A stretch of 64,000 bases of DNA, taken from the NCBI GenBank assembly GCA_030654835.1, contig JAURWS010000037.1, forward strand, positions 124,001 through 188,000. Reading direction: 5' to 3'. Source of the DNA: Gammaproteobacteria bacterium. Its GTDB lineage: Bacteria; Pseudomonadota; Gammaproteobacteria; Pseudomonadales; Pseudohongiellaceae. Every line of letters starts with the position of its first letter. The stretch's first letter is position 1. The notes below the pieces were generated by a model, which worked only from the letters and a program-made list of their open reading frames with translations, made no database searches and was not told the origin of the DNA. Positions 1-64,000 of the stretch are shown in pieces. A program made the position numbers and the translations under genes.

Positions 1-173
1 GCGGCAAGCGTCTGCTTGGTCCGCTTGGTATGAGTAGAGTACAAGTACCACAGGCGTTCGAACACCAGCGAGAATTTAAGCAACAGTAGGAAGGCGATTA
101 CCCACAGTACACTGCCTCCCCTGTCCATAAATCCTGATATAGAGTCATAAAAATCCATAAGAGCGAAATACAT
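1..173 (-). CDS. exbB: ExbB-type proton channel subunit (N-terminal 57 residues only)
   Basis: Only the first 57 codons are inside the window; the rest lies beyond the left edge. The start ATG at 171-173 follows a GGAGA ribosome site about 8 bases upstream. The visible part begins MYFALMDFYDSI and then has a hydrophobic segment (VLWVIAFLLLL, about residues 23-33) followed by FERLWYL. That is the usual beginning of a short ExbB/TolQ-family proton channel. It lies 21 bases downstream of ttpC on the same strand, which matches the order DUF3450-ttpC-exbB2-exbD2-tonB2 known from Vibrio TonB2 clusters. The expected role is to form, with ExbD, the inner-membrane motor that energises TonB-dependent outer-membrane transporters. 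The family call rests on a short stretch plus context. Confidence 0.75.
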   Translation of the reverse strand, partial: MYFALMDFYDSISGFMDRGGSVLWVIAFLLLLKFSLVFERLWYLYSTHTKRTKQTLA

Positions 174-194
174 AATGGAAATCTCCGTTAAGCC

Positions 195-1586
195 TTACGC
201 TTTGTTAGATTCTTCGGACTTTCTCGCGATAATCCCTGTTGCCTGCTCTTCCAGAATATGAGTAATGCCGTCAGCTTTACCCTTGACCCATGCGTGCATG
301 AGGATCGCGGGAATTGCAGCTACGATACCTTCTACCGTTGTCATCAATGCCATGGAAATACCGCCAGCCATGATGGTGGGGTCACCGGCACCGTATACGG
401 TGATTTGTTGGAACACCTGGATCATACCGGTTACTGTACCAAGCAGACCCATCAATGGAGCGATAGTTGAACAGATCTTGATCAGAACCAGGAAGCGCTC
501 AAGCGCTGGCGTCTCCTGCAGGATCGCCTCGCCCAGTTTCAACTCGAGCGTCTCAGTGTCAACATTCGGGTTAGCTTCAGCTACCAGCAAGACGCGGCCC
601 AGTGGGTTGTTCTTGTTGGGCTTTCCAGATTTGATCTGAGCGTTAACTTTAGCAGCAACCACAGTCAGAATCAGCGTTCGGATCAACCCGATAAGTATGG
701 CAATTGCACCAACACCAATAATCGCGAAACCGATCACGCCAGAGTTGTCACGCACTTGCTCTGCTGCAGTTGGGAAGTTCACCAGGTTGGCCATCATACT
801 GCCACCGAGCGCACCGGTAGGATCGATACCGATCTGGTAAAGGCCACTGCCTGACTGTGCATTCTCAAGAGCGCCTGCACGACCAACCACATCAGCTGAC
901 GGTTGACGCGGTAACACCTGAAGGTGGCCGATGTCGCCGCTATAGCTCAGGTAGTCGCCTTCGGCAACGGCATTGAATGAACCGATGCGGGTGATGGTAC
1001 GAGTGGTTTGATCCCCGGCTGGATCACTGACAGTACCGCTGTACTTGACAACTTTGCCGGATTCAATCAGTTCCTGCTGCATGAAGAACCAGAACCGCTC
1101 GATCTCATCAATACGAACCTGCTCGGTGTCGCTGGCCACGCGGCTGATGAAGTCATCGAGGAACTCTTCGCGACCATCATACTGAGCGCTGATCAGTGAG
1201 TCCTGGAATATGCCACGGAAGTCACCGGCAACGCCCTGGATAGTGCCGAGCAGTTCATTGAGGTCAGCACGGGCTGTACGCAGTGCTTCGCGGCGCTCGG
1301 CAATGGTCAGCTGATTAGTGTCGAATGTAACGGTAAGCTCACCATTCGTAGCATTTTCCTGCTCGATTCGGGCTTTTACCTCGTCAACAATCTGCTGCTG
1401 ATTGTTGGCTTGTTGCTGGAAGCGCTGTTCACGTTCACGATGTTCTTGAGATTGTGCAACACGATCCTGTTCAACTGCATTCAGAAGATCTGAAAGAGAT
1501 GCTGGCTGTTGTGCATAACTAAGTGAAGATACAGACAGGAGGAGGCCTGTAGCTGAAATGCTCGCAAATTTAATTATTTTTTTCAC
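195..1586 (-). CDS. ttpC: TtpC-like long MotA/TolQ/ExbB proton channel protein
   Basis: This is a 463-residue inner-membrane protein of the MotA/TolQ/ExbB family. Residues 1-25 form a signal peptide ending SYA|QQ. Residues about 35-110 are charged and glutamine-rich, probably coiled coil, followed by a periplasmic region. The C-terminal 180 residues carry three membrane segments, including IAPLMGLLGTVTGM and MTTVEGIVAAIPA, which are the conserved ExbB channel helices. The length and periplasmic extension match TtpC of Vibrio TonB2 systems rather than plain ExbB, which is about 230 residues. Its start codon overlaps the stop of the DUF3450 gene in an ATGA arrangement, and exbB follows after 21 bases, so the three genes are likely co-translated. 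The inferred role is coupling the TonB2 motor to outer-membrane receptors. Confidence 0.88.
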   Translation of the reverse strand: MKKIIKFASISATGLLLSVSSLSYAQQPASLSDLLNAVEQDRVAQSQEHREREQRFQQQANNQQQIVDEVKARIEQENATNGELTVTFDTNQLTIAERREALRTARADLNELLGTIQGVAGDFRGIFQDSLISAQYDGREEFLDDFISRVASDTEQVRIDEIERFWFFMQQELIESGKVVKYSGTVSDPAGDQTTRTITRIGSFNAVAEGDYLSYSGDIGHLQVLPRQPSADVVGRAGALENAQSGSGLYQIGIDPTGALGGSMMANLVNFPTAAEQVRDNSGVIGFAIIGVGAIAILIGLIRTLILTVVAAKVNAQIKSGKPNKNNPLGRVLLVAEANPNVDTETLELKLGEAILQETPALERFLVLIKICSTIAPLMGLLGTVTGMIQVFQQITVYGAGDPTIMAGGISMALMTTVEGIVAAIPAILMHAWVKGKADGITHILEEQATGIIARKSEESNKA

Positions 1587-2374
1587 TGTACTGACTCCGG
1601 TGCAACAATAGGAAGTTCCAGAATGGCTGGTGACGAGAGGCCGCTAGTCACACCGATGGCGCGCTGAATGGCGGTTCGGTACTGGCTAGCATCAAGGGCA
1701 ACCCAAGAGCGCGACTGCTGATCCCAAGCGCCAGTCATTGTTCTGTCCTTGGTCTGGTATACGAGAGCGACACGGCCAACGCGCATCATGTCCACATCCC
1801 TGTCAGTACCATCAACATTCAGAGTCGTAGAGTAAGTTTCGTAGGTTCGGCCATAGTTGTTCTCAACTTGATACAGAACCAGAATTTGACGGAATTTTTC
1901 TGCTACGGAAACGTCAGGGCTATCCACTGCGTCGCGAGCAAATTGCAAACGTGAACGGCGTTCTTCTACCTGGAATGGCACATCGAGCTCTACGAACTGC
2001 TCTATACTGGTCAACATCTTGTTGATCAGCATCGGCATCTCTTGAGTCACGACAGCGACGTCGGTGATTGACTGCTGAATCGTGGCGATATTTTGTTCTT
2101 GAATAGAGATCTGCTTGCGCAAACCGGCGTTCAGCACCAGCATCGCTTCAAGATTGTCGTTCTCAAGCTTGAACTCTTCGAACAGAGTGCTTGCTGAGTT
2201 CGACAGCTTGGTAACGTTTTCCTGAGATTGAGCTGCGGCCTGGTTTTGCTGATCTATGATATTCAAGGCTTGATCTATGATGCTTGTATCAACCTCAGCT
2301 GCTTGTGACGCGCCAGCTACAATCAACGAAGCGAAAGGAGCTAGAACCTTGTAATATAATCGACGGTTATTCAT
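1583..2374 (-). CDS. DUF3450 periplasmic protein of the TonB2 cluster
   Basis: This 263-residue protein has a signal peptide (about residues 1-25, ending SQA|AEV). A long glutamine- and asparagine-rich helical region follows (about 35-130) and looks like coiled coil. The C-terminal half contains the conserved-looking segment GRVALVYQTKDRT and W-x-W-type positions typical of DUF3450. In Vibrio and related bacteria a DUF3450 gene is the first gene of the TonB2-ExbB2-ExbD2-TtpC cluster, and here too it precedes ttpC with a 4-base overlap. Its biochemical function is unknown to me; a periplasmic structural partner of TtpC is the natural inference. It is the first gene of this leftward transcription unit. 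Confidence 0.82.
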   Translation of the reverse strand: MNNRRLYYKVLAPFASLIVAGASQAAEVDTSIIDQALNIIDQQNQAAAQSQENVTKLSNSASTLFEEFKLENDNLEAMLVLNAGLRKQISIQEQNIATIQQSITDVAVVTQEMPMLINKMLTSIEQFVELDVPFQVEERRSRLQFARDAVDSPDVSVAEKFRQILVLYQVENNYGRTYETYSTTLNVDGTDRDVDMMRVGRVALVYQTKDRTMTGAWDQQSRSWVALDASQYRTAIQRAIGVTSGLSSPAILELPIVAPESVQ

Positions 2375-2560
2375 GTGCCATCCTATTATGGTATTGATCT
2401 ATCTAAGTTTGCTTAGACGTCTGCGATCTTCTGCAAAGTGCAAACCCGACAACTTGTGTTTTAGTGAAACAAATCCTGTTTTTTTTTCGCTCAGGTCCCC
2501 CGACAATCTGTTTCCAAACCTGCCCGCAGTTTCCCAGCTATGCAAGTTCTTCAACTTGTG

Positions 2561-2605
2561 GTTACCAATCTTCCCAAAAAAAACAAATGTGGGTTTTCTG
2601 GTAAC
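2561..2605. repeat. Symmetrical inverted repeat GTTACCA...TGGTAAC
   Basis: The outer arms GTTACCA (2561-2567) and TGGTAAC (2599-2605) are perfect complements. An inner pair CCCA (2573-2576) and TGGG (2590-2593) is placed symmetrically, with 5-base internal loops on each side. It lies about 190 bases upstream of the DUF3450 start, so it could be an operator or part of a leader structure. It has no U-tract that would make it a clear terminator. Confidence 0.4.
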
Positions 2606-2637
2606 TATTGTCGAAAAAATTGTCATTTATTACGCAA

Positions 2638-2660
2638 AATTCGGCTTTCCGTGCCGAATT
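2638..2660 (-). terminator. Candidate terminator hairpin after the sdh-suc operon
   Basis: AATTCGGC and GCCGAATT form a perfect 8-bp stem with a 7-base loop. On the minus strand the stem runs into TTTTGC, which is a short U-tract. It lies about 100 bases beyond the sucD stop, in the right place to end the operon, but the tract is short, so this is tentative. Confidence 0.4.
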
Positions 2661-2763
2661 CTGAAGCAAGCCTATCACAGTACGTCCGTTTTTTAGAACC
2701 TTTTAACGCATAAAATTTAACGAGAAAGGCCTCAGATTCGACTGACAGAGATCATCCCAAGAA

Positions 2764-3636
2764 CTACCAGCCTGTGATTTCCTTGATGCCGTTTCCGATA
2801 TCGGCAAGACTGCGGACGGTCTTCACTCCCGCATCCTGCAAGGCTGCAAATTTTTCAGCAGCAGTCCCCTTACCGCCAGAAATAATTGCTCCCGCGTGTC
2901 CCATACGTTTGCCGGCAGGAGCGGTGACTCCTGCAATGTAGGAGACAACGGGCTTGCGGACATTGGCTTTAATATAAGCAGCAGCCTCCTCTTCGGCCGT
3001 ACCGCCAATCTCACCGATCATGACGATGGCTTCAGTTTGTTCATCCTTTTCAAACAAGGCCAGAATGTCGATGAAGTTGGAGCCAGGAATAGGGTCTCCT
3101 CCAATACCTACACATGACGACTGCCCAAAGCCAAAATCGGTAGTCTGTTTCACGGCTTCATATGTCAAAGTGCCTGAACGTGAAACGATCCCCACCCGGC
3201 CCTGTTTGTGAATGTTGCCTGGCATAATTCCAATCTTGGATTCGCCGGGGGTGATAACGCCTGGGCAGTTCGGTCCTATCAGACGTACGCCCAACTCGTC
3301 GCACTTCACCTTCACATCAAGCATGTCCAATGTTGGAATACCTTCTGTTATGCAAACAATAAGCTTGATGCCTGCAAATGCGGCCTCAAGGATGGAATCT
3401 TTGCAGAACGGAGCGGGAACGTAGATGACAGATGCTTCTGCACCTGTATCACGGATCGCATCTTTTACTGTATTGAACACGGGTAGACCAAGATGTATCT
3501 GGCCACCCTTTCCGGGGGTCACGCCGCCAACCATTCTTGTACCATATTGAATGGCCTGCTCTGAGTGAAATGTGCCTTGAGATCCCGTGAATCCCTGGCA
3601 AATAACTCGGGTGTTTTTACTCAGCAATATACTCAT
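2764..3636 (-). CDS. sucD: Succinyl-CoA synthetase, alpha subunit
   Basis: This 290-residue enzyme, with SucC, interconverts succinyl-CoA and succinate with formation of ATP or GTP in the TCA cycle. The N-terminal CoA-binding Rossmann fold starts at residue 1 with [16 protein letters not shown]. The phosphorylated active-site histidine is His247 in the conserved GHAGAI segment. Length equals the usual bacterial SucD (about 290). It is the last gene of the nine-gene operon and overlaps the sucC stop by 4 bases (ATGA), as expected for subunits made in equal amounts. Confidence 0.97.
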
Positions 3637-4802
3637 TTCACGCCCCTTGCAGCTGCGACTACTTTTTCTGCCGCATCCGTCAGGCTGCTTGCAGCGATAA
3701 TGTTCAATCCGCTGTCGCCCAGAACCTTGCGACCCAATTCTGCGTTGTTACCTTCCAGTCTAACGACCACCGGCACTGTCACGCCCACTTCGGCAACGGC
3801 ACCGATGATACCCTCTGCGATCATGTCGCAACGCACGATGCCACCAAAGATATTGATAAGCACAGCCTGTACATTGCTGTCAGAGAGAATGATCTTGAAA
3901 GCCTCTGTAACTCGTTCCTTGGTTGCGCCTCCACCAACATCCAGGAAATTGGCCGGCTTGCCACCGTGCAACTGCACGATATCCATGGTGCCCATCGCAA
4001 GTCCGGCTCCGTTCACCATGCAGCCGATATTGCCGTCCAATGCAACGTAATTGAGTTCCCACTTTGCTGCACGAGCTTCGCGTTCATCATCCTGGCTTGG
4101 GTCATGCATCGCGCGCAACTTTGGTTGCCTGTACATGGCGTTGCCATCAATAGTGATTTTGCCGTCCAGACAATGCAGATTGCCCTCGCTGGTGATGACC
4201 AAAGGATTAATTTCGAGTAATGCTAGATCTAGGTCTGCAAACAGCTTGGCTAATCCGAGGAATAAATTGGTAAATTGTTTGACCTGCAGATCATTCAAGC
4301 CAAGTTGGAAGGCCAACTCGCGAGCCTGGAACGGCTGCGCTCCGCACAGCGGATCGATTGTGGCTTTGATAATTTTCTCTGGCGTTTCTTCTGCGACTTT
4401 TTCAATCTCTACGCCACCTTCGGTAGATGCCATGAAAACTATGCGACGGGAAGATCGATCGATAACGGCGCCGAGATACAATTCCTGGGCTATATCTGTG
4501 CAGGTTTCCACCAGAATTTTACTGACAGGCTGTCCGTTGGCATCTGTCTGATACGTCACCAGATTCTTGCCGAGCCACTTTTCAGCGAATGCCCGGATTT
4601 CCTCTTTGCTTGAAACCAGTTTAACGCCGCCGGCTTTGCCTCGGCCGCCAGCATGTACCTGTGCCTTCACTACCCATTTGTCACCACCCAGCTTGTCTGC
4701 TGCGGCTGTAGCATCCTCTGGGGTATCCACGGCGTAGCCTGTCGAGACTGGCAACCCGTATTCAGCAAACAACTGCTTTGCCTGATATTCGTGTAAATTC
4801 AT
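3633..4802 (-). CDS. sucC: Succinyl-CoA synthetase, beta subunit
   Basis: This 389-residue protein is the nucleotide-binding partner of SucD. It begins [20 protein letters not shown], the typical start of the family. It has an ATP-grasp domain over about residues 1-240, with the glycine-rich loop [13 protein letters not shown] near 50-62. The C-terminal CoA-ligase domain includes [10 protein letters not shown] and [10 protein letters not shown]. Length is standard (E. coli 388). It lies 52 bases after lpdA and overlaps sucD, placing it in the sdh-suc operon. Confidence 0.97.
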
Positions 4803-4854
4803 ACTGCATCCTCGTGCATCTTAAATAAGTAGCTTGATTGAAGCGGTTGATTGC

Positions 4855-7549
<2,695 letters not shown>

Positions 7550-7579
7550 GATATTTTCCCTTAGCTACGTTTTCGGTAT

Positions 7580-10420
7580 TTAGTCGACAAGCTGCAAAGC
7601 CTGATCTATAAAAAGTCGCTGTTGTTCAAGGTGCAGTGCAGGATACCCGGCTGCCGCAGCAGCAGAGGCCTCTCTACCAGCATAGTTTAGTTTGACGTTT
7701 GTATTGAGCTCTTGAGAAACCCTGCGCATGTGGTGCTGACTTGAATACCATGCTCCTTGATTCATTGGCTCTTCCTGGCACCATACAACTTCGTTGAAGT
7801 TGCCGTACAAGCTCATAGCCTGACGCAAATCATCAGAGGGGAACGGATAGAGTTGTTCCAGGCGGATAATTGCAATGTTGTCGATACCACGTGCTCTGCG
7901 TTCCTGCCGAAGGTCGTAGTAAACTTTCCCGCTGCACAAAACGATGCGCGTAACTTTGCTGGCGGGTAGCGAATCGGTTTCGCCAATTACTACCTGGAAT
8001 GTACCTTCTGATAGCTCTTCAAGTGTTGAAGTGGTTTCCTTGTGGCGCAAGAGACTCTTAGGCGACATCACTATGAGAGGCTTCCTAAGTGGACTAAGCA
8101 CTTGACGCCGCAGCATATGGAAGACCTGCGCTGATGTGGTAGGTAAGCAAACCTGAATGTTTTGCTCGGCGCATAACTGCAGGAAGCGCTCAAGCCTGGC
8201 TGAGGAGTGCTCTGGCCCCTGCCCTTCATAACCGTGCGGAAGCAGCATCGTCAGACCGCAAAGTCGTTGCCACTTGTGCTCGCCACTGGTGATGAACTGG
8301 TCGATGACGACTTGAGCTGAGTTGGCGAAATCTCCAAATTGAGCCTCCCAGACTACCAATGCATTTGGAGTCGTGGTGGCGTAACCATACTCAAATGCAA
8401 GAACGGCCACTTCTGAAAGAAGTGAGTCGTAGATTGAAAAGGTTCGCTGATCAGATGATATTGATTTCAGTGGAATGTATTCGCTACCGTTTTCCTGATC
8501 ATGAAGTACTGCGTGTCGATGAGAGAAAGTCCCTCTGCCGACGTCCTGACCGGTAATGCGAACTTTGTTGCCGGTTGTTAGAATGCTCGCATACGCCAAT
8601 GTTTCGGCGAAGCCCCAATCTACAGGTTTCTCCCCGGCGGCCATAAGCGCTCTATCGTCATTGATCTTCTGCACTTGTTTTTGCAGATTGAAATTTGCAG
8701 GAATTGATACGAGTTTTCGCGCCAACGCCTTGAGCGTCTCGAGTTTGATTGTGGTGTTGTAATGAGGACTCCATTCATGTCCCAAATAGGGATTCCAGTC
8801 CACGAACAACTCAATTGACGGCTCTTTTACCAGTGACTTGACGACATGTGAGCCTGTGTCTAGTGCTTTGCGATAGGATGAATTCAGGTATTCCGCTTCC
8901 TCTTCAGTCAGCACAGACTCTGAAATCAACTTTTCAGCATACAAGGCTCTGGTTGTCTTTTGCTGCCTGATTTGGTTATACATCAACGGCTGAGTGCTGG
9001 AGGGCTCATCTGTCTCGTTGTGGCCGCGGCGGCGATAGCAAACCAAGTCAATGACCACGTCTTTTTTGAACTCATACCGGAAGTCCAATGCGAGCTGGGT
9101 GACAAACAATACTGCTTCTGGATCGTCACCATTAACATGGAATATTGGAGCCTGAACCATTTTCGCAACGTCGGTACAGTATTCGGAAGAACGTGCATCA
9201 TCTTGGCGGTGCGTAGTGAAACCTACTTGATTGTTCACTATGATGTGGACAGTGCCGCCTGTTGAATAAGCCCGGGTCTTCGACATCTGGAAGGTTTCCA
9301 TTACGACGCCCTGACCGGCGAACGCAGCATCCCCATGAATGATCAATGGGATGACCGCGTTGCCGTGATGGTCCTGTCGTCGATCCTGGCGAGCCCTTAC
9401 GGATCCTTCTACCACAGGAGAAACAATTTCCAGATGTGAAGGGTTGAATGCCATGGCCAGATGTACTTCTCCGCCCGGCGTCATCACGTTTGAGGAAAAA
9501 CCCTGGTGATACTTAACGTCCCCTGAACTCTTGTAAGTAGCACGCCCTTCGAATTCACTGAACAAATCTGAAGGATTTTTACCGAGAGTGTTTACAAGAA
9601 CATTAAGTCGACCTCTGTGGGCCATCCCTATTACAACTTCCTTAACACCATAACTTCCAGAGCGCTGGATTAGTTCATCAATCAGAGGGATAAGCGACTC
9701 GCCGCCCTCTAAACCGAATCGTTTGGTGCCTGGATATTTGGAGTCGAGGTGCTTCTCAAGACCTTCGGCAGCACTGAGTCTTTCCAGCAAGTGTCGCTGT
9801 ACTTCAGGGCCGAAATCAGGGTTTCCGTGTTTGCTTTCTATGCGTTTCTGGATCCATTGTTTTTCAGCCAAATTCACAATGTGCATGAATTCATAACCAA
9901 TCGATCCGCAATATATGCGCTCAAGAAGGTCTGTGATTTCTCGAAGAGGAGCCTTATCCTTCTTTATGAAGAGTGAACCCGTTTGAAAAACAGTAGAATT
10001 ATCGGCTGGAGAGAGACCGTGAAAATCAAGCTGCAAATCCGGAATATGCTCCCTTCGCATCAGATTCAATGGGTCAAGTTTTGCCTTCTGGTGCCCGCGC
10101 ACTCGATATGAACTAATCAAGTGAAGCACTCGAACCTGTTTATTCTCATGCTCGGAATTTACCACTGCATCGTTTGTCAGCAGCGGGTTAAAACGACTCG
10201 TTTTGCCGAGTCTTTTGAAATATTCCTGTATCTCCAAATGAGAAATATCCGACGTATTGGAGTCGGATACTTTGGGAAGATTCTGGAAAAAAATTCGCCA
10301 TTCCTGCGAAACCTGTTCGGGATCCTTGAGGAACTGGTCGTACAATTGTTCAACGTATGAAGCATTACCGCCTGATAAATGCCCCGTACTCCACATCAAC
10401 TCCATAATGCTGTCATGCAT
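7580..10420 (-). CDS. sucA: 2-Oxoglutarate dehydrogenase E1 component
   Basis: This 946-residue thiamine-diphosphate enzyme decarboxylates 2-oxoglutarate and passes the succinyl group to SucB. The N-terminal E2-binding segment begins with MWSTGHLSGGNASYVEQLYD. GMAHRGRLN is at residues 265-273 and the ThDP-binding GDAAFAGQG at 363-371. The C-terminal transketolase-like half contains HGYEGQGPEHSSARLERFL. The length is slightly above E. coli SucA (933). It follows sdhB after a 93-base gap, the largest in the operon, so an internal promoter is possible, but none is obvious. Confidence 0.97.
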   Translation of the reverse strand: MHDSIMELMWSTGHLSGGNASYVEQLYDQFLKDPEQVSQEWRIFFQNLPKVSDSNTSDISHLEIQEYFKRLGKTSRFNPLLTNDAVVNSEHENKQVRVLHLISSYRVRGHQKAKLDPLNLMRREHIPDLQLDFHGLSPADNSTVFQTGSLFIKKDKAPLREITDLLERIYCGSIGYEFMHIVNLAEKQWIQKRIESKHGNPDFGPEVQRHLLERLSAAEGLEKHLDSKYPGTKRFGLEGGESLIPLIDELIQRSGSYGVKEVVIGMAHRGRLNVLVNTLGKNPSDLFSEFEGRATYKSSGDVKYHQGFSSNVMTPGGEVHLAMAFNPSHLEIVSPVVEGSVRARQDRRQDHHGNAVIPLIIHGDAAFAGQGVVMETFQMSKTRAYSTGGTVHIIVNNQVGFTTHRQDDARSSEYCTDVAKMVQAPIFHVNGDDPEAVLFVTQLALDFRYEFKKDVVIDLVCYRRRGHNETDEPSSTQPLMYNQIRQQKTTRALYAEKLISESVLTEEEAEYLNSSYRKALDTGSHVVKSLVKEPSIELFVDWNPYLGHEWSPHYNTTIKLETLKALARKLVSIPANFNLQKQVQKINDDRALMAAGEKPVDWGFAETLAYASILTTGNKVRITGQDVGRGTFSHRHAVLHDQENGSEYIPLKSISSDQRTFSIYDSLLSEVAVLAFEYGYATTTPNALVVWEAQFGDFANSAQVVIDQFITSGEHKWQRLCGLTMLLPHGYEGQGPEHSSARLERFLQLCAEQNIQVCLPTTSAQVFHMLRRQVLSPLRKPLIVMSPKSLLRHKETTSTLEELSEGTFQVVIGETDSLPASKVTRIVLCSGKVYYDLRQERRARGIDNIAIIRLEQLYPFPSDDLRQAMSLYGNFNEVVWCQEEPMNQGAWYSSQHHMRRVSQELNTNVKLNYAGREASAAAAAGYPALHLEQQRLFIDQALQLVD

Positions 10421-10513
10421 CTGTATATTTCCCGAGTAATTGAGGACGCTGTAGATTACTAATCAAGAAAACGCAGTTATCGCAGGCTCATTCCTCATAA
10501 ACGAATTTTTGTT

Positions 10514-11221
10514 TCAGGTGGCGCGCTGTAGAAGCATTGAACGAATATGTCCAATCGCACGCGTAGGATTCAATCCTTTCGGGCATACGGCGACACAGTT
10601 CATGATTCCGCGGCACCTGAATACGCTGAATGGATCCTCAAGATTTGCGAGACGTTCATTAATTGCAGTATCCCTGCTGTCGGCCAGGAATCTATATGCT
10701 TGCAACAGTCCTGCAGGACCGATGAATTTTTCAGGATTCCACCAAAAAGAAGGACAGTTAGTGCTGCAGCACGCGCACAAAATGCATTCATAAAGGCCAT
10801 CGAGTTTTTCACGATCTTCGGGCGATTGAAGTCGTTCGATCGCGGGTGCTGGAGTGTTGTTGATCAAGAAGGGCTGGATCTTCTCAAACTGCTTATAGAA
10901 GACAGTCATATCCACAACCAGATCGCGCACCACTGGCAGACCGGGAAGTGGTCGTATTACCAACTTGCCGCCCGATTTCACCACACTGGATACCGGTGTG
11001 ATGCATGCCAGTCCGTTCGTCCCGTTGATATTCATACCATCGGATCCGCAAACGCCTTCTCTACAGGAGCGTCGATACGTGATGGAAGGATCCTTGCGCT
11101 TCAGCAACTCAAGTACATCCAGAACCATGAGATCTTTCCCTGCTGGAATCTCGACTTCATGGTCTTGCATGCTGGGCTTTGCATCAGTTTCTGGATTATA
11201 GCGATATAAGCTTACTAACAC
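10514..11221 (-). CDS. sdhB: Succinate dehydrogenase iron-sulfur subunit
   Basis: This 235-residue subunit carries electrons from SdhA to ubiquinone. The [2Fe-2S] ligands are Cys53, Cys58 and Cys73 (with Asp61) in CREGVCGSDGM and the following NGLAC. The [4Fe-4S] and [3Fe-4S] clusters are bound by CILCACCSTNCPS and CRGIMNCVAVCPKGLNP. The length is close to E. coli SdhB (238). It follows sdhA by 56 bases in the same operon and works at the cytoplasmic face of the inner membrane. Confidence 0.97.
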   Translation of the reverse strand: MLVSLYRYNPETDAKPSMQDHEVEIPAGKDLMVLDVLELLKRKDPSITYRRSCREGVCGSDGMNINGTNGLACITPVSSVVKSGGKLVIRPLPGLPVVRDLVVDMTVFYKQFEKIQPFLINNTPAPAIERLQSPEDREKLDGLYECILCACCSTNCPSFWWNPEKFIGPAGLLQAYRFLADSRDTAINERLANLEDPFSVFRCRGIMNCVAVCPKGLNPTRAIGHIRSMLLQRAT

Positions 11222-11277
11222 GTTATCTCTACCTTTTCCTGAACTAAGTTCAAGTAGTCAATGCTGTTCGAGGTGAA

Positions 11278-13050
11278 TTAATAGGTTCGTACTTTCGGCT
11301 CAAACTTTTCAACAGTCTTCGGAGAGAAGTTGACCGCTCGCTTGCTGATGGACTTCGTCGTCGGGAAGTACAGAGAGTGACAAAGCCAATTCTCGTCGTC
11401 ACGTTCTTGAAAATCGTCCCTTGCGTGTGCTCCACGACTTTCAGTTCTGGTCTCCGCCGCAATGGCTGTCGCTTCTGCTACTTCAAAAAGGTTTTCAAGC
11501 TCCAGAGCTTCAATACGTGCTGTGTTGAAAGCATTACTCTTATCAACGAGATTAATGTTTGCAACACGTTCACGCAGAGTCTTCAGTTTTTCGATGCCGT
11601 CACGCATGAAATCACCACGACGGAAGACGCCGAAATGATTCTGCATTATTGTTTGAAGATCGGTACGAACCTCCGCAACGCTTTCGCCAGAAGTGGTGGT
11701 ATTAAGTCGGTTCAGACGAGATAGCGCTTGCTCAATATCTGACTGAGAAGCGGATCGTTGCTCTATGCCTTGACGCAGCATGGTCTCGATGTGCATGCCC
11801 GCCGCCCGCCCAAATACCACGAGGTCCAGCAATGAGTTGCCACCCAGTCGATTGGCGCCATGGACTGAAACACAAGCGACCTCCCCTACCGCAAACAATC
11901 CCTCAATAATCTTGTCCTTGCCATTACTGTCTTGCGTTAATGCTTGACCGTTAATATTGGTGGGAATTCCGCCCATCATGTAATGGCACGTGGGGACAAC
12001 AGGGATGGGTTCCTTTACGGGGTCCACATGTGCGAATGTACGCGACAATTCGAGAATGCCTGGGAGTTTGGAATTTAGAACTTTTTCACCAAGGTGATCC
12101 AGTTTCAAAAGTACGTGGTCGCCGTCGGGGCCACAACCGCGCCCTTGAATGATTTCCAGAATTATGGATCTGGCAACTACATCACGCCCCGCAAGATCTT
12201 TCGCATTTGGAGCATAGCGTTCCATGAACCGCTCGCCGTCTTTATTGATGAGGTAGCCACCCTCGCCGCGACAGCCTTCGGTTACCAAGGTGCCTGCGCC
12301 ATAAATGCCGGTCGGGTGGAACTGCCACATTTCAATATCCTGAACCGGATATCCCGCCCTTAACGCCATCCCGACACCGTCACCTGTATTGATCATGGCA
12401 TTGGTAGTCGACGCGTATATGCGACCTGCACCTCCCGTAGCAAAAACCGTCGCTTTTGACTTAACGTAGACGGTCTCGCCGGTTTCAATGCAGATGGCTA
12501 TTACACCCACGACCACGCCATCCTGATTTCTTACCAGGTCCGTCGCATACCATTCGTTGAAGAAAACAGTCTTGTTCTTGAGATTGCCTTGGTATAGCGC
12601 ATGGAGAAGTGCGTGACCGGTACGGTCTGCAGCCGCACATGTACGCGCTGCCTGCCCTCCTTTTCCATAGTCTTTTGACTGTCCCCCGAACGGACGCTGA
12701 TAGATGCGCCCATTTTCGGTTCGCGAGAAAGGCAGGCCCATGTGTTCAAGTTCATAAACAGTCTGAGGGCCCTCACTGCACATGTACTCAATAGCGTCTT
12801 GATCCCCAATATAATCAGAGCCTTTCACAGTGTCATACATATGCCAACGCCAATCGTCATTCGGATCTGAGCTTGCAATGGCGCAAGTTATGCCGCCCTG
12901 AGCCGAGACTGTATGTGAGCGGGTTGGAAAAACCTTACTGATAACTGCTGTTTTATAACCTGATTGGGCTAATTGCAGGGCAGCGCGCATACCTGCGCCG
13001 CCTCCCCCAACTATCACTGCATCAAATGACAGTGTGCGCATGCCAGACAT
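11278..13050 (-). CDS. sdhA: Succinate dehydrogenase flavoprotein subunit
   Basis: This 590-residue catalytic subunit oxidises succinate to fumarate using covalently bound FAD. The FAD motif [12 protein letters not shown] is near residue 14, and the histidine that attaches FAD lies in [11 protein letters not shown] near residue 46. The substrate-binding stretch [11 protein letters not shown] and the C-terminal [12 protein letters not shown] and PKVRTY segments are typical. The length equals E. coli SdhA (588). It starts directly after the sdhD stop with no gap. Confidence 0.97.
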
Positions 13051-13419
13051 TTATATACCCCACAGAATCTGAATACCCCAAACGAGGTAAATGAACATCA
13101 AAACAACGCATGCTGTCTGGAAGAAAAAGCGGATTACCGTTGCTTTCCCTCCCAGCATGTCAGACGTCAGATAGTCCGTGGAGATAGTCCACATACCAAT
13201 CCATGCGTGTGCGCAGAGCGCCATGAGCGCCATGAGGCTGGCAATGCGCATCCAGGTAGCACTGAATAGTTTCTGCCATTGCTGATAGTCTAGATCCGGG
13301 TTGAGAAGCAGGTAACCAAACAGGGTTACAAAATATACAGCCAGGATCACTGCCGTTATGCGTTGAACGAGCCAATCGTAGAGTCCGCTCCGCCCAAAAC
13401 TAGTGACGTTAGTTACCAT
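13051..13419 (-). CDS. sdhD: Succinate dehydrogenase membrane anchor SdhD
   Basis: This 122-residue protein has three membrane helices and helps bind haem b and ubiquinone. The chosen start is the ATG at 13417-13419 (MVTNVTSFGRSGLYDWLVQRITA). A longer open frame upstream only shadows sdhC. The haem ligand histidine is in LCAHAWIGMWTI, which matches the SdhD HAWIGMW signature. The Tyr of TDYL near the quinone site is also present. The start overlaps the sdhC stop by 7 bases. Confidence 0.95.
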   Translation of the reverse strand: MVTNVTSFGRSGLYDWLVQRITAVILAVYFVTLFGYLLLNPDLDYQQWQKLFSATWMRIASLMALMALCAHAWIGMWTISTDYLTSDMLGGKATVIRFFFQTACVVLMFIYLVWGIQILWGI

Positions 13420-13787
13420 AACCAGACTCCCGTAAGTATGATTGTGAGAGCAGAGATCGCTATCACAAGCTTGGCGCCCAGCAAGCCGCCAGCAAAAGTC
13501 TCGCCAATGCCCATGTCCATCAAGAGATGTTTGATTCCCGCAATGAGGTGATACAAAAGGCCTGCAAGCACAGCCCATAGCAGCAACCTGACGGGGATTT
13601 GATTCAACCACTGTTCGACGCGAGCAAAACCATCTGCGGATGTCAGTGATTCACTGAAAAGCCAGAGAAGTACAGCCACGCCGGCAAATATAAAAATACC
13701 TGAGACTCGATGCAGAATCGAGGTAATTGCCGGGAGGGGCAGTCGGAGAGTTGTAAAATCCAAGTTTCTAGGTCTTTTATCGTTCAC
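13413..13787 (-). CDS. sdhC: Succinate dehydrogenase cytochrome b556 subunit SdhC
   Basis: This 124-residue inner-membrane protein is the first gene of the sdh-suc operon. It starts MNDKRPRNLDFTTLRLPLPAITSILHR, and the LPAITSILHRVSG stretch is the SdhC signature. Three hydrophobic helices follow. The second haem ligand is the histidine in LLYHLIAGIKHLLMD. A candidate sigma-70 promoter lies about 115 bases upstream (13903-13931). Together with SdhD it anchors SdhAB and passes electrons to ubiquinone. Confidence 0.96.
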   Translation of the reverse strand: MNDKRPRNLDFTTLRLPLPAITSILHRVSGIFIFAGVAVLLWLFSESLTSADGFARVEQWLNQIPVRLLLWAVLAGLLYHLIAGIKHLLMDMGIGETFAGGLLGAKLVIAISALTIILTGVWLW

Positions 13788-14149
13788 GGATTTTTAAGTT
13801 TCTTGAGGCCCTGATGGGCATGGTTAATAAAAGTGATCGGTCCATAAAAGGCCGATCTGCTTGATTATTCGTGCAATTCAGGCGCGTGCTGCCCCGCCGG
13901 AGAGTATAAGCTTATGGCCCTTGGATTACAATAAAGGCGCGAGTTCCACGCCCCTAGACTGACAACATTTTGTCATTAAATTGCAACTGCTTCATGCGAT
14001 TTGCGCCCCTAAAAAGTGCACCCTGATACCATCGTCTAGGATCTAAAAGACGCGAGCTCAGGATATTGCGCGACAATTTGTCTAGGCTCTGACTTCTATT
14101 TATCTTTACGCACGACAATCAGAAGTATGACTGAAATATTAAGGAGCAG
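13788..14149. other. Upstream region of the sdh-suc operon
   Basis: This stretch of about 360 bases has no supported gene. It holds the candidate sdh promoter at 13903-13931. A hairpin with 8-base arms and one G-T pair lies in the expected sdhC leader (13835-13857, GATCGGTC/GGCCGATC). The right part, about 13950-14149, shows nothing recognisable and presumably includes what is left of the former divergent gltA promoter and coding region. Confidence 0.55.
13903..13931 (-). promoter_or_regulatory. Candidate sigma-70 promoter of the sdhCDAB-sucAB-lpdA-sucCD operon
   Basis: On the minus strand a -35-like TTGTAA (13926-13931) and a -10-like TATACT (13903-13908) are separated by 17 bases. Transcription would start near 13896, giving a leader of about 110 bases. 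The -35 matches four of six consensus bases. Confidence 0.5.
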
Positions 14150-14507
14150 TACAAGGACAAGAAGACGGTCAGAGCTGGAAAGTAATGCGACAGACATGTG
14201 ATGAGGTCTTGGAGTATTTCGGTGTTGAGAATGATCCTTTGTTCAGGATTGCTCGCAGACTTGAAGAAATGGCACTTGGGGACGAATATTTTATCGAACG
14301 TAGACTTTACCTCAACGTTGATTTTTACTCAGGGGTTATCCTGAAGGGTATTGGGATATCAGCGTCGATGTCCGCTGTAATATTTGCTATGGGAGAGCAC
14401 TTGGCTGGATATCTCATTGGCATGAGACGACAAGCAATTCGTACCGTCTCGGCAGGTCTTGCCAACTTTACACGGGAAAGCCAAGACGTGATTACCCAAA
14501 GAACTAG
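14150..14507 (+). pseudogene. gltA: Citrate synthase gene remnant (3' end only, frameshifted)
   Basis: Translation from the ATG at 14185 gives [30 protein letters not shown] and [15 protein letters not shown]. These align with the C-terminal quarter of type II citrate synthase. After VIFAM (14391) one base is missing. The next frame continues correctly with [12 protein letters not shown], then GRSCQLYTG and DYPKN, and stops at 14505-14507. Just upstream of 14185, traces such as QYKDKK and VRAGK appear in other frames where intact genes encode VYKNFDPRAK. The catalytic aspartate (NVDFYSG) remains, but the part that should carry both active-site histidines is gone. The site, divergent from sdhC, is where Pseudomonas and many relatives carry intact gltA. 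The left boundary is approximate. Confidence 0.88.
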
Positions 14508-14590
14508 AGTTCCAGGCGAGTATTTAAGAATTCGTGAAAATGAAAGCGGGACTGAATGGGGAGCGAGTTGCAAGAGAGGGGGTGGAAAGT

Positions 14591-14666
14591 TGGTGGAGCC
14601 TATCGGGATCGAACCGATGACCTCAACGCTGCCAGCGTTGCGCTCTCCCAGCTGAGCTAAGACCCC
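14591..14666 (-). tRNA. tRNA-Ala (anticodon GGC)
   Basis: On the minus strand the 76 bases fold as a complete cloverleaf. The acceptor arm is GGGGTCT/AGGCTCC, the D-arm GCTCAGCTGGGAGAGC, the anticodon stem CAACG/CGTTG with loop CTGGCAG (anticodon GGC), and the T-arm contains GGTTCGATCC. The CCA end is encoded. It lies downstream of gltX on the same strand, an arrangement also seen in Pseudomonas. Confidence 0.96.
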
Positions 14667-14729
14667 ACAAATTAAAGCTTTTCAAACCTCTCGCTTAGGT
14701 ACGTCAACATAGTACTCAGGCTTAAAGTT

Positions 14730-14768
14730 ACTCTGAATTTGCTGCTGGGAAGCGCACAAATTCAGAGT
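14730..14768. repeat. 12-bp perfect inverted repeat between gltX and tRNA-Ala
   Basis: ACTCTGAATTTG (14730-14741) and CAAATTCAGAGT (14757-14768) are perfect complements around a 15-base loop. In the gltX transcript this would be a stable hairpin about 35 bases after the stop codon. It lacks a U-tract, so it may be a processing or stability element, or a factor-dependent 3' end, rather than an intrinsic terminator. Confidence 0.6.
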
Positions 14769-14799
14769 CCGCGCATTCTAAGCACCGACACCTCAGCTG

Positions 14800-16314
14800 T
14801 CAATCATTAGTCAGCTGTTTGTCTGAAGCCTGTCCAAGCTCTCTGAATTCCTTTTCGAACGCCTTCGCTTCCTTATTAGAAATTCCACCTAACACTGAGA
14901 TAGCATAACGAACTCGCGCGCGCGTTATGTCAAGACCTAAGATGCTTATTGAGTCGATGACTGATGTCGAGGTGGACTTTCCCGATATAGCGACAAACAG
15001 AGGGAAAAGTAAATCGCGAATCTTGGTGTTGAGTGTTTCTGCAAGTCCTAGGCAGGCTGCCTCTATATCATCACGGTCAAACCCGCGTAGTTGCTCCAAC
15101 TGCCAAAGAATGAATTGGAGAATCTTCCTTGAATCTTCCTGACTCAGTTTTTTGTGTTCAAATCTAGTCGCATCAATTTCAGGTAGCCCCGCAAAAAAGA
15201 AGGCCGCCAATGGTGCTACGTCTGTGAATCTTTCGACGCGCTCTTTTAGCAAAGGAATAATACGTGCGACCTTTTCGGGTTTGAATGCCCACTCAGCAAA
15301 TAAATTCGCAAACTGTTCATCATTCAGGTTTTCTCGGATGTACTTGCCATTTAGCCAGTCAAGTTTGGTTACATCGAATACGGGTCCCCCGAGTGATACC
15401 CGCGAGAGATCAAAACTCGCTGTCATCTCTTGAATTGTGAACTTTTCTCGCCCATCAGGCATTGTCCAGCCCATCATGCCAAGATAGTTCACGACTGCTT
15501 CAGGCAAATATCCCATATCCCTGTAGTAACCTATGCTAGTAGGGTTTTTCCGTTTACTGAGTTTGCTCTTGTCAGTATTGCGTAACAATGGCATATGGCA
15601 GTATACCGGTGGCTCCCAACCAAAGTACTGATAAAGTAACAGGTGCTTGGGAGTGGAGTTGATCCACTCTTCGCCGCGGATGACGTGGCTGATTTTCATA
15701 TGGTGGTCATCCACAACATTTGCAAAATGATAGGTGGGTAATCCATCAGACTTGATCAAAATCTGCATGTCGATTTGCTGCCAAGCAATTCGTATTTCTC
15801 CCCGTAGAAGGTCATTGAACACGCAGTCTCCGGCCTCAGGAATGCGCATGCGAATAACGTGTTCCTCCCCTCTAGAAATTTTGTTTGCAACTTCCTCCGC
15901 TGAGATTTGCAGGCAGTGTCCATCGTATCCGATGGTACTCTTCTCCCCCATTTGTTTGACGCGCAAATCCTGCAGCCTTTCCGATGTGCAGAAGCAACGG
16001 AATGCATGCTGGTTCTCAAGTAGTTTCAATATTTCAGCATTGTAAAGTGCGCTTCTTTCACTTTGGCGATAGGGTGCGAACTCACCCCCAATGTCTGGGC
16101 CCTCGCTCCAGCTCAAACCTAACCAGTTCAGTGCATTGAGAATATCCTGCTCCGATTTCGCCGAACTACGTACCTGGTCGGTGTCCTCAATGCGAAGTAT
16201 GAATTCCCCGCCGTGTTGTTGAGCAAAGCAACGATTGAATAGTGCGATGTAGGCGGTGCCAACGTGAGGGTCGCCTGTGGGTGATGGGGCTATTCGGGTT
16301 CTCACTTTTTGCAT
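14800..16314 (-). CDS. gltX: Glutamyl-tRNA synthetase
   Basis: This 504-residue class I aminoacyl-tRNA synthetase charges tRNA-Glu. It starts MQKVRTRIAPSPTGDPHVGTAY, containing the HIGH-type motif as HVGT (residues 17-20). Cysteines near CFCTSERL are in the position of the family's zinc-binding insert. The KMSKS-type loop appears as DKSKLSKRKNP. The C-terminal anticodon-binding domain is present, and length matches Pseudomonas GltX (about 494). It is leftward, with tRNA-Ala downstream. Confidence 0.96.
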   Translation of the reverse strand: MQKVRTRIAPSPTGDPHVGTAYIALFNRCFAQQHGGEFILRIEDTDQVRSSAKSEQDILNALNWLGLSWSEGPDIGGEFAPYRQSERSALYNAEILKLLENQHAFRCFCTSERLQDLRVKQMGEKSTIGYDGHCLQISAEEVANKISRGEEHVIRMRIPEAGDCVFNDLLRGEIRIAWQQIDMQILIKSDGLPTYHFANVVDDHHMKISHVIRGEEWINSTPKHLLLYQYFGWEPPVYCHMPLLRNTDKSKLSKRKNPTSIGYYRDMGYLPEAVVNYLGMMGWTMPDGREKFTIQEMTASFDLSRVSLGGPVFDVTKLDWLNGKYIRENLNDEQFANLFAEWAFKPEKVARIIPLLKERVERFTDVAPLAAFFFAGLPEIDATRFEHKKLSQEDSRKILQFILWQLEQLRGFDRDDIEAACLGLAETLNTKIRDLLFPLFVAISGKSTSTSVIDSISILGLDITRARVRYAISVLGGISNKEAKAFEKEFRELGQASDKQLTND

Positions 16315-16355
16315 GGTCGTCCTTAAAGTGCGGTGCTCAACGTTTTAGGGAGTTG

Positions 16356-16361
16356 ATTATA
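16356..16361 (-). promoter_or_regulatory. Candidate -10 box for gltX
   Basis: A perfect TATAAT on the minus strand lies 42 bases upstream of the gltX start. The best -35-like hexamer is TTGCAA at 16381-16386, with a rather long 19-base spacer. It is offered as the likeliest gltX promoter. Confidence 0.4.
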
Positions 16362-16438
16362 CGCCATCCAATATCGAGAGTTGCAACCAGGATGCACACT
16401 ACGTTATTGCTGAGAGTGTCTATGATGGGGGTATTCGC

Positions 16439-16444
16439 TATAAT
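16439..16444 (+). promoter_or_regulatory. Candidate -10 box for dusA
   Basis: A perfect TATAAT lies about 70-110 bases before the possible dusA start codons. No good -35 hexamer is visible at 17 bases. It is tentative. Confidence 0.3.
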
Positions 16445-16514
16445 CCACTCCCCAATACTATCGTTAGCTTTCCTTTAAAAGTTATCCAGCCATCATGAAT
16501 GGATCGTCGTTATA

Positions 16515-17549
16515 GTGATACTCAAAGAGCAAACTGCAGGTTCAGCTTCAATGCATCGATTTTGCGTTGCCCCGATGCTTGATTGGACAGACAGGCATGA
16601 AAGGTATTTTCTACGGCTGATTAGTCATAAAGCAATGCTATACACGGAAATGGTAACTGTTGGCGCTTTGATCCATGGGGATGTTGAACGTCATCTTAGG
16701 TTCAATCATGAAGAGCATCCGTTGGCTCTCCAGCTTGGGGGGAGCGACCCTGAGCAGCTTGCTAAATGCTCAGTGATGGCTGAACAATTCGGCTATGACG
16801 AGATAAATCTCAACGTTGGCTGCCCAAGTAGTCGTGTACAGTCAGGTCAGTTTGGTGCATGTCTGATGGCGAAGTCGGCTTTGGTTGCTGAGTGTATCCG
16901 AGCAATGCGTGCATCGGTGTCCATTCCTGTAAGCGTCAAGTGTCGCATAGGTATAGATGATCAAGACAGTGATGCATTTTTGCAGGATTTCATTCACGAA
17001 GTTGCGGCGGCGGGTTGCAGGACGTTCATAATTCACGCCCGTATCGCGCTCCTTCAAGGGCTGAGCCCAAAGGAAAATCGCGAGATTCCCCCTCTCAATT
17101 ATCCCAGGGTTATTTCTATAAAGGAGGTCAATCCAGACTTATGTGTAGTGTTGAATGGTGGAGTCAGATCTATAGATGAGTGTAAATCACTGCTCAAAAA
17201 GGTTGATGGGGTCATGATGGGGCGAGAGGCGTATCAAAACCCTTGGATTCTCGCTGATGTTGATAACGAGTTGTATGGTATTTCATCGGCATCGAGAACA
17301 CGTCATGAAGTGATGCGTTCATATTTTCCCTATGTGGAGACTCAGCTCCGCGAGGGTACCCCGCTGCAGCACATGACCAGACATATACTTGGATTGTTCC
17401 ATGGGCAACCAGGAGGAAAGGCCTTTCGTCGCCATTTAAGTACAAATGCATTTCGCAAGGAAGCTACTATCTCTGTATTGCAGGATGCATTGGATCTAGT
17501 ACCTGAGTACTCAGAATTTGGCTTTTTGAGCCAGAATGCCGCAGGTTGA
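16515..17549 (+). CDS. dusA: tRNA-dihydrouridine(20/20a) synthase
   Basis: This FMN enzyme reduces uridine 20/20a in the tRNA D-loop. Family signatures run in order: VAPMLDWTDRHERYFLR, YTEMVTVGALIHG, LQLGGSDP, YDEINLNVGCPS with the catalytic cysteine, SVKCRIGIDD, and GLSPKENREIPPL. The frame opens with GTG at 16515, but an ATG at 16551 (MHRFCVAPM) is equally plausible; neither has a strong ribosome site. In the usually conserved HARKAWLxG stretch the lysine is replaced by isoleucine (HARIALLQG). A TerB-like gene follows after 11 to 17 bases, depending on its start. Confidence 0.94.
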   Translation: MILKEQTAGSASMHRFCVAPMLDWTDRHERYFLRLISHKAMLYTEMVTVGALIHGDVERHLRFNHEEHPLALQLGGSDPEQLAKCSVMAEQFGYDEINLNVGCPSSRVQSGQFGACLMAKSALVAECIRAMRASVSIPVSVKCRIGIDDQDSDAFLQDFIHEVAAAGCRTFIIHARIALLQGLSPKENREIPPLNYPRVISIKEVNPDLCVVLNGGVRSIDECKSLLKKVDGVMMGREAYQNPWILADVDNELYGISSASRTRHEVMRSYFPYVETQLREGTPLQHMTRHILGLFHGQPGGKAFRRHLSTNAFRKEATISVLQDALDLVPEYSEFGFLSQNAAG

Positions 17550-17566
17550 ATTGATAGGAGTTGCAG

Positions 17567-18034
17567 GTGATTTTAGCGATTAAGAAATTCTTCGAGGACA
17601 AATTATTTCTCACCACCGAAGTAAATCAGGAGGAAAATGCGCATCGTATAGAACTGGCCAGTGCTGCACTTCTGCTTGAGCTCATGAAGATAGATGGGCA
17701 CTTTGATGAACGCGAGACTCATGCGATTGCCGAGGTGTTGGCTAGCACCTTTTCACTCGATCAGCAGACGCTGGAAGACATTATCAAACTGGCAGAGATT
17801 GAATCGCACCGATCCACGTCCCTCTTTGACTTCACAAGCTTGATAAATGCTAGCTATAACTATGACCAACGAGTTCGATTGATAGAGAATTTGTGGCGTG
17901 TTGCTTATTCCGACAAAAGAATTGACCGTTATGAAGACAACCTGATTCGTCGAATTTCGGATCTGATTTACGTCAATCACAGCGATTTTATCAAAGCAAA
18001 ATTGAAAATTCGTGATGTCGTCTCTGTCAGCTGA
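17567..18034 (+). CDS. TerB-like helical protein
   Basis: This is an all-helical acidic protein of about 155 residues. It has the two-repeat pattern of the TerB/DjlA N-terminal family: LLLELMKIDGHFDERE and LWRVAYSDKRIDRYED, each an acidic loop after a helix. Such domains are found in tellurite-resistance and metal-stress proteins, but the function here is unknown. The frame can open with TTG at 17561. I prefer the GTG at 17567 because AGGAG (17556-17560) lies 6 bases before it. It sits just after dusA on the same strand and is probably co-transcribed. Confidence 0.75.
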   Translation: MILAIKKFFEDKLFLTTEVNQEENAHRIELASAALLLELMKIDGHFDERETHAIAEVLASTFSLDQQTLEDIIKLAEIESHRSTSLFDFTSLINASYNYDQRVRLIENLWRVAYSDKRIDRYEDNLIRRISDLIYVNHSDFIKAKLKIRDVVSVS

Positions 18035-18060
18035 GCAGTTTGCTACGGTGAATATTCAGC

Positions 18061-18810
18061 TTAGAATTCATCCATATCGTCGTAGTACGCGCCGTCATTG
18101 ACGAGATATTCGCGTTGCTGCAAATAAGCCTCACGGATAAAGAGATATTCATCTCCAGAGATTAATCCCTCCATAGCAATAATTGAGGCCCTGTCGTCCA
18201 ACTGTCCCAAGACCAGTAAAGTGGTTCGCACTGAGTCATCCTCGTGGTATTGGATCGGGTTAAAGACTGTGTCAAGCACGAGGCCAACCGAATCACGTAC
18301 CGAGCTTGGACCGAACAGAGGTAACACCACGTATGGACCTGCCCCTACCCCCCAGCGCCCGAATGTTTGACCAAAGTCTTCTTCGTTCTTGCTGAGACCT
18401 ACCGAGGAGGCTACGTCAATTACTCCTGCAAACCCAACGCTTGTGTTGATGATAAGCCTTCCGGAGTCAGTGGCTGCATCGCGTAATTTCAATTGCAACA
18501 AGTCGTTTGCCAACACGTTTACGTCATCAATATTGCTGAAAAAATTGCCGACACCTTGTCGAACTACAGCAGGCATGAAGTTGTTATATCCGATCGCGAT
18601 TGGTCTTAGCAGCCAGCTATCCAGGAATTTATTAAAATGATAGATGCGTGTATTCGTAGTCTCCCAGGGGTCATTGGCCATCGCTGGCAGACTAGACAAT
18701 GTCAGGAGACAAGTTAAAACACTGCTGAATAAACGCTGATTCACTGAGAGGATTTTTGACACAGGCTTGATTCGCATCTTAGAAAGCATTTCCATTGATT
18801 TCAAAGCCAT
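18061..18810 (-). CDS. mlaA: MlaA (VacJ) family outer-membrane phospholipid-removal protein, no lipobox
   Basis: This 249-residue protein is the outer-membrane component of the Mla system, which removes misplaced phospholipids. The MlaA core begins NDPWETTNTRIYHFNKFLD, matching the DPLEGFNRTMYNFN-type start. It continues through VRQGVGNFFSNIDDV, GRLIINTSVGFAG, EEDFGQTFGRWGVG and GPYVVLPLFGPSSVRD. The N-terminal signal (residues about 12-45) ends with LPAMA|ND, a signal-peptidase I type site. The only cysteine nearby sits inside the hydrophobic core (VLTCLLTL) and does not make a normal lipobox. Most family members are lipoproteins, so this one may be anchored differently. It converges with the TerB-like gene. 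Confidence 0.92.
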   Translation of the reverse strand: MALKSMEMLSKMRIKPVSKILSVNQRLFSSVLTCLLTLSSLPAMANDPWETTNTRIYHFNKFLDSWLLRPIAIGYNNFMPAVVRQGVGNFFSNIDDVNVLANDLLQLKLRDAATDSGRLIINTSVGFAGVIDVASSVGLSKNEEDFGQTFGRWGVGAGPYVVLPLFGPSSVRDSVGLVLDTVFNPIQYHEDDSVRTTLLVLGQLDDRASIIAMEGLISGDEYLFIREAYLQQREYLVNDGAYYDDMDEF

Positions 18811-18968
18811 TCTTGTTCCATATACCGAGTTCAGGCAGAACGGCGCGCATTATGCGCCATGTTGATTATGGTTCCTAGTAGTGCAAGCTCATTTATATCA
18901 TGTCCCAATTCATCTTATAGCCCCCTGAAATGGGTGGAAATCGATTCGCGAAGGGCTATATGTCGATG

Positions 18969-21900
18969 TTAATGCGCAATTTCTTCGAATTTCCTCTGTA
19001 TCCGCTTTTCTGATATGGGGATTTTAGTCTTCAGGGTCTGGGCATACAGAGATACCCTGAGTTCTTCAATCATCCATCGCAATTCAGTTTTCCCGGGCAT
19101 CGTCGATGCATCGTCCCTTATTGCTCGCAAGCCCTGCTGGAAATTATGTACCACTCTAGAGCACTCACTATCCTTACTCAATTGCTGGGGAAGCTTGTCA
19201 ATTCGCATTTCAATAGCTTTTAAATAGCGTGGGTACTCCATGAGCCATTCAACGGGCGTCTTGGACAGATAGCCTGGGTAGATAAGTGCCTCAATTTGTT
19301 CAACAATATCCTGTTTTGTTTTGCTAAATTCGGGCTTGCCAAGTGATTGAAGGCGTCTTCTGACCTGAAAAAGCTCATCCACGATCCGTTCCAGCAGACC
19401 TTCAATGCTCTCCCCTGTTTCAAGAAGACGAGACTTGCCTTGAAGCAGTAGACGTTCAAATGCGACCTCATCGCGAGGTAGGGGTGTATGGTTTAGTTCA
19501 AACGCAACCCGATAGATGGCCACTAAACTCTCTTCGCCAAAATCAATGGCAGTATTGGGCACTTTCAACGCGAGTTTTTTTTCGAGAATGCGAAGTCGCT
19601 TTAACATTACCCCTCTTTGTTGCGGAGTTCTAAACATGAGCAATCGGCACAATGCTGCTCTTGTTAAGCTTTCCGCCAATTGAGGATTGTCTTGAAGTAC
19701 GAGAGAAACACTACTTCCCTTATCGACCAAGGCAGGGTACAGGTGGAAATGTACGACCGATTGTACGTCGACTTCGAACGGTAATTGTCCGAAACTCCAA
19801 TCTGTAAGTCCTTCCCGCTCCAATGGATGGAGGTTACCTTGGGATACGACCTTTTGAGGCGAAGAGCTGTAGTTTAGTTGAAGTTCTTGCAGAGCCAGAC
19901 TCTTGGCAACCTCTCGCCCATCATCATCAACTACCGTCAACCTTGGTATTAGATACGGAGGTAGTTCAACGTCATTAAGAGTGTTTTTGTCCAAGTCCAC
20001 TCCCTTGGATGTCCTGGCGTAGTCTCTTAAAATGTCTGTCAACCTCTTCTTGGCTGTTACAGTTGAATCCTGGAGGTTGATGTGGTGCATGAAGCCGTCT
20101 ACGAAATCCGGCACTGGAATAAAGTGTTTACGCAGGCTCTTGGGGAGGCCTTTTAGTATAGCTATACAACGGCTTCTCACTTGACCAGGTATCGCCCAAT
20201 CTATATCTGCGGCGGTTAATTGGCTCAACACTCGTTGTGGTATCTGGATGCTTGCCCCGTCATCGACGCAACCAGGTTCGAATCGATACGTGATAGGTAG
20301 TGCATTATTCTGAATTTTGACTTGATCGGGGAATTCCAGGATTGCTTCTTCCGCAATATCACGCTGCAATACGTCTTCGCGATTCATGAAAAGAATTCGG
20401 TTATTTTTCTTATTCGCGATTTTCAGCCATTGCTCAAGGCTTCTTGAGTCACAAATATCTGGAGGAATTCTGCCAGCGTAGTATTCGTAAATTATTTCGT
20501 CTCCGGCGATTAGGTCGGGGCGCCGTTGTTTCTCTTCCTGTCCTTTCAACTCCTCCATGAGCGCAGTGTTGTGAGCCAGGAATTCGGCATTGCTTTTCAA
20601 TTCTCTACCCACTAACGCTTCGCGTATGAACACCTCTCTGCTCATTACGGGATCAATACTTGAATAGGGTACTCTTTGTCGTTCAATCAGAGGCAATCCG
20701 AATATGGAGATTCTTGCATAAGCGACTACCTGTCCTCGCCCTTTCTCCCAATGAACCTCAGAGTACTCGCGCTTTAATAGCTCTGGTGCGGCATCAACGA
20801 CCCATTCTGGTTGAATTCGTGCAGCCAGTGTTGCATACAGCTTTTTTGTCTCTATAAGTTCAGCGGTGACAACCCATTTTGGCGATTTCTTGAATAGACA
20901 CGAAGTTGGAAAGAGCGAGAATTTTCGTCCCCTGCTTCCTAGATAGAAACCATCGTCAGTCTTCAGGCCCAGCTGATTGAGCGAGCCTTTTAATATAGAG
21001 CGATGAACAGCCTCATAGCTCACCTCCTCCATACAAACGGGGGTATCCGGGCGATGATTTTCTCTCAAGCCCAATTGTTGACACGAAAGATGAAGTTGCC
21101 TGTGAGTTTCGCGCCATTCACGCATGCGTAAGAAGGAAAGAAAATTCTTCTTACAATATTGTCTTATCGCGCTTTGACTTAAAATTTGTCGCTGGGATTC
21201 GAAGTGCGACCACAATTGTATCCACGTAAAGAAATCAGACTCAGGATGGGTAAATTGTTGATGTCTTTCACGTGCAGCTTGGCGGCTTTCCGCTGGAAAA
21301 TCACGGGGGTCCTGAACACATAGTGCGCTGACAATGATGAGTACTTCCTGCAAACAATTACGAGAATCGGCCTCAAGCAACATCCTCGCTAATCTAGGAT
21401 CAGCAGGAATCTTCGCCATAATTCTTCCAATATTCGTGAGTTTCCTCTCCTTGTCGATGGCTCCCAACTCGAACAGCAATTTGAAGCCGTCATTGATTGC
21501 CTTTTGATCGGGCTTATCGATGAAGGGGAATGCACTGATATTGCCGAGACCGAGCATCAACATTTGGAGGATGACAGCGCTTAAATTTGTGCGCTGAATT
21601 TCTGGGTCTGTAAACAAGGGTCGGCTTGAGAAGTCATCGTCGCTGTACAGTCTGATACATGTTCCATGGCTGACGCGCCCGCAACGTCCGGACCGTTGAT
21701 TTGCACTGGCTTGAGAGATACGCTCGACAGGCAACCGCTGAACTTTGCTCTGTACACTATATCGACTAATGCGTGCAAATCCGGAATCTATAACGTAGAC
21801 GATACCGGGAACAGTGAGAGAGGTTTCCGCTACGTTAGTGGCAAGAATGATCCTTCGGCCTGAATGTTGAGCAAAAATTCTACTCTGTTCGGCCGGAGTG

Positions 21901-22928
21901 AGTCTGGCATATAGCGGCAATACTTCAGTGTCACGCAATGAACGTTTGCGTAATTCGATGGAAATATCTCTGATTTCGCGCTCACCACTCAGAAATACCA
22001 ATACATCTCCTGGACCTTTCCGGTCGTGTTTTTCATTTAATTCTATTTCGGAGAGCGCGTTAAGTACGGCTGAAGCAAGAGGATCACTATTGCCCCCCGA
22101 CTCTCCCCGTTCAGGTTCATTGCCCTCCAAGTTGACAGGTCTATAAATGATGTCGACAGGAAATGTGCGTCCTGAGATCGTAATGATAGGGGCGTTGTTG
22201 AAATGACGAGAAAATCTATCGACATCTATCGTCGCTGAAGTAATTACAATCTTCAGATCGGGGCGGGCAGGAAGGAGTTGACGCAGGTAGCCAAGAAGGA
22301 AATCAATATTGAGGCTACGTTCGTGTGCCTCATCGATAATCAAAACTTCATACTTTCGAAGGTTGCGGTCATGCTGAATTTCTGCCAGCAAGACTCCGTC
22401 AGTCATTAATTTTACTAGCGTTTCCGGCACAGTATTGTCGGAGAATCGGACCTGGTAGCCTACTTTTTTGCCTAGTTCAACTCCAAGTTCATCGGCAATT
22501 CTTCCTGCCACTGCGCGAGCGGCCAGGCGGCGCGGTTGCGTATGGCCTATCAATCCTTTGGCGCCATATCCAAGTTCCAGACAAATTTTGGGGATCTGAG
22601 TAGTCTTACCTGATCCTGTTTCCCCAGCCAATATGATGACTTGATGATTTAGAAGCGCATTTGAAATGAGTTCCCTTTTCTCACTGACAGGAAGGTGCTC
22701 TGGGTAATTGAGCGCAGGAATTGACGCTAGGCGACGATTAACCTCTTCAATGGATGAGATAACATTCTTACTTAGATTTTCTAGTTGTAACTCTCTGGCC
22801 CCATGACCAGTCTGCAATCGACGAAGTCTTTCCAGCTGACTGCGGAACCTTCCCTGATCTGTTAGAAGACATTTACTGATATCGATATCAAATTTTTCCA
22901 GCACGACTAAAAATTCCTTTCGATTCAT
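18969..22928 (-). CDS. hrpA: ATP-dependent RNA helicase HrpA
   Basis: This 1319-residue DEAH-box helicase has the usual length of HrpA (about 1300). Near the N-terminus are the Walker A motif GETGSGKTTQIPK and then TQPRRLAARAVAGR. Further on come DEAHERSLNIDFLL, SATID and the motif VI region QRSGRCGRVSHG. The long C-terminal half is the HrpA-specific DUF3418 region. In E. coli HrpA rescues stalled ribosomes and processes some mRNAs. The start codon lies about 20 bases after the fadD stop, so the pair is probably one unit. Confidence 0.95.
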   Translation of the reverse strand: MNRKEFLVVLEKFDIDISKCLLTDQGRFRSQLERLRRLQTGHGARELQLENLSKNVISSIEEVNRRLASIPALNYPEHLPVSEKRELISNALLNHQVIILAGETGSGKTTQIPKICLELGYGAKGLIGHTQPRRLAARAVAGRIADELGVELGKKVGYQVRFSDNTVPETLVKLMTDGVLLAEIQHDRNLRKYEVLIIDEAHERSLNIDFLLGYLRQLLPARPDLKIVITSATIDVDRFSRHFNNAPIITISGRTFPVDIIYRPVNLEGNEPERGESGGNSDPLASAVLNALSEIELNEKHDRKGPGDVLVFLSGEREIRDISIELRKRSLRDTEVLPLYARLTPAEQSRIFAQHSGRRIILATNVAETSLTVPGIVYVIDSGFARISRYSVQSKVQRLPVERISQASANQRSGRCGRVSHGTCIRLYSDDDFSSRPLFTDPEIQRTNLSAVILQMLMLGLGNISAFPFIDKPDQKAINDGFKLLFELGAIDKERKLTNIGRIMAKIPADPRLARMLLEADSRNCLQEVLIIVSALCVQDPRDFPAESRQAARERHQQFTHPESDFFTWIQLWSHFESQRQILSQSAIRQYCKKNFLSFLRMREWRETHRQLHLSCQQLGLRENHRPDTPVCMEEVSYEAVHRSILKGSLNQLGLKTDDGFYLGSRGRKFSLFPTSCLFKKSPKWVVTAELIETKKLYATLAARIQPEWVVDAAPELLKREYSEVHWEKGRGQVVAYARISIFGLPLIERQRVPYSSIDPVMSREVFIREALVGRELKSNAEFLAHNTALMEELKGQEEKQRRPDLIAGDEIIYEYYAGRIPPDICDSRSLEQWLKIANKKNNRILFMNREDVLQRDIAEEAILEFPDQVKIQNNALPITYRFEPGCVDDGASIQIPQRVLSQLTAADIDWAIPGQVRSRCIAILKGLPKSLRKHFIPVPDFVDGFMHHINLQDSTVTAKKRLTDILRDYARTSKGVDLDKNTLNDVELPPYLIPRLTVVDDDGREVAKSLALQELQLNYSSSPQKVVSQGNLHPLEREGLTDWSFGQLPFEVDVQSVVHFHLYPALVDKGSSVSLVLQDNPQLAESLTRAALCRLLMFRTPQQRGVMLKRLRILEKKLALKVPNTAIDFGEESLVAIYRVAFELNHTPLPRDEVAFERLLLQGKSRLLETGESIEGLLERIVDELFQVRRRLQSLGKPEFSKTKQDIVEQIEALIYPGYLSKTPVEWLMEYPRYLKAIEMRIDKLPQQLSKDSECSRVVHNFQQGLRAIRDDASTMPGKTELRWMIEELRVSLYAQTLKTKIPISEKRIQRKFEEIAH

Positions 22929-22948
22929 TACTCAAACGGTGACGCCAT

Positions 22949-24622
22949 TTACACGCCGCTGGGATTTCGCAGCTCCCGTTCGCGCAATTCACGTCTTAGA
23001 ATTTTTCCGACGTTAGATTTAGGTAATTCTTTAACAAAGACTATTTCCTTAGGTACTTTGTAAGGAGTCAAATTTAGCTTACAGAATTGGAGAATTTGCT
23101 CCTTTGTTAAAGACATACTCTTAGGGACTACAAAGAGCTTTACAAGCTCCCCACTCTTTTCATTCGGAATTCCAATAACTGCGCTCTCAAAGACTTCGGG
23201 GTGGGAGTTTACCAGCTCTTCGATTTCACTCGGGAAAACATTGAATCCCGAAACTATAACCATATCCTTCTTTCGATCTACTATTCTCACGTAGCCATCG
23301 CTGTCTATTTGAGCGTAATCGCCTGTCTTGAACCAGCCGTCCGAGGTAATGGCCTGCGCAGTAGCTTCCGCGTTTTGCCAATAACCCTTCATTACCTGCG
23401 GTCCTCTGACCCAAAGCTCGCCCGTTTCTCCTTGCTCTAAATCTTGGCCGTCGTCGCTCACAACCTTTAGTTGCGTTCTTGGAACAGCTGGCCCCACCGT
23501 TCCAAGTTTCACGCGCCCAGGTGGATTGACAGTCACCACGGGGGAGCATTCCGTCAAACCGTATCCCTCAAAAACTTCGCAGTTAGTAATACTGGTCCAT
23601 TCTTTTGCGACGTTTACCGTCATGGCCATACCACCAGCTCCGGAAAATCGTAAATCACTGAAGTCAACAGAATGGATATCCTTATGTCGGCACAGTGCCA
23701 GATACAAAGTGTTAATTCCTACAAATCCGTTGGGTTTAACACGACGCATGACTTTGAGGAGACTATCCACATCTCTTGGATTTGGAATTAGAACACTGTG
23801 ATTGCCAGCGTACACCATCGTCAAGCAATGAAACATAAATGCGTATGTGTGATAAAGCGGCAACGGGGCTATGATAGTGTCTTGACCGTCACGAATTACT
23901 GATTTGCTGACGGCTCTTAGTTGCATCATATTCGCTAACAAATTTTTGTGGGTAAGCATTGCCCCTTTTGCTATCCCTGTAGTCCCGCCGGTATATAGAA
24001 TGATGGCTGTATCTGTTCCTGAGTTGACGTTCTTGTGTTCGGCAGTAAGAGCGTACTTATTAAAGACAGATGTCCAGGCTGTTGTGTTTGCTATCTTGTA
24101 TTCAGGAACCATCCGCTTAATGTAGCGTGCTGCAGCATTCACAACAATTCGCTTGATCGGTGGCAGCATGTCGCCCAATTCGGTTGTTATTACGAACTCA
24201 ATTCCCGTATCGGGCAGTATTTCCTCCAATTTTCTACAGAAATTAGCCAGTATGACTATGGCTCTAACGCCAGAATCTTTGAATTGGTGTTTCATTTCCC
24301 TCGCTGTATACAACGGATTCGTATTCACCAATACCAAGCCTGCTTTCAATGCTCCGATTGCTGCAATTGGAAATTGCAGAACATTTGGAAGCTGGATGGC
24401 GATTCTATCGCCAGGTTTCAGTGAGGACTTTTTTTGCAGATACCAAGAAAAGGCATCGCTATACTCCTGCAATTCAGAGTATGTGATCGTACAGCCTAGA
24501 GCGGAAAATGCAGATTTTTTTGCATACACCTGGCATGCATAGTCATACAACTCCGGCAGGCTGGAGAATTGATCAGGGTCCAGATCGCCATTCAATTGCA
24601 ATTGCTGTTCTATGCTCATCAT
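22949..24622 (-). CDS. fadD: Long-chain fatty-acid CoA ligase
   Basis: This 557-residue AMP-forming ligase activates fatty acids for beta-oxidation or lipid use. The AMP-binding P-loop-like motif is ILYTGGTTGIAKGAMLTHKNL. Next come LPLYHTYAF, FEGYGLTECSPVV and GWFKTGDYAQIDSDGYVRIVDRKKDMVIVSGFNVFPSEIEE. The C-terminal catalytic lysine region is PKSNVGKILRRELR. Length is close to E. coli FadD (561). The ATG pair at 24622 and 24619 follows an AGGGGAT ribosome site. hrpA follows on the same strand. Confidence 0.93.
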   Translation of the reverse strand: MMSIEQQLQLNGDLDPDQFSSLPELYDYACQVYAKKSAFSALGCTITYSELQEYSDAFSWYLQKKSSLKPGDRIAIQLPNVLQFPIAAIGALKAGLVLVNTNPLYTAREMKHQFKDSGVRAIVILANFCRKLEEILPDTGIEFVITTELGDMLPPIKRIVVNAAARYIKRMVPEYKIANTTAWTSVFNKYALTAEHKNVNSGTDTAIILYTGGTTGIAKGAMLTHKNLLANMMQLRAVSKSVIRDGQDTIIAPLPLYHTYAFMFHCLTMVYAGNHSVLIPNPRDVDSLLKVMRRVKPNGFVGINTLYLALCRHKDIHSVDFSDLRFSGAGGMAMTVNVAKEWTSITNCEVFEGYGLTECSPVVTVNPPGRVKLGTVGPAVPRTQLKVVSDDGQDLEQGETGELWVRGPQVMKGYWQNAEATAQAITSDGWFKTGDYAQIDSDGYVRIVDRKKDMVIVSGFNVFPSEIEELVNSHPEVFESAVIGIPNEKSGELVKLFVVPKSMSLTKEQILQFCKLNLTPYKVPKEIVFVKELPKSNVGKILRRELRERELRNPSGV

Positions 24623-24787
24623 TATCCCCTCTGCTCGTTTGGCCCCCTACTGCCTGAATCAACCCGCTTTCCTAAAATTTCCATTAACCATAGGATGTAA
24701 TTGCGGAGTGCTGTCGCAGGAACTCTGAATTAGTTCTGTGTCAATCTAGGGTTGGAATCGAGAGGTGATCTCTCAATTTAATGGGAG

Positions 24788-25132
24788 TTACGGCTGAATC
24801 CCCCTGAATCTTTTTTGAACTATTCTGCCGGCAAGTGCCACTACCACTGCAAACAGCACCGCTAAGGTAAGCGGAACCATTGCTCTTACAAATGACGTTC
24901 CCCCGATAGTGACCAGATCGAGGGCCATTACAATAATTGCAGGAGCAAGCAGATCGTCTTCAGCGCTGACATACCATGGTGTAAACATGACGGCTATCAG
25001 TACTGCACGTAGCGCGTTAGCTAACGGCTTAAAACGTAATATCCCTGTAAAGCGATAAAATATTATGTAGCAAAGTGCTCCCGCAGCTATATAGATAGTC
25101 CAACCGATAAGGTAATCATAAATATCTAACAT
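24788..25132 (-). CDS. Small inner-membrane protein of unknown function
   Basis: This protein of 114 residues has three or four hydrophobic segments (around 8-27, 35-52, 60-76 and 85-103) and a basic tail (RIVQKRFRG). I do not recognise a family. The preferred start is the ATG at 25132 (MLDIYDYL), which follows GGTGG by about 8 bases. An ATG 15 bases earlier is possible. It overlaps the ycgN stop by a few bases and is probably co-expressed with it. Confidence 0.65.
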   Translation of the reverse strand: MLDIYDYLIGWTIYIAAGALCYIIFYRFTGILRFKPLANALRAVLIAVMFTPWYVSAEDDLLAPAIIVMALDLVTIGGTSFVRAMVPLTLAVLFAVVVALAGRIVQKRFRGIQP

Positions 25133-25578
25133 GCCGGTGCCACCCATCGAACGATGTGCTCTTCCAATCCATCCTCATGGACATAATCCTCGGAAATGGT
25201 CTTCCCGGTGACACTGATCCCCTGCTCGATCATCGCTGCTCGTGATCCGGTAATAAGAGGGTGCCAGCTTGGAAGTGGTTTTTCGTCGTACCGTAGCTTA
25301 TATGCGCAAGTATCCGGGATCCAGTGCAACTGTGGCAGAATGTCAATATCGAGCACAAGACATTCTGGAACCAATTTTTGACGGCGCTGATAAGCCTTGC
25401 AACTGCACATAGATTGCTCCATGTGACGACAAACTACTCTTGTGTAATGAATTTCTCCGTTTTGTTCATCGAGGAGCTTCTTTAAGCAGCAGCGACCACA
25501 GCCATCACAGAGTGCTTCCCATTCTTTACGGGTAAGCGCCGCCAGAGGCTTTTCCCAAAAGTTTAGTGTCTCAGTCAC
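25126..25578 (-). CDS. ycgN: YcgN/UPF0260 family cysteine-cluster protein
   Basis: This 150-residue protein has the family signature WEALCDGCGRCCLKKL (residues about 20-35). Further conserved cysteines follow in VVCRHMEQSMCSCKAY and ECLVLD, then IPDTCAYKLRY. The spaced cysteines suggest a bound metal or iron-sulfur cluster, but the role is unknown. The length agrees with E. coli YcgN (about 150). It sits between rnd and a small membrane protein on the same strand. Confidence 0.88.
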   Translation of the reverse strand: MTETLNFWEKPLAALTRKEWEALCDGCGRCCLKKLLDEQNGEIHYTRVVCRHMEQSMCSCKAYQRRQKLVPECLVLDIDILPQLHWIPDTCAYKLRYDEKPLPSWHPLITGSRAAMIEQGISVTGKTISEDYVHEDGLEEHIVRWVAPAC

Positions 25579-25615
25579 GCGTCACCTCGATTGATCTAGT
25601 GTGTCTACACATGTG

Positions 25616-26758
25616 TCAACACAAAGCCTGACGAATGGCAGATTCGAGCAATGGCTGACGCCACCCTGAAAGTGAATCTGGCCAAGGAAAGTCCTTGCTT
25701 TTGTTACGCTCGATTACAAGAGGCACTAACTGCTTTTTACGAGCCAGCATTTCGGGTGCTATACCCAGTTCTTCTGCCTTGCATTGAACAACTGCCTGGC
25801 ATTTCTTCAAATAACCCCGCAACGCTGCAGAGAGTGGTAAATCAATAGGAGTTAAATTGGGAAGCGCTTCGAGATGTGGAGTATTAATTATCTCGAGTAG
25901 TATGTCCGAGTCCTTGCTGACAAGAAATTTAGAAAGTTCACTTATGCCGAGAAGCGAATTTTTATCTTTAGGAATCTGTTCTGCCAGGCTGATAAGATCG
26001 GAGTCCTTTGCTATCCAACTCCGAGGTTTGTCTCGCTTGCGTGCCTCCTTTTCTCTCCAAATGCAGAGGCGTTGTAAAATCGCCAGTTGATAATTATCGA
26101 GTTTCCATGCAGAAGCAATATTTTGGTAGCAACTTTCCCAGCTCGATCCACTGACCTCTGAAATTGCTGACATCACCATTTCTGTACACTCTGCCTGAAG
26201 CCAACTCAAGCGGAGTTTTTCGGACAGAAATCCTTGTAAGATTCGGTAAATTTCAGGAAGGTAAGCGACGTCAAGCGCGGCATATTTGAGTTGCTCTTCA
26301 CTCAGTGGTCGTCTAAGCCAGTCAGAGCGGGTTTCCCCTTTGCTGATCTCGATTTTCAGGATCGCTTTGACTAAATTTTGATAGCTTATACTGTAACCAA
26401 AGCCGAGGAATGCCGCAGCCTTCTGTGTATCAAAAATCGGAGATGGCAGAATCCCAAAAAATTCTTTGAAAACCACAAGGTCTTCCGAACAGGAATGGAG
26501 AACCTTTGTAATTGATGTGTTGCTTAGAATTGCGTTGAATGCGGCCCAATCTGTTAACGTAAGCGGGTCCAGAAGAAAACTACCCCCATCGTCACAGACC
26601 TGGATAAGTCCGAGTTTAGGGGAGAAGGTGTCGATACGGATAAATTCCGTGTCCAAAGCAAGCACCGATAAGGAATTCCACTTGTTGCAAAGTTGAATCA
26701 GCTCCTCATTGCTAGTGATCAAGACAGGTTTAGTAAGAATTTCTGTCGTGAGATTCAT
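25616..26758 (-). CDS. rnd: Ribonuclease D
   Basis: This 380-residue 3'-5' exoribonuclease matures tRNA ends. The DEDD residues are in [13 protein letters not shown] (ExoI), [12 protein letters not shown] (ExoII) and [13 protein letters not shown] (ExoIII). An HRDC domain follows around residues 215-295 ([19 protein letters not shown]). Length is near E. coli RNase D (375). The start codon overlaps the recR stop by 4 bases (ATGA), tying it to the dnaX-ybaB-recR unit. Confidence 0.93.
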
Positions 26759-27360
26759 AGATTTCGGACCACCTGTCTGCCATTGAATGCATGGCTGAGT
26801 GTGCCGCCATCCACGAACTCCAGCTCTCCTCCAATTGGGACCCCGTGTGCTATTCTCGAAATGATGAGATTATATCCCTTAATCTGCTCAGCAATATAAT
26901 AGGCAGTTGCCTCTCCTTCCACTGTTGGATTGCTTGCCAGAATTACCTCGTCAAAGTGCTTGCTGCGCAGTAGTTCAAGTAACGCGGGAATGCCTATCTG
27001 ATCTGGCCCCATACCATCAATGGGGGAAAGGTGGCCCATCAAGACGAAATATAGGCCCTTGTAGCTGCCTGTCTGCTCTATAGCGTTCACATCGGCGGGG
27101 GACTCCACAATGCACAACATTCCTGAGTTGCGAGCACCGTTAGAACAGATTCTGCAAACCGAGTCCTCGGTTAATGTACGACACTGACTGCAATTTCCGA
27201 CTCTTTCGAGTGCCTCACTAAGTACCATGCTTAAGTGTCGCCCGCCTGACCGGTTGCGCTCTAGAAGATGCAATGCCATCCGTTGTGCTGATTTTGGCCC
27301 AACTCCTGGCAAGCATCTGAAGGAATCGACTAATTTTTCAATCAGCGGGCTGGAAAACAT
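26755..27360 (-). CDS. recR: Recombination mediator RecR
   Basis: This 201-residue protein works with RecF and RecO to load RecA at single-strand gaps. The helix-hairpin-helix region is [17 protein letters not shown]. The four-cysteine zinc finger is [16 protein letters not shown]. The Toprim domain begins [28 protein letters not shown], with [13 protein letters not shown] further on. Standard length. It follows ybaB by 31 bases. Confidence 0.97.
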
Positions 27361-27391
27361 TTCTACATCTCACTATGAACTTGATGGGTAA

Positions 27392-27712
27392 TTAAAAGGG
27401 AAACTTGAAACCCTCTGGTATTTTTAACCCACCTGTCACCCCACTGACGATATTACGATTCTGTTCCTCCAATTTTTTAACAGCATCATTGAATGCTGCT
27501 GCAATCAGGTCTTCGATTACCTGTTTGTCTTCGCTCATCAGTGCGGAATTTAAAACTACTTGCTTAACGTCATGTCGACCGTTCATATGAATTTTAACCA
27601 AGCCCGCTCCAGACTCGCCTACTAGAATCAAAGATTCTGCTTCCTTTTGAGCATTCAGCATTTGTTCCTGCATTTTTTTGGCTTGTTTCATCAATTCATT
27701 TATGTCGGTCAT
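27392..27712 (-). CDS. ybaB: YbaB/EbfC nucleoid-associated protein
   Basis: This 106-residue DNA-binding dimer has the family pattern MKQAKKMQEQMLNAQKEAESL, then GLVKIHMNGRHDVKQVVLNSALM and a C-terminal GGLKIPEGFKFPF. It sits between dnaX and recR, the order conserved across Proteobacteria. Its start overlaps the dnaX stop by 4 bases. Confidence 0.95.
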   Translation of the reverse strand: MTDINELMKQAKKMQEQMLNAQKEAESLILVGESGAGLVKIHMNGRHDVKQVVLNSALMSEDKQVIEDLIAAAFNDAVKKLEEQNRNIVSGVTGGLKIPEGFKFPF

Positions 27713-29388
27713 GATTTCGCCTCGCTTACAACGGAGATGCTGTTTTGTACGATATGAGCGGAGAAATTTTGCAAGATATCTTGAATGTTCTTATCACTTT
27801 CGAAAGCTTTCAGTGATTGGAGAATTCTCTCCTCACGTTGTCGTTGTTTAATTTGTGCCGGTGACTCAGTATTAAGCTTTCCAGAAGATATTTGTACTTC
27901 TATCTCTGCATCAAAATAACGAGACAAAGATTGAAAAATTCTCTTTTGATGTTCTTCGTTGAATAGTGAACTTTGAGTTTCATCCAGAGTTAACAGAAGT
28001 CGGTTGCCATCTACGGATTTTATTACACAATTAGCCAATAAATTCCCTGTAATCCCTGTGATCCCCAATTCCTCAACAACTTGTCCCCAGTCCTTGATTT
28101 CGATCTTTGGTAATATAACGGCGGTGCATTCAGATATCTCGATAACACTGTTAGAATTTTCTAATATTTTTGTAAAATTTCCTGCAAGATCAACCTTTTT
28201 TTTTTCTTCATCCGTAGTCGATCCATTTTCAATGGATGGCAATGAAATACTTGTTGGTTTTCGTGCTTCCGTAGAAGTAGAAGTTGATTCACCTGGCGAG
28301 ACCGCTTGGGGGGAGAACACCAGCATCCGAAGCAATAACATTTCGAAAGCCATGCGGGGATCGTGAGATACCGCAATATCCTGTTTCCCATTCAGTGCTA
28401 TCTGGTAATACAACTGAATGTCTTCTGGGGCAAATCTTTGTGCAAACCCCAATATCTGCTCTCTGTCCCCTTGGCTATTGTCGACACCACCAGGGACCAA
28501 TTGAGCTACTGCGATTCGGTGTAAGGAGGTTAAAAGGCTCTCAAGAAACAAAAAATAATCAAATGAACGCTCAGCTATTACATTGACACAGTCAAGTAGT
28601 CCTGTCGGGTCTGAGCTCTCGAGTGCTTCCAGTACCTTGACCAGCAAAGCTTGGTCGGGGGTCCCAAGTAGCGCACTGACTTCTGATTCATTTACTTTGC
28701 CCGCGCAGAAGGAAATGCTTTGGTCCAAGAGGGTAAGCGCATCTCGCATGCTTCCTTGGGCTGCTTTAGCCAGAATCCAAAGAGCAGGCTCTTCAAAGCT
28801 GAATTGTTCTGCAATCAGAACAGAGCGAAGATAATCCACTATTTTTTGTGGGCTAAGATTCTTGAGACTAAATTGCAGACATCGCGAGAGAATGGTGACC
28901 GGAAGTTTATGCGGATCCGTAGTTGCCAGCAGGAAGACTATATGGGGTGGGGGTTCCTCCAAAGTCTTAAGTAGTGCGTTGAAACTATGCTGAGAAAGCA
29001 TATGAACTTCATCTATCAGGTATACCTTGTAACGTCCACGTGAGGGGGCATATTGGACGTTATCCAGTAATTCTCGAGTGTCTTCCACCTTTGTCTTTGA
29101 CGCGGCATCGACCTCAATCAAATCAATAAATCGCCCCTCGGCTATTTCTACACAGGAGGCACATTTACCACATGGAGTAGAACTGACTCCCTGCTCACAG
29201 TTCAGACACTTTGCGAAAATCCTCGCAATAGTAGTTTTGCCGACGCCTCTAGTGCCAGTAAACAGGTAGGCATGATGAAGACGATTGTTGTTCAGAGCAT
29301 GAATCAAGGTTTGAAGTACATGCTCTTGGCCAGCCATATCGCTGAATGTCTTTGGACGCCATTTTCTCGCCAATACCTGGTAAGTCAT
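27709..29388 (-). CDS. dnaX: DNA polymerase III tau subunit (with likely gamma form by frameshift)
   Basis: This clamp-loader ATPase is 559 residues in the full-length tau form. The start is the ATG at 29388 (MTYQVLARKWRPKTF); an upstream TTG frame extension is rejected. The Walker A motif GTRGVGKT is at residues 45-52, followed by the zinc-binding region with CLNC and CGKCASC, then DEVHMLS. The AAA+ and domain III regions end near residue 360. A linker follows, and the tau-specific tail contacts polymerase and helicase. At codon 398 a run of ten A followed by G (28195-28205) is followed by TGA in the -1 frame, so a gamma product of about 399 residues is predicted. The gene lies downstream of the SRP RNA gene. 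Confidence 0.96.
   Translation of the reverse strand: MTYQVLARKWRPKTFSDMAGQEHVLQTLIHALNNNRLHHAYLFTGTRGVGKTTIARIFAKCLNCEQGVSSTPCGKCASCVEIAEGRFIDLIEVDAASKTKVEDTRELLDNVQYAPSRGRYKVYLIDEVHMLSQHSFNALLKTLEEPPPHIVFLLATTDPHKLPVTILSRCLQFSLKNLSPQKIVDYLRSVLIAEQFSFEEPALWILAKAAQGSMRDALTLLDQSISFCAGKVNESEVSALLGTPDQALLVKVLEALESSDPTGLLDCVNVIAERSFDYFLFLESLLTSLHRIAVAQLVPGGVDNSQGDREQILGFAQRFAPEDIQLYYQIALNGKQDIAVSHDPRMAFEMLLLRMLVFSPQAVSPGESTSTSTEARKPTSISLPSIENGSTTDEEKKKVDLAGNFTKILENSNSVIEISECTAVILPKIEIKDWGQVVEELGITGITGNLLANCVIKSVDGNRLLLTLDETQSSLFNEEHQKRIFQSLSRYFDAEIEVQISSGKLNTESPAQIKQRQREERILQSLKAFESDKNIQDILQNFSAHIVQNSISVVSEAKS
28190..28205 (-). promoter_or_regulatory. Programmed -1 frameshift site in dnaX
   Basis: On the minus strand the mRNA reads GAA GAA AAA AAA AAG GTT GAT. 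A slip of -1 on the A10G run gives GGT then TGA, so translation stops at once. The tau form continues in frame 0. This parallels the A-rich slippery heptamer plus nearby -1 stop of E. coli dnaX. No convincing downstream stem-loop was found, but an A10 run may slip without one. Confidence 0.75.
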
Positions 29389-29517
29389 CTTTTTCCGTTC
29401 AAAGATCCGAGCTCGATTCAATAGTTGAATTACTGCGGTGGGGTGTCAGTGGCGTCTAGGGTCTTGAGTCGTAATCTCCCGACGTATCGGAACGAGCTGC
29501 GCACAAGATTAATTGGA

Positions 29518-29616
<99 letters not shown>

Positions 29617-29833
29617 GGCAAGAGATACCATAAAGCGTAGACGCACATGTCGCGTGACCACGTCTCGGCATTATGTTGAAACAGCAAGCATTAATCAAGT
29701 GCTGACTGGTAAGGGGTTGCGAATAGAATTCACTGGATCATCAAATACATCGGGCAAAATCGAGCCCAGCATTTCTCCACTCAATGCTATGGTTATTTAG
29801 CGTGGATGTGAAAATAAGAGTGGCAAGTTTTTT

Positions 29834-29847
29834 GGGGGGGGGGGGGG
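29834..29847. repeat. G14 homopolymer tract
   Basis: Fourteen consecutive G residues follow six T residues in a non-coding stretch between the SRP RNA and tRNA-Ser genes. It is not in a gene I can support. Such runs are prone to slippage and also to sequencing error, so the exact length is uncertain. Confidence 0.85.
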
Positions 29848-29898
29848 ATAAAAAATCAGTGAGCTAAGAATCGTCTGACAATCTAGCTATTACATTAG

Positions 29899-29986
29899 TG
29901 GCGGTGAGGGAGGGATTCGAACCCTCGATACGTTTCCGTATACACACTTTCCAGGCGTGCTCCTTCAGCCACTCGGACACCTCACC
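29899..29986 (-). tRNA. tRNA-Ser (anticodon GGA)
   Basis: The 88 bases form a class II tRNA with a long variable arm (GTATACGGAAACGTATC). The acceptor is GGTGAGG/CCTCACC. The anticodon loop CTGGAAA carries GGA. The T-arm holds GGTTCGAATCC and the CCA end is encoded. The gene lies downstream of queF on the same strand, with its own candidate promoter at 30034-30060. Confidence 0.97.
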
Positions 29987-30033
29987 GTAATCTCAATTTC
30001 AGCCCATCGGCAGTCATTTTGAGGGCGCGCCAA

Positions 30034-30060
30034 TCTATAACAGTGCGCGCATAAATGCAA
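30034..30060 (-). promoter_or_regulatory. Candidate promoter of tRNA-Ser
   Basis: On the minus strand TTGCAT (30055-30060) and TATAGA (30034-30039) are 15 bases apart and are followed by the GC-rich stretch TTGGCGCGCCC. A GC-rich discriminator is typical of stringently controlled stable-RNA promoters. The spacer is shorter than ideal. Confidence 0.45.
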
Positions 30061-30069
30061 GCTCATCTG

Positions 30070-30891
30070 CTACTGACGTATGAATCTCGCCAAGCGCGAG
30101 TTCGTCTGCTGGGCTGCAGAAAACCTGATGGGGTTAATTTCTATTCCACCCCTCCGTAGGAAGTTTATAGATATCTGGAGGTTCTGCATTGAGCAATGCG
30201 CGCTTAAGTCTCGAAATATGTGTTCAGTGCAGTCTTCATGAAAGCCTTCGTGTGATCGAAATGATACAAGATAGGCAAGCAACCCTGCATGATCGATAGC
30301 GCCTCCACGATAATTGATAATAACCGTACCCCAATCGGGCTGAAATGTGACTGGGCAATTTGATCGGAACACTTCGCTGTACAGCGTTTCTGAAATAATC
30401 CTATTCTCATCCGATTTAAGAAAGTGTGGCGATGGCTGATAACAAGTGACGTCAATATCCAAATCGTCAATGCATATTCCTGGCGGTTCTACAACTTCCA
30501 ACTCTTTATGACTGGTAACTGGCATTAATCGTACATTAACTTTGGTATTTACAAGTCGACTTAAATCATGAGTTACCAATTTCTCAACAGTCGTCATATC
30601 AGTGAATTGAGTTTGATTCATTGAATTGAGATAGAGTTTTAAGGACTTTGACTCGACAATATTGGGAGATTCGCAGGGGATGGTAAATTCTCCAATTGCT
30701 GCAATTGGTTTTCCTCTAGAATTAAGCCATGAGAGCTCGTAGGCTCTCCAAACGTCATAGCCCATAAACGGCAAATTTTCTGAGCTGATCCCAAGACTGC
30801 TTCGATTATCCTGCCGAGGAATTGCAAACAGTAATTCAGGCGCGTACTTGTTTGGGTATGACGTAATCAGCCCAAGAGGATTCTTTTTCAT
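30070..30891 (-). CDS. queF: NADPH-dependent 7-cyano-7-deazaguanine reductase (long form)
   Basis: This 273-residue enzyme reduces preQ0 to preQ1 in queuosine synthesis. The QueF motif is VESKSLKLYLNSMNQT (about residues 79-94). The active-site cysteine is in SNCPVTFQPDWG, and the substrate-binding EGFHEDCTEHIF and RRGGIEINPIR follow. The length and two-domain plan match the E. coli type (282) rather than the short Bacillus type. It is probably a single-gene unit, with tRNA-Ser downstream. Confidence 0.95.
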   Translation of the reverse strand: MKKNPLGLITSYPNKYAPELLFAIPRQDNRSSLGISSENLPFMGYDVWRAYELSWLNSRGKPIAAIGEFTIPCESPNIVESKSLKLYLNSMNQTQFTDMTTVEKLVTHDLSRLVNTKVNVRLMPVTSHKELEVVEPPGICIDDLDIDVTCYQPSPHFLKSDENRIISETLYSEVFRSNCPVTFQPDWGTVIINYRGGAIDHAGLLAYLVSFRSHEGFHEDCTEHIFRDLSAHCSMQNLQISINFLRRGGIEINPIRFSAAQQTNSRLARFIRQ

Positions 30892-31125
30892 GTTTTTATG
30901 CTAGCCCAATTATTAATGTCGAAGCCCCGTCCCTCCGCTTGATGCGCATTGGCATAGGTTTTATTCAGTTTCTGTATGGACGGAGATTGCGCTTACTATG
31001 GTGCGGTGACTGCCAGAGCTGACCTATGCAAAAGCGGTAATAGGGAAATAGCGAAAGGAGCACATGTCAATTCTATCAAAGGTAACTTCCGGTCGCTAAC
31101 CGGTTAACCGGCAATTCTATCGAAC

Positions 31126-31155
31126 AAAAAAAAGCCTGACAATGTCAGGCTTTTT
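31126..31155 (-). terminator. Intrinsic terminator of tRNA-Glu
   Basis: GCCTGACA and TGTCAGGC form a perfect 8-bp stem flanked by A and T runs. On the minus strand it ends in eight U residues and lies directly after the tRNA-Glu 3' end. The flanking runs would let it work in both directions. Confidence 0.9.
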
Positions 31156-31159
31156 AATT

Positions 31160-31235
31160 TGGCGTCCCCTGGGGGTTTCGAACCCCCGTTGCCGGGATGA
31201 AAACCCGGTGTCCTAGGCCTCTAGACGAAGGGGAC
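31160..31235 (-). tRNA. tRNA-Glu (anticodon TTC)
   Basis: The 76 bases form a normal cloverleaf. The acceptor is GTCCCCT/AGGGGAC, the anticodon stem CCGGG/CCCGG with loop TTTTCAT (anticodon TTC), and the T-arm carries GGTTCGAAACC. The CCA is encoded. It has a strong promoter (31278-31306) and terminator (31126-31155), so it is a one-gene transcription unit. Confidence 0.97.
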
Positions 31236-31793
31236 TAGAGTCAATCTTTTCCTCTGTCTTCTCACAGAAGGCGGCGCATTTTAAGAAGCTTACCAGCCCC
31301 CGTCAAGAGGAAATGTAAACTTTTTAAAACTTAGGCCGGTATCGCAACTCTGTTGGGAGCTATTAGGGCTTTGAGACATCTATAGTAGCTAGACCACCCA
31401 CACCGCACACGATCGGGCAATGCTACACAACAAACTTGTTGGTGTCATCGCCCGTTTAGATGAAATGCTTGATAGGATCAAAAGCGGTTAACGAGCTATC
31501 GGAGGTTTCGAGTATCTGAACTTGCCCGCTATGACAAAGTGTGAGAGCCTTTCCATGTGGAGCTGATCGTGACTGCGCTGCTGATTAGTCTCTTTAATGG
31601 ATGATTCGTGAACGTTGTAATCTGTGAAAATGGGGCGTCATTTTAGTGTTCTTTATTTTTTCATGACCACCCCTGTTAGCTATATTTGACACAGCTCTCA
31701 GTTAATTCTATTTCCGGCCGATATGATGGTTGGCAGTTCAGGACATCAATATGTAGATAGTAACTGAGATAGCAATGTCCGAGGTGGCCAGAA
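31236..31793. other. Gene-poor stretch between tRNA-Glu and the 80-residue ORF
   Basis: This 558-base region contains the tRNA-Glu promoter at its left end. The rest holds only short frames. One of 23 codons at 31420-31491 (MLHNKLVGVIARLDEM and a short tail) has no clear ribosome site. I see no RNA gene, repeat or recognisable pseudogene. Confidence 0.5.
31278..31306 (-). promoter_or_regulatory. Strong sigma-70 promoter of tRNA-Glu
   Basis: On the minus strand TTGACG (31301-31306), a 17-base spacer and TAAAAT (31278-31283) are followed by the GC-rich discriminator GCGCCGCC. That is the typical layout of a stringently controlled stable-RNA promoter. The start would be near 31270, about 35 bases before the tRNA. 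Confidence 0.8.
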
Positions 31794-32036
31794 ATGGAAA
31801 TAAGGGAAAAACGTAAAGCCATAAGGCGCAGCAAGATAGATCACACGCTAATTCAGGAAGGTACTGCGCAGTTATCGAGTGAAGTAGAAATTCTCGAGAG
31901 CTGGCTTGCCGAGCTCGAAAAAGACGATTTTGCAAATCAGGTGGTCATTGACGCGCGGGTAGCGTACAACGATATGTTGAGAAGCCGCAAAGAAATGCTG
32001 GAAGCGCTATTGTCGTTAGAAAAGCCAATCCCCTGA
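31794..32036 (+). CDS. Small charged coiled-coil protein, unknown
   Basis: This 80-residue protein is rich in Glu, Arg and Lys and should be almost entirely helical (EIREKRKAIRRSKIDHTLIQ, then SSEVEILESWLAELEKD). It has no cysteine, no membrane segment and no motif I recognise. The ATG follows GAGGTGG by about 8 bases, which supports translation. A dUTPase gene begins 60 bases downstream on the same strand, so they may share a transcript. Confidence 0.6.
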   Translation: MEIREKRKAIRRSKIDHTLIQEGTAQLSSEVEILESWLAELEKDDFANQVVIDARVAYNDMLRSRKEMLEALLSLEKPIP

Positions 32037-32096
32037 TACACCTTCAATTACAACCCGCCCCAAGAACCAAACTACCAATCGCTATACAGGTCATCT

Positions 32097-32762
32097 ATGA
32101 CAGCTCTTTCCTCAAATCACGCACAATTAATGTTGGCAATGCAGTCCCAAATGAATTCCAAAATATGTACCGACTGGGTTAAAGAAGATTTTCCTTATCT
32201 ACGTGCGGTGATAATTGAGGGAGCTGAAGCGATTGAGCACTATGGATGGAAGTGGTGGAAGAAACAACAATGCGATACAGCCCAATTGCAGATGGAAATT
32301 GTGGATATATGGCACTTCATCCTTTCAGCGATATTGATTAGGACCAAGAATGATCAGGATGTTGCGATGCGGCTATTATTGTCTGTCAACGACAAACAGC
32401 TAGGCAGCCATCAAATAGAATTTGATGGGGAAGTCTATCAGTTGTCGTCACTAAGCCTGCTCGCGAAATTAGAGCTTTTAATCGGCGTGTCCGTTTCAAG
32501 ACGCATTGAACTCGAGCTATTCAGCGCTCTCCTCAAAGACTGCAAAATGGACTGGGGTATATTGTTTCAGCAGTACGTGGGTAAGAATGTATTAAATTTT
32601 TTCAGACAAGATCATGGATATAAGGATGGAAGCTACCTTAAAGAGTGGCAAGGAAAAGAGGACAACGAGCATCTTATCGAAGTTATGAATTACCTCGACT
32701 CACGAGACTCCTCTTATCCTGAAAAACTATATCAGCTCCTGGAAGCTCGCTATCCCAGGTAA
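32097..32762 (+). CDS. All-alpha dimeric dUTP diphosphatase
   Basis: This 221-residue protein belongs to the MazG-like all-alpha NTP pyrophosphatases and hydrolyses dUTP to dUMP, limiting uracil in DNA. The metal-binding helices carry EGAEAIEHYGWKWWKKQ and QMEIVDIWHF (ExxD pattern, near residues 41-82). The third motif is NFFRQDHGYKDGSYLKEWQGKEDN, with the Asn/Asp-rich loop. This family is unrelated to the trimeric Dut enzyme and is common in kinetoplastids, phages and some bacteria. The exact substrate is inferred from the family. Confidence 0.88.
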   Translation: MTALSSNHAQLMLAMQSQMNSKICTDWVKEDFPYLRAVIIEGAEAIEHYGWKWWKKQQCDTAQLQMEIVDIWHFILSAILIRTKNDQDVAMRLLLSVNDKQLGSHQIEFDGEVYQLSSLSLLAKLELLIGVSVSRRIELELFSALLKDCKMDWGILFQQYVGKNVLNFFRQDHGYKDGSYLKEWQGKEDNEHLIEVMNYLDSRDSSYPEKLYQLLEARYPR

Positions 32763-32813
32763 TCAGCCGATTGAAGGCGAGTTGGCGCTAAAAGGTATTA
32801 CCATGCAAGATTG

Positions 32814-33395
32814 CTACTTGAAGTAGGCATTATCCCTCTTGGTGTGGTCGGTTATGTCCCTGACCTCAGTCAGTTCCGGAATTTTTTCACGTAGAGTCTT
32901 CTCTACACCTTCTTTTAATGTCAGGTCCACCATTCCACATCCTTGACAGCCTCCACCGAATTTCAGTACCGCAACGGTGCCGTCAAATATCTCCTCCAGT
33001 GTAACAACACCGCCATGAGCTGCGAGAGAAGGATTAATCTCGTTATACAGCACATAATTGACGCGGTCCTCCAGTGAACTATCTTGCCCAATTTGGGGTA
33101 GCCTTGAGTTTGGGGCTTTGATTGTTAGTTGCCCCCCCATAGAATCCTTCGCATAGTCGACAACAGCATCCTTCAAGTAAGGGATGCTTCTCTGTTCCAA
33201 GTAGGCATTGAAACTCGCATACTGCCTGACTTCATCGGTTTCCTGCGATTCTCCAGGCCGACAAAACGAAATACAGGTTTCCGCTTTTGGGGTACCTGCA
33301 TCCAGGATGAAAATCCTAACGGCAATTCCATCGCAATCCTGCTTTCTTAACAATTCTGCAAGATACTCCTGCGCAGATTCCGTAATATTGATCAT
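32814..33395 (-). CDS. nfuA: Fe/S biogenesis scaffold NfuA
   Basis: This protein of 193 residues carries and delivers [4Fe-4S] clusters. An A-type-like N-terminal domain ([18 protein letters not shown]...) is followed by a NifU-type C-terminal domain with the ligands in [19 protein letters not shown]. It aligns end to end with E. coli NfuA (191). I chose the ATG at 33395. A GTG four codons earlier also exists. It is divergent from metH. Confidence 0.95.
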
Positions 33396-33556
33396 AGAGG
33401 ATTCCACTGCTCACCCAGTTCAAATTGCGCGCAGTTTACGCTAAGTATTGCCGAAGATAAATACTGGAGTGTTTTAGTTGGTTATTCATGCGCTGGCCAA
33501 GTACATCTGAACCTGGCGCTGACGGGGCTCAGTTCGTTACAGTGTCGATACCGTTC

Positions 33557-33565
33557 TGGTAGAAT
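33557..33565 (+). promoter_or_regulatory. Candidate extended -10 promoter of metH
   Basis: TGGTAGAAT matches an extended -10 element. Transcription would start around 33571, which lies after the first in-frame ATG (33564) and before the preferred metH start (33624). The leader would then be about 50 bases, too short for a cobalamin riboswitch. Confidence 0.4.
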
Positions 33566-33623
33566 GCCACACTTTTTTACGCTGGCACGATCTGAATTGG
33601 GCATCAGCCCCCGAGAACCAACC

Positions 33624-36600
33624 ATGTCAAATATAGTGTCTAACCAATCTCTTCGATTGGCGTTGCAGCAGCGAATTCTTGTCCTGGACGGGGCCATGGG
33701 CACCATGATTCAAGGACATAAGTTTAAAGAGGCCGATTTCAGGGGGGAGCGCTTCAAGAGCAGCGCGGTTGATCTCGTAGGCAATAACGATTTACTGACT
33801 CTTACGCAGCCTGGTGTGATTTGTGAGATCCACCGAAAGTACCTCCATGCGGGTGCTGATATAATCGAAACGAATACGTTCAACTCTACTTCCATATCTC
33901 AGTCAGACTACGGATTGCAGTCCCTGGCTTATGAGCTCAACTATGAAGGCGCGCGCCTCGCACGTTCCGTGTGTGACGAGATCAATGCCACCACTCCTGA
34001 CAAACTGCGGTTTGTAGCGGGTGTTTTAGGCCCAACAAGTCGGACTGGCTCTATCTCTCCAGATGTGAATGATCCAGCTTTCCGAAATGTCACGTTCGAT
34101 GAGCTGGTGGAGAATTACAAAGTCGCTACTGACGGGCTGATTAAGGGTGGAGCAGACCTCCTATTGATTGAAACAGTATTTGATACCCTCAATGCAAAAG
34201 CGGCCATTTACGCGGTTCAGGAACAGATGGAAAGTCTTGGGAGGTTTCTCCCAATTATGATATCGGGAACAATAACCGATGCCAGTGGAAGGACTCTCTC
34301 AGGACAAACTGTTGAAGCTTTCTGGAATTCTGTCGCGCATGCCAAACCCATTTCTATCGGTTTCAATTGTGCGTTGGGAGCCGCTCAATTACGTCCACAC
34401 ATCGAAGAAATTTCCCGAATTGCGAACACCTTTGTATCGGCGCACCCCAACGCCGGATTACCGAATGAATTTGGTGAATATGATCAAAGTGCTCGCGAAA
34501 TGGCCGCGATTATTGAAGAGTTTGCCCAGAGCGGATTTCTCAATATTGTTGGCGGCTGTTGCGGCACAACACCGTCCCACATTCGTGCCATTGCTCAGGC
34601 AGTTTCACAGTACACGCCGCGGCAGATACCAGAGATCCAGCCAGCGTGCCGCTTGAGCGGTTTAGAGGCGTTTAACATTACGCCGGCTTCCTTGTTCGTG
34701 AATGTCGGCGAACGCACGAATATTACGGGCTCCAAGAAGTTTGCAAGGCTTATAAGGGAAGGAAATTATGCTGGCGCTCTTGATGTAGCTTTGCAGCAGG
34801 TGGAGTCAGGCGCACAAATCGTCGACATTAACATGGATGAAGGGATGCTTGATTCCAAGGCCGCCATGTCGCATTTCCTCCGACTCGTGGCCTCAGAGCC
34901 CGACATCAGTCGCGTCCCCGTGATGATTGACTCGTCCAAGTGGGAAATTATTGAGGAAGGCCTGAAATGCATTCAGGGGAAAGGGGTGGTTAATTCTATA
35001 AGTCTCAAGGAAGGCGAAGAAGAATTCACCAGCAAGGCTCGATTGTGCATGCGATATGGCGCAGCCGTCGTCGTTATGGCATTTGATGAGAAAGGACAGG
35101 CAGATACGTTTGAAAAGAAATGTGCTATCTGCAAGAGAAGCTACGACATACTTGTAAATGCGGTCGGATTCCCTCCAGAAGACATCATATTTGATCCGAA
35201 CATATTTGCAGTTGCAACCGGAATTGAAGAACACAATAACTATGCGGTCGATTTCATTAAAAGTTGTGAGTATATAAAACGCGAGCTTCCTCATGCGCTG
35301 ATATCGGGCGGAGTCAGCAATGTTTCATTCTCCTTTCGTGGCAATGACATAGTGCGGGAAGCCATTCATTCCGTGTTCTTGTACCACGCGATCAAGGCAG
35401 GTCTGAGCATGGGAATTGTGAATGCTGGTCAGCTCACGGTATATGATCAGATCCCTGCGGAGCTCAAGGAGCGGGTTGAGGATATCATTCTGAATCGCCG
35501 TCAAGACTCCACGGACCGGCTGATGGAAATTACCCGCAAGTATAGTGGTGAAGCGAGTACTGAGAGCCACGAAGATCTGGGCTGGAGAGAGGCTGATGTC
35601 AGTTCACGAATTGCCCATTCTTTAGTCAAAGGAATTACCCGATATATAGAGCTGGATACTGAAGAAGCAAGACTACAATTTGCTGAGCCGATTGAGGTAA
35701 TCGAGGGTCCGCTTATGGCTGGCATGGACATCGTCGGAGACCTGTTTGGTAGTGGCAAGATGTTTTTGCCTCAAGTGGTGAAAAGTGCACGCGTCATGAA
35801 GCAAGCTGTTGCCTACCTGCTACCGTATATAGAAGAACGTAAACACGGGCGGGAAATCAAAGCGAAAGGCAAAATTCTGCTCGCTACGGTGAAGGGAGAT
35901 GTTCACGATATTGGCAAGAATATTGTGGGCGTAGTACTTGGCTGCAACAATTATGAAATTGTAGATCTTGGTGTCATGGTGTCGTGTGAACGGATATTGC
36001 AGACTGCCATTGATGAACGAGTCGACATCATCGGTCTCAGCGGCCTGATCACCCCTTCCCTTGATGAAATGGTTCATGTTGCCAAGGAAATGCAACGCCT
36101 GGGATTGAAAATTCCCCTCCTAATTGGGGGGGCTACTACTTCCAAAGCACATACCGCCGTCAAGATTGAGCAGAATTATCACAACAACGCGACTGTCTAC
36201 GTGCCGGATGCATCACGAAGTGTCACCGTTGTGAGCAACCTGCTTAGTGAGGACGGAGGTATAGAGTTTAAACGTAAAGTTCACGAAGAATATGATGCGG
36301 TGCGCGCTCGCAACGCTAACAGGGACACTCGCAAGAATATAATAAGTTTCGCGCAGGCGAACGAAAATGCACTGAAAGTGGATTGGCAAAAATTTAAGGC
36401 TACTGCTCCTCAGTTTCTGGGTAAACGAGTCTTTGATGACTACCCACTGGAAGTCCTGATCCCGTATATCGATTGGACCCCGTTTTTTATTACATGGAGT
36501 TTGGCTGGAAAGTACCCCGCAATATTGAATGACGAAGTCGTTGGCGAGGCAGCGCGGGACCTGTTTCGCGACGCTCAGAGCATGTTGCATGAAATTGTAG

Positions 36601-37313
36601 AGAATAAGTTACTTAAAGCGCAGGCTGTCATTGGTTTTTGGCCAGCTGCTCAGGTCGGAGTGAATGACGTGGTTCTCTATGAGGATCTGGCGAAGACCAC
36701 TCCGATCGCGAGTTTTAACTTTTTACGCCAACAGTCTGTGAAGGCAGATGGCATTCCTAATTTATGTCTGTCTGACTTCATCGCCCCGTTGACTAGTGAG
36801 CAGCCGGATTATTTAGGAGGATTTGCAGTGACCACTGGCATTGGCGCCGATGCTCTAGCTCAGAAATACGAGGCAGAGCATAATGACTACAGCGCACTGT
36901 TGGTTAAGGCGCTGGCTGATCGACTCGCGGAGGCATTCGCAGAACACATGCACCAACGTGTACGCACCGAGTTCTGGCCATATGCAGCCAATGAGGAATT
37001 GAGTAACGAAGAGCTAGTCAAGGAACAGTATCGGGGCATACGCCCTGCCCCCGGATATCCGGCCTGCCCCGAGCACTCAGATAAAGAGACTTTGTTCAAC
37101 CTCCTAGAAGTACCAGCGCATATCGGTATGAATCTTACTGAGAGTTTTGCAATGAGCCCGGCAGCGAGTGTCAGTGGGTTCTATTTTGCCAACCCTGAGG
37201 CACGGTACTTCGCGGTCGGCAAGATAGACACTGACCAAGTTCAGTCCATGGCTGAGCGCAAGGAGTTAACGATTGAGGAAGTCAGCAAATTGTTGACGCC
37301 AAGTCTTATCTGA
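33624..37313 (+). CDS. metH: Cobalamin-dependent methionine synthase
   Basis: This enzyme transfers a methyl group from methyltetrahydrofolate to homocysteine. From the ATG at 33624 (MSNIVSNQ) it has 1229 residues, against 1227 in E. coli. An ATG 60 bases earlier is less likely. The homocysteine domain holds [10 protein letters not shown] and the zinc ligands NCALG and GGCCGTTP. The folate domain has [15 protein letters not shown] and [18 protein letters not shown]. The B12 domain carries [11 protein letters not shown], with the lower-ligand histidine. The SAM-binding activation domain ends with [17 protein letters not shown] and [18 protein letters not shown]2970 gene follows 31 bases later. 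Confidence 0.97.
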
Positions 37314-37344
37314 AAGTTGTCCGAGAATTTACAGGGGGTGAGGA

Positions 37345-37569
37345 ATGAGTGATAGAGAAGAAACTTCGAAGGACGTCGAAAAAGTTAAAATACCGTTCTG
37401 GCGTATGCTCCTGAGTGTCATGCAGGCCAGTTTCGGAGTCCAGAATAAGGCGAACAAGGAACGAGATTTTGCAAGTGGTTCGATTGCGGGGTTTGTCGTC
37501 GCCGCTTTGATATTCACGGCGATATTCATTGCTGTTCTGGTCACTGTTGTGAGGCTTGTGCTCCCATAA
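37345..37569 (+). CDS. DUF2970 small membrane protein
   Basis: This 74-residue protein has the DUF2970 layout: a charged N-terminus, then FWRMLLSVMQASFGVQNKANKERDFASGS, then one C-terminal membrane helix (FVVAALIFTAIFIAVLVTVV). The function is unknown. The start follows GGGGTGAGG. It sits 31 bases after metH on the same strand. Confidence 0.82.
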   Translation: MSDREETSKDVEKVKIPFWRMLLSVMQASFGVQNKANKERDFASGSIAGFVVAALIFTAIFIAVLVTVVRLVLP

Positions 37570-37647
37570 CGGGGACTACAATCCAGAACATGTTCCCGTA
37601 GCGGTCAGCGGGTGCGCTTAAGTCGCGGGTCAGTTAATGTGGTTACA

Positions 37648-37785
37648 TTAACGGCTCGCGAAAAAAACCGCGATCGTCACAATGATCACCACCAGAGAGA
37701 ACAGAGCGATGGCGTCAGCACGGCTGTTCGCATCCATTTCTTCGTGATCGACCGGGGGCTTTACAGGCTCGTCGTGATGGCTCAT
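37648..37785 (-). CDS. 45-residue single-span membrane protein
   Basis: The frame encodes 45 residues. A hydrophilic, histidine- and acid-rich start (MSHHDEPVKPPVDHEEMDAN) is followed by SRADAIALF and a single membrane helix (LVVIIVTIAVFFA), ending in SR. The ATG at 37783-37785 follows TAGGAT. I recall similar short proteins with a charged N-terminus and one C-terminal helix in Pseudomonas relatives but cannot name a family. It is convergent with the DUF2970 gene and divergent from cysI. Confidence 0.65.
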   Translation of the reverse strand: MSHHDEPVKPPVDHEEMDANSRADAIALFSLVVIIVTIAVFFASR

Positions 37786-38031
37786 ATCCTATTCCAATTT
37801 GGCTGAATTGCTGGGTTTGCGGGAATTGAAAAACAGTGGGGCATTTTAAAGACTCGGTGAACATAATCAAGAAAAACTTGCAATAGAAGCAGAGACGTAA
37901 TCGGGTGTCACATTTGCCGATTATCCAGAGCCGCTGGCACATATTGCAGGACTTGCTTTACAATTGCCGCCTCTTTTCGCTCTGATGAGAATCCACAGAG
38001 CAATCCGAACCATCTGACTTAGACAATAATC

Positions 38032-39690
38032 ATGTATCGATACGACAACTATGACCATCAGATGCTCGCAGACCGCATCGCACAATTTCGCCATCAAACA
38101 GAGCGATATCTGAAAGGTGAGCTGGCTGGACCAGAATTCTTACCCCTTCGCCTTCAGAATGGGCTGTATGTCCAGCGTCTTGCCCCAATGCTTCGGATTG
38201 CCATCCCTTATGGCATGCTTTCCAGCAGGCAACTGAGAAAACTGGCTCATATCGCCGATTATTACGACAAAGGGTATGGGCATTTTACGACCAGGCAAAA
38301 CATACAATTTAATTGGCCAGCACTGGTGGACGTACCCGACATACTTGCACATCTTGCCGAAGTGGAAATGCACGCAATTCAGACAAGTGGCAATTGCATA
38401 AGAAACACCACTACTGACCAGTTTGCGGGTAGCGCAGTTAACGAGATTGAAGATAGCCGCCCCTACTGCGAAATCATTCGCCAGTGGTCAACGTTTCATC
38501 CGGAATTCGCCTATTTGCCACGCAAATTCAAGATTGCGGTTTGCGGTACGGTAGATGATCAGGCTGCTACTCAAGTGCACGATATTGGTCTGTTCATTGT
38601 CAAGAGTGACACGGGGGAAATCGGCTTCAGAGTCTTGGTTGGTGGGGGCTTGGGAAGAACACCTGTCATTGGTAAGGAGATTCTGTCGTTCCTCCCGAAA
38701 CAGCATTTGCTAACTTATCTGGATGCAATCCTTAGAGTCTATAACCGTGAAGGGCGTAGAGATAACAAGTATAAAGCGCGTATCAAGATTTTAGTGAAAG
38801 AGACGGGTATTGAGTTATTTCGAGAAAAGGTTGAGCAAGAATGGCTTGCTCTTAAAGATGGACCACTGACGCTGACCGATGCAGAATTTTTACGCTGCAA
38901 ACGATACTTTCAGGATCCGGAGTATAAGGAGCTTTCCGAAGACTCACCGCAATTGCTCCAAGTTCTTGGAGAGAACGTACTCTTTGCCGGTTGGTACAAT
39001 CAGAATGTCAGCGCACACAAGAAGGCCGGGTACTCAATCGTTACAATATGCCTCAAGCAAACTGGTACCGCGCCAGGGGACATTACCAGCGATCAGATGA
39101 ACTTTGCCGCAGACTTGGCGGATAGCTACAGCTTTGGTGAATTACGTGTCAGCCACGAGCAAAATATCATCCTTGCCGATGTTGAAAAGTCAGCGCTCTA
39201 TGCGCTGTGGCAATCTCTTAAATCCCAAAAGTTGAACAGTGATAATCGTGGTTTGCTGACAGATATAATCTGCTGTCCCGGTGGTGACTTTTGTTCACTG
39301 GCCAACGCGAAGTCTATCCCCATCGCAGAGTCGATCCAGCGTCGCTTCGGAGACGCCTCAAGATTGAGGGATATCGGAGCCTTATCTCTGAATATATCGG
39401 GCTGTATGAATGCGTGCGGTCATCATCATGTGGGTAATATCGGCATCCTTGGTGTTGACAAAAAGGGAGCCGAGTTTTATCAAATATCTCTAGGTGGATC
39501 TGTAGATAACGATACCGCGCTGGGACAAATTGTTGGACCTTCCTTTGCGCAGGAAGAAGTTCCTGATGTGATTGAGAAGATCGTTAATGTCTACATGAAA
39601 AACCGTCAATCCGGCGAACGCTTTGTTGAGACTTTCAATCGTGTCGGAATAGATCCGTTCAAGGAAGAGGTTTATGCCAAAGCTGATTAA
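38032..39690 (+). CDS. cysI: Sulfite/nitrite reductase haemoprotein (CysI-type)
   Basis: This 552-residue sirohaem and [4Fe-4S] enzyme reduces sulfite to sulfide in cysteine synthesis. The N-terminal ferredoxin-like half contains GYGHFTTRQNIQFNW and the substrate-binding SGNCIRNTTTD. The cluster and sirohaem cysteines lie in IICCPGGDFCSLANAKSIP and SGCMNACGHHHVGNIG. It resembles the Pseudomonas PA1838 type, and the DUF934 gene that follows and overlaps it is the usual partner. Sulfite is preferred over nitrite as substrate because of that partner. Confidence 0.92.
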   Translation: MYRYDNYDHQMLADRIAQFRHQTERYLKGELAGPEFLPLRLQNGLYVQRLAPMLRIAIPYGMLSSRQLRKLAHIADYYDKGYGHFTTRQNIQFNWPALVDVPDILAHLAEVEMHAIQTSGNCIRNTTTDQFAGSAVNEIEDSRPYCEIIRQWSTFHPEFAYLPRKFKIAVCGTVDDQAATQVHDIGLFIVKSDTGEIGFRVLVGGGLGRTPVIGKEILSFLPKQHLLTYLDAILRVYNREGRRDNKYKARIKILVKETGIELFREKVEQEWLALKDGPLTLTDAEFLRCKRYFQDPEYKELSEDSPQLLQVLGENVLFAGWYNQNVSAHKKAGYSIVTICLKQTGTAPGDITSDQMNFAADLADSYSFGELRVSHEQNIILADVEKSALYALWQSLKSQKLNSDNRGLLTDIICCPGGDFCSLANAKSIPIAESIQRRFGDASRLRDIGALSLNISGCMNACGHHHVGNIGILGVDKKGAEFYQISLGGSVDNDTALGQIVGPSFAQEEVPDVIEKIVNVYMKNRQSGERFVETFNRVGIDPFKEEVYAKAD

Positions 39691-40174
39691 AAATCGTCAG
39701 ATAATTGATGATCGATGGGTATTGATTAAAGAGAGCCGTCAATTAGAGGATTTGCAGGCCTATAGTAGTCAGGATCTGATTGTTCCTCTGGCATTCTGGC
39801 TCGCAGAACACAACCGCATTCAGCAACGATCAGGCAAGACAGCGGTATGGCTGAATAGCAACGAAGTGCCGCAATCGCTCGGCTCGGATCTGCACAGCCT
39901 GGAGGTCATTGCTCTGAATTTCCCGATTTTTTCGGATGGACGAGCGTACACCTCGGCCCGGGAATTGCGCAGCAATCTTGGATACAAGGGGGAAATTCGC
40001 GCTATCGGTGATGTGCTCAGAGATCAGCTTTACTACATGTCCCGTTGTGGATTTGACGCATTTCTTATGCGTGACGACCAAAATCTGGAAAGAGCCCTCT
40101 CCGCCTTTAACGATTTCACTGAAGGCTATCAAGCAAGTGTGGACAAACCTATCCCACTATTCAGACGCCGCTGA
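39674..40174 (+). CDS. DUF934 protein, partner of CysI
   Basis: This 166-residue protein begins MPKLIKNRQIIDDRW, overlapping the end of cysI by 17 bases. It contains LNFPIFSDGRAYTSARELRSNLGYKGEIRAIGDVLRDQLYYMSRCGFDAF, the DUF934 core. In Pseudomonas and relatives it directly follows cysI and is thought to help sulfite reduction, perhaps as an electron donor or assembly factor. The exact role is not shown by the sequence. Confidence 0.92.
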   Translation: MPKLIKNRQIIDDRWVLIKESRQLEDLQAYSSQDLIVPLAFWLAEHNRIQQRSGKTAVWLNSNEVPQSLGSDLHSLEVIALNFPIFSDGRAYTSARELRSNLGYKGEIRAIGDVLRDQLYYMSRCGFDAFLMRDDQNLERALSAFNDFTEGYQASVDKPIPLFRRR

Positions 40175-40194
40175 TCAACTGCTTGCAGCTCTGA

Positions 40195-41217
40195 TCACGA
40201 TGCCTGGGATACGTTAAGCAATACACGCCCAATAGACCTTCCCATCCGCAACGTGCTTAATGCTTCTGGTAAATCTTGCATGCCGATTTCATGCGCCATT
40301 TTCTCTAAATTCGACAAATTCCACTCTGTTGCGAACTTTCTCCAAATTCTCGCTTTGTGTTCGATAGAAAGATTGACCGAGTCAACCCCCAGGAGGTTGA
40401 TTCCTCGAAGAATAAATGGGAAAACGCTAGCCTCGAAAACAGGTGAAGCAACTAAACCGCAGCACGCTACGCTCCCGCCATAACGCAGGGAGCTCAGGAT
40501 ATTGAGTAGTAACTGACCCCCCGCCACATCGATAGCCCCTGACCAACGCTCTTTCTGCAAGGCTCGCGAGGAAGGTTCGGAAAGAGTCTGCCTATCAATG
40601 ATTGAGGCTGCGCCAATGGAACGCAGATAAGACTCTTGCTCCAGCTTTCCAGTACAAGCGACGACGGTGAAACCAAGCTTTGCAAGTAGCGCAATTGCAA
40701 TAGCGCCTACCCCACCGGTTGCCCCGGTGACAAGCACTTCCCCTCGCTCAGCAGAGACACCATTCAGGAGCAGCTTCTCCACACACAGACCGGCTGTCAA
40801 TCCTGCTGTGCCCAGTATCATTGCGTGTCGTACGCTTAAACCCACGGGAATTGGTACAACCCAGTCGGCAGGCACCCGTATAAATTCAGCGAAGCCACCA
40901 TCGGTATTCATGCCTAAGTCGAATCCGGTGGCGAGCACCGAATCCCCAAGCCGGAATTTGGCCGAACTGGATGTCATTACTTCCCCCGCTGCATCTATGC
41001 CAGGCGTGTGGGGATACTGCCTAGTTACACCTCGATTGCCAGAAGCTGACAAGGCATCTTTGTAATTCAACGAAGAGTAATGAACTTTTATCAGTACTTC
41101 GCCCGCAGGCAAGTCGCTAATAGCACGATCTACAACTTCTCCAACGTACTCGGGTTTACCTCCGAGAGTCCTCTCTGTAATCCGAAACGCTTTGAACTTG
41201 TCTATGTGACGTACCAT
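40195..41217 (-). CDS. YhdH/AcuI-type NADPH quinone or acryloyl-CoA reductase
   Basis: This zinc-free medium-chain reductase has 340 residues from the preferred ATG at 41217 (MVRHIDKFKAFRI). The upstream frame extension overlaps the sohB 3' end and is rejected. The N-terminal GroES-like domain contains VHYSSLNYKDALSASGNRGV and YPHTPGIDAAGEV. The Rossmann motif is VLVTGATGGVGAIAIALLAKLG. E. coli AcuI/YhdH reduces acryloyl-CoA to propionyl-CoA, relevant to DMSP and 3-hydroxypropionate use; that activity here is inferred. Confidence 0.85.
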   Translation of the reverse strand: MVRHIDKFKAFRITERTLGGKPEYVGEVVDRAISDLPAGEVLIKVHYSSLNYKDALSASGNRGVTRQYPHTPGIDAAGEVMTSSSAKFRLGDSVLATGFDLGMNTDGGFAEFIRVPADWVVPIPVGLSVRHAMILGTAGLTAGLCVEKLLLNGVSAERGEVLVTGATGGVGAIAIALLAKLGFTVVACTGKLEQESYLRSIGAASIIDRQTLSEPSSRALQKERWSGAIDVAGGQLLLNILSSLRYGGSVACCGLVASPVFEASVFPFILRGINLLGVDSVNLSIEHKARIWRKFATEWNLSNLEKMAHEIGMQDLPEALSTLRMGRSIGRVLLNVSQAS

Positions 41218-41258
41218 CAGAACTATCCGTACGAAAGATAAATGCTGAGTAGAAGAGT

Positions 41259-42332
41259 TTAGGAGAAATAAGCACTCTGACGGGCTCTCTTGAGCCACGA
41301 CAAAACCGTTTTATCAATAGTGGTGTGAATCGCCGCACCCAATTTATCGCTAATGGTTCTGCGTATTTCAAAGCGCACAGCAAAGACATCGGCGTCGTCA
41401 CAGGCTCTAATGATGCATTCGTCACTAGTAATGATTCCGTCAATCATGCTGCGTTCCAGGGCTTGCAGACCAACCCATGTCTCACCGGTGGCTATGCTGT
41501 CAATTTCCACTGCAGGACGATGTTGTTTCACCCAGTCCTTGAATATGGCGTGCATCTCCTCGACATCTTCCTTGACCTTGTCTCGTCCACGCTGTGTGAT
41601 CTCGCCAAAGGTCGTAAGAGTCGTCTTGAATTCCCCGGCGCTGATAGTTTCATAATCGACCTCATGCTTGTGCAAGAGGCGATGAAAGTTTGGCAACTGG
41701 ACCAACACCCCAATCGAACCAAGAATCGCGAATGGGGCCGCGACCAATCTATCAGCGAGGCAAGCCATCATGTAGCCACCACTGGCAGCAACCATATCAA
41801 CACATACAGTCAGCGGTATGCCATGTTCCTTGATTCGAGACAATTGTGATGCGGCCAGTCCATAGGCATGGACCATGCCGCCGGGGCTCTCCAATCTAAC
41901 CAAAACTTCGTCTTGTGAAGTGGCCAACGACAGGATTGCAGTAATTTCCTCGCGTAGTGACTCCACTTCGCTAGCCTGAATATCCCCATTAAAATCTATT
42001 ACATAGACACGTTTTTTTGAATGAGGGTCAATCTCGGAATCTGACTCCAGGCTTCGCCTTGAGTTCTTAAGTTCGCGCGCCTCCTCTTTATGCCTCTTTC
42101 TTTCTCGCTTCTGTTCATGTTTGAAAGTGTCCTTGTCGTAGACAACTTTTTTCATGGCATCGCGCATGTCGTCCAATTCATCATTGAGACGAACAACACT
42201 GATGGCCCCCTTCCCTGCTGCTCTCCGCCCCCTTCCCCCAATTGCAATCATTGCTCCAATGACCACAGTGAAAGCAGCAGCCAAGGTGACGACCTTTGCT
42301 AGAAACAGGCAATACTCAATAAAATACTCCAA
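41259..42332 (-). CDS. sohB: SohB-like inner-membrane S49 serine protease
   Basis: This protein of 357 residues matches SohB throughout: an N-terminal membrane helix (LFLAKVVTLAAAFTVVIGAM), a charged linker, and the S49 domain. The conserved blocks are RLESPGGMVHAYGLAASQL and DMVAASGGYMMACLADRL; the catalytic serine is in AASGGYMMA. The start chosen is TTG at 42332, preceded by AAGGAG at 7 bases spacing. The frame extends to a GTG at 42410, but that part overlaps nudC and lacks homology. It follows nudC by about 16 bases. Confidence 0.9.
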   Translation of the reverse strand: MEYFIEYCLFLAKVVTLAAAFTVVIGAMIAIGGRGRRAAGKGAISVVRLNDELDDMRDAMKKVVYDKDTFKHEQKRERKRHKEEARELKNSRRSLESDSEIDPHSKKRVYVIDFNGDIQASEVESLREEITAILSLATSQDEVLVRLESPGGMVHAYGLAASQLSRIKEHGIPLTVCVDMVAASGGYMMACLADRLVAAPFAILGSIGVLVQLPNFHRLLHKHEVDYETISAGEFKTTLTTFGEITQRGRDKVKEDVEEMHAIFKDWVKQHRPAVEIDSIATGETWVGLQALERSMIDGIITSDECIIRACDDADVFAVRFEIRRTISDKLGAAIHTTIDKTVLSWLKRARQSAYFS

Positions 42333-42348
42333 AAATTTCTCCTTAAAT

Positions 42349-43179
42349 TCAATTGCGCTCTCGCAATTCAAAGTGCTGCAAGAATAACTCAATGAGTTGT
42401 CCTGCGACACTGATACTGGCTGCTGGAATTATGGGTAAATCGGCGCGCCGGAACCAGCCTGCTTCGGCGATCTCCTTGCCATCTACACTGATGTCACCAG
42501 ACTTGTAATCGGCAAAAAAACCGAGCATCAATTGCGATGGGAATGGCCATGACTGACTCCTTATATAGCGGATGTTTTCCACTTCGATTCCTACCTCTTC
42601 TTGTACCTCTCTCACAACCGCTTCTTCGGGAGTTTCTCCCACCTCCATGAATCCCGCCAGACAGCTGAAGAATGCGCTAGATTTACCAAAATGGCGTGCA
42701 AGCAGTATTTCATCCTGTTTGATGACCAGGACTATCACGCAGGGATTGATTCGAGGATAAAAATGGAGTTTGCAGGAAGTGCAGACCAGTGCTCGCTCGG
42801 AACTATGTGGCACCGTATGGGCTCCGCATCTTCCACAATATCGATGATTATCGTACCAATGGAGCAACTGATTGGCTTTGCCTGCAGCGGCAAAGACATC
42901 CATGTTCTGGCTGAACAGCAGTTTCCTGAGTGAAGTTTTTTCAGCATCAAGCAGGCGAAAACTCGCATCACTGAGCCCAAGAGCCAAGCATGGACGCAAG
43001 GCAAATTCGCCTATCATCAGCGAATGTTGCTGTGACTCAATGCAGATATCCTGCAGGGTTGTTGCAGGCCAAAAGTAATTTTCGTTTCGGTGGAGAATTT
43101 CCCCATTGTGGAAGAGTAATACCTGCTCTTTGCCGGAAAAATTTTCTGGTGTCAAAAAGTACTCAGATTTTAGTTCCAT
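42349..43179 (-). CDS. nudC: NAD(H)/NAD-capped RNA pyrophosphatase NudC
   Basis: This 276-residue Nudix enzyme cleaves NADH and NAD caps on RNA. The zinc ribbon is YCGRCG and VCTSC. The Nudix box is GFMEVGETPEEAVVREVQEEVGI, recognisable by its Glu-rich REVQEE core. The NADH-specific tail SQSWPFPSQLMLGF is present, which separates it from other Nudix families. Length agrees with E. coli NudC (257). Confidence 0.94.
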   Translation of the reverse strand: MELKSEYFLTPENFSGKEQVLLFHNGEILHRNENYFWPATTLQDICIESQQHSLMIGEFALRPCLALGLSDASFRLLDAEKTSLRKLLFSQNMDVFAAAGKANQLLHWYDNHRYCGRCGAHTVPHSSERALVCTSCKLHFYPRINPCVIVLVIKQDEILLARHFGKSSAFFSCLAGFMEVGETPEEAVVREVQEEVGIEVENIRYIRSQSWPFPSQLMLGFFADYKSGDISVDGKEIAEAGWFRRADLPIIPAASISVAGQLIELFLQHFELRERN

Positions 43180-43203
43180 GCAACGCCAGTTCCTTGAGTG
43201 GGC

Positions 43204-43917
43204 TCAATGCTCAGAAGTCGTCCAAAGACAACGGTTACCGCTTTGCTTGTTGATACGCAAAAGTAAGCGCGTATGGGCGGCTATTGCTTCCTCTTCTATA
43301 TGGCTTACAAGCAGTGGCGGACGGTCAAAATCGAGTTTGCGACTTACGACCTCAATCTTCCTGACATTAGTCTCTTCTGTTCCTAACAGTAATGACGTCT
43401 GCCCTCCGGTCATCAACAGATAGACATCGGCAAGAATCTCCGCATCCAGCAACGCACCGTGCAGATCTCGTTGTGAGTTATCCACCTCATAGCGCTTGCA
43501 GAGAGCGTCCAGACTGTTGCGCTGTCCCGGGTGCTTCTTACGTGCCATCGTCAAGGTATCGACGACAGAGCAATAGTCTTCCATTCGACCGTGCTGCGTC
43601 CCGGCGAGCTTGAGCTCACTATTGAGAAATCCAATGTCAAACGGCGCATTATGTATGATCAGTTCGGCCTCTGAGACGAAGTGCAAAAAATCGTCAGCCA
43701 CGTTTCGGAATCGAGGTTTATCGGCAAGGAAGGCTGATGTGATGCCATGTACTTGGACAGCACCTTCGTCGATCTCACGATCTGGATTCAAGTAGCAATG
43801 AAAATGACGTCCGGTGAGACGTCTATTTTCAATTTCGATGCATCCGATCTCGATGACTCTGTGACCTTGAGCGGGATCGAGTCCGGTGGTTTCAGTATCT
43901 AAGACAATTTGTCGCAT
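43204..43917 (-). CDS. dnaQ: DNA polymerase III epsilon subunit (proofreading exonuclease)
   Basis: This 237-residue 3'-5' exonuclease starts MRQIVLDTETTGLDPAQGHRVIEIG, with ExoI residues Asp7 and Glu9. ExoII is in LIIHNAPFDIGFLN and ExoIII in LHGALLDAEILADVYLLM. The C-terminal tail should bind the alpha subunit. It lies 29 bases after rnhA on the same strand, whereas E. coli has the two genes divergent. Confidence 0.95.
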   Translation of the reverse strand: MRQIVLDTETTGLDPAQGHRVIEIGCIEIENRRLTGRHFHCYLNPDREIDEGAVQVHGITSAFLADKPRFRNVADDFLHFVSEAELIIHNAPFDIGFLNSELKLAGTQHGRMEDYCSVVDTLTMARKKHPGQRNSLDALCKRYEVDNSQRDLHGALLDAEILADVYLLMTGGQTSLLLGTEETNVRKIEVVSRKLDFDRPPLLVSHIEEEAIAAHTRLLLRINKQSGNRCLWTTSEH

Positions 43918-43946
43918 AGTCTATCTAATAGCCTGATATTGTTGAA

Positions 43947-44402
43947 TTATTCGCTGTAATTTTTAAGCAGCTCATCAATCCCACGATTGGCCAGTTCATC
44001 GGCCAATTCATTTTCACGATGACCACTGTGGCCTTTGACCCACTCCCATCTGATTTTGTGCTGCACGGCAAGTTCATCCAGCTTTCGCCAAAGATCGTCA
44101 TTGAGCACTGGCTTTTTGGCAGCGGTTTTCCAATTGCGCTTTTTCCAGTTGGGCAACCACTCGGTAATTCCCGTTAATACGTATTTCGAGTCGCTAATAA
44201 CGGTGACATCACACCCTGAACGTTTGAGTGCCATGAGCCCTTGTATTACCGCAGTAAGTTCCATGCGATTATTGGTGGTGAGAGTTTCTCCTCCATAGAG
44301 AATTTTTTCGATCCCCTTATATCTCAGCAAGACTCCCCACCCACCTTTTCCAGGGTTACCTTTGCACGCTCCGTCTGTGTACATTTCTACAACATTTGAC
44401 AA
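43947..44402 (-). CDS. rnhA: Ribonuclease HI
   Basis: This 151-residue enzyme cuts the RNA strand of RNA-DNA hybrids. The four acidic residues are in [34 protein letters not shown] and ENELADELA. The basic handle [13 protein letters not shown] and the histidine loop [10 protein letters not shown] are present. Length is close to E. coli (155). A methyltransferase gene lies upstream and dnaQ downstream. Confidence 0.96.
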
Positions 44403-44440
44403 TCAAACACCTTCCACGATGTGAATCTTAACTATGTGCT

Positions 44441-45259
44441 TTAACTGGAGACGGGCGTTCTGGTTTTGTCGTCTTCGTTGTGTATTCCCACCGTTTCACC
44501 AACCTGGCGCACAATAACAGGCCGTGGAATTCGTGGCCAGCGCGGCACAATTGGCGTCATTGGCATCACTTGTTTGCACGCTACTATAAAATACACAGCC
44601 CCGAGCGGATGCAGAAAGCGTCGCCCGAGCCCTTCCATTTTTGGCGCCAGACTAACCATTTTCAGATTGTTGATTGGAAGGAGGTAACCGCTATGCATCA
44701 CTTTGTCGATGCTGAAATCCAGCAGTTTCAACCAGTCACTCACCCTCCCGCTCGAGATGAATCGCCCACTCCACGGAACGCAGCTTTTCCAACGAAAAAG
44801 CTTTCTGAGCCCCCATGTACTTACGGGATTGAATCCTATAATCAGCAGCTTTCCGCCGGGCATAACAACCCTGGCGGCCTCTCTCAGCAGCCTGTGGCTG
44901 TCAGGTGTGAAATCCAGTGCGTGGTGTATTAGTACAGCATCAACGCTTTCGTTCGATAACGGCAAGAACTCATTACTGGCGACAGGGAAACGAGTACCGG
45001 TAATATGGGACGGGGTGAAAAAAAACTTATGCCCCACGGGACTTTCGCCTAACATGGACTGCGCGCAACAACCCAACTGCAGAATATGATATCCAAAGAC
45101 ACGTGCCAGAAGCGGTTCAAGCATGTCTTTTTCAGTCGCCAGCAACTCACGACCAAGCGGAGACCGCAGCCAGACATCCATATCCTGAAACAAGATTTGA
45201 GGCTCAGGCAATTGATGGCGCTGCTGCCATCGCATTCGATAGTTTGAGAAAAGTGACAT
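44441..45259 (-). CDS. YafS-like SAM-dependent methyltransferase
   Basis: This 272-residue protein has a class I methyltransferase fold. The segment LQLGCCAQ stands where motif I usually has GxGxG, so that loop is degenerate. Later motifs LPLSNESVDAVLIHHALDF and EAARVVMPGGKLLIIGFNPVSTWGLRKLF are normal for the UbiE/YafS group. The gene lies between divergent gloB and downstream rnhA, the position of yafS in E. coli. The substrate is unknown. Confidence 0.82.
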   Translation of the reverse strand: MSLFSNYRMRWQQRHQLPEPQILFQDMDVWLRSPLGRELLATEKDMLEPLLARVFGYHILQLGCCAQSMLGESPVGHKFFFTPSHITGTRFPVASNEFLPLSNESVDAVLIHHALDFTPDSHRLLREAARVVMPGGKLLIIGFNPVSTWGLRKLFRWKSCVPWSGRFISSGRVSDWLKLLDFSIDKVMHSGYLLPINNLKMVSLAPKMEGLGRRFLHPLGAVYFIVACKQVMPMTPIVPRWPRIPRPVIVRQVGETVGIHNEDDKTRTPVSS

Positions 45260-45319
45260 GGTTACAACTTACATCCATCTGTCGGAATGCATGGTCTTTA
45301 GTTCTACGGATAATACACT

Positions 45320-46129
45320 ATGGCTCTCAAAGTAAGTTCCATCCGCGCTTTTAGTGACAATTATATATGGGCGTTTGGTCAAGACGGCAGCAGAGATGTG
45401 TGTATCGTTGATCCCGGCGATGCAGACCCCGTCCTAGCAATGTTACTTGCCGAAGATCTACACATATCCGCAATTCTGCTGACCCATCACCATGCGGATC
45501 ACATCGGTGGGGTGGAAGCACTCTTGGCAGAATTTCCAGACACGCCTGTCTACGGCCCGCAATCCAGTAAAATTGATTCAGTGACCTCTCCGCTTGGTGA
45601 CGGTGACAAGCTAAATGTGGCAGGAGCCGAGTTCTCAGTAATATCTGTGCCCGGGCATACTTTAGATCACATTGCTTACCATACGTGCAGCCATTCAAAC
45701 GAAGAAAACATCGAATCTGGGCTGCTATTTTGTGGAGATACCCTTTTTTGTGGAGGATGTGGAAGAATTTTTGAAGGTAACCCCGGCATGATGTACGCTT
45801 CGCTGGATAAACTGGCGTCCTTGCCAGCGTCGACCATGGTATATTGCGCCCACGAATACACGCAGAACAATCTACGCTTTGCGTTGTATGCAGATCCAGG
45901 TAACCGAGACACGATTGAACGGCTTCAGCAGGTGAACGAAGCCCGTAGCGCGGAGGTCTCAACAGTTCCATCCATGTTATCAATGGAGTTGCGAACTAAT
46001 CCTTTTTTACGCTGTCATACTAAGGCCGTCAGAGAAACCGTTATCGAGAAAATGGCCATCCCCTTCGACAGTAGTGACATCGAAGTATTTGCGGCACTTA
46101 GACGATGGAAGGACAGTTTTTCTGCATAA
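45320..46129 (+). CDS. gloB: Hydroxyacylglutathione hydrolase (glyoxalase II)
   Basis: This 269-residue metallo-beta-lactamase-fold enzyme hydrolyses S-lactoylglutathione in methylglyoxal detoxification. The binuclear metal site THHHADHIGG is at residues 55-64. The further ligands lie in VPGHTLDHIAYH, CGDTLFCGGCGRIFEG and YCAHEYTQNNLRFA. The C-terminal helical domain ends as in other GloB proteins. mltD follows 57 bases later, the same order as in E. coli and Pseudomonas. Confidence 0.96.
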   Translation: MALKVSSIRAFSDNYIWAFGQDGSRDVCIVDPGDADPVLAMLLAEDLHISAILLTHHHADHIGGVEALLAEFPDTPVYGPQSSKIDSVTSPLGDGDKLNVAGAEFSVISVPGHTLDHIAYHTCSHSNEENIESGLLFCGDTLFCGGCGRIFEGNPGMMYASLDKLASLPASTMVYCAHEYTQNNLRFALYADPGNRDTIERLQQVNEARSAEVSTVPSMLSMELRTNPFLRCHTKAVRETVIEKMAIPFDSSDIEVFAALRRWKDSFSA

Positions 46130-46185
46130 TATCCAGGCTATAGACAACCTTGCGCCCCGCAATTTTCAATCTGGCAAGTTATATA

Positions 46186-47877
46186 ATGTTTTTGAATTTT
46201 AACACTTTAAGATCAATTTACGGCTTCTCTGGAGCGATAGCGCCGGTGCGACTGAACAAGCTAAGTGCTTTGATTTCAGTTGTTACGCTACTGAATGCCT
46301 GCAGTGTCGTTCAAGATCCAAACATTGTCCTCCAAGGGGATACGCAAACAGCTCAGGGAACGACGAGCAATTCTGCCCGAATCGTAACTGGTCGAGCAGA
46401 TCCGGCAAGGATTCATATTCAGTCCGGGTCAGGAAGCAGCGAAACTGCTGCTGATCAATTCGATAATATATGGACGAGGATTGGCAGTGGCCTTTCGTTC
46501 AGCCTAAGTCATGACAATGAGAGGATAGAGGAACAGATCGCTTTCTATAAAGACAACCCCGCCTTTTTAAAGACAGTCACGGAGCGATCAAGGCCTTTCA
46601 TCTATGAAATTGTTGAGGAGCTAGAGAGACGCTCTCTACCCTTGGAGTTGGCACTTCTTCCCATCGTGGAAAGTGCCTACAACCCCAATGCCACGGCTGG
46701 AAAAAATTCAGTTGGGCTATGGCAAATTGTTAACGCTACTGCCAGAAGTCTAGGGATTAAGCAGGATTGGTGGTATGACGGCCGACGGGATCCAATCGCC
46801 TCGACCAGCGCAGCGCTGGACTACTTGACTACACTCAACGAGATGTTTGAAAACGATTGGCTTCTCACTTTAGCCGCGTATAACACGGGCCAGGGTAACG
46901 TCCAGAAGGCTATCGAACAAAACAGCCGTAGATCTCGTGCAACGGATTACTGGTCTCTGAATCTCTCCTCGACCACGGAGGATTTTGTTCCGAAACTTAT
47001 TGCCCTTTCTCGATTGATTTCCACTCCTGACCATTATGGCGTGGAATTGGCGGATGTCGGAAATGAGAGAGTGGTTGCCAGACTGGAGGCAGGGACACAG
47101 ATTGATTTGGCGTTGGTTGCCAGTCTGGCTGGGGTTGACCCCGAAATTCTCTATCAACTGAACCCTGGAATCAGACAATGGGCCACGCACCCGGATGGTC
47201 CGCATACACTTCTGGTTCCAATTGATCAAGTAGATGCTTTTGAGTCTGCAGTGGCGAGCCTGAAAGGTCAGACTCCAGTCACCTGGGACAGGTATGTTGT
47301 ACAGTCTGGCGATACGCTTGGCAAGATTGCACGCCAGTTCAATACGCAAGTTGCGGCATTACAGCAGGCCAACGGCATTGAAGGTAGTCGTATAATTGCC
47401 GGCGAATCACTCCTGATACCCCGCGCCTATAAATCGGCAGCCCCATTAGCCACCCCGAATGCTCCTGAATACTTGGCTGGTGTAGCCATTGCCGGTGATG
47501 TGTCTCCACTTGGTATTACACCACCTACACGATATGAGGTCCGCTCTGGCGATAGTCTATGGCGGATAGCGAATCGCTATAATCTGAATACATCGACACT
47601 TGCCGCGTGGAATAACATTTCAACTGAGGCCGTCTTGCGCCCCGGCCAGATTCTGATGCTTCACTCCGATCCAGCTATCGCGCAAGCGGTCGAAAGTGGA
47701 AGAGGTAATGATGCAATTCAGTACACAGTCAAATCTGGCGACACGCTTGCCCGTATTGCAAGAAAATATGGTGTAGAGGTCGCGGAACTTCTCGAGTGGA
47801 ATGACCTTCAAGCTAAAGGGTTGATACACCCCGGGCAACAACTGCTTTTGCATCCCGAGGGTTCGGAGCTTAACTGA
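46186..47877 (+). CDS. mltD: Membrane-bound lytic murein transglycosylase D with three LysM domains
   Basis: This lipoprotein of 563 residues from the ATG at 46186 cleaves peptidoglycan glycan chains. A TTG frame opening at 46150 is less likely. The lipobox is LLNAC|SV. The SLT catalytic domain contains LPIVESAYNPNATAGKNSVGLWQI, with the catalytic Glu in VESAY, and later LAAYNTGQGNV. Three LysM repeats bind peptidoglycan: YVVQSGDTLGKIARQF, YEVRSGDSLWRIANRY and YTVKSGDTLARIARKY. It is convergent with ppiD. Confidence 0.94.
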   Translation: MFLNFNTLRSIYGFSGAIAPVRLNKLSALISVVTLLNACSVVQDPNIVLQGDTQTAQGTTSNSARIVTGRADPARIHIQSGSGSSETAADQFDNIWTRIGSGLSFSLSHDNERIEEQIAFYKDNPAFLKTVTERSRPFIYEIVEELERRSLPLELALLPIVESAYNPNATAGKNSVGLWQIVNATARSLGIKQDWWYDGRRDPIASTSAALDYLTTLNEMFENDWLLTLAAYNTGQGNVQKAIEQNSRRSRATDYWSLNLSSTTEDFVPKLIALSRLISTPDHYGVELADVGNERVVARLEAGTQIDLALVASLAGVDPEILYQLNPGIRQWATHPDGPHTLLVPIDQVDAFESAVASLKGQTPVTWDRYVVQSGDTLGKIARQFNTQVAALQQANGIEGSRIIAGESLLIPRAYKSAAPLATPNAPEYLAGVAIAGDVSPLGITPPTRYEVRSGDSLWRIANRYNLNTSTLAAWNNISTEAVLRPGQILMLHSDPAIAQAVESGRGNDAIQYTVKSGDTLARIARKYGVEVAELLEWNDLQAKGLIHPGQQLLLHPEGSELN

Positions 47878-47911
47878 TACCAGCTAAGCTCCTCTCCGAG
47901 ACATATGTCTT

Positions 47912-49810
47912 TTACAGCAATGGTTCTTCTTCCACCAAGCTTTCGGTAATGTCCGCGTTATTTCTGGAGTTTGACAAGAAAGCATCGAATGCAGCTCTAC
48001 CGTCAGCTTCCACACTTGAACTAATCAGCGTTGTGCGCTCCTCAGTAGCGAGCTGGTCCAGTGTGCCTAGATTGACGGACTGCAGCTCCAATATGACATA
48101 AGTGCCATTGCTCAAAGCGAAACCATCGAGTGTTGGGATGTCTCCCTCGGGTGGTAACATAGTGAATGCGCGCTGCAACACTTCTGTGTTGAGACCAGAC
48201 TGATCCCTGGACACCCCGTTCTGAGATATCCACTGCAACTCACTTTCCGCGATCATCTCTTCCACTGGTTGTCCATTGCGGAGCGAAGCCAATAGCTCCT
48301 CACCCACTGCCCGTGCCCTTTCCTTCTCCAGTTCGGTGCGCAAGATGGCTGCGATTTCACCACGCACTTCCTCGAGTGGTCTCAGATGCGCTTCGTTGTG
48401 CTCCCGCAGATTCAGAACCAGCGCGCGTGAATCCCCAATCTCAACCACCTCGCTGTTATTGCCACCCACCAGCACTTCTTCCGTGAATGCCGCTGCGACA
48501 ACATTGCTGTTGCTGGTAATTTCTGTCGTGCCACCCAGGCGAGAAAACGCCTCGCTTTCCACTATCTCAAGACCAAGGTCTTCTGATATCTCTCTCAGAT
48601 CTGTTGTCTCGAAGGCTAGGTTTGCGAGTGTTTCCAAGCGGGAAAAATACAATTGATCGACTTCGGCACTGCTGAGATCGCGACGGATTCGATCAGACAC
48701 TTCTTCAATTGGTGCAAATTCATTCAGATCGTACTCGGTCAGTTTGACGATATGAACTCCGAATTCAGATACAACCGGGGCAGAGATCTGTCCGACCTCA
48801 AGAGTTGCCAACACCTCCTCCAGCTCCGGGGGGAATGCCGATCCATCGGAATAGCCAATATCGCCTCCAGACTGAGCTGAAATCGTATCGCTGGAAGCCT
48901 CCAGCGCAATTGCAGCGAAATCCTCGCCTTGATCCAATCGCGTCTTCAGGTCAGCTGCCTGCGCTAAGGCCTGTTCTTGAGTCCTCGCATTACTGAGCTC
49001 AAGCAGGATGTGAGACGCTCGTCTTTGTGTAGCAGCTGAGGATGCATTACGTTCGATCTCATACTGAGCCTGAACATCCGCATCACTTACTTCTACCTCA
49101 CCAAAAATGGCACTTTTATCAAGCAGGGCATAATCGACCGCTACTTCTTCTTCAACCATGAAGCGAGATTGGTTATTTTGATAATAGGTCTCAATCTGAT
49201 CAGCCGGTATGACCTCTCCTTCAGTTCTATTGCCGAGGGTAACGGACAAAAATCGGAAATCCCGAGTTTGCGAAGTCAACGCGGCGATGCGCTCCAACTC
49301 GTTCTGCGTCATAAAACTGGAGGAGGCGTATGCGTTGACCAGCTGACCTACCACCATTTGCTTAGACAAAGCATCGCGATAAGCCTGCACGCTGAACCCT
49401 TGTGTGGCCATGGTTCGCAGCGCCAGATTCGAGTCAAATACTCCTCCGATCTGGAACTGTGGATTATTGATAATCTGGCGATCAATGGCATCGCTCGAGA
49501 TCGTCATGGAGGCGTTTCTCGCTGATTGATTGAGTAATCTGTCCTCAATAATCTGATTCAAAGCAACTTCGCGTAACAACCCTTCATCCAGATTGGCGAG
49601 ATCTGCACCGACACTCATCATCAGGTTCTGTACGCTTGTCGCCAGCTCTGGTTCAGTGATCTCTTCACCATTCACCTCGGCAACGGTCGAATTGTTTACA
49701 AACCCACCAACAATGGATTCGACTCCGAACAATGCCATCAGCGCAATAATGAAGCCAATAATGACCTTTGCAATCATCCCCTGGGAGTTGTCTCTTATTT
49801 TTTGCAGCAT
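47912..49810 (-). CDS. ppiD: Periplasmic folding chaperone PpiD
   Basis: This protein of 632 residues starts at the ATG 49810 (MLQKIRDNSQGMIAKVIIGFIIALMALFG), preceded by AGGAAAT. It has one N-terminal membrane anchor, then SurA_N-like helices (VNGEEITEPEL...). A parvulin-type PPIase domain with RRASHILLEL, FAAIALEASSDT and FGVHIVKLTEYD follows, and then a long C-terminal region. It assists outer-membrane protein folding near the Sec translocon. It follows hupB, the order lon-hupB-ppiD being the same as in E. coli. Confidence 0.94.
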   Translation of the reverse strand: MLQKIRDNSQGMIAKVIIGFIIALMALFGVESIVGGFVNNSTVAEVNGEEITEPELATSVQNLMMSVGADLANLDEGLLREVALNQIIEDRLLNQSARNASMTISSDAIDRQIINNPQFQIGGVFDSNLALRTMATQGFSVQAYRDALSKQMVVGQLVNAYASSSFMTQNELERIAALTSQTRDFRFLSVTLGNRTEGEVIPADQIETYYQNNQSRFMVEEEVAVDYALLDKSAIFGEVEVSDADVQAQYEIERNASSAATQRRASHILLELSNARTQEQALAQAADLKTRLDQGEDFAAIALEASSDTISAQSGGDIGYSDGSAFPPELEEVLATLEVGQISAPVVSEFGVHIVKLTEYDLNEFAPIEEVSDRIRRDLSSAEVDQLYFSRLETLANLAFETTDLREISEDLGLEIVESEAFSRLGGTTEITSNSNVVAAAFTEEVLVGGNNSEVVEIGDSRALVLNLREHNEAHLRPLEEVRGEIAAILRTELEKERARAVGEELLASLRNGQPVEEMIAESELQWISQNGVSRDQSGLNTEVLQRAFTMLPPEGDIPTLDGFALSNGTYVILELQSVNLGTLDQLATEERTTLISSSVEADGRAAFDAFLSNSRNNADITESLVEEEPLL

Positions 49811-49890
49811 GTCATTTCCTGTCGAATACCGTGCTTGATACAACGATCGAATTGGTGCGAAGCGTGAATAAATAGCACCTTCTCTAAACT

Positions 49891-49914
49891 AAAAAGGCGC
49901 ATCATTGATGCGCC
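49891..49914 (-). terminator. Intrinsic terminator of hupB
   Basis: GGCGCATCA and TGATGCGCC form a perfect 9-bp GC-rich stem around one base, and on the minus strand it runs into TTTTT. It lies 95 bases after the hupB stop and before ppiD. Confidence 0.88.
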
Positions 49915-50008
49915 CCAAAAACACTTCTAAGCAGTCAGACCAACCTTCCGATCTTTATGTAAGCCGTCTTTGTCCGGACTGACCCGCTGTCGAATTTTAA
50001 CTGTATGG

Positions 50009-50284
50009 TTAGAGATTTACGGCGTCTTTAAGAGCCTTGCCAGCTTTGAATGTAGGCACTTTGGCTGCTTTGATTTGAATTGTCGCACCAGTTTGTGGAT
50101 TGCGACCTTGGCGTGCTGCGCGCTCTTTGGTTGTAAAAGTACCGAAACCAACGAGTACGACCGGATCGCTTTTCTTCAGCGAGTCAGTGATGGCATCAAT
50201 CATGGCATCTATCACGCGTCCGGCTGCAGCTTTTGGAATGTCAGCACTTGCAGCAACAGCATCGATTAATTCTGATTTATTCAC
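50009..50284 (-). CDS. hupB: Nucleoid protein HU-beta
   Basis: This 91-residue DNA-bending protein starts [22 protein letters not shown]. It contains [28 protein letters not shown], with the conserved DNA-intercalating NP turn. Length is standard (90). AAGGGG lies 9 bases before the ATG, and a strong sigma-70 promoter (50423-50452) and an intrinsic terminator flank it. It is therefore its own transcription unit. Confidence 0.97.
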
Positions 50285-50422
50285 GTTGTCCCCTTATTTT
50301 TCTAAGTTGAGTTATTACTTGAAATCAAGCGGGCGAAGTGGCGTTTCAATGCCCGCGCTAGTATTTATATTCTGTCTGATTTTTTATTCAAGAGATGGCT
50401 TGATAACCAATACGACCGGCAC

Positions 50423-50452
50423 TTTATACCAAGCCAAAGAAAGCTGTGTCAA
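50423..50452 (-). promoter_or_regulatory. Strong promoter of hupB
   Basis: On the minus strand a consensus TTGACA (50447-50452) and TATAAA (50423-50428) are 18 bases apart. A TGG just before the -10 makes it an extended type. The leader would be about 130 bases. Confidence 0.75.
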
Positions 50453-50478
50453 CCATAAACACTGGCTTCCACTGTGAT

Positions 50479-52914
50479 TCAGTGCGTATTTATATGCATT
50501 TCATCCTTGGTTTTATCGACATCATCACTGGCTACGGAAATTACAGTTTTCGAAGCGACAACATCTGAATTTGGAACAGGCTGATATTCCAGGGCAAGCT
50601 CTAAAACTTGATCTATCCATTTGACAGGACAAATTTTCATATCAGCTTTTACATTATCGGGAATCTCTCGCAAATCCCTCTCGTTGTCCGCAGGAATAAT
50701 AACCGTCTTGATATTGCCTCTATGTGCGGCGAGCAGCTTCTCCTTGAGGCCCCCAATACGTAGAACCTGACCTCGCAAGGTAATTTCACCGGTCATGGCA
50801 ACATCCGCTCTCACAGGAATACCCGTCAACGCGGACACAAGTGCAGTACACATTCCTATACCAGCACTCGGCCCATCTTTCGGCGTTGCTCCCTCTGGAA
50901 CATGAATATGCAAATCCATGGTTTCATGAAAGCCGGGCTTGAGGCCCAACACCGCCGCACGGCTGCGAACTACAGTAATGGCAGCCTGGATCGACTCCTG
51001 CATGACATCACCCAATGATCCAGTCTTGATGGTTTTTCCTTTCCCCTCTAAAGCTACGGCTTCTATGGTCAGCAATTCGCCGCCAACCTGAGTCCATGCC
51101 AGCCCGTTAACCTGCCCAACGAGATTATTTTCTTCAGCGCGACCAAAATCATACTTTCGAACGCCAGAGTAGTTTTCCAGCAGCTCACTTTTGACGACAA
51201 CTGGAGCAGTCGGGCCAGTTGAGGAGTGTTGCTTGACTACTTTGCGGCAGATTTTCGCTATCTCTCGCTCCAGGCCTCGCACGCCGGCCTCTCTGGTGTA
51301 GTATCGAATCAGATCCTTGATGGAGTCTTCGCCGATACTGAGTTCGCCTTTACGCAGCCCATTGTTTTGCTGCTGCTTGGGTACAAGGTACCGATTGGCG
51401 ATGTTGACTTTTTCATCTTCGGTATAGCCCGGCAGGCGAATAATCTCCATGCGGTCAAGCAGTGGGCCAGGAATGTTCATGGTATTGGATGTGCAAACGA
51501 ACATGACTTCTGACAGGTCGTAATCGACCTCCAGATAGTGATCGTTGAAGCTGTGGTTCTGTTCTGGATCAAGAACCTCCAGCAATGCGGATGCGGGATC
51601 TCCCCGGTTGTCCATTCCCATCTTGTCTATTTCGTCGAGTAAAAATAGTGGATTTTTCACTCCTACTTTTGCAAGTTTTTGCAGTAATTTACCCGGCAGA
51701 GACCCGATGTAGGTTCTTCGATGACCTCTGATTTCAGCCTCATCGCGCACCCCACCCAATGCCATACGCACAAACTTTCTGTTTGTTGCGCGGGCGATCG
51801 ATTCCCCCAGTGATGTCTTGCCAACCCCAGGGGGACCTACCAGACACAAAATCGGGCCTTTCAATTTCTTGACACGCTTCTGCACCGCCAGATATTCGAG
51901 GATTCTGGTCTTTACCTCTTCCAGGCCATAGTGATCGTTTTCAAGGACTTGTTCAGCCTTCTCCAGATCCAGACGGACTTTGCTGCGTGCTTTCCATGGC
52001 AGGCTGACCATCCAGTCAATGTAGGTTCTCACGACGGAGGCTTCGGACGACATAGGTGACATCATCCTTAACTTGTTAAGCTCCGAAAGTGCTTTGTCTC
52101 GCGCCTCCACGGGCATTCCCGCTTCCTCAATGCGCTGTTTTAATTCCTCTGCCTCATTGGGGCTATCATCCAATTCCCCCATTTCCTTCTGAATGGCCTT
52201 CATCTGCTCATTGAGGTAGTACTCTCGCTGGCTTTTCTCCATCTGTTTCTTAACGCGTCCACGAATCCTCTTCTCTACTTGAAAAAGATCAATTTCGGAT
52301 TCGATGAGCGCCATCAGATGTTCAATTCTGGGCTGCAGAGCAACCAGCTCCAGGAGATTTTGCTTCTCCTGAAGTTGCAGTGACATATGCGATGCAATGG
52401 TATCTACCAGACGCCCTGCCTCATCAATACTGGAAATTGAGGTAAGAACCTCAGGAGGGATTTTCTTGCTTAATTGCACGTATTGATCGAATTGCGAAAG
52501 CAATGAACGAGTCAGCAGCTCGGACTGTTTATCAGCCAAGGGGTCGCCACTCACAAGATGGATGTTCGCCTGATAGTAGTCTGTGGCGAGCTCTACTGAC
52601 TTGATGCGTGCCCTGCTTACGCCTTCTACAAGTACTTTAACGGTGCCGTCAGGCAATCGAATGAGCTGCAGGATGCTTGCAACTGTGCCTATTTCAAAGA
52701 TATCCTGCTCGCTGGGATCGTCTTCTGAGGGGCTTTTCTGGGCGACAAGCAATACTTGTTTGCCCGCACTCATTGCCACTTCAAGGGCCTTGATGGATTT
52801 AGGCCTTCCAACGAAGAGTGGTTGTACAATCTGCGGATAGACAACAACATCACGCAGTGGGAGGAGCGGTAGAACAGTTTTCCCGGCATCGATTGTATCT
52901 GGCAAAAGACTCAT
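50479..52914 (-). CDS. lon: ATP-dependent protease Lon
   Basis: This 811-residue AAA+ protease degrades damaged and regulatory proteins. The N-terminal LON substrate domain spans about residues 1-210. The Walker A motif is [11 protein letters not shown] and Walker [12 protein letters not shown]. The catalytic serine is in [11 protein letters not shown], with the partner lysine in GLKEKLLAA. Length is slightly above E. coli Lon (784) because of a longer C-terminal tail. A heat-shock-like promoter lies about 60 bases upstream. Confidence 0.97.
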
Positions 52915-52975
52915 ATCTTACGTCCTGATGGTGAAAGTACGAGAGGGAGCCCTGCTCGTATATACATAGACTCCG

Positions 52976-53003
52976 ATCTTGGGTCGGCCTATTGTCTTTT
53001 CAA
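52976..53003 (-). promoter_or_regulatory. Candidate sigma-32 (heat-shock) promoter of lon
   Basis: On the minus strand ATTGAAA matches the -35 consensus CTTGAAA in six of seven bases (TTGAAA at 52998-53003). Fourteen bases later CCCAAGAT (52976-52983) resembles CCCCATNT. lon is a heat-shock gene in E. coli, which supports it. Confidence 0.5.
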
Positions 53004-53120
53004 TCGTACAGAGGGTAAAGCTTGCAAAGAAAAACTGAGCCAGCGAATCTTACTCCCCGGTTGCCTCAAAAAAAGGCGAAGGAAAGCAGGATTCGGGTAT
53101 CTCGTCATACCGGCAATCTT

Positions 53121-54413
53121 TCAATTTTCTTCTGACGCTGTCCTGGAAGATGGTTGCTCGCGATTTTCGTAAACCAGTAATGGTTCGGACTCCCCATTGA
53201 TGACGGCAGCGTCGATAATCACTTTGCTGACATTCTCCATGGAGGGAATTTTGTACATAGTGTCCAGCAGAACGCTCTCCATTATTGAGCGCAATCCTCG
53301 CGCTCCTGTTTTTCGTTCCTTGGCTTTCTGGGCGACTGCTTTCAACGCCTCATCCCGGAATTGGATCTCTACTCCTTCCATTTCAAACAGTTTTTGATAC
53401 TGCTTGATCAGAGAATTTCGTGGTTCTTTGATTATTCGAACCATGGCATCAAGATCCAACTCATCCAAAGTCGCAATCATGGGGAGCCTGCCCACGAACT
53501 CAGGAATAAGTCCGTATTTGACAAGATCCTCTGGTTCGACATCCCGCAGCGTTTCACCCATGCGGTGATCAAGATCTTTACTGCGTACTTCTGCGCCGAA
53601 ACCAATGCCTCCTTTCTCCGAGCGATCACGGATTATCTTCTCCAATCCAGCAAAGGCGCCACCGCAGATGAACAGGATATTTGAAGTATCTACCTGCAGG
53701 AATTCCTGCTGAGGATGTTTGCGACCGCCTTGAGGCGGGACTGAAGCAACTGTCCCTTCAATCAGTTTAAGCAGGGCCTGTTGCACCCCCTCACCAGAGA
53801 CATCGCGGGTAATGGATGGGTTATCTGATTTTCGAGAAATCTTGTCGATCTCGTCGATATATACAATACCGATTTGCGCCTTCTCGACATCGTAATCGCA
53901 CTTCTGTAGCAGCTTCTGAATGATGTTTTCGACGTCTTCTCCGACATAACCAGCTTCGGTCAGTGTCGTAGCATCCGCTATGGTAAATGGTACATCCAGC
54001 AACCGAGCCAGAGTTTCCGCGAGCAGAGTTTTCCCCGTGCCTGTCGGGCCAATCATCAGGATATTGCTCTTTCCGAGCTCCACCCCGCCACTGGTTTCGT
54101 CATAGTTCAGGCGCTTATAGTGATTATAAACGGCAACAGCGAGAACTTTCTTGGCGTTTTCCTGGCCAATAACATACTCGTCGAGAGTTTTCTTGATATC
54201 TTCAGGAATGGGCAGCTTCTTCGTACCAGACTCAGAATCCTTCTCTTGAATCTCTTCCCTGATAATATCATTGCAGAGGTCTACACACTCGTCGCAGACG
54301 AAGACAGAAGGGCCAGCTATCAGCTTACGAACCTCATGCTGACTCTTGCCACAGAAGGAACAATAGAGCAACTTGCCGCTGTCGTCACCTTTGTTGAAAC
54401 GATCATCTGACAT
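53121..54413 (-). CDS. clpX: ClpXP unfoldase subunit ClpX
   Basis: This ATPase of 430 residues feeds substrates to ClpP. The start is the ATG at 54413 ([10 protein letters not shown]), preceded by GAGAGGTAG. The frame extension upstream is not homologous. The N-terminal zinc-binding domain has [11 protein letters not shown] and CDECVDLC. Walker A is [11 protein letters not shown], and Walker B is VYIDEIDKI. The IGF-type ClpP-contact loop is present as GIGFGAEV. It lies 217 bases downstream of clpP on the same strand. Confidence 0.97.
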
Positions 54414-54630
54414 TAAACTACCTCTCAAATTCGCTGCAGAACCAGAGCATGGGGGCCGCATGCCACTTCATACAGGGCAGCGAAAACTCCACAGTCGTCG
54501 ACCCACACCCATGTAATCGGCAGAATAGTGATCTGCCGTAGGCGAATGATAACACCGGGATGGGGAATTTTAACAAGACATAAGAGCGCCGAAAGAGCTT
54601 GTCTTACAGCGCCAGGTCTAAACTTTGCCA

Positions 54631-55221
54631 TTACATGACGCGATGACTGAGGACTTTGTCCACTAAGCCATACTTCACGGCCTCGTTGGCGCTCATAAAA
54701 TTATCACGCTCAGTATCCCTGGCAATCTCGTCCAGGTCTTTGCCTGTGTGTACGGCCATGATTTTGTTCAATTGATGTCTGAGTTTGATAATTTCATTGG
54801 CTTGGATTTCGATATCCGCTGCCTGGCCGTGCGCTCCACCGCTTGGCTGATGGATCATCATGCGAGAGTGCGGGAGTGCGAATCGTTTTCCCTTCGCTCC
54901 GCCCGCCAGCAGCAAGGCCCCCATACTGGCAGCCTGACCAATACACATAGTACTGACATCAGGTTTGATGAACTGCATCGTGTCATAAATCGAGAGCCCC
55001 GCCGTTACCGACCCACCTGGTGAGTTGATATACAGGTGGATGTCCTTGTCAGGATTTTCCGACTCAAGAAACAATAACTGGGCGACCACCAGGTTAGCCA
55101 TGTGATCCTCTACCTGGCCTACCATGAAGATCACCCGTTCTTTCAGGAGTCGTGAATAAATGTCGTAGGATCGCTCTCCTCTTGCGGTTTGTTCGACCAC
55201 CATGGGAACCAGCGTTGACAT
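54631..55221 (-). CDS. clpP: ClpP protease proteolytic subunit
   Basis: This serine protease subunit has 196 residues from the ATG at 55221 ([20 protein letters not shown]), chosen because AAGGAAG lies 8 bases before it. Frames opening at 55245 or 55251 are alternatives. The mature enzyme should start within the first few residues, so the propeptide is much shorter than the 14 residues of E. coli. The catalytic serine is in [12 protein letters not shown], the histidine in [12 protein letters not shown], and the aspartate in TERDNFMS. It sits between tig and clpX. Confidence 0.95.
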
Positions 55222-55254
55222 CACCAAATCTTCCTTAGATTGCATAAACACCTG

Positions 55255-56574
55255 TTATTTGCTGGCTTTGGGGGCATCTGGTTTGATTACATCGTCATAG
55301 CTGACTTTCTTCTCTGTGACCTTTGCTTCCGCCAATATGGCGTCGAAAGCCTGATCTTCAAGAACCGCCGACTCTACAGATGCCAGTTGTTCCTTGTTGC
55401 TGTAATACCAGCGAACTACCTGTTCGGGTGATTCATAGGTAGAGGCAATATCCTCGATTGTGCTTTTGACCTGCGCTGGGTCGGCCTTCAGGCCTTTGCT
55501 CTTGATGACTTCGCCAAGTATCAGTCCCAACGCAATGCGCTTCCCGGCCTGTTCTCGAAATAATTCGTCAGGCAACATCGAAGGATCGACATTTTTCTTC
55601 CCTCCTCCAAATTGTTGCAAAGCCTGCTGGCGCAGCGCTTCGATCTCGTTTTTGACTAGTGCTGACGGCAGAGCAACTTCGTTTTGAGATAGCAAAAGAT
55701 CCATCACGCGATTCTTGAGCTTGGCTTTGCTAGCGTTGTTGAGCTCTCTGCTCATATTGGCGGCGACTTCCTTGCGGAAAGCCTCGACACCCCCTTCTTC
55801 AATGCCAAACACGGCAAAAAATTCGTCATTCAGTTCCGGCAATGCGGGAGCGCTGACTGAATTGATCTTTATTTCGAACCTGACGGGCTTTCCCGCGAGT
55901 TCCTTATTGTGATAATCCTCAGGGAAAGCCAGATCGAGTACGACCTCATCGCCTGCCTTTTTCTTCAACAAACCCTTTTCAAAGCCCTCAATCATTCGAT
56001 CAGAGCCCAGAACCAGATTTGCACCCTGCGCAGATCCACCGTTAAAAGCCACCCCCTCAATTGTCCCGATATAGTCGATATTGATGCGGTCTTTGTTCTT
56101 GCTCTGCCGAGTGACGGGTTCCCACGTCTGTCTTTGTTGACGAAGCGTTTCGATCATCTTGTCGATGTTTTCATCACCCACTTCTGCAACGAGCTTTTCA
56201 ACCTTGAGCTTGCTGAAATCACTCAAAGCCACTTCAGGGAAGACTTCGAAAACTGCTACGTAGGAGAGATTCTTGCCTTCTTCAAGCGACTTAGGCTCAA
56301 TTCTTGGTTGCCCTGCAGGTTTGAGGTTTTGCTCACTTATAGCCTGGTAGTAAGTCTTGCTCATTACTTCGCCGACCACCTCCTGGCGAACACCGCGACC
56401 ATAACGCCCTTGAATTACCTTCATTGGGACTTTGCCCTTGCGAAAACCATTCAACCGCACGTTTCCAGCGGCTTCCTGCAGGCGCGCGTTCACGGCACTT
56501 TCTACGACCGAAGCTGGCACTTCAACCGTCATGCGACGCTCAAGACCAGAAGTAGTTTCAATAGAGACTTGCAT
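55255..56574 (-). CDS. tig: Trigger factor
   Basis: This 439-residue ribosome-bound chaperone starts MQVSIETTSGLERRMTVEVPA. The ribosome-docking signature is LNGFRKGKVPMKVIQGRYG (the GFRxGKxP motif). The FKBP-type prolyl isomerase domain spans about residues 150-245 (DRINIDYIGTIEGVAFNGG...). The C-terminal helical arms complete it. Length is near E. coli (432). It is the first gene of the tig-clpP-clpX set. Confidence 0.96.
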   Translation of the reverse strand: MQVSIETTSGLERRMTVEVPASVVESAVNARLQEAAGNVRLNGFRKGKVPMKVIQGRYGRGVRQEVVGEVMSKTYYQAISEQNLKPAGQPRIEPKSLEEGKNLSYVAVFEVFPEVALSDFSKLKVEKLVAEVGDENIDKMIETLRQQRQTWEPVTRQSKNKDRINIDYIGTIEGVAFNGGSAQGANLVLGSDRMIEGFEKGLLKKKAGDEVVLDLAFPEDYHNKELAGKPVRFEIKINSVSAPALPELNDEFFAVFGIEEGGVEAFRKEVAANMSRELNNASKAKLKNRVMDLLLSQNEVALPSALVKNEIEALRQQALQQFGGGKKNVDPSMLPDELFREQAGKRIALGLILGEVIKSKGLKADPAQVKSTIEDIASTYESPEQVVRWYYSNKEQLASVESAVLEDQAFDAILAEAKVTEKKVSYDDVIKPDAPKASK

Positions 56575-56981
56575 TAAACACCCTCACAGGCCGACCTGAC
56601 CGGCACGGCGGTCAATGGCCATCAATAGTAAAAGAAAACTGTGCCAACAGCGCAGGCGACAGGTAACACAAATTGGGAATTTTTACTCTGCCAGAATCGA
56701 TTCGACCGCGCCCTTGAAAAGCCGTGGCTTAGTCTATTAAAATCAAGAGGTTAATTCGATATTCCCGACATAAGAAGTGCGCGATTGTCCCATATTGCAT
56801 GGCTTTATTCAATAAATAATCTTGTTCGAGCCCGCGAGCGTGCACTATGCTCTTTCCACCTGATACCCCTCTGCGCAGTGCCATTTTTACGTCAAATGAA
56901 CGGTGCTGGCCGGATCACACTAGCTGACAGTTGTAACCGCTAGCTGGATATAAACACTACTTCATAGCGAGCCATCAAACT
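56575..56981. other. Divergent intergenic region between tig and mobA
   Basis: This 407-base stretch should carry the tig and mobA promoters. I see no RNA gene or supported ORF. A 7-base direct repeat CTAGCTG occurs at 56929 and 56941 just upstream of mobA. No promoter stands out clearly. Confidence 0.5.
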
Positions 56982-57626
56982 GTGAACCTCGACTTATCTA
57001 CAACTGCTGGTGTGATACTCGCGGGCGGCAAGGGCTCGCGCATGAACTATTCCGATAAGCCGCTACTTGAAATTGGAGGGAGAACTATTATCGAGTCCAT
57101 CCTGGATATCGCGAACAGACAGGTTGGCAGGCTGATCATCAATGTCAACTGCAGTCACGAACTCTATAACCGCTTCAATGTTCCGATAATCAGCGACAGT
57201 AGAGGTGATTTCGCAGGACCTTTGGCCGGAATTCTTTCAACTATATATTGGGTGACTACCCATGTCCCTGCGGCCAAAATTATTGTGTGCTTCCCGGGTG
57301 ATGTACCGTGGTTTCCTGGTGACGTAGTCGAAAGAATGCTTCAAGCAATGCAAGAAACAGGGAGTGAAGTGGTATGGCTGCGTACAGACGGGCAGGTTCA
57401 ACCTCTTTTTTCCGTATGGTCGATAACCCTGGGTCCGGCTTTGGAGGATGCACTAGCAAGAGGAATGTATAGCCCAATGCAGTTTATCCGCAGCAGAAGG
57501 CACGCAACTGTTGATTACCACCAATTGGCGCCAGGATTTTTCAATAACATCAACACACCAGAGGATTTAGAGAGCGCAAGGGGTTTGGCTGAGCAATATG
57601 CCGTCTTGAGCAAGCCAGCAGAATGA
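56982..57626 (+). CDS. mobA: Molybdenum cofactor guanylyltransferase
   Basis: This 214-residue nucleotidyltransferase attaches GMP to molybdopterin. The GTP-binding signature is GVILAGGKGSRMNYSDKPLLEIGG, with the expected GGxxxRM and DK residues. DSRGDFAGPLAGIL and GDVPWFPGD follow, the latter in place of the common CDMPxLPxD. The C-terminal FFNNINTPEDLESA matches MobA closely. The start is a GTG at 56982 without a strong ribosome site. No other molybdenum-cofactor gene is in the window. Confidence 0.87.
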   Translation: MNLDLSTTAGVILAGGKGSRMNYSDKPLLEIGGRTIIESILDIANRQVGRLIINVNCSHELYNRFNVPIISDSRGDFAGPLAGILSTIYWVTTHVPAAKIIVCFPGDVPWFPGDVVERMLQAMQETGSEVVWLRTDGQVQPLFSVWSITLGPALEDALARGMYSPMQFIRSRRHATVDYHQLAPGFFNNINTPEDLESARGLAEQYAVLSKPAE

Positions 57627-57946
57627 GGGGTGCTAGAAATTTTTTTATTTTAGTTTGTCTTCAACACACTAAATCTAAAAGGGAAAAGCTAGTCAGAGCT
57701 TCGCTAAGTTAAATTATCAGCAGTTCGTGCAGATCATTTGCGCAAGTATTAATTCATAAAGGTAACACTTTGAATCCAAAAGCGATTTGGATCGCATGGA
57801 TTCACTAACATGTGGTCATATCTTATTGATTAAGATTATATTTTGCATATTTCTCTATTACTTGCTGGTTCATTGCTAGCGAGATAATGGCATGTAATTT
57901 GCGCTCTTCTCATTACTTCATTTCTTATTTTAAGGTTGTATCACTC
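57627..57946. other. AT-rich intergenic stretch after mobA
   Basis: This strongly AT-rich stretch has no ORF worth calling. The region before the small protein gene likely contains its promoter, but no -35/-10 pair is clearly better than the AT background. Confidence 0.45.
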
Positions 57947-58012
57947 GTCGGCTTAGGGGTGTCGCGTATGCTGTTGAGGTAGACCCCTTATTCCAGACTG
58001 CCCTAGGCCGAC
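57947..58012 (+). promoter_or_regulatory. Long imperfect stem in the 5' leader of the following small gene
   Basis: GTCGGCTTAGGG (57947-57958) pairs with CCCTAGGCCGAC (58001-58012) over 12 positions, with one G-U pair in RNA. Inside it, AGGGGT and ACCCCT can form an alternative stem (57955-57960 with 57984-57989). The ribosome site TAGGAGG of the next gene begins about 10 bases later. The arrangement suggests an RNA element that could switch between two folds. Confidence 0.55.
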
Positions 58013-58035
58013 GGAGACCAATTAGGAGGCTGAAA

Positions 58036-58314
58036 ATGGCAAATGTACGCAAGAGTGATCGATCTGCACGGATTTCCCCCTGCCGCTCCGAACGCGTCTT
58101 CAACAAAGCCAGTCTGTGGTACTTTCGAACCAGAGAAGGCCGGGACGTTGGGCCATTTCGATATGAATCAGAGGCGCGTCAGATGCTGACACAATTCATT
58201 CGAGACATGATGGCGATAGAGGCTCAACCACAGGCGCCGAAGCCTCACTTTCGCTTAAGCGCAATCGCAGAGACTGCCGAGCGGGCGCTTACGTTAGTAC
58301 GAGCTGGCATCTAA
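58036..58314 (+). CDS. 92-residue protein with WYFRTREG-x2-VGPF motif
   Basis: This small basic protein has a variable start and then the compact motif SLWYFRTREGRDVGPFRYESEA (about residues 26-47), followed by helices. The motif recalls DUF6316-type small proteins of Pseudomonas relatives; that name is from memory. Function is unknown. A strong ribosome site (TAGGAGG) sits 8 bases before the ATG, and an unusually structured leader precedes it. An HD-GYP gene follows 38 bases downstream on the same strand, which hints at joint expression. Confidence 0.75.
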   Translation: MANVRKSDRSARISPCRSERVFNKASLWYFRTREGRDVGPFRYESEARQMLTQFIRDMMAIEAQPQAPKPHFRLSAIAETAERALTLVRAGI

Positions 58315-58352
58315 ACCTGTATTACCCTCGATATCCTGGTCGCCATGCTCTA

Positions 58353-60437
58353 ATGGACGGGTTACACTCCCTGCACCATGCGCCGCGAAAGTTCTATTGT
58401 CGCAAGAGGCTCATTGACACAGGGATTTTAGTGAAGAAGAAAACAACTATTTCCTCCATTTCATCGTGCGGTGACGACGCCACAGTGAGTTTCTACTATG
58501 GTGCCCAATACGCCACCAATCCACTTTGGGCAACCTTAGCGTTCGATAATCTACGCATTGAACTTATCCGCTCGGCAAAGGACGCCGTAGATAAATCCGC
58601 AGCTTTAATTCTTCTCGACCGCCAATTGATAGCGACGGAGCCTCTTGCCGTATGGAGAGCGTTATTTCCTCGAGCCATATTTCTCAGTGAAAATTCCGCA
58701 AATATCTCGACAGATGTCATTCTTTCGGACGGGCTGCCTGTTCGGCAAAGTGTTCAATTGATAGCGCTGGCGCGTGAAACCCTCGTTACTCGAATTCACG
58801 CCGCAAATAGCCAAGCACTTTTGAATTCAACCGAAAGAAATCTCGGAAAACTTGCCAGCGTCGGGATAGCCCTTTCTTCCGAAACGGATTTGGCAATTCT
58901 ACTGAGAAAAATATTAACAGAAGGACAAAACATTTCGTGCTGCGATGCTGCGTCACTATTCCTGATCGATAATGAAAAGAGGCAGATTACGTTCAAGCTA
59001 ACGCAGAACGACTCCTTCGATTTTCCGTTTCAAGAAAGCAGTTTTCCACTGGATGCACACTCTATTGCAGGCAACGTGGTTATAACAAAAGAACCACTGA
59101 ATATCTCGAATGCCTATCAGATATCTGAGGAAGCTCCTTATAAATTCAATAGAAGTTTCGACGAGACCACTGGTTACAAAACGATTAGCATGTTGACACT
59201 GCCTGCACTTAACAAGAAAAAATCAGTGATTGCCGTGTTGCAATTCATTAACAAAAAAAGAGAACGAAATTTGAAGCTCTTGCCGAACAGCGGCACCAAT
59301 GACCTGATTATCCCCTTCGATTCAGAGTCCTTCATGCTATTGCAGGCACTGGCAGGTCAGGCGGGCGTCGCGATAGAAAATGCGATTCTCCATAATGATA
59401 TCCAGAATCTTTTTGAAGGTTTCGTCCGTGCGTCTGTAATGGCAATCGAACAGCGCGATCCGACAACCAGCGGACACTCGTTTCGGGTTGCAGATTTATG
59501 TGTTGCGCTTGCTGAAGCAGTTAATGACAGCGACCGTCCCGAGCTCATGACGTATATACAATCCAGCCAACAACTTCGAGAGCTTCGTTATGCAGCCCTT
59601 TTACACGATTTTGGAAAGGTTGGAGTGCGAGAGTCAGTGCTCGTCAAGGCCAAGAAGCTAAGCGTTGAAAACTTGGAAAGCATTCGCTACAGAATATTAA
59701 TTGCCAAGGAGAGACTTCATAACAAAACGTTACGCGAACAAATAAAAATGATGCAGGATGGCATTTTCACTCAACAGTGGCTGTCAGAGACCCAATCGAC
59801 TCTGGCGCAGGAACTTGAAAAACTGGATAGTTTTTTCCAAACGATTTGCCATGCCAATGAACCCAGTGTATTGGAGGCTGAGAGTCTGGAAAATCTTACT
59901 CATGTTGCAGACTATCACCCTCCGGGCGTTCCTGAGAATGACTTTTTCATCATGAGCGCTGATGAGTTCAAGCTATTGTCGATTCGTAAAGGAAGTCTAT
60001 CTGCAGAAGAGAGACTTGAAATTGAGTCGCATGTTACCCACACTCGAGCCTTCCTTGACCTGATTCCGTGGACAGAGGAATTGAAGAAAGTTCCAGAGAT
60101 TGCTGGTGCCCATCATGAAAAACTAAACGGCAGCGGATATCCTCAAGGAATAAAGGCTGATCGAATTCCCTTTGCGTCAAAGGTAATGGCCATATGTGAT
60201 ATTTACGATGCGTTGACGGCCTCTGACAGACCCTATAAGACAGCAGTGAGCACCGAAAAGGCATTGGAGATAATGCGCAATGAAGCAGTGGCAGGTGCAA
60301 TCGATACGCAGCTTTTGGAGTTGTTCGTGACGAAGGAAATTTACAAAGTGACTGAGGGTAAAGATTATGGTGACAGTAATAGCGCCCTGAATTTCGGTCA
60401 CCAAGTATGCGACTTTGATCTACACAGCGCTCGTTAG
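58353..60437 (+). CDS. GAF and HD-GYP cyclic-di-GMP phosphodiesterase
   Basis: This 694-residue signalling protein has an N-terminal region of unclear type (about 40-160, perhaps a degenerate receiver). A GAF domain follows (about 185-350, SSETDLAILLRKILTEGQNI to AGQAGVAIENAI). The HD-GYP domain has His418-Asp419 in LLHDFGKVGV, then HHEKLNGSGYP, with His587, His588 and Gly595-Tyr596-Pro597. The catalytic residues look complete, so c-di-GMP hydrolysis is likely. Between HD and GYP lie about 168 residues, much more than the usual 60 or so, partly coiled coil. The start could instead be a GTG at 58431, which follows AGGG. Confidence 0.9.
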   Translation: MDGLHSLHHAPRKFYCRKRLIDTGILVKKKTTISSISSCGDDATVSFYYGAQYATNPLWATLAFDNLRIELIRSAKDAVDKSAALILLDRQLIATEPLAVWRALFPRAIFLSENSANISTDVILSDGLPVRQSVQLIALARETLVTRIHAANSQALLNSTERNLGKLASVGIALSSETDLAILLRKILTEGQNISCCDAASLFLIDNEKRQITFKLTQNDSFDFPFQESSFPLDAHSIAGNVVITKEPLNISNAYQISEEAPYKFNRSFDETTGYKTISMLTLPALNKKKSVIAVLQFINKKRERNLKLLPNSGTNDLIIPFDSESFMLLQALAGQAGVAIENAILHNDIQNLFEGFVRASVMAIEQRDPTTSGHSFRVADLCVALAEAVNDSDRPELMTYIQSSQQLRELRYAALLHDFGKVGVRESVLVKAKKLSVENLESIRYRILIAKERLHNKTLREQIKMMQDGIFTQQWLSETQSTLAQELEKLDSFFQTICHANEPSVLEAESLENLTHVADYHPPGVPENDFFIMSADEFKLLSIRKGSLSAEERLEIESHVTHTRAFLDLIPWTEELKKVPEIAGAHHEKLNGSGYPQGIKADRIPFASKVMAICDIYDALTASDRPYKTAVSTEKALEIMRNEAVAGAIDTQLLELFVTKEIYKVTEGKDYGDSNSALNFGHQVCDFDLHSAR

Positions 60438-61423
60438 CCTGTATGGAGTGCTACTGATGGGGTTGTGTACTCAATCGTTTTGCGAATAGTGCGCTTTGAG
60501 TGAAAGGGGTTGCGTCGCGCTTCCCTATTTAACTGTTTATTGGCAACCGCGAAGATTTCATCCATAAGACGAAAATAAAAAAAGTGGCCGCGACTGGTTA
60601 CTTTGTGCAGGATTGCATTCTGCAACATGCCGACCACAGACGTTGAGCCACTCCTCGAAGCAATGGTATCCGCTGTACCCTGCCAAAGATGTACCGGGAC
60701 ATGCACCTCTCGCGGGTCAAACTCCCAGCGTTCAAAATTTTGCGAAACATCATGAACAAAGCCACGACTCCCCTGGCGAACGGACTCTTTGACATCCTTG
60801 CTGAGCATCTCCAGCACGAGAGGATCCTCAAGCACTCGCTTGTCTGTGTAACAGACCGTATCGCGCAGTCGCTCCAGATAACGCATGGGGTTACAAGCAC
60901 AACGCTTCTGCATAAAGCCTGCGTATAGACGCAATGCTATTAATGCCATGGTTCTGATAAATGCGGGAGCAGTATGCAGTACTCCGAATGGAGAGGAGGA
61001 AAAGGAAAGACCAAGGACCACGGATATTCGATCTGGGTACCAGCAGGAAGCCGCGAGCGCGAGGCTGGTGCCCCCGCCGCTACAGAGCAACCCAAACTTA
61101 TCACATTGAAGACCATCAGCCAGGTTCAGCAAATCCTGTGCAAATCCAGCCTGCCCCCCGCCCCTCACGAAGTCAGAATAACCAAGGCCTGGTCTATCAA
61201 AGGCAATAAGGTGGAATTTGGCATTCTTTGCTTCACGGTGGAATAAAGTAGCTTCCAATCTTGTACTGCCTGAGCTATGGCAGTAGAACAGCGGGAATCC
61301 CGTTGGATCACCGAATTCGGTGTAAGAAAGTCTGCGACCATCCGGTAATACGGCAAACTTGACGTCTGCGGTTGCCTGGAGAGGCAAAGACTCAGTGCGG
61401 TCTTCCATTACTCGCGTAATCAT
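60434..61423 (-). CDS. Alpha/beta hydrolase
   Basis: This protein of 329 residues starts at the preferred ATG 61423, which follows AGGGGAAG by 9 bases. ATG 61453 and a TTG at 61486 are other options. The fold is recognisable by LSYTEFGDPTGFPLFYCHSSGSTR, FDRPGLGYSD, the nucleophile region GLLCSGGGTSLALA, the acid GTADTIA and the histidine SRGHFFYF. The residue two before the serine is leucine instead of the usual glycine. It is divergent from the DUF6502 gene across a region with two palindromes. The substrate is unknown. Confidence 0.82.
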   Translation of the reverse strand: MITRVMEDRTESLPLQATADVKFAVLPDGRRLSYTEFGDPTGFPLFYCHSSGSTRLEATLFHREAKNAKFHLIAFDRPGLGYSDFVRGGGQAGFAQDLLNLADGLQCDKFGLLCSGGGTSLALAASCWYPDRISVVLGLSFSSSPFGVLHTAPAFIRTMALIALRLYAGFMQKRCACNPMRYLERLRDTVCYTDKRVLEDPLVLEMLSKDVKESVRQGSRGFVHDVSQNFERWEFDPREVHVPVHLWQGTADTIASRSGSTSVVGMLQNAILHKVTSRGHFFYFRLMDEIFAVANKQLNREARRNPFHSKRTIRKTIEYTTPSVALHTG

Positions 61424-61454
61424 AGCCTGTATCTTCCCCTGTGCAGATAGCATA

Positions 61455-61491
61455 GAAAGCTTGATCCCAAGAAAGCTTGATCCCAAGAAAG
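61455..61491. repeat. 16-bp tandem duplication
   Basis: GAAAGCTTGATCCCAA occurs twice head to tail (61455-61470 and 61471-61486), followed by GAAAG. It lies in the leader of the hydrolase gene, just upstream of its ATG codons. Confidence 0.9.
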
Positions 61492-61513
61492 TTCTTCCTT
61501 TGAAGCATCATAA

Positions 61514-61530
61514 GTGGGAAATATTCCCAC
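61514..61530. promoter_or_regulatory. 17-bp palindromic operator, copy 1
   Basis: GTGGGAAATATTCCCAC has 7-base perfect arms around a 3-base centre. It shares the pattern GTGGGA-N5-TCCCAC with copy 2, 91 bases away. It lies 91 bases upstream of the preferred hydrolase start. Confidence 0.7.
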
Positions 61531-61604
61531 GTCAATTGCCCGATTCGGGTTTGGATCATATAAAGGATCAATTGTGAATTTTGCGAAAATTTCTCAAGTG
61601 TGAT

Positions 61605-61621
61605 GTGGGATTAATTCCCAC
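61605..61621. promoter_or_regulatory. 17-bp palindromic operator, copy 2
   Basis: GTGGGATTAATTCCCAC has 6-base perfect arms around 5 bases. It ends 21 bases before the DUF6502 start codon. A TATACT box (61629-61634) sits between them, so the palindrome would cover the -35 region of that promoter and a bound protein would block it. Confidence 0.7.
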
Positions 61622-61641
61622 CCTCGGCTATACTCCGGCTC

Positions 61642-62526
61642 ATGAATAATCTTCCAGCCCCTGTCAACGGCACGGGACAGCCACCTGCAGTCCTGGTCAT
61701 AGCGATTCGTAAGTTGCTGCGCCCGCTCGTCCGTCTGATGCTGGCCTTCCAGATTACCTACCCTTTCATGATTAACCTTCTCAAGGCGATATACGTAGAG
61801 GTCGCCGAGGAAGAATTCAAAGTAGGAAACAAACGCCCATCAGACAGTCGAGTGAATCTGCTGACTGGGGTCCATCGCAAGGACGTCAAAAGGTTGCGAT
61901 CGGAGCCAGAAGAACATTCGAAAATGCCCAGGAATATTTCGATTGGTGCGCAATTGATCTCCGTATGGCTGGGCTCGGAACAATTTTCTGATGCGACGGG
62001 ACATCCGCTGCCGCTACCGCTACGCACCTCGGGGGCATCGAGGAACTCAAAGTGCTTCGACGACCTGGTGGAAATGGTTTGCAAACAAGATATAAGACCA
62101 AGAGTCATTCTGGACGAGTGGCTTAATATCGGCGTTGCCACCCTGGACTCTAAGAATCGCGTCGTTCTGAACACTGGCGCATTCACACCGGGACGGGGAT
62201 TCGATGAGAAGGCCTTCTTCTTCGGCAAAAATATCCATGACCATCTGAGTGCAAGTACGAATAACCTGCTGGGTCAACAACCTTCCTATTTCGATAGAAG
62301 TGTTTATTATGACAACCTCACCTTGGACTCCGTGCAGCAATTGAATTTACTCGCGAATGAGCTTGGCATGAATGCGCTTACGGCCCTCAACAAGAGCGCA
62401 TTGGTGCTGCAACAAAAGGATCAATCCAAGGCAGAGCGCGACTATCGAATGAATTTCGGCGTGTTCAATTACAATGCTGTCCATAAATCAGAGGACAGGG
62501 ATTTAAAAGGCGACCAAGATGCCTAA
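61642..62526 (+). CDS. DUF6502 family protein with helix-turn-helix-like N-terminus
   Basis: This 294-residue protein has the DUF6502 pattern: LLRPLVRLMLAFQITYPFMINLLKAIYVEVAEEEF, then RPSDSRVNLLTGVHRKDVKRLR (about residues 64-86), which resembles a DNA-recognition helix. The middle contains ISVWLGSEQFSDATGHPLPLPL. The function is unknown; a DNA-binding regulator is my inference. No ribosome site is visible before the ATG, and the TATACT box only 8 bases upstream suggests a leaderless transcript. The stop overlaps the next gene's start by 8 bases. Confidence 0.85.
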   Translation: MNNLPAPVNGTGQPPAVLVIAIRKLLRPLVRLMLAFQITYPFMINLLKAIYVEVAEEEFKVGNKRPSDSRVNLLTGVHRKDVKRLRSEPEEHSKMPRNISIGAQLISVWLGSEQFSDATGHPLPLPLRTSGASRNSKCFDDLVEMVCKQDIRPRVILDEWLNIGVATLDSKNRVVLNTGAFTPGRGFDEKAFFFGKNIHDHLSASTNNLLGQQPSYFDRSVYYDNLTLDSVQQLNLLANELGMNALTALNKSALVLQQKDQSKAERDYRMNFGVFNYNAVHKSEDRDLKGDQDA

Positions 62527-63331
62527 AGCCATATTAGCCATTCGCACGTATCCGGCGACATTGATCATTGCACTGCTTCTTTTCATGGCGACTCTTGTCA
62601 TGACTGCGGCCAGCATGGGTACAGCAGGAGTTGGTGGTGGCGATGATGGCGATGGTGGAAGCGGTATCGGCGGGACGGGAAAATCGGGCGAGTTCGGAGG
62701 CAGTGGCTTTGGTGGTACCGGAGGTCCTTCGCCGTTCATTACCAGTGTAGACGATCAGGAACCGGTTGCCCCCACCCCTGCCAGCGATGCCTTAGAGCCT
62801 GAGATAGCGCTCTCCCAGGACTTGGCGGATTCTATCGAGCAAAGCGCAATACTCATTGAGTCAGACAGCACTCTTGCATCTGGCAATACCCCGGACGTTG
62901 TCGAACCTTCCATACCTGTGCCGGCCCTATCGTTACCGGAAAAAGCGCTTGAGGTGCAATTAGCCGAAGCCCGTCCCGTTGTTCCAGAGCGAGTGCAACC
63001 CTCGGTGGTGGTTAAGCAACCAGAGCTGGCTCGTTCTGGGGAAGTGGAAGTATTCGACGAAGCAGCTTTGGATCCGCAGTTGCAGATTGTTCAACAAGAT
63101 CAAAGCAACCGCCCATCAGACCTTGCGGTCGAATCATTGAACACGGCAGCAGGCGCTGAGAGTGTATCTGTGAAACTGGAGACCGCAGCAAAAGAGAACG
63201 AGCAGGAAATTGACAGAAGTGCTCTGCCAGACCGGATTCAGCGTCCTGATCTTCCACCTTTCCAGCGTGTCCGCCCCGTTGACAGGGCCTCGATTATGGT
63301 CCCATCACGCGTACAGCCGATGAGAATCTAA
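62519..63331 (+). CDS. Glycine-rich membrane-anchored protein, unknown
   Basis: This 270-residue protein has an N-terminal membrane helix or uncleaved signal (TLIIALLLFMATLVMTAASMG). A Gly-rich stretch with GSGIGGTGKSG and GSGFGGTGGPS follows, about residues 38-70. The long remainder is rich in Pro, Glu, Val and Gln, low in hydrophobic clusters and probably disordered. GIGGTG near the N-terminus recalls DUF5666 proteins that I remember beside DUF6502 genes, but no DUF5666 domain is evident. It overlaps the DUF6502 gene by 8 bases, so translation is coupled. It converges with the barrel gene downstream. Confidence 0.72.
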   Translation: MPKAILAIRTYPATLIIALLLFMATLVMTAASMGTAGVGGGDDGDGGSGIGGTGKSGEFGGSGFGGTGGPSPFITSVDDQEPVAPTPASDALEPEIALSQDLADSIEQSAILIESDSTLASGNTPDVVEPSIPVPALSLPEKALEVQLAEARPVVPERVQPSVVVKQPELARSGEVEVFDEAALDPQLQIVQQDQSNRPSDLAVESLNTAAGAESVSVKLETAAKENEQEIDRSALPDRIQRPDLPPFQRVRPVDRASIMVPSRVQPMRI

Positions 63332-63356
63332 TTACTGAGCCTATGAGAAAGCCGAA

Positions 63357-64000
63357 TTACCAGCGGTAACTCAGCTGCACGCCCAGCGCATAGTCAGCAC
63401 TGTCGCGAGTGAAGCCTTTCACCGCATAACTCATCAACGACCAGCCTGGCGCTGGCAGCCAAGACAAGTACGGCAGCAATTCGTGGGTTTCCTTCGAGGT
63501 TTCCGAGGCCGCTTCTCGATAGTCGTAAATCAATCCATAACTCCAAGCCTGCGAAAGCGGTCGGCTAACGCCAAACGACACATACGCGGAATTGGTCATC
63601 TCACTGAAGAGCGCTGATCTCCCTCTGAACTTATAGCCCGCTGTGGCAAATAAAGTAGAATTTCCAAGCATCTGGTAAAGATCGAGCTGTAATCCGTAGT
63701 CTACCTCCCCGGTTCCCAACGCTTTTTCCTCGTCAGCAGTCGGGACTTTGACTTCAAATCCCAGATCGACGAACGGCATGCCTTCAGCAAACGATGGAAA
63801 CTGGTAAGTTGCAGAAAGTACTGTGTCCCCTTTCCCGCGTGATGTAGAGGAGTCATCCGACGAAGCCAGACCACTAACGTCACCTGTTCCAATTCCGCCG
63901 ACATTCACCAAGACATTTCCTGCACCAGAGACTTCCAGATAGGGAACGGCGACTTTGAGATTCCAGTTTGACACTGTGTAATCGTAGGAGACTGGCAAAT
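63357..64000 (-). CDS. Outer-membrane beta-barrel protein (C-terminal part, start off the window)
   Basis: At least 213 residues of alternating beta-strand pattern end in SYRW, the aromatic C-terminus read by the BAM complex. Strands such as NWNLKVAVPYLEVSG, FVDLGFEVKVPTAD, GLQLDLYQMLG, LFATAGYKFRG and AYVSFGVSRPLSQAWSYGLIYDYREAA resemble the MetA-pathway/transporter-like barrel family. The frame is open to the right edge, so the N-terminus and signal peptide lie outside. The substrate is unknown. It is convergent with the Gly-rich protein gene. Confidence 0.72.
   Translation of the reverse strand, partial: LPVSYDYTVSNWNLKVAVPYLEVSGAGNVLVNVGGIGTGDVSGLASSDDSSTSRGKGDTVLSATYQFPSFAEGMPFVDLGFEVKVPTADEEKALGTGEVDYGLQLDLYQMLGNSTLFATAGYKFRGRSALFSEMTNSAYVSFGVSRPLSQAWSYGLIYDYREAASETSKETHELLPYLSWLPAPGWSLMSYAVKGFTRDSADYALGVQLSYRW

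What the first reader, a model, noticed from the sequence alone, without database searches (positions are those of the whole stretch)
14150..14507. Decayed citrate synthase gene beside an intact sdh-suc operon
Sequence shows the C-terminal quarter of GltA with a 1-base loss near 14392, scrambled frames before 14185, and unusual substitutions such as [10 protein letters not shown] for LYPNVDFYSG. The position, divergent from sdhC, is the ancestral gltA site. The neighbouring nine TCA genes are intact, so the organism must either use another citrate synthase or run a modified cycle. It is a clear case of loss of the canonical copy at its home locus.
Basis: partly seen in the sequence, partly recalled or inferred. 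Interest (0 to 1): 0.72.

Follow-up and report, generated by a model that had tools for sequence, protein, structure and literature searches.

The report
Dead citrate synthase gene with backups
A small group of little-known bacteria has let its main citrate synthase gene, the entry point of the Krebs cycle, decay to a stump, while related enzymes elsewhere in the genome, most likely a propionate-pathway one, remain to do the job.

Summary
Window 14179-14507 is the 3' quarter of gltA in two reading frames (GltA residues 318-425 of 426), beside nine full-length sdh/lpd/suc genes. It is a pseudogene: of 124 first and second codon positions invariant in 10 intact relatives, 11 are changed here; each intact gene tested the same way gives 0-2. 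The loss is shared. G012 keeps a differently eroded 3' stump, G009 only a 5' stump with an in-frame stop, and the three group together (98/97). In 10 of 10 genus relatives with full-length GltA it lies at this site, beside sdhC. The genome is not without candidates. It keeps PrpC, in a prpB-prpC-prpD cluster (657 bits, cut-off 550), and a LysR-linked paralogue, CS3, whose catalytic Asp is Glu. Best reading: PrpC makes the TCA citrate, a natural counterpart of the laboratory rescue of gltA loss by PrpC in Pseudomonas aeruginosa (PMC9765439). Replacement is inferred, not shown; CS3 is the main rival. Mechanistically a known kind; interest moderate.

The parts
14179..14394 (+). gltA remnant, first piece (GltA residues 318-389); open frame from ATG 14185
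14382..14507 (+). gltA remnant, second piece in another frame (GltA residues 386-425, then TAG)
13788..14178 (.). sdhC upstream region plus, presumably, the eroded former 5' part of gltA; most of it (366 bases) 84% identical to G012, no GltA similarity
13413..13787 (-). sdhC (divergent neighbour, full length)
13051..13425 (-). sdhD (full length)
11278..13050 (-). sdhA (full length)
10514..11221 (-). sdhB (full length)
7580..10420 (-). sucA (full length)
6332..7549 (-). sucB (full length)
4855..6300 (-). lpd, dihydrolipoyl dehydrogenase (full length)
3633..4802 (-). sucC (full length)
2764..3636 (-). sucD (full length)
14591..14666 (-). tRNA-Ala(ggc), downstream flank of the gltA site
14800..16314 (-). 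gltX, downstream flank of the gltA site; the only full-length gltX match in the genome (two weak partial matches elsewhere)

Best explanation
The fragment is a dead, eroding remnant of gltA, most simply lost once in the ancestor of a small group (G000, G012, G009) within a genus of Gammaproteobacteria. The TCA cycle is still fed with citrate, most likely by PrpC, the bifunctional 2-methylcitrate/citrate synthase of the prpBCD cluster, which condenses acetyl-CoA as well as propionyl-CoA with oxaloacetate; because PrpC could already do this, GltA became dispensable and decayed. Shown: the remnant, its relaxed constraint, the shared loss, the intact PrpC and its residues. Inferred: that PrpC carries the flux, and that it allowed the loss.
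For: Remnant in two frames. Loss of constraint: 11 of 124 first/second codon sites that are invariant in 10 intact gltA changed in G000; 0-2 of 124-126 for each of the 10 intact genes against the other nine. Remnant G000 vs G012: 60 differences in 293 aligned sites (20.5%) plus internal gaps, against 37 of 306 (12.1%) at fourfold sites of sdhA. Two separately held genomes carry a decayed 3' remnant (G000, G012) and a third a 5' remnant with an in-frame stop (54 codons, 41% identity, E 9.7e-5), which speaks against an assembly error. They group together on an SdhABC tree: 98/97, 99% of 200 bootstrap trees, midpoint root. Only three PF00285 places at E up to 0.001 in the 3.84-Mb genome, one of them the fragment (completeness 100 by the tool's figure). 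PrpC scores 657 bits on NF009006 'bifunctional 2-methylcitrate synthase/citrate synthase' (cut-off 550), has His/His/Asp and the three Arg residues in 11 of 11 copies from 10 genus genomes, and lies on one strand with prpB and prpD, both over their cut-offs. Its best solved relative by sequence is 6s6f (583 bits), the P. aeruginosa PrpC, whose kcat/Km is 114e3 for acetyl-CoA and 104e3 for propionyl-CoA, and whose derepression overcomes gltA loss; the two proposed specificity residues there are Tyr-184 and Ala-311 (PMC9765439, passages, section 7), and G000 PrpC has Tyr and Ala at these places. Full-length PrpC is present in 3 of 3 gltA-less members with a readable site and in 7 of 10 gltA-bearing relatives.
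Against: No expression, enzyme or growth data were seen for these organisms. CS3 could be the replacement instead. Tyr/Ala occur in PrpC of gltA-bearing relatives too, so nothing at those residues tracks the loss. The PrpC/Sdh divergence ratio is lower in two gltA-less pairs (0.77, 0.87) than in the 14 pairs with at least one gltA-bearing genome (1.09-3.9), but it is 1.65 for G000-G012, the pairs are not independent, and CS3 shows a similar drop in the same two pairs (1.03, 0.93; others 0.39-4.09), so it does not single out PrpC. No GntR-type prpR was noticed beside prp in the 11 loci (by eye, frames of 130 aa or more; in some the contig ends close by), with or without gltA, so the regulatory half of the P. 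aeruginosa story could not be tested. G010, close by CS3 sequence (97.9%), has CS3 but no PrpC or GltA in its 91%-complete assembly; it also has no sdhA match, so this is weak.
Confidence: 0.65

Rival explanations
1. CS3, the LysR-linked citrate-synthase paralogue found across the genus, took over citrate synthesis, with Glu in place of the catalytic Asp; PrpC stays in propionate metabolism. The divergent LysR-type regulator gene resembles the citR-citA pair of Bacillus subtilis (recalled).
For: CS3 is full length and present in 3 of 3 gltA-less members and 9 of 10 gltA-bearing relatives (the miss, G006, is 76% complete and has one short partial family match). The other active-site residues looked at (three His, three Arg) are kept. 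It is the only citrate-synthase-family match in the G010 assembly. Many unlike citrate synthases complement an E. coli gltA deletion when expressed (PMC11615384, passages). Its divergence ratio drops in the gltA-less pairs much as that of PrpC does.
Against: Glu at the catalytic Asp, and Gln/Leu at the His/Val acyl-pocket places, in 13 of 13 genus copies; Glu also in 3 of 3 distant copies. The solved relatives whose alignments were printed (4 of 44, 5 of 44) have Asp there; the rest were not inspected. It is below the cut-off of each of the 22 NCBIfam models listed. It coexists with GltA in 9 relatives, so its job is not simply to replace it. A paralogue of this fold need not support citrate synthesis: Caulobacter CitC did not complement gltA, CitB did (PMC7083601, passages).
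Confidence: 0.22
2. No enzyme of the citrate synthase fold makes the citrate here: a Re-citrate synthase or citrate uptake feeds a partial cycle.
For: gltA is dead; HMGL-family genes exist.
Against: The three HMGL-family genes of G000 are a 2-isopropylmalate synthase over its cut-off, a protein closest to citramalate synthase but under its cut-off, and a pyruvate carboxylase subunit B/oxaloacetate decarboxylase alpha protein over cut-offs. PrpC is intact with its catalytic residues. AcnA, AcnB and isocitrate dehydrogenase are present. No Re-citrate synthase sequence was used as a query, and uptake genes were not sought.
Confidence: 0.05
3. Artefact: the break is an assembly or binning error and an intact gltA exists in the organism.
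For: The genomes are draft assemblies; the window has 48% GC while the PrpC and CS3 stretches have 57-60%.
Against: G012, a separate genome (12% different at sdhA fourfold sites), has the same site eroded in its own way and a similar GC contrast (48.2% at sdh, 59.0% at CS3, 54-56% at its two PrpC loci). gltX has one full-length match in G000. The erosion includes a large deletion and many substitutions, not one indel.
Confidence: 0.03

Closest known systems
GltA citrate synthase (TIGR01798; the hexameric 'type II' of structural papers)
   Same: Remnant aligns to residues 318-425; the site between sdhC and tRNA-Ala/gltX is that of the intact gene in relatives
   Different: About three quarters missing, frame broken, both catalytic His absent
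PrpC rescue of gltA loss in Pseudomonas aeruginosa (PMC9765439)
   Same: A close PrpC homologue with the same proposed specificity residues (Tyr, Ala) remains when gltA is gone
   Different: There a laboratory deletion with prpR mutations; here a natural loss shared by three genomes, with no prpR noticed beside prp; activity untested
Sets of citrate synthase paralogues: Caulobacter CitA/CitB/CitC; Bacillus CitA/CitZ (recalled)
   Same: Several citrate-synthase-family genes in one genome, so that one can be lost (PMC7083601, passages)
   Different: In those the main enzyme is intact; CS3 has Glu for the catalytic Asp

Membership tests
Functional GltA | Full-length protein above the TIGR01798 cut-off | tested here: not met
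   89.5 bits against 485.15; profile 308-378 of 412
Functional GltA | Two catalytic His and one Asp in one frame | tested here: not met
   The remnant begins after both His; only the NVDFYSG Asp is left
Pseudogene of gltA | Truncation or frame break against intact orthologues at the same site | tested here: met
Pseudogene of gltA | Relaxed constraint | tested here: met
   11 of 124 against 0-2 of 124-126 per intact gene; remnant diverges faster than sdhA fourfold sites
PrpC, bifunctional 2-methylcitrate/citrate synthase (G000:C2) | Equivalog score | tested here: met
   NF009006 657.4 bits, cut-off 550
PrpC, bifunctional 2-methylcitrate/citrate synthase (G000:C2) | Catalytic His/His/Asp | tested here: met
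PrpC, bifunctional 2-methylcitrate/citrate synthase (G000:C2) | prp gene context (prpB, prpD) | tested here: met
   methylisocitrate lyase 525 bits (cut-off 353) and 2-methylcitrate dehydratase 872 bits (cut-off 575) on the same strand
[quoted passage not shown]
   only inferred from P. aeruginosa PrpC
Citrate synthase proper (CS3, G000:C9) | Score over a curated NCBIfam citrate synthase cut-off | tested here: not met
   best 286.8 bits against 421.3 (TIGR01800); 22 of 22 listed models below cut-off; PF00285 is over its Pfam cut-off
Citrate synthase proper (CS3, G000:C9) | Catalytic Asp | tested here: not met
   Glu in 13 of 13 genus copies and 3 of 3 distant ones

The most novel reading that the evidence does not exclude
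The gltA-less group runs its TCA cycle on CS3, a conserved citrate-synthase-like lineage whose catalytic base is Glu instead of Asp and which sits beside a dedicated LysR-type regulator, so that the cycle's entry step has been handed to a chemically altered, differently regulated enzyme.
Probability: 0.17. Interest if true: 0.65.

Novelty: new member of a known kind. Interest (0 to 1): 0.42.

Why it matters
Laboratory work shows that PrpC can stand in for GltA after mutations that raise its expression (PMC9765439); this group looks like a case in nature where a stand-in became permanent and the original gene rotted away. It makes a question about 'underground metabolism' testable: do promiscuous enzymes keep such a role over long evolution, and what changes when GltA is swapped for an enzyme that probably lacks its NADH control? 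It also points to CS3, a conserved citrate-synthase-like protein with an altered catalytic residue and unknown reaction. Paper searches for gltA pseudogenes or replacement and for citrate synthase in this family listed no report of this case among the titles and abstract openings shown (10 of 17 papers shown); the library holds open-licence papers only.

Tried and rejected
Recent loss by one frame break: rejected, since about three quarters of the gene are gone and relatives share the loss. Bin mix-up suggested by the GC difference between contigs: unlikely, as gltX has one full match and G012 shows a similar contrast. G033 (99% complete, PrpC only) as a second, independent loss: dropped, because its sdhA begins at base 968 of its contig, which starts on the gltA side. 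G010 as a fourth member: not counted, no sdhC or sdhA match in the assembly. Other genomes of the family without a full GltA were not followed up, and that list of matches was cut. Loss of an adjacent prpR as a compensating change: none noticed beside prp with or without gltA, so no contrast. Slower PrpC evolution after the loss: hinted, but CS3 does the same and the pairs are few. A known RNA family at 13700-14800: only the tRNA. Published work on an Asp-to-Glu citrate synthase: two searches listed nothing usable. Structure prediction was not run; it would not tell PrpC from CS3 as the working enzyme.

Full report
Observation. The window lies at G000:C44:124001-188000 of a 3.84-Mb draft genome in 60 contigs. 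tblastn with an intact GltA from a genus relative finds residues 318-389 at 14179-14394 and residues 386-425 in another frame at 14382-14501. TIGR01798 and Pfam PF00285 agree. No similarity to GltA was found in 13788-14178, even at E up to 1. The nine neighbouring genes sucD, sucC, lpd, sucB, sucA, sdhB, sdhA, sdhD and sdhC are full-length with family matches.

Home locus. Of 13 genus relatives held, 10 have a full-length GltA. In 10 of 10 it lies beside sdhC, divergent; in 8 of 10 gltX is seen on the other side, and in 2 (G002, G003) the contig ends before. A tRNA-Ala lies between gltA and gltX in 7 of the 8 (in the eighth, G011, the place holds masked bases, seen). In the window the tRNA-Ala and gltX follow in the same order. 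So this is the ancestral gltA site.

Shared loss. Three relatives lack a full GltA: G012, G009 and G010. G012 keeps a 3' remnant (residues 310-424, 51% identity) with indels of its own. G009 keeps a 5' remnant of 54 codons (41% identity, E 9.7e-5) with an in-frame stop at the place of the gltA start; the gene that follows is pepN. G010 has no sdhC or sdhA match and is uninformative. On a tree of SdhA, SdhB and SdhC from 13 genomes, G000, G012 and G009 are one side of one branch (98/97; 99% of 200 bootstrap trees; midpoint root). One loss followed by different erosion is the simplest account; two losses (one in G009, one in the ancestor of G000 and G012) are not excluded. sdhA fourfold sites differ at 192 of 284 between G000 and G009, so a shared loss would be old.

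Decay. Over residues 318-389, 124 first and second codon positions are invariant in the 10 intact genes; 11 are changed in G000. The same count for each intact gene against the other nine gives 0, 1 or 2 of 124-126. Of 59 invariant amino acids, 12 are changed. Third positions still differ more than first and second between G000 and its relatives (9, 6, 47 against G011, by codon position), as expected if most of that divergence predates the loss. G000 and G012 differ at 60 of 293 aligned remnant sites, more than at sdhA fourfold sites (37 of 306).

What could make citrate. The genome has two further citrate-synthase-family genes. The first is PrpC on C2: 657 bits on the bifunctional 2-methylcitrate/citrate synthase model (cut-off 550), between prpB and prpD, which pass their own cut-offs. 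The second, CS3 on C9, lies under the cut-off of each of 22 NCBIfam models listed, is found in 12 of 13 relatives, and stands divergent from a LysR-type regulator gene in 15 of 16 loci compared, three of them distant copies at 42-48% identity; in the sixteenth, G011, the contig ends before (Pfam for the G000 regulator). PrpC has His, His, Asp and the Arg residues in 11 of 11 copies, and CS3 has Glu for Asp in 16 of 16. AcnA and AcnB and a monomeric isocitrate dehydrogenase are present. The only isocitrate-lyase-family match in G000 is weak and lies in prpB, so no glyoxylate-shunt lyase was seen, nor in gltA-bearing G011 and G005. The three HMGL-family genes of G000 are LeuA, a CimA/LeuA-like protein and a pyruvate carboxylase B/oxaloacetate decarboxylase alpha protein, so no Re-citrate synthase is apparent.

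Mechanism. In P. aeruginosa, PrpC uses acetyl-CoA and propionyl-CoA about equally well, and gltA mutants are rescued by mutations that derepress prpC (PMC9765439: passages, section 7). The G000 PrpC resembles that enzyme most among solved structures and has the same residues at the two proposed specificity places, though the authors say that the role of these residues is not clear. I therefore think that PrpC supplies the citrate. That step is inference. The same residues occur in gltA-bearing relatives, so PrpC may have been able to do this before the loss. Full-length PrpC is missing from 3 of 10 gltA-bearing assemblies (G004, G006, G007) and from none of the three gltA-less ones, which fits but is a small sample. 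Divergence ratios do not separate PrpC from CS3. No prpR-like neighbour was noticed in the 11 prp loci; regulation may lie elsewhere. CS3 is the main rival.

Naming. NCBIfam calls GltA 'cit_synth_I' and PrpC-like enzymes 'cit_synth_II'; PMC11615384 (passages) uses type I for dimers and type II for GltA-like hexamers. I avoid the numbers.

Organism. Equal contig lengths tie G012, G009 and G011 to records JAUSMU010000459, CAIOZF010000053 (title 'ErkenSummer') and MGYS01000012, titled as Gammaproteobacteria MAGs; a Pseudohongiella MAG stands at 67% SdhC identity. G000 itself is unnamed. Membership in Pseudohongiellaceae is my inference.

Literature. Papers opened were PMC9765439 (passages and section 7), PMC11615384 and PMC7083601 (passages). 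No report of natural gltA loss in this group was among the titles and abstract openings shown. Verdict: a real gltA pseudogene shared by three genomes and probably old; the physiology is probably a known kind of substitution; moderate interest.

Noticed in passing
L002:1480-2601 (G000:C9), and copies in 12 genus relatives, G020, G025, G038: CS3, a citrate-synthase-family protein with Glu at the catalytic Asp and Gln/Leu or Gln/Val at acyl-pocket places, divergent from a LysR-type regulator gene. Reaction unknown.
   Followed up: partly
L186:3267-4539 (G031:C10, another genus of the family): GltA matches in two overlapping pieces (residues 1-344 and 337-424, 71% and 76% identity) near sdhA: one frame break in a second lineage, or a sequencing error.
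   Followed up: partly
window whole; L161, L162: The window has 48% GC while the two other stretches of the same genome have 57-60%; G012 shows a similar contrast (48% at sdh, 59% at CS3, 54-56% at prpC).
   Followed up: partly
L152, L154 (G012:C131, G012:C432): G012 holds two prpC copies, 98.1% and 99.2% identical to that of G000; strain mixture or duplication.
   Followed up: no
L152:1500-2348, L161:13931-14866: Beside prpB, reading frames that look by eye like a nucleotidyltransferase/HepT-type pair (L152) and its HepT-like half (L161).
   Followed up: no
G000, G012, G009, G011, G005: No isocitrate lyase beyond weak matches, which in G000 lie in prpB, so apparently no glyoxylate shunt.
   Followed up: partly
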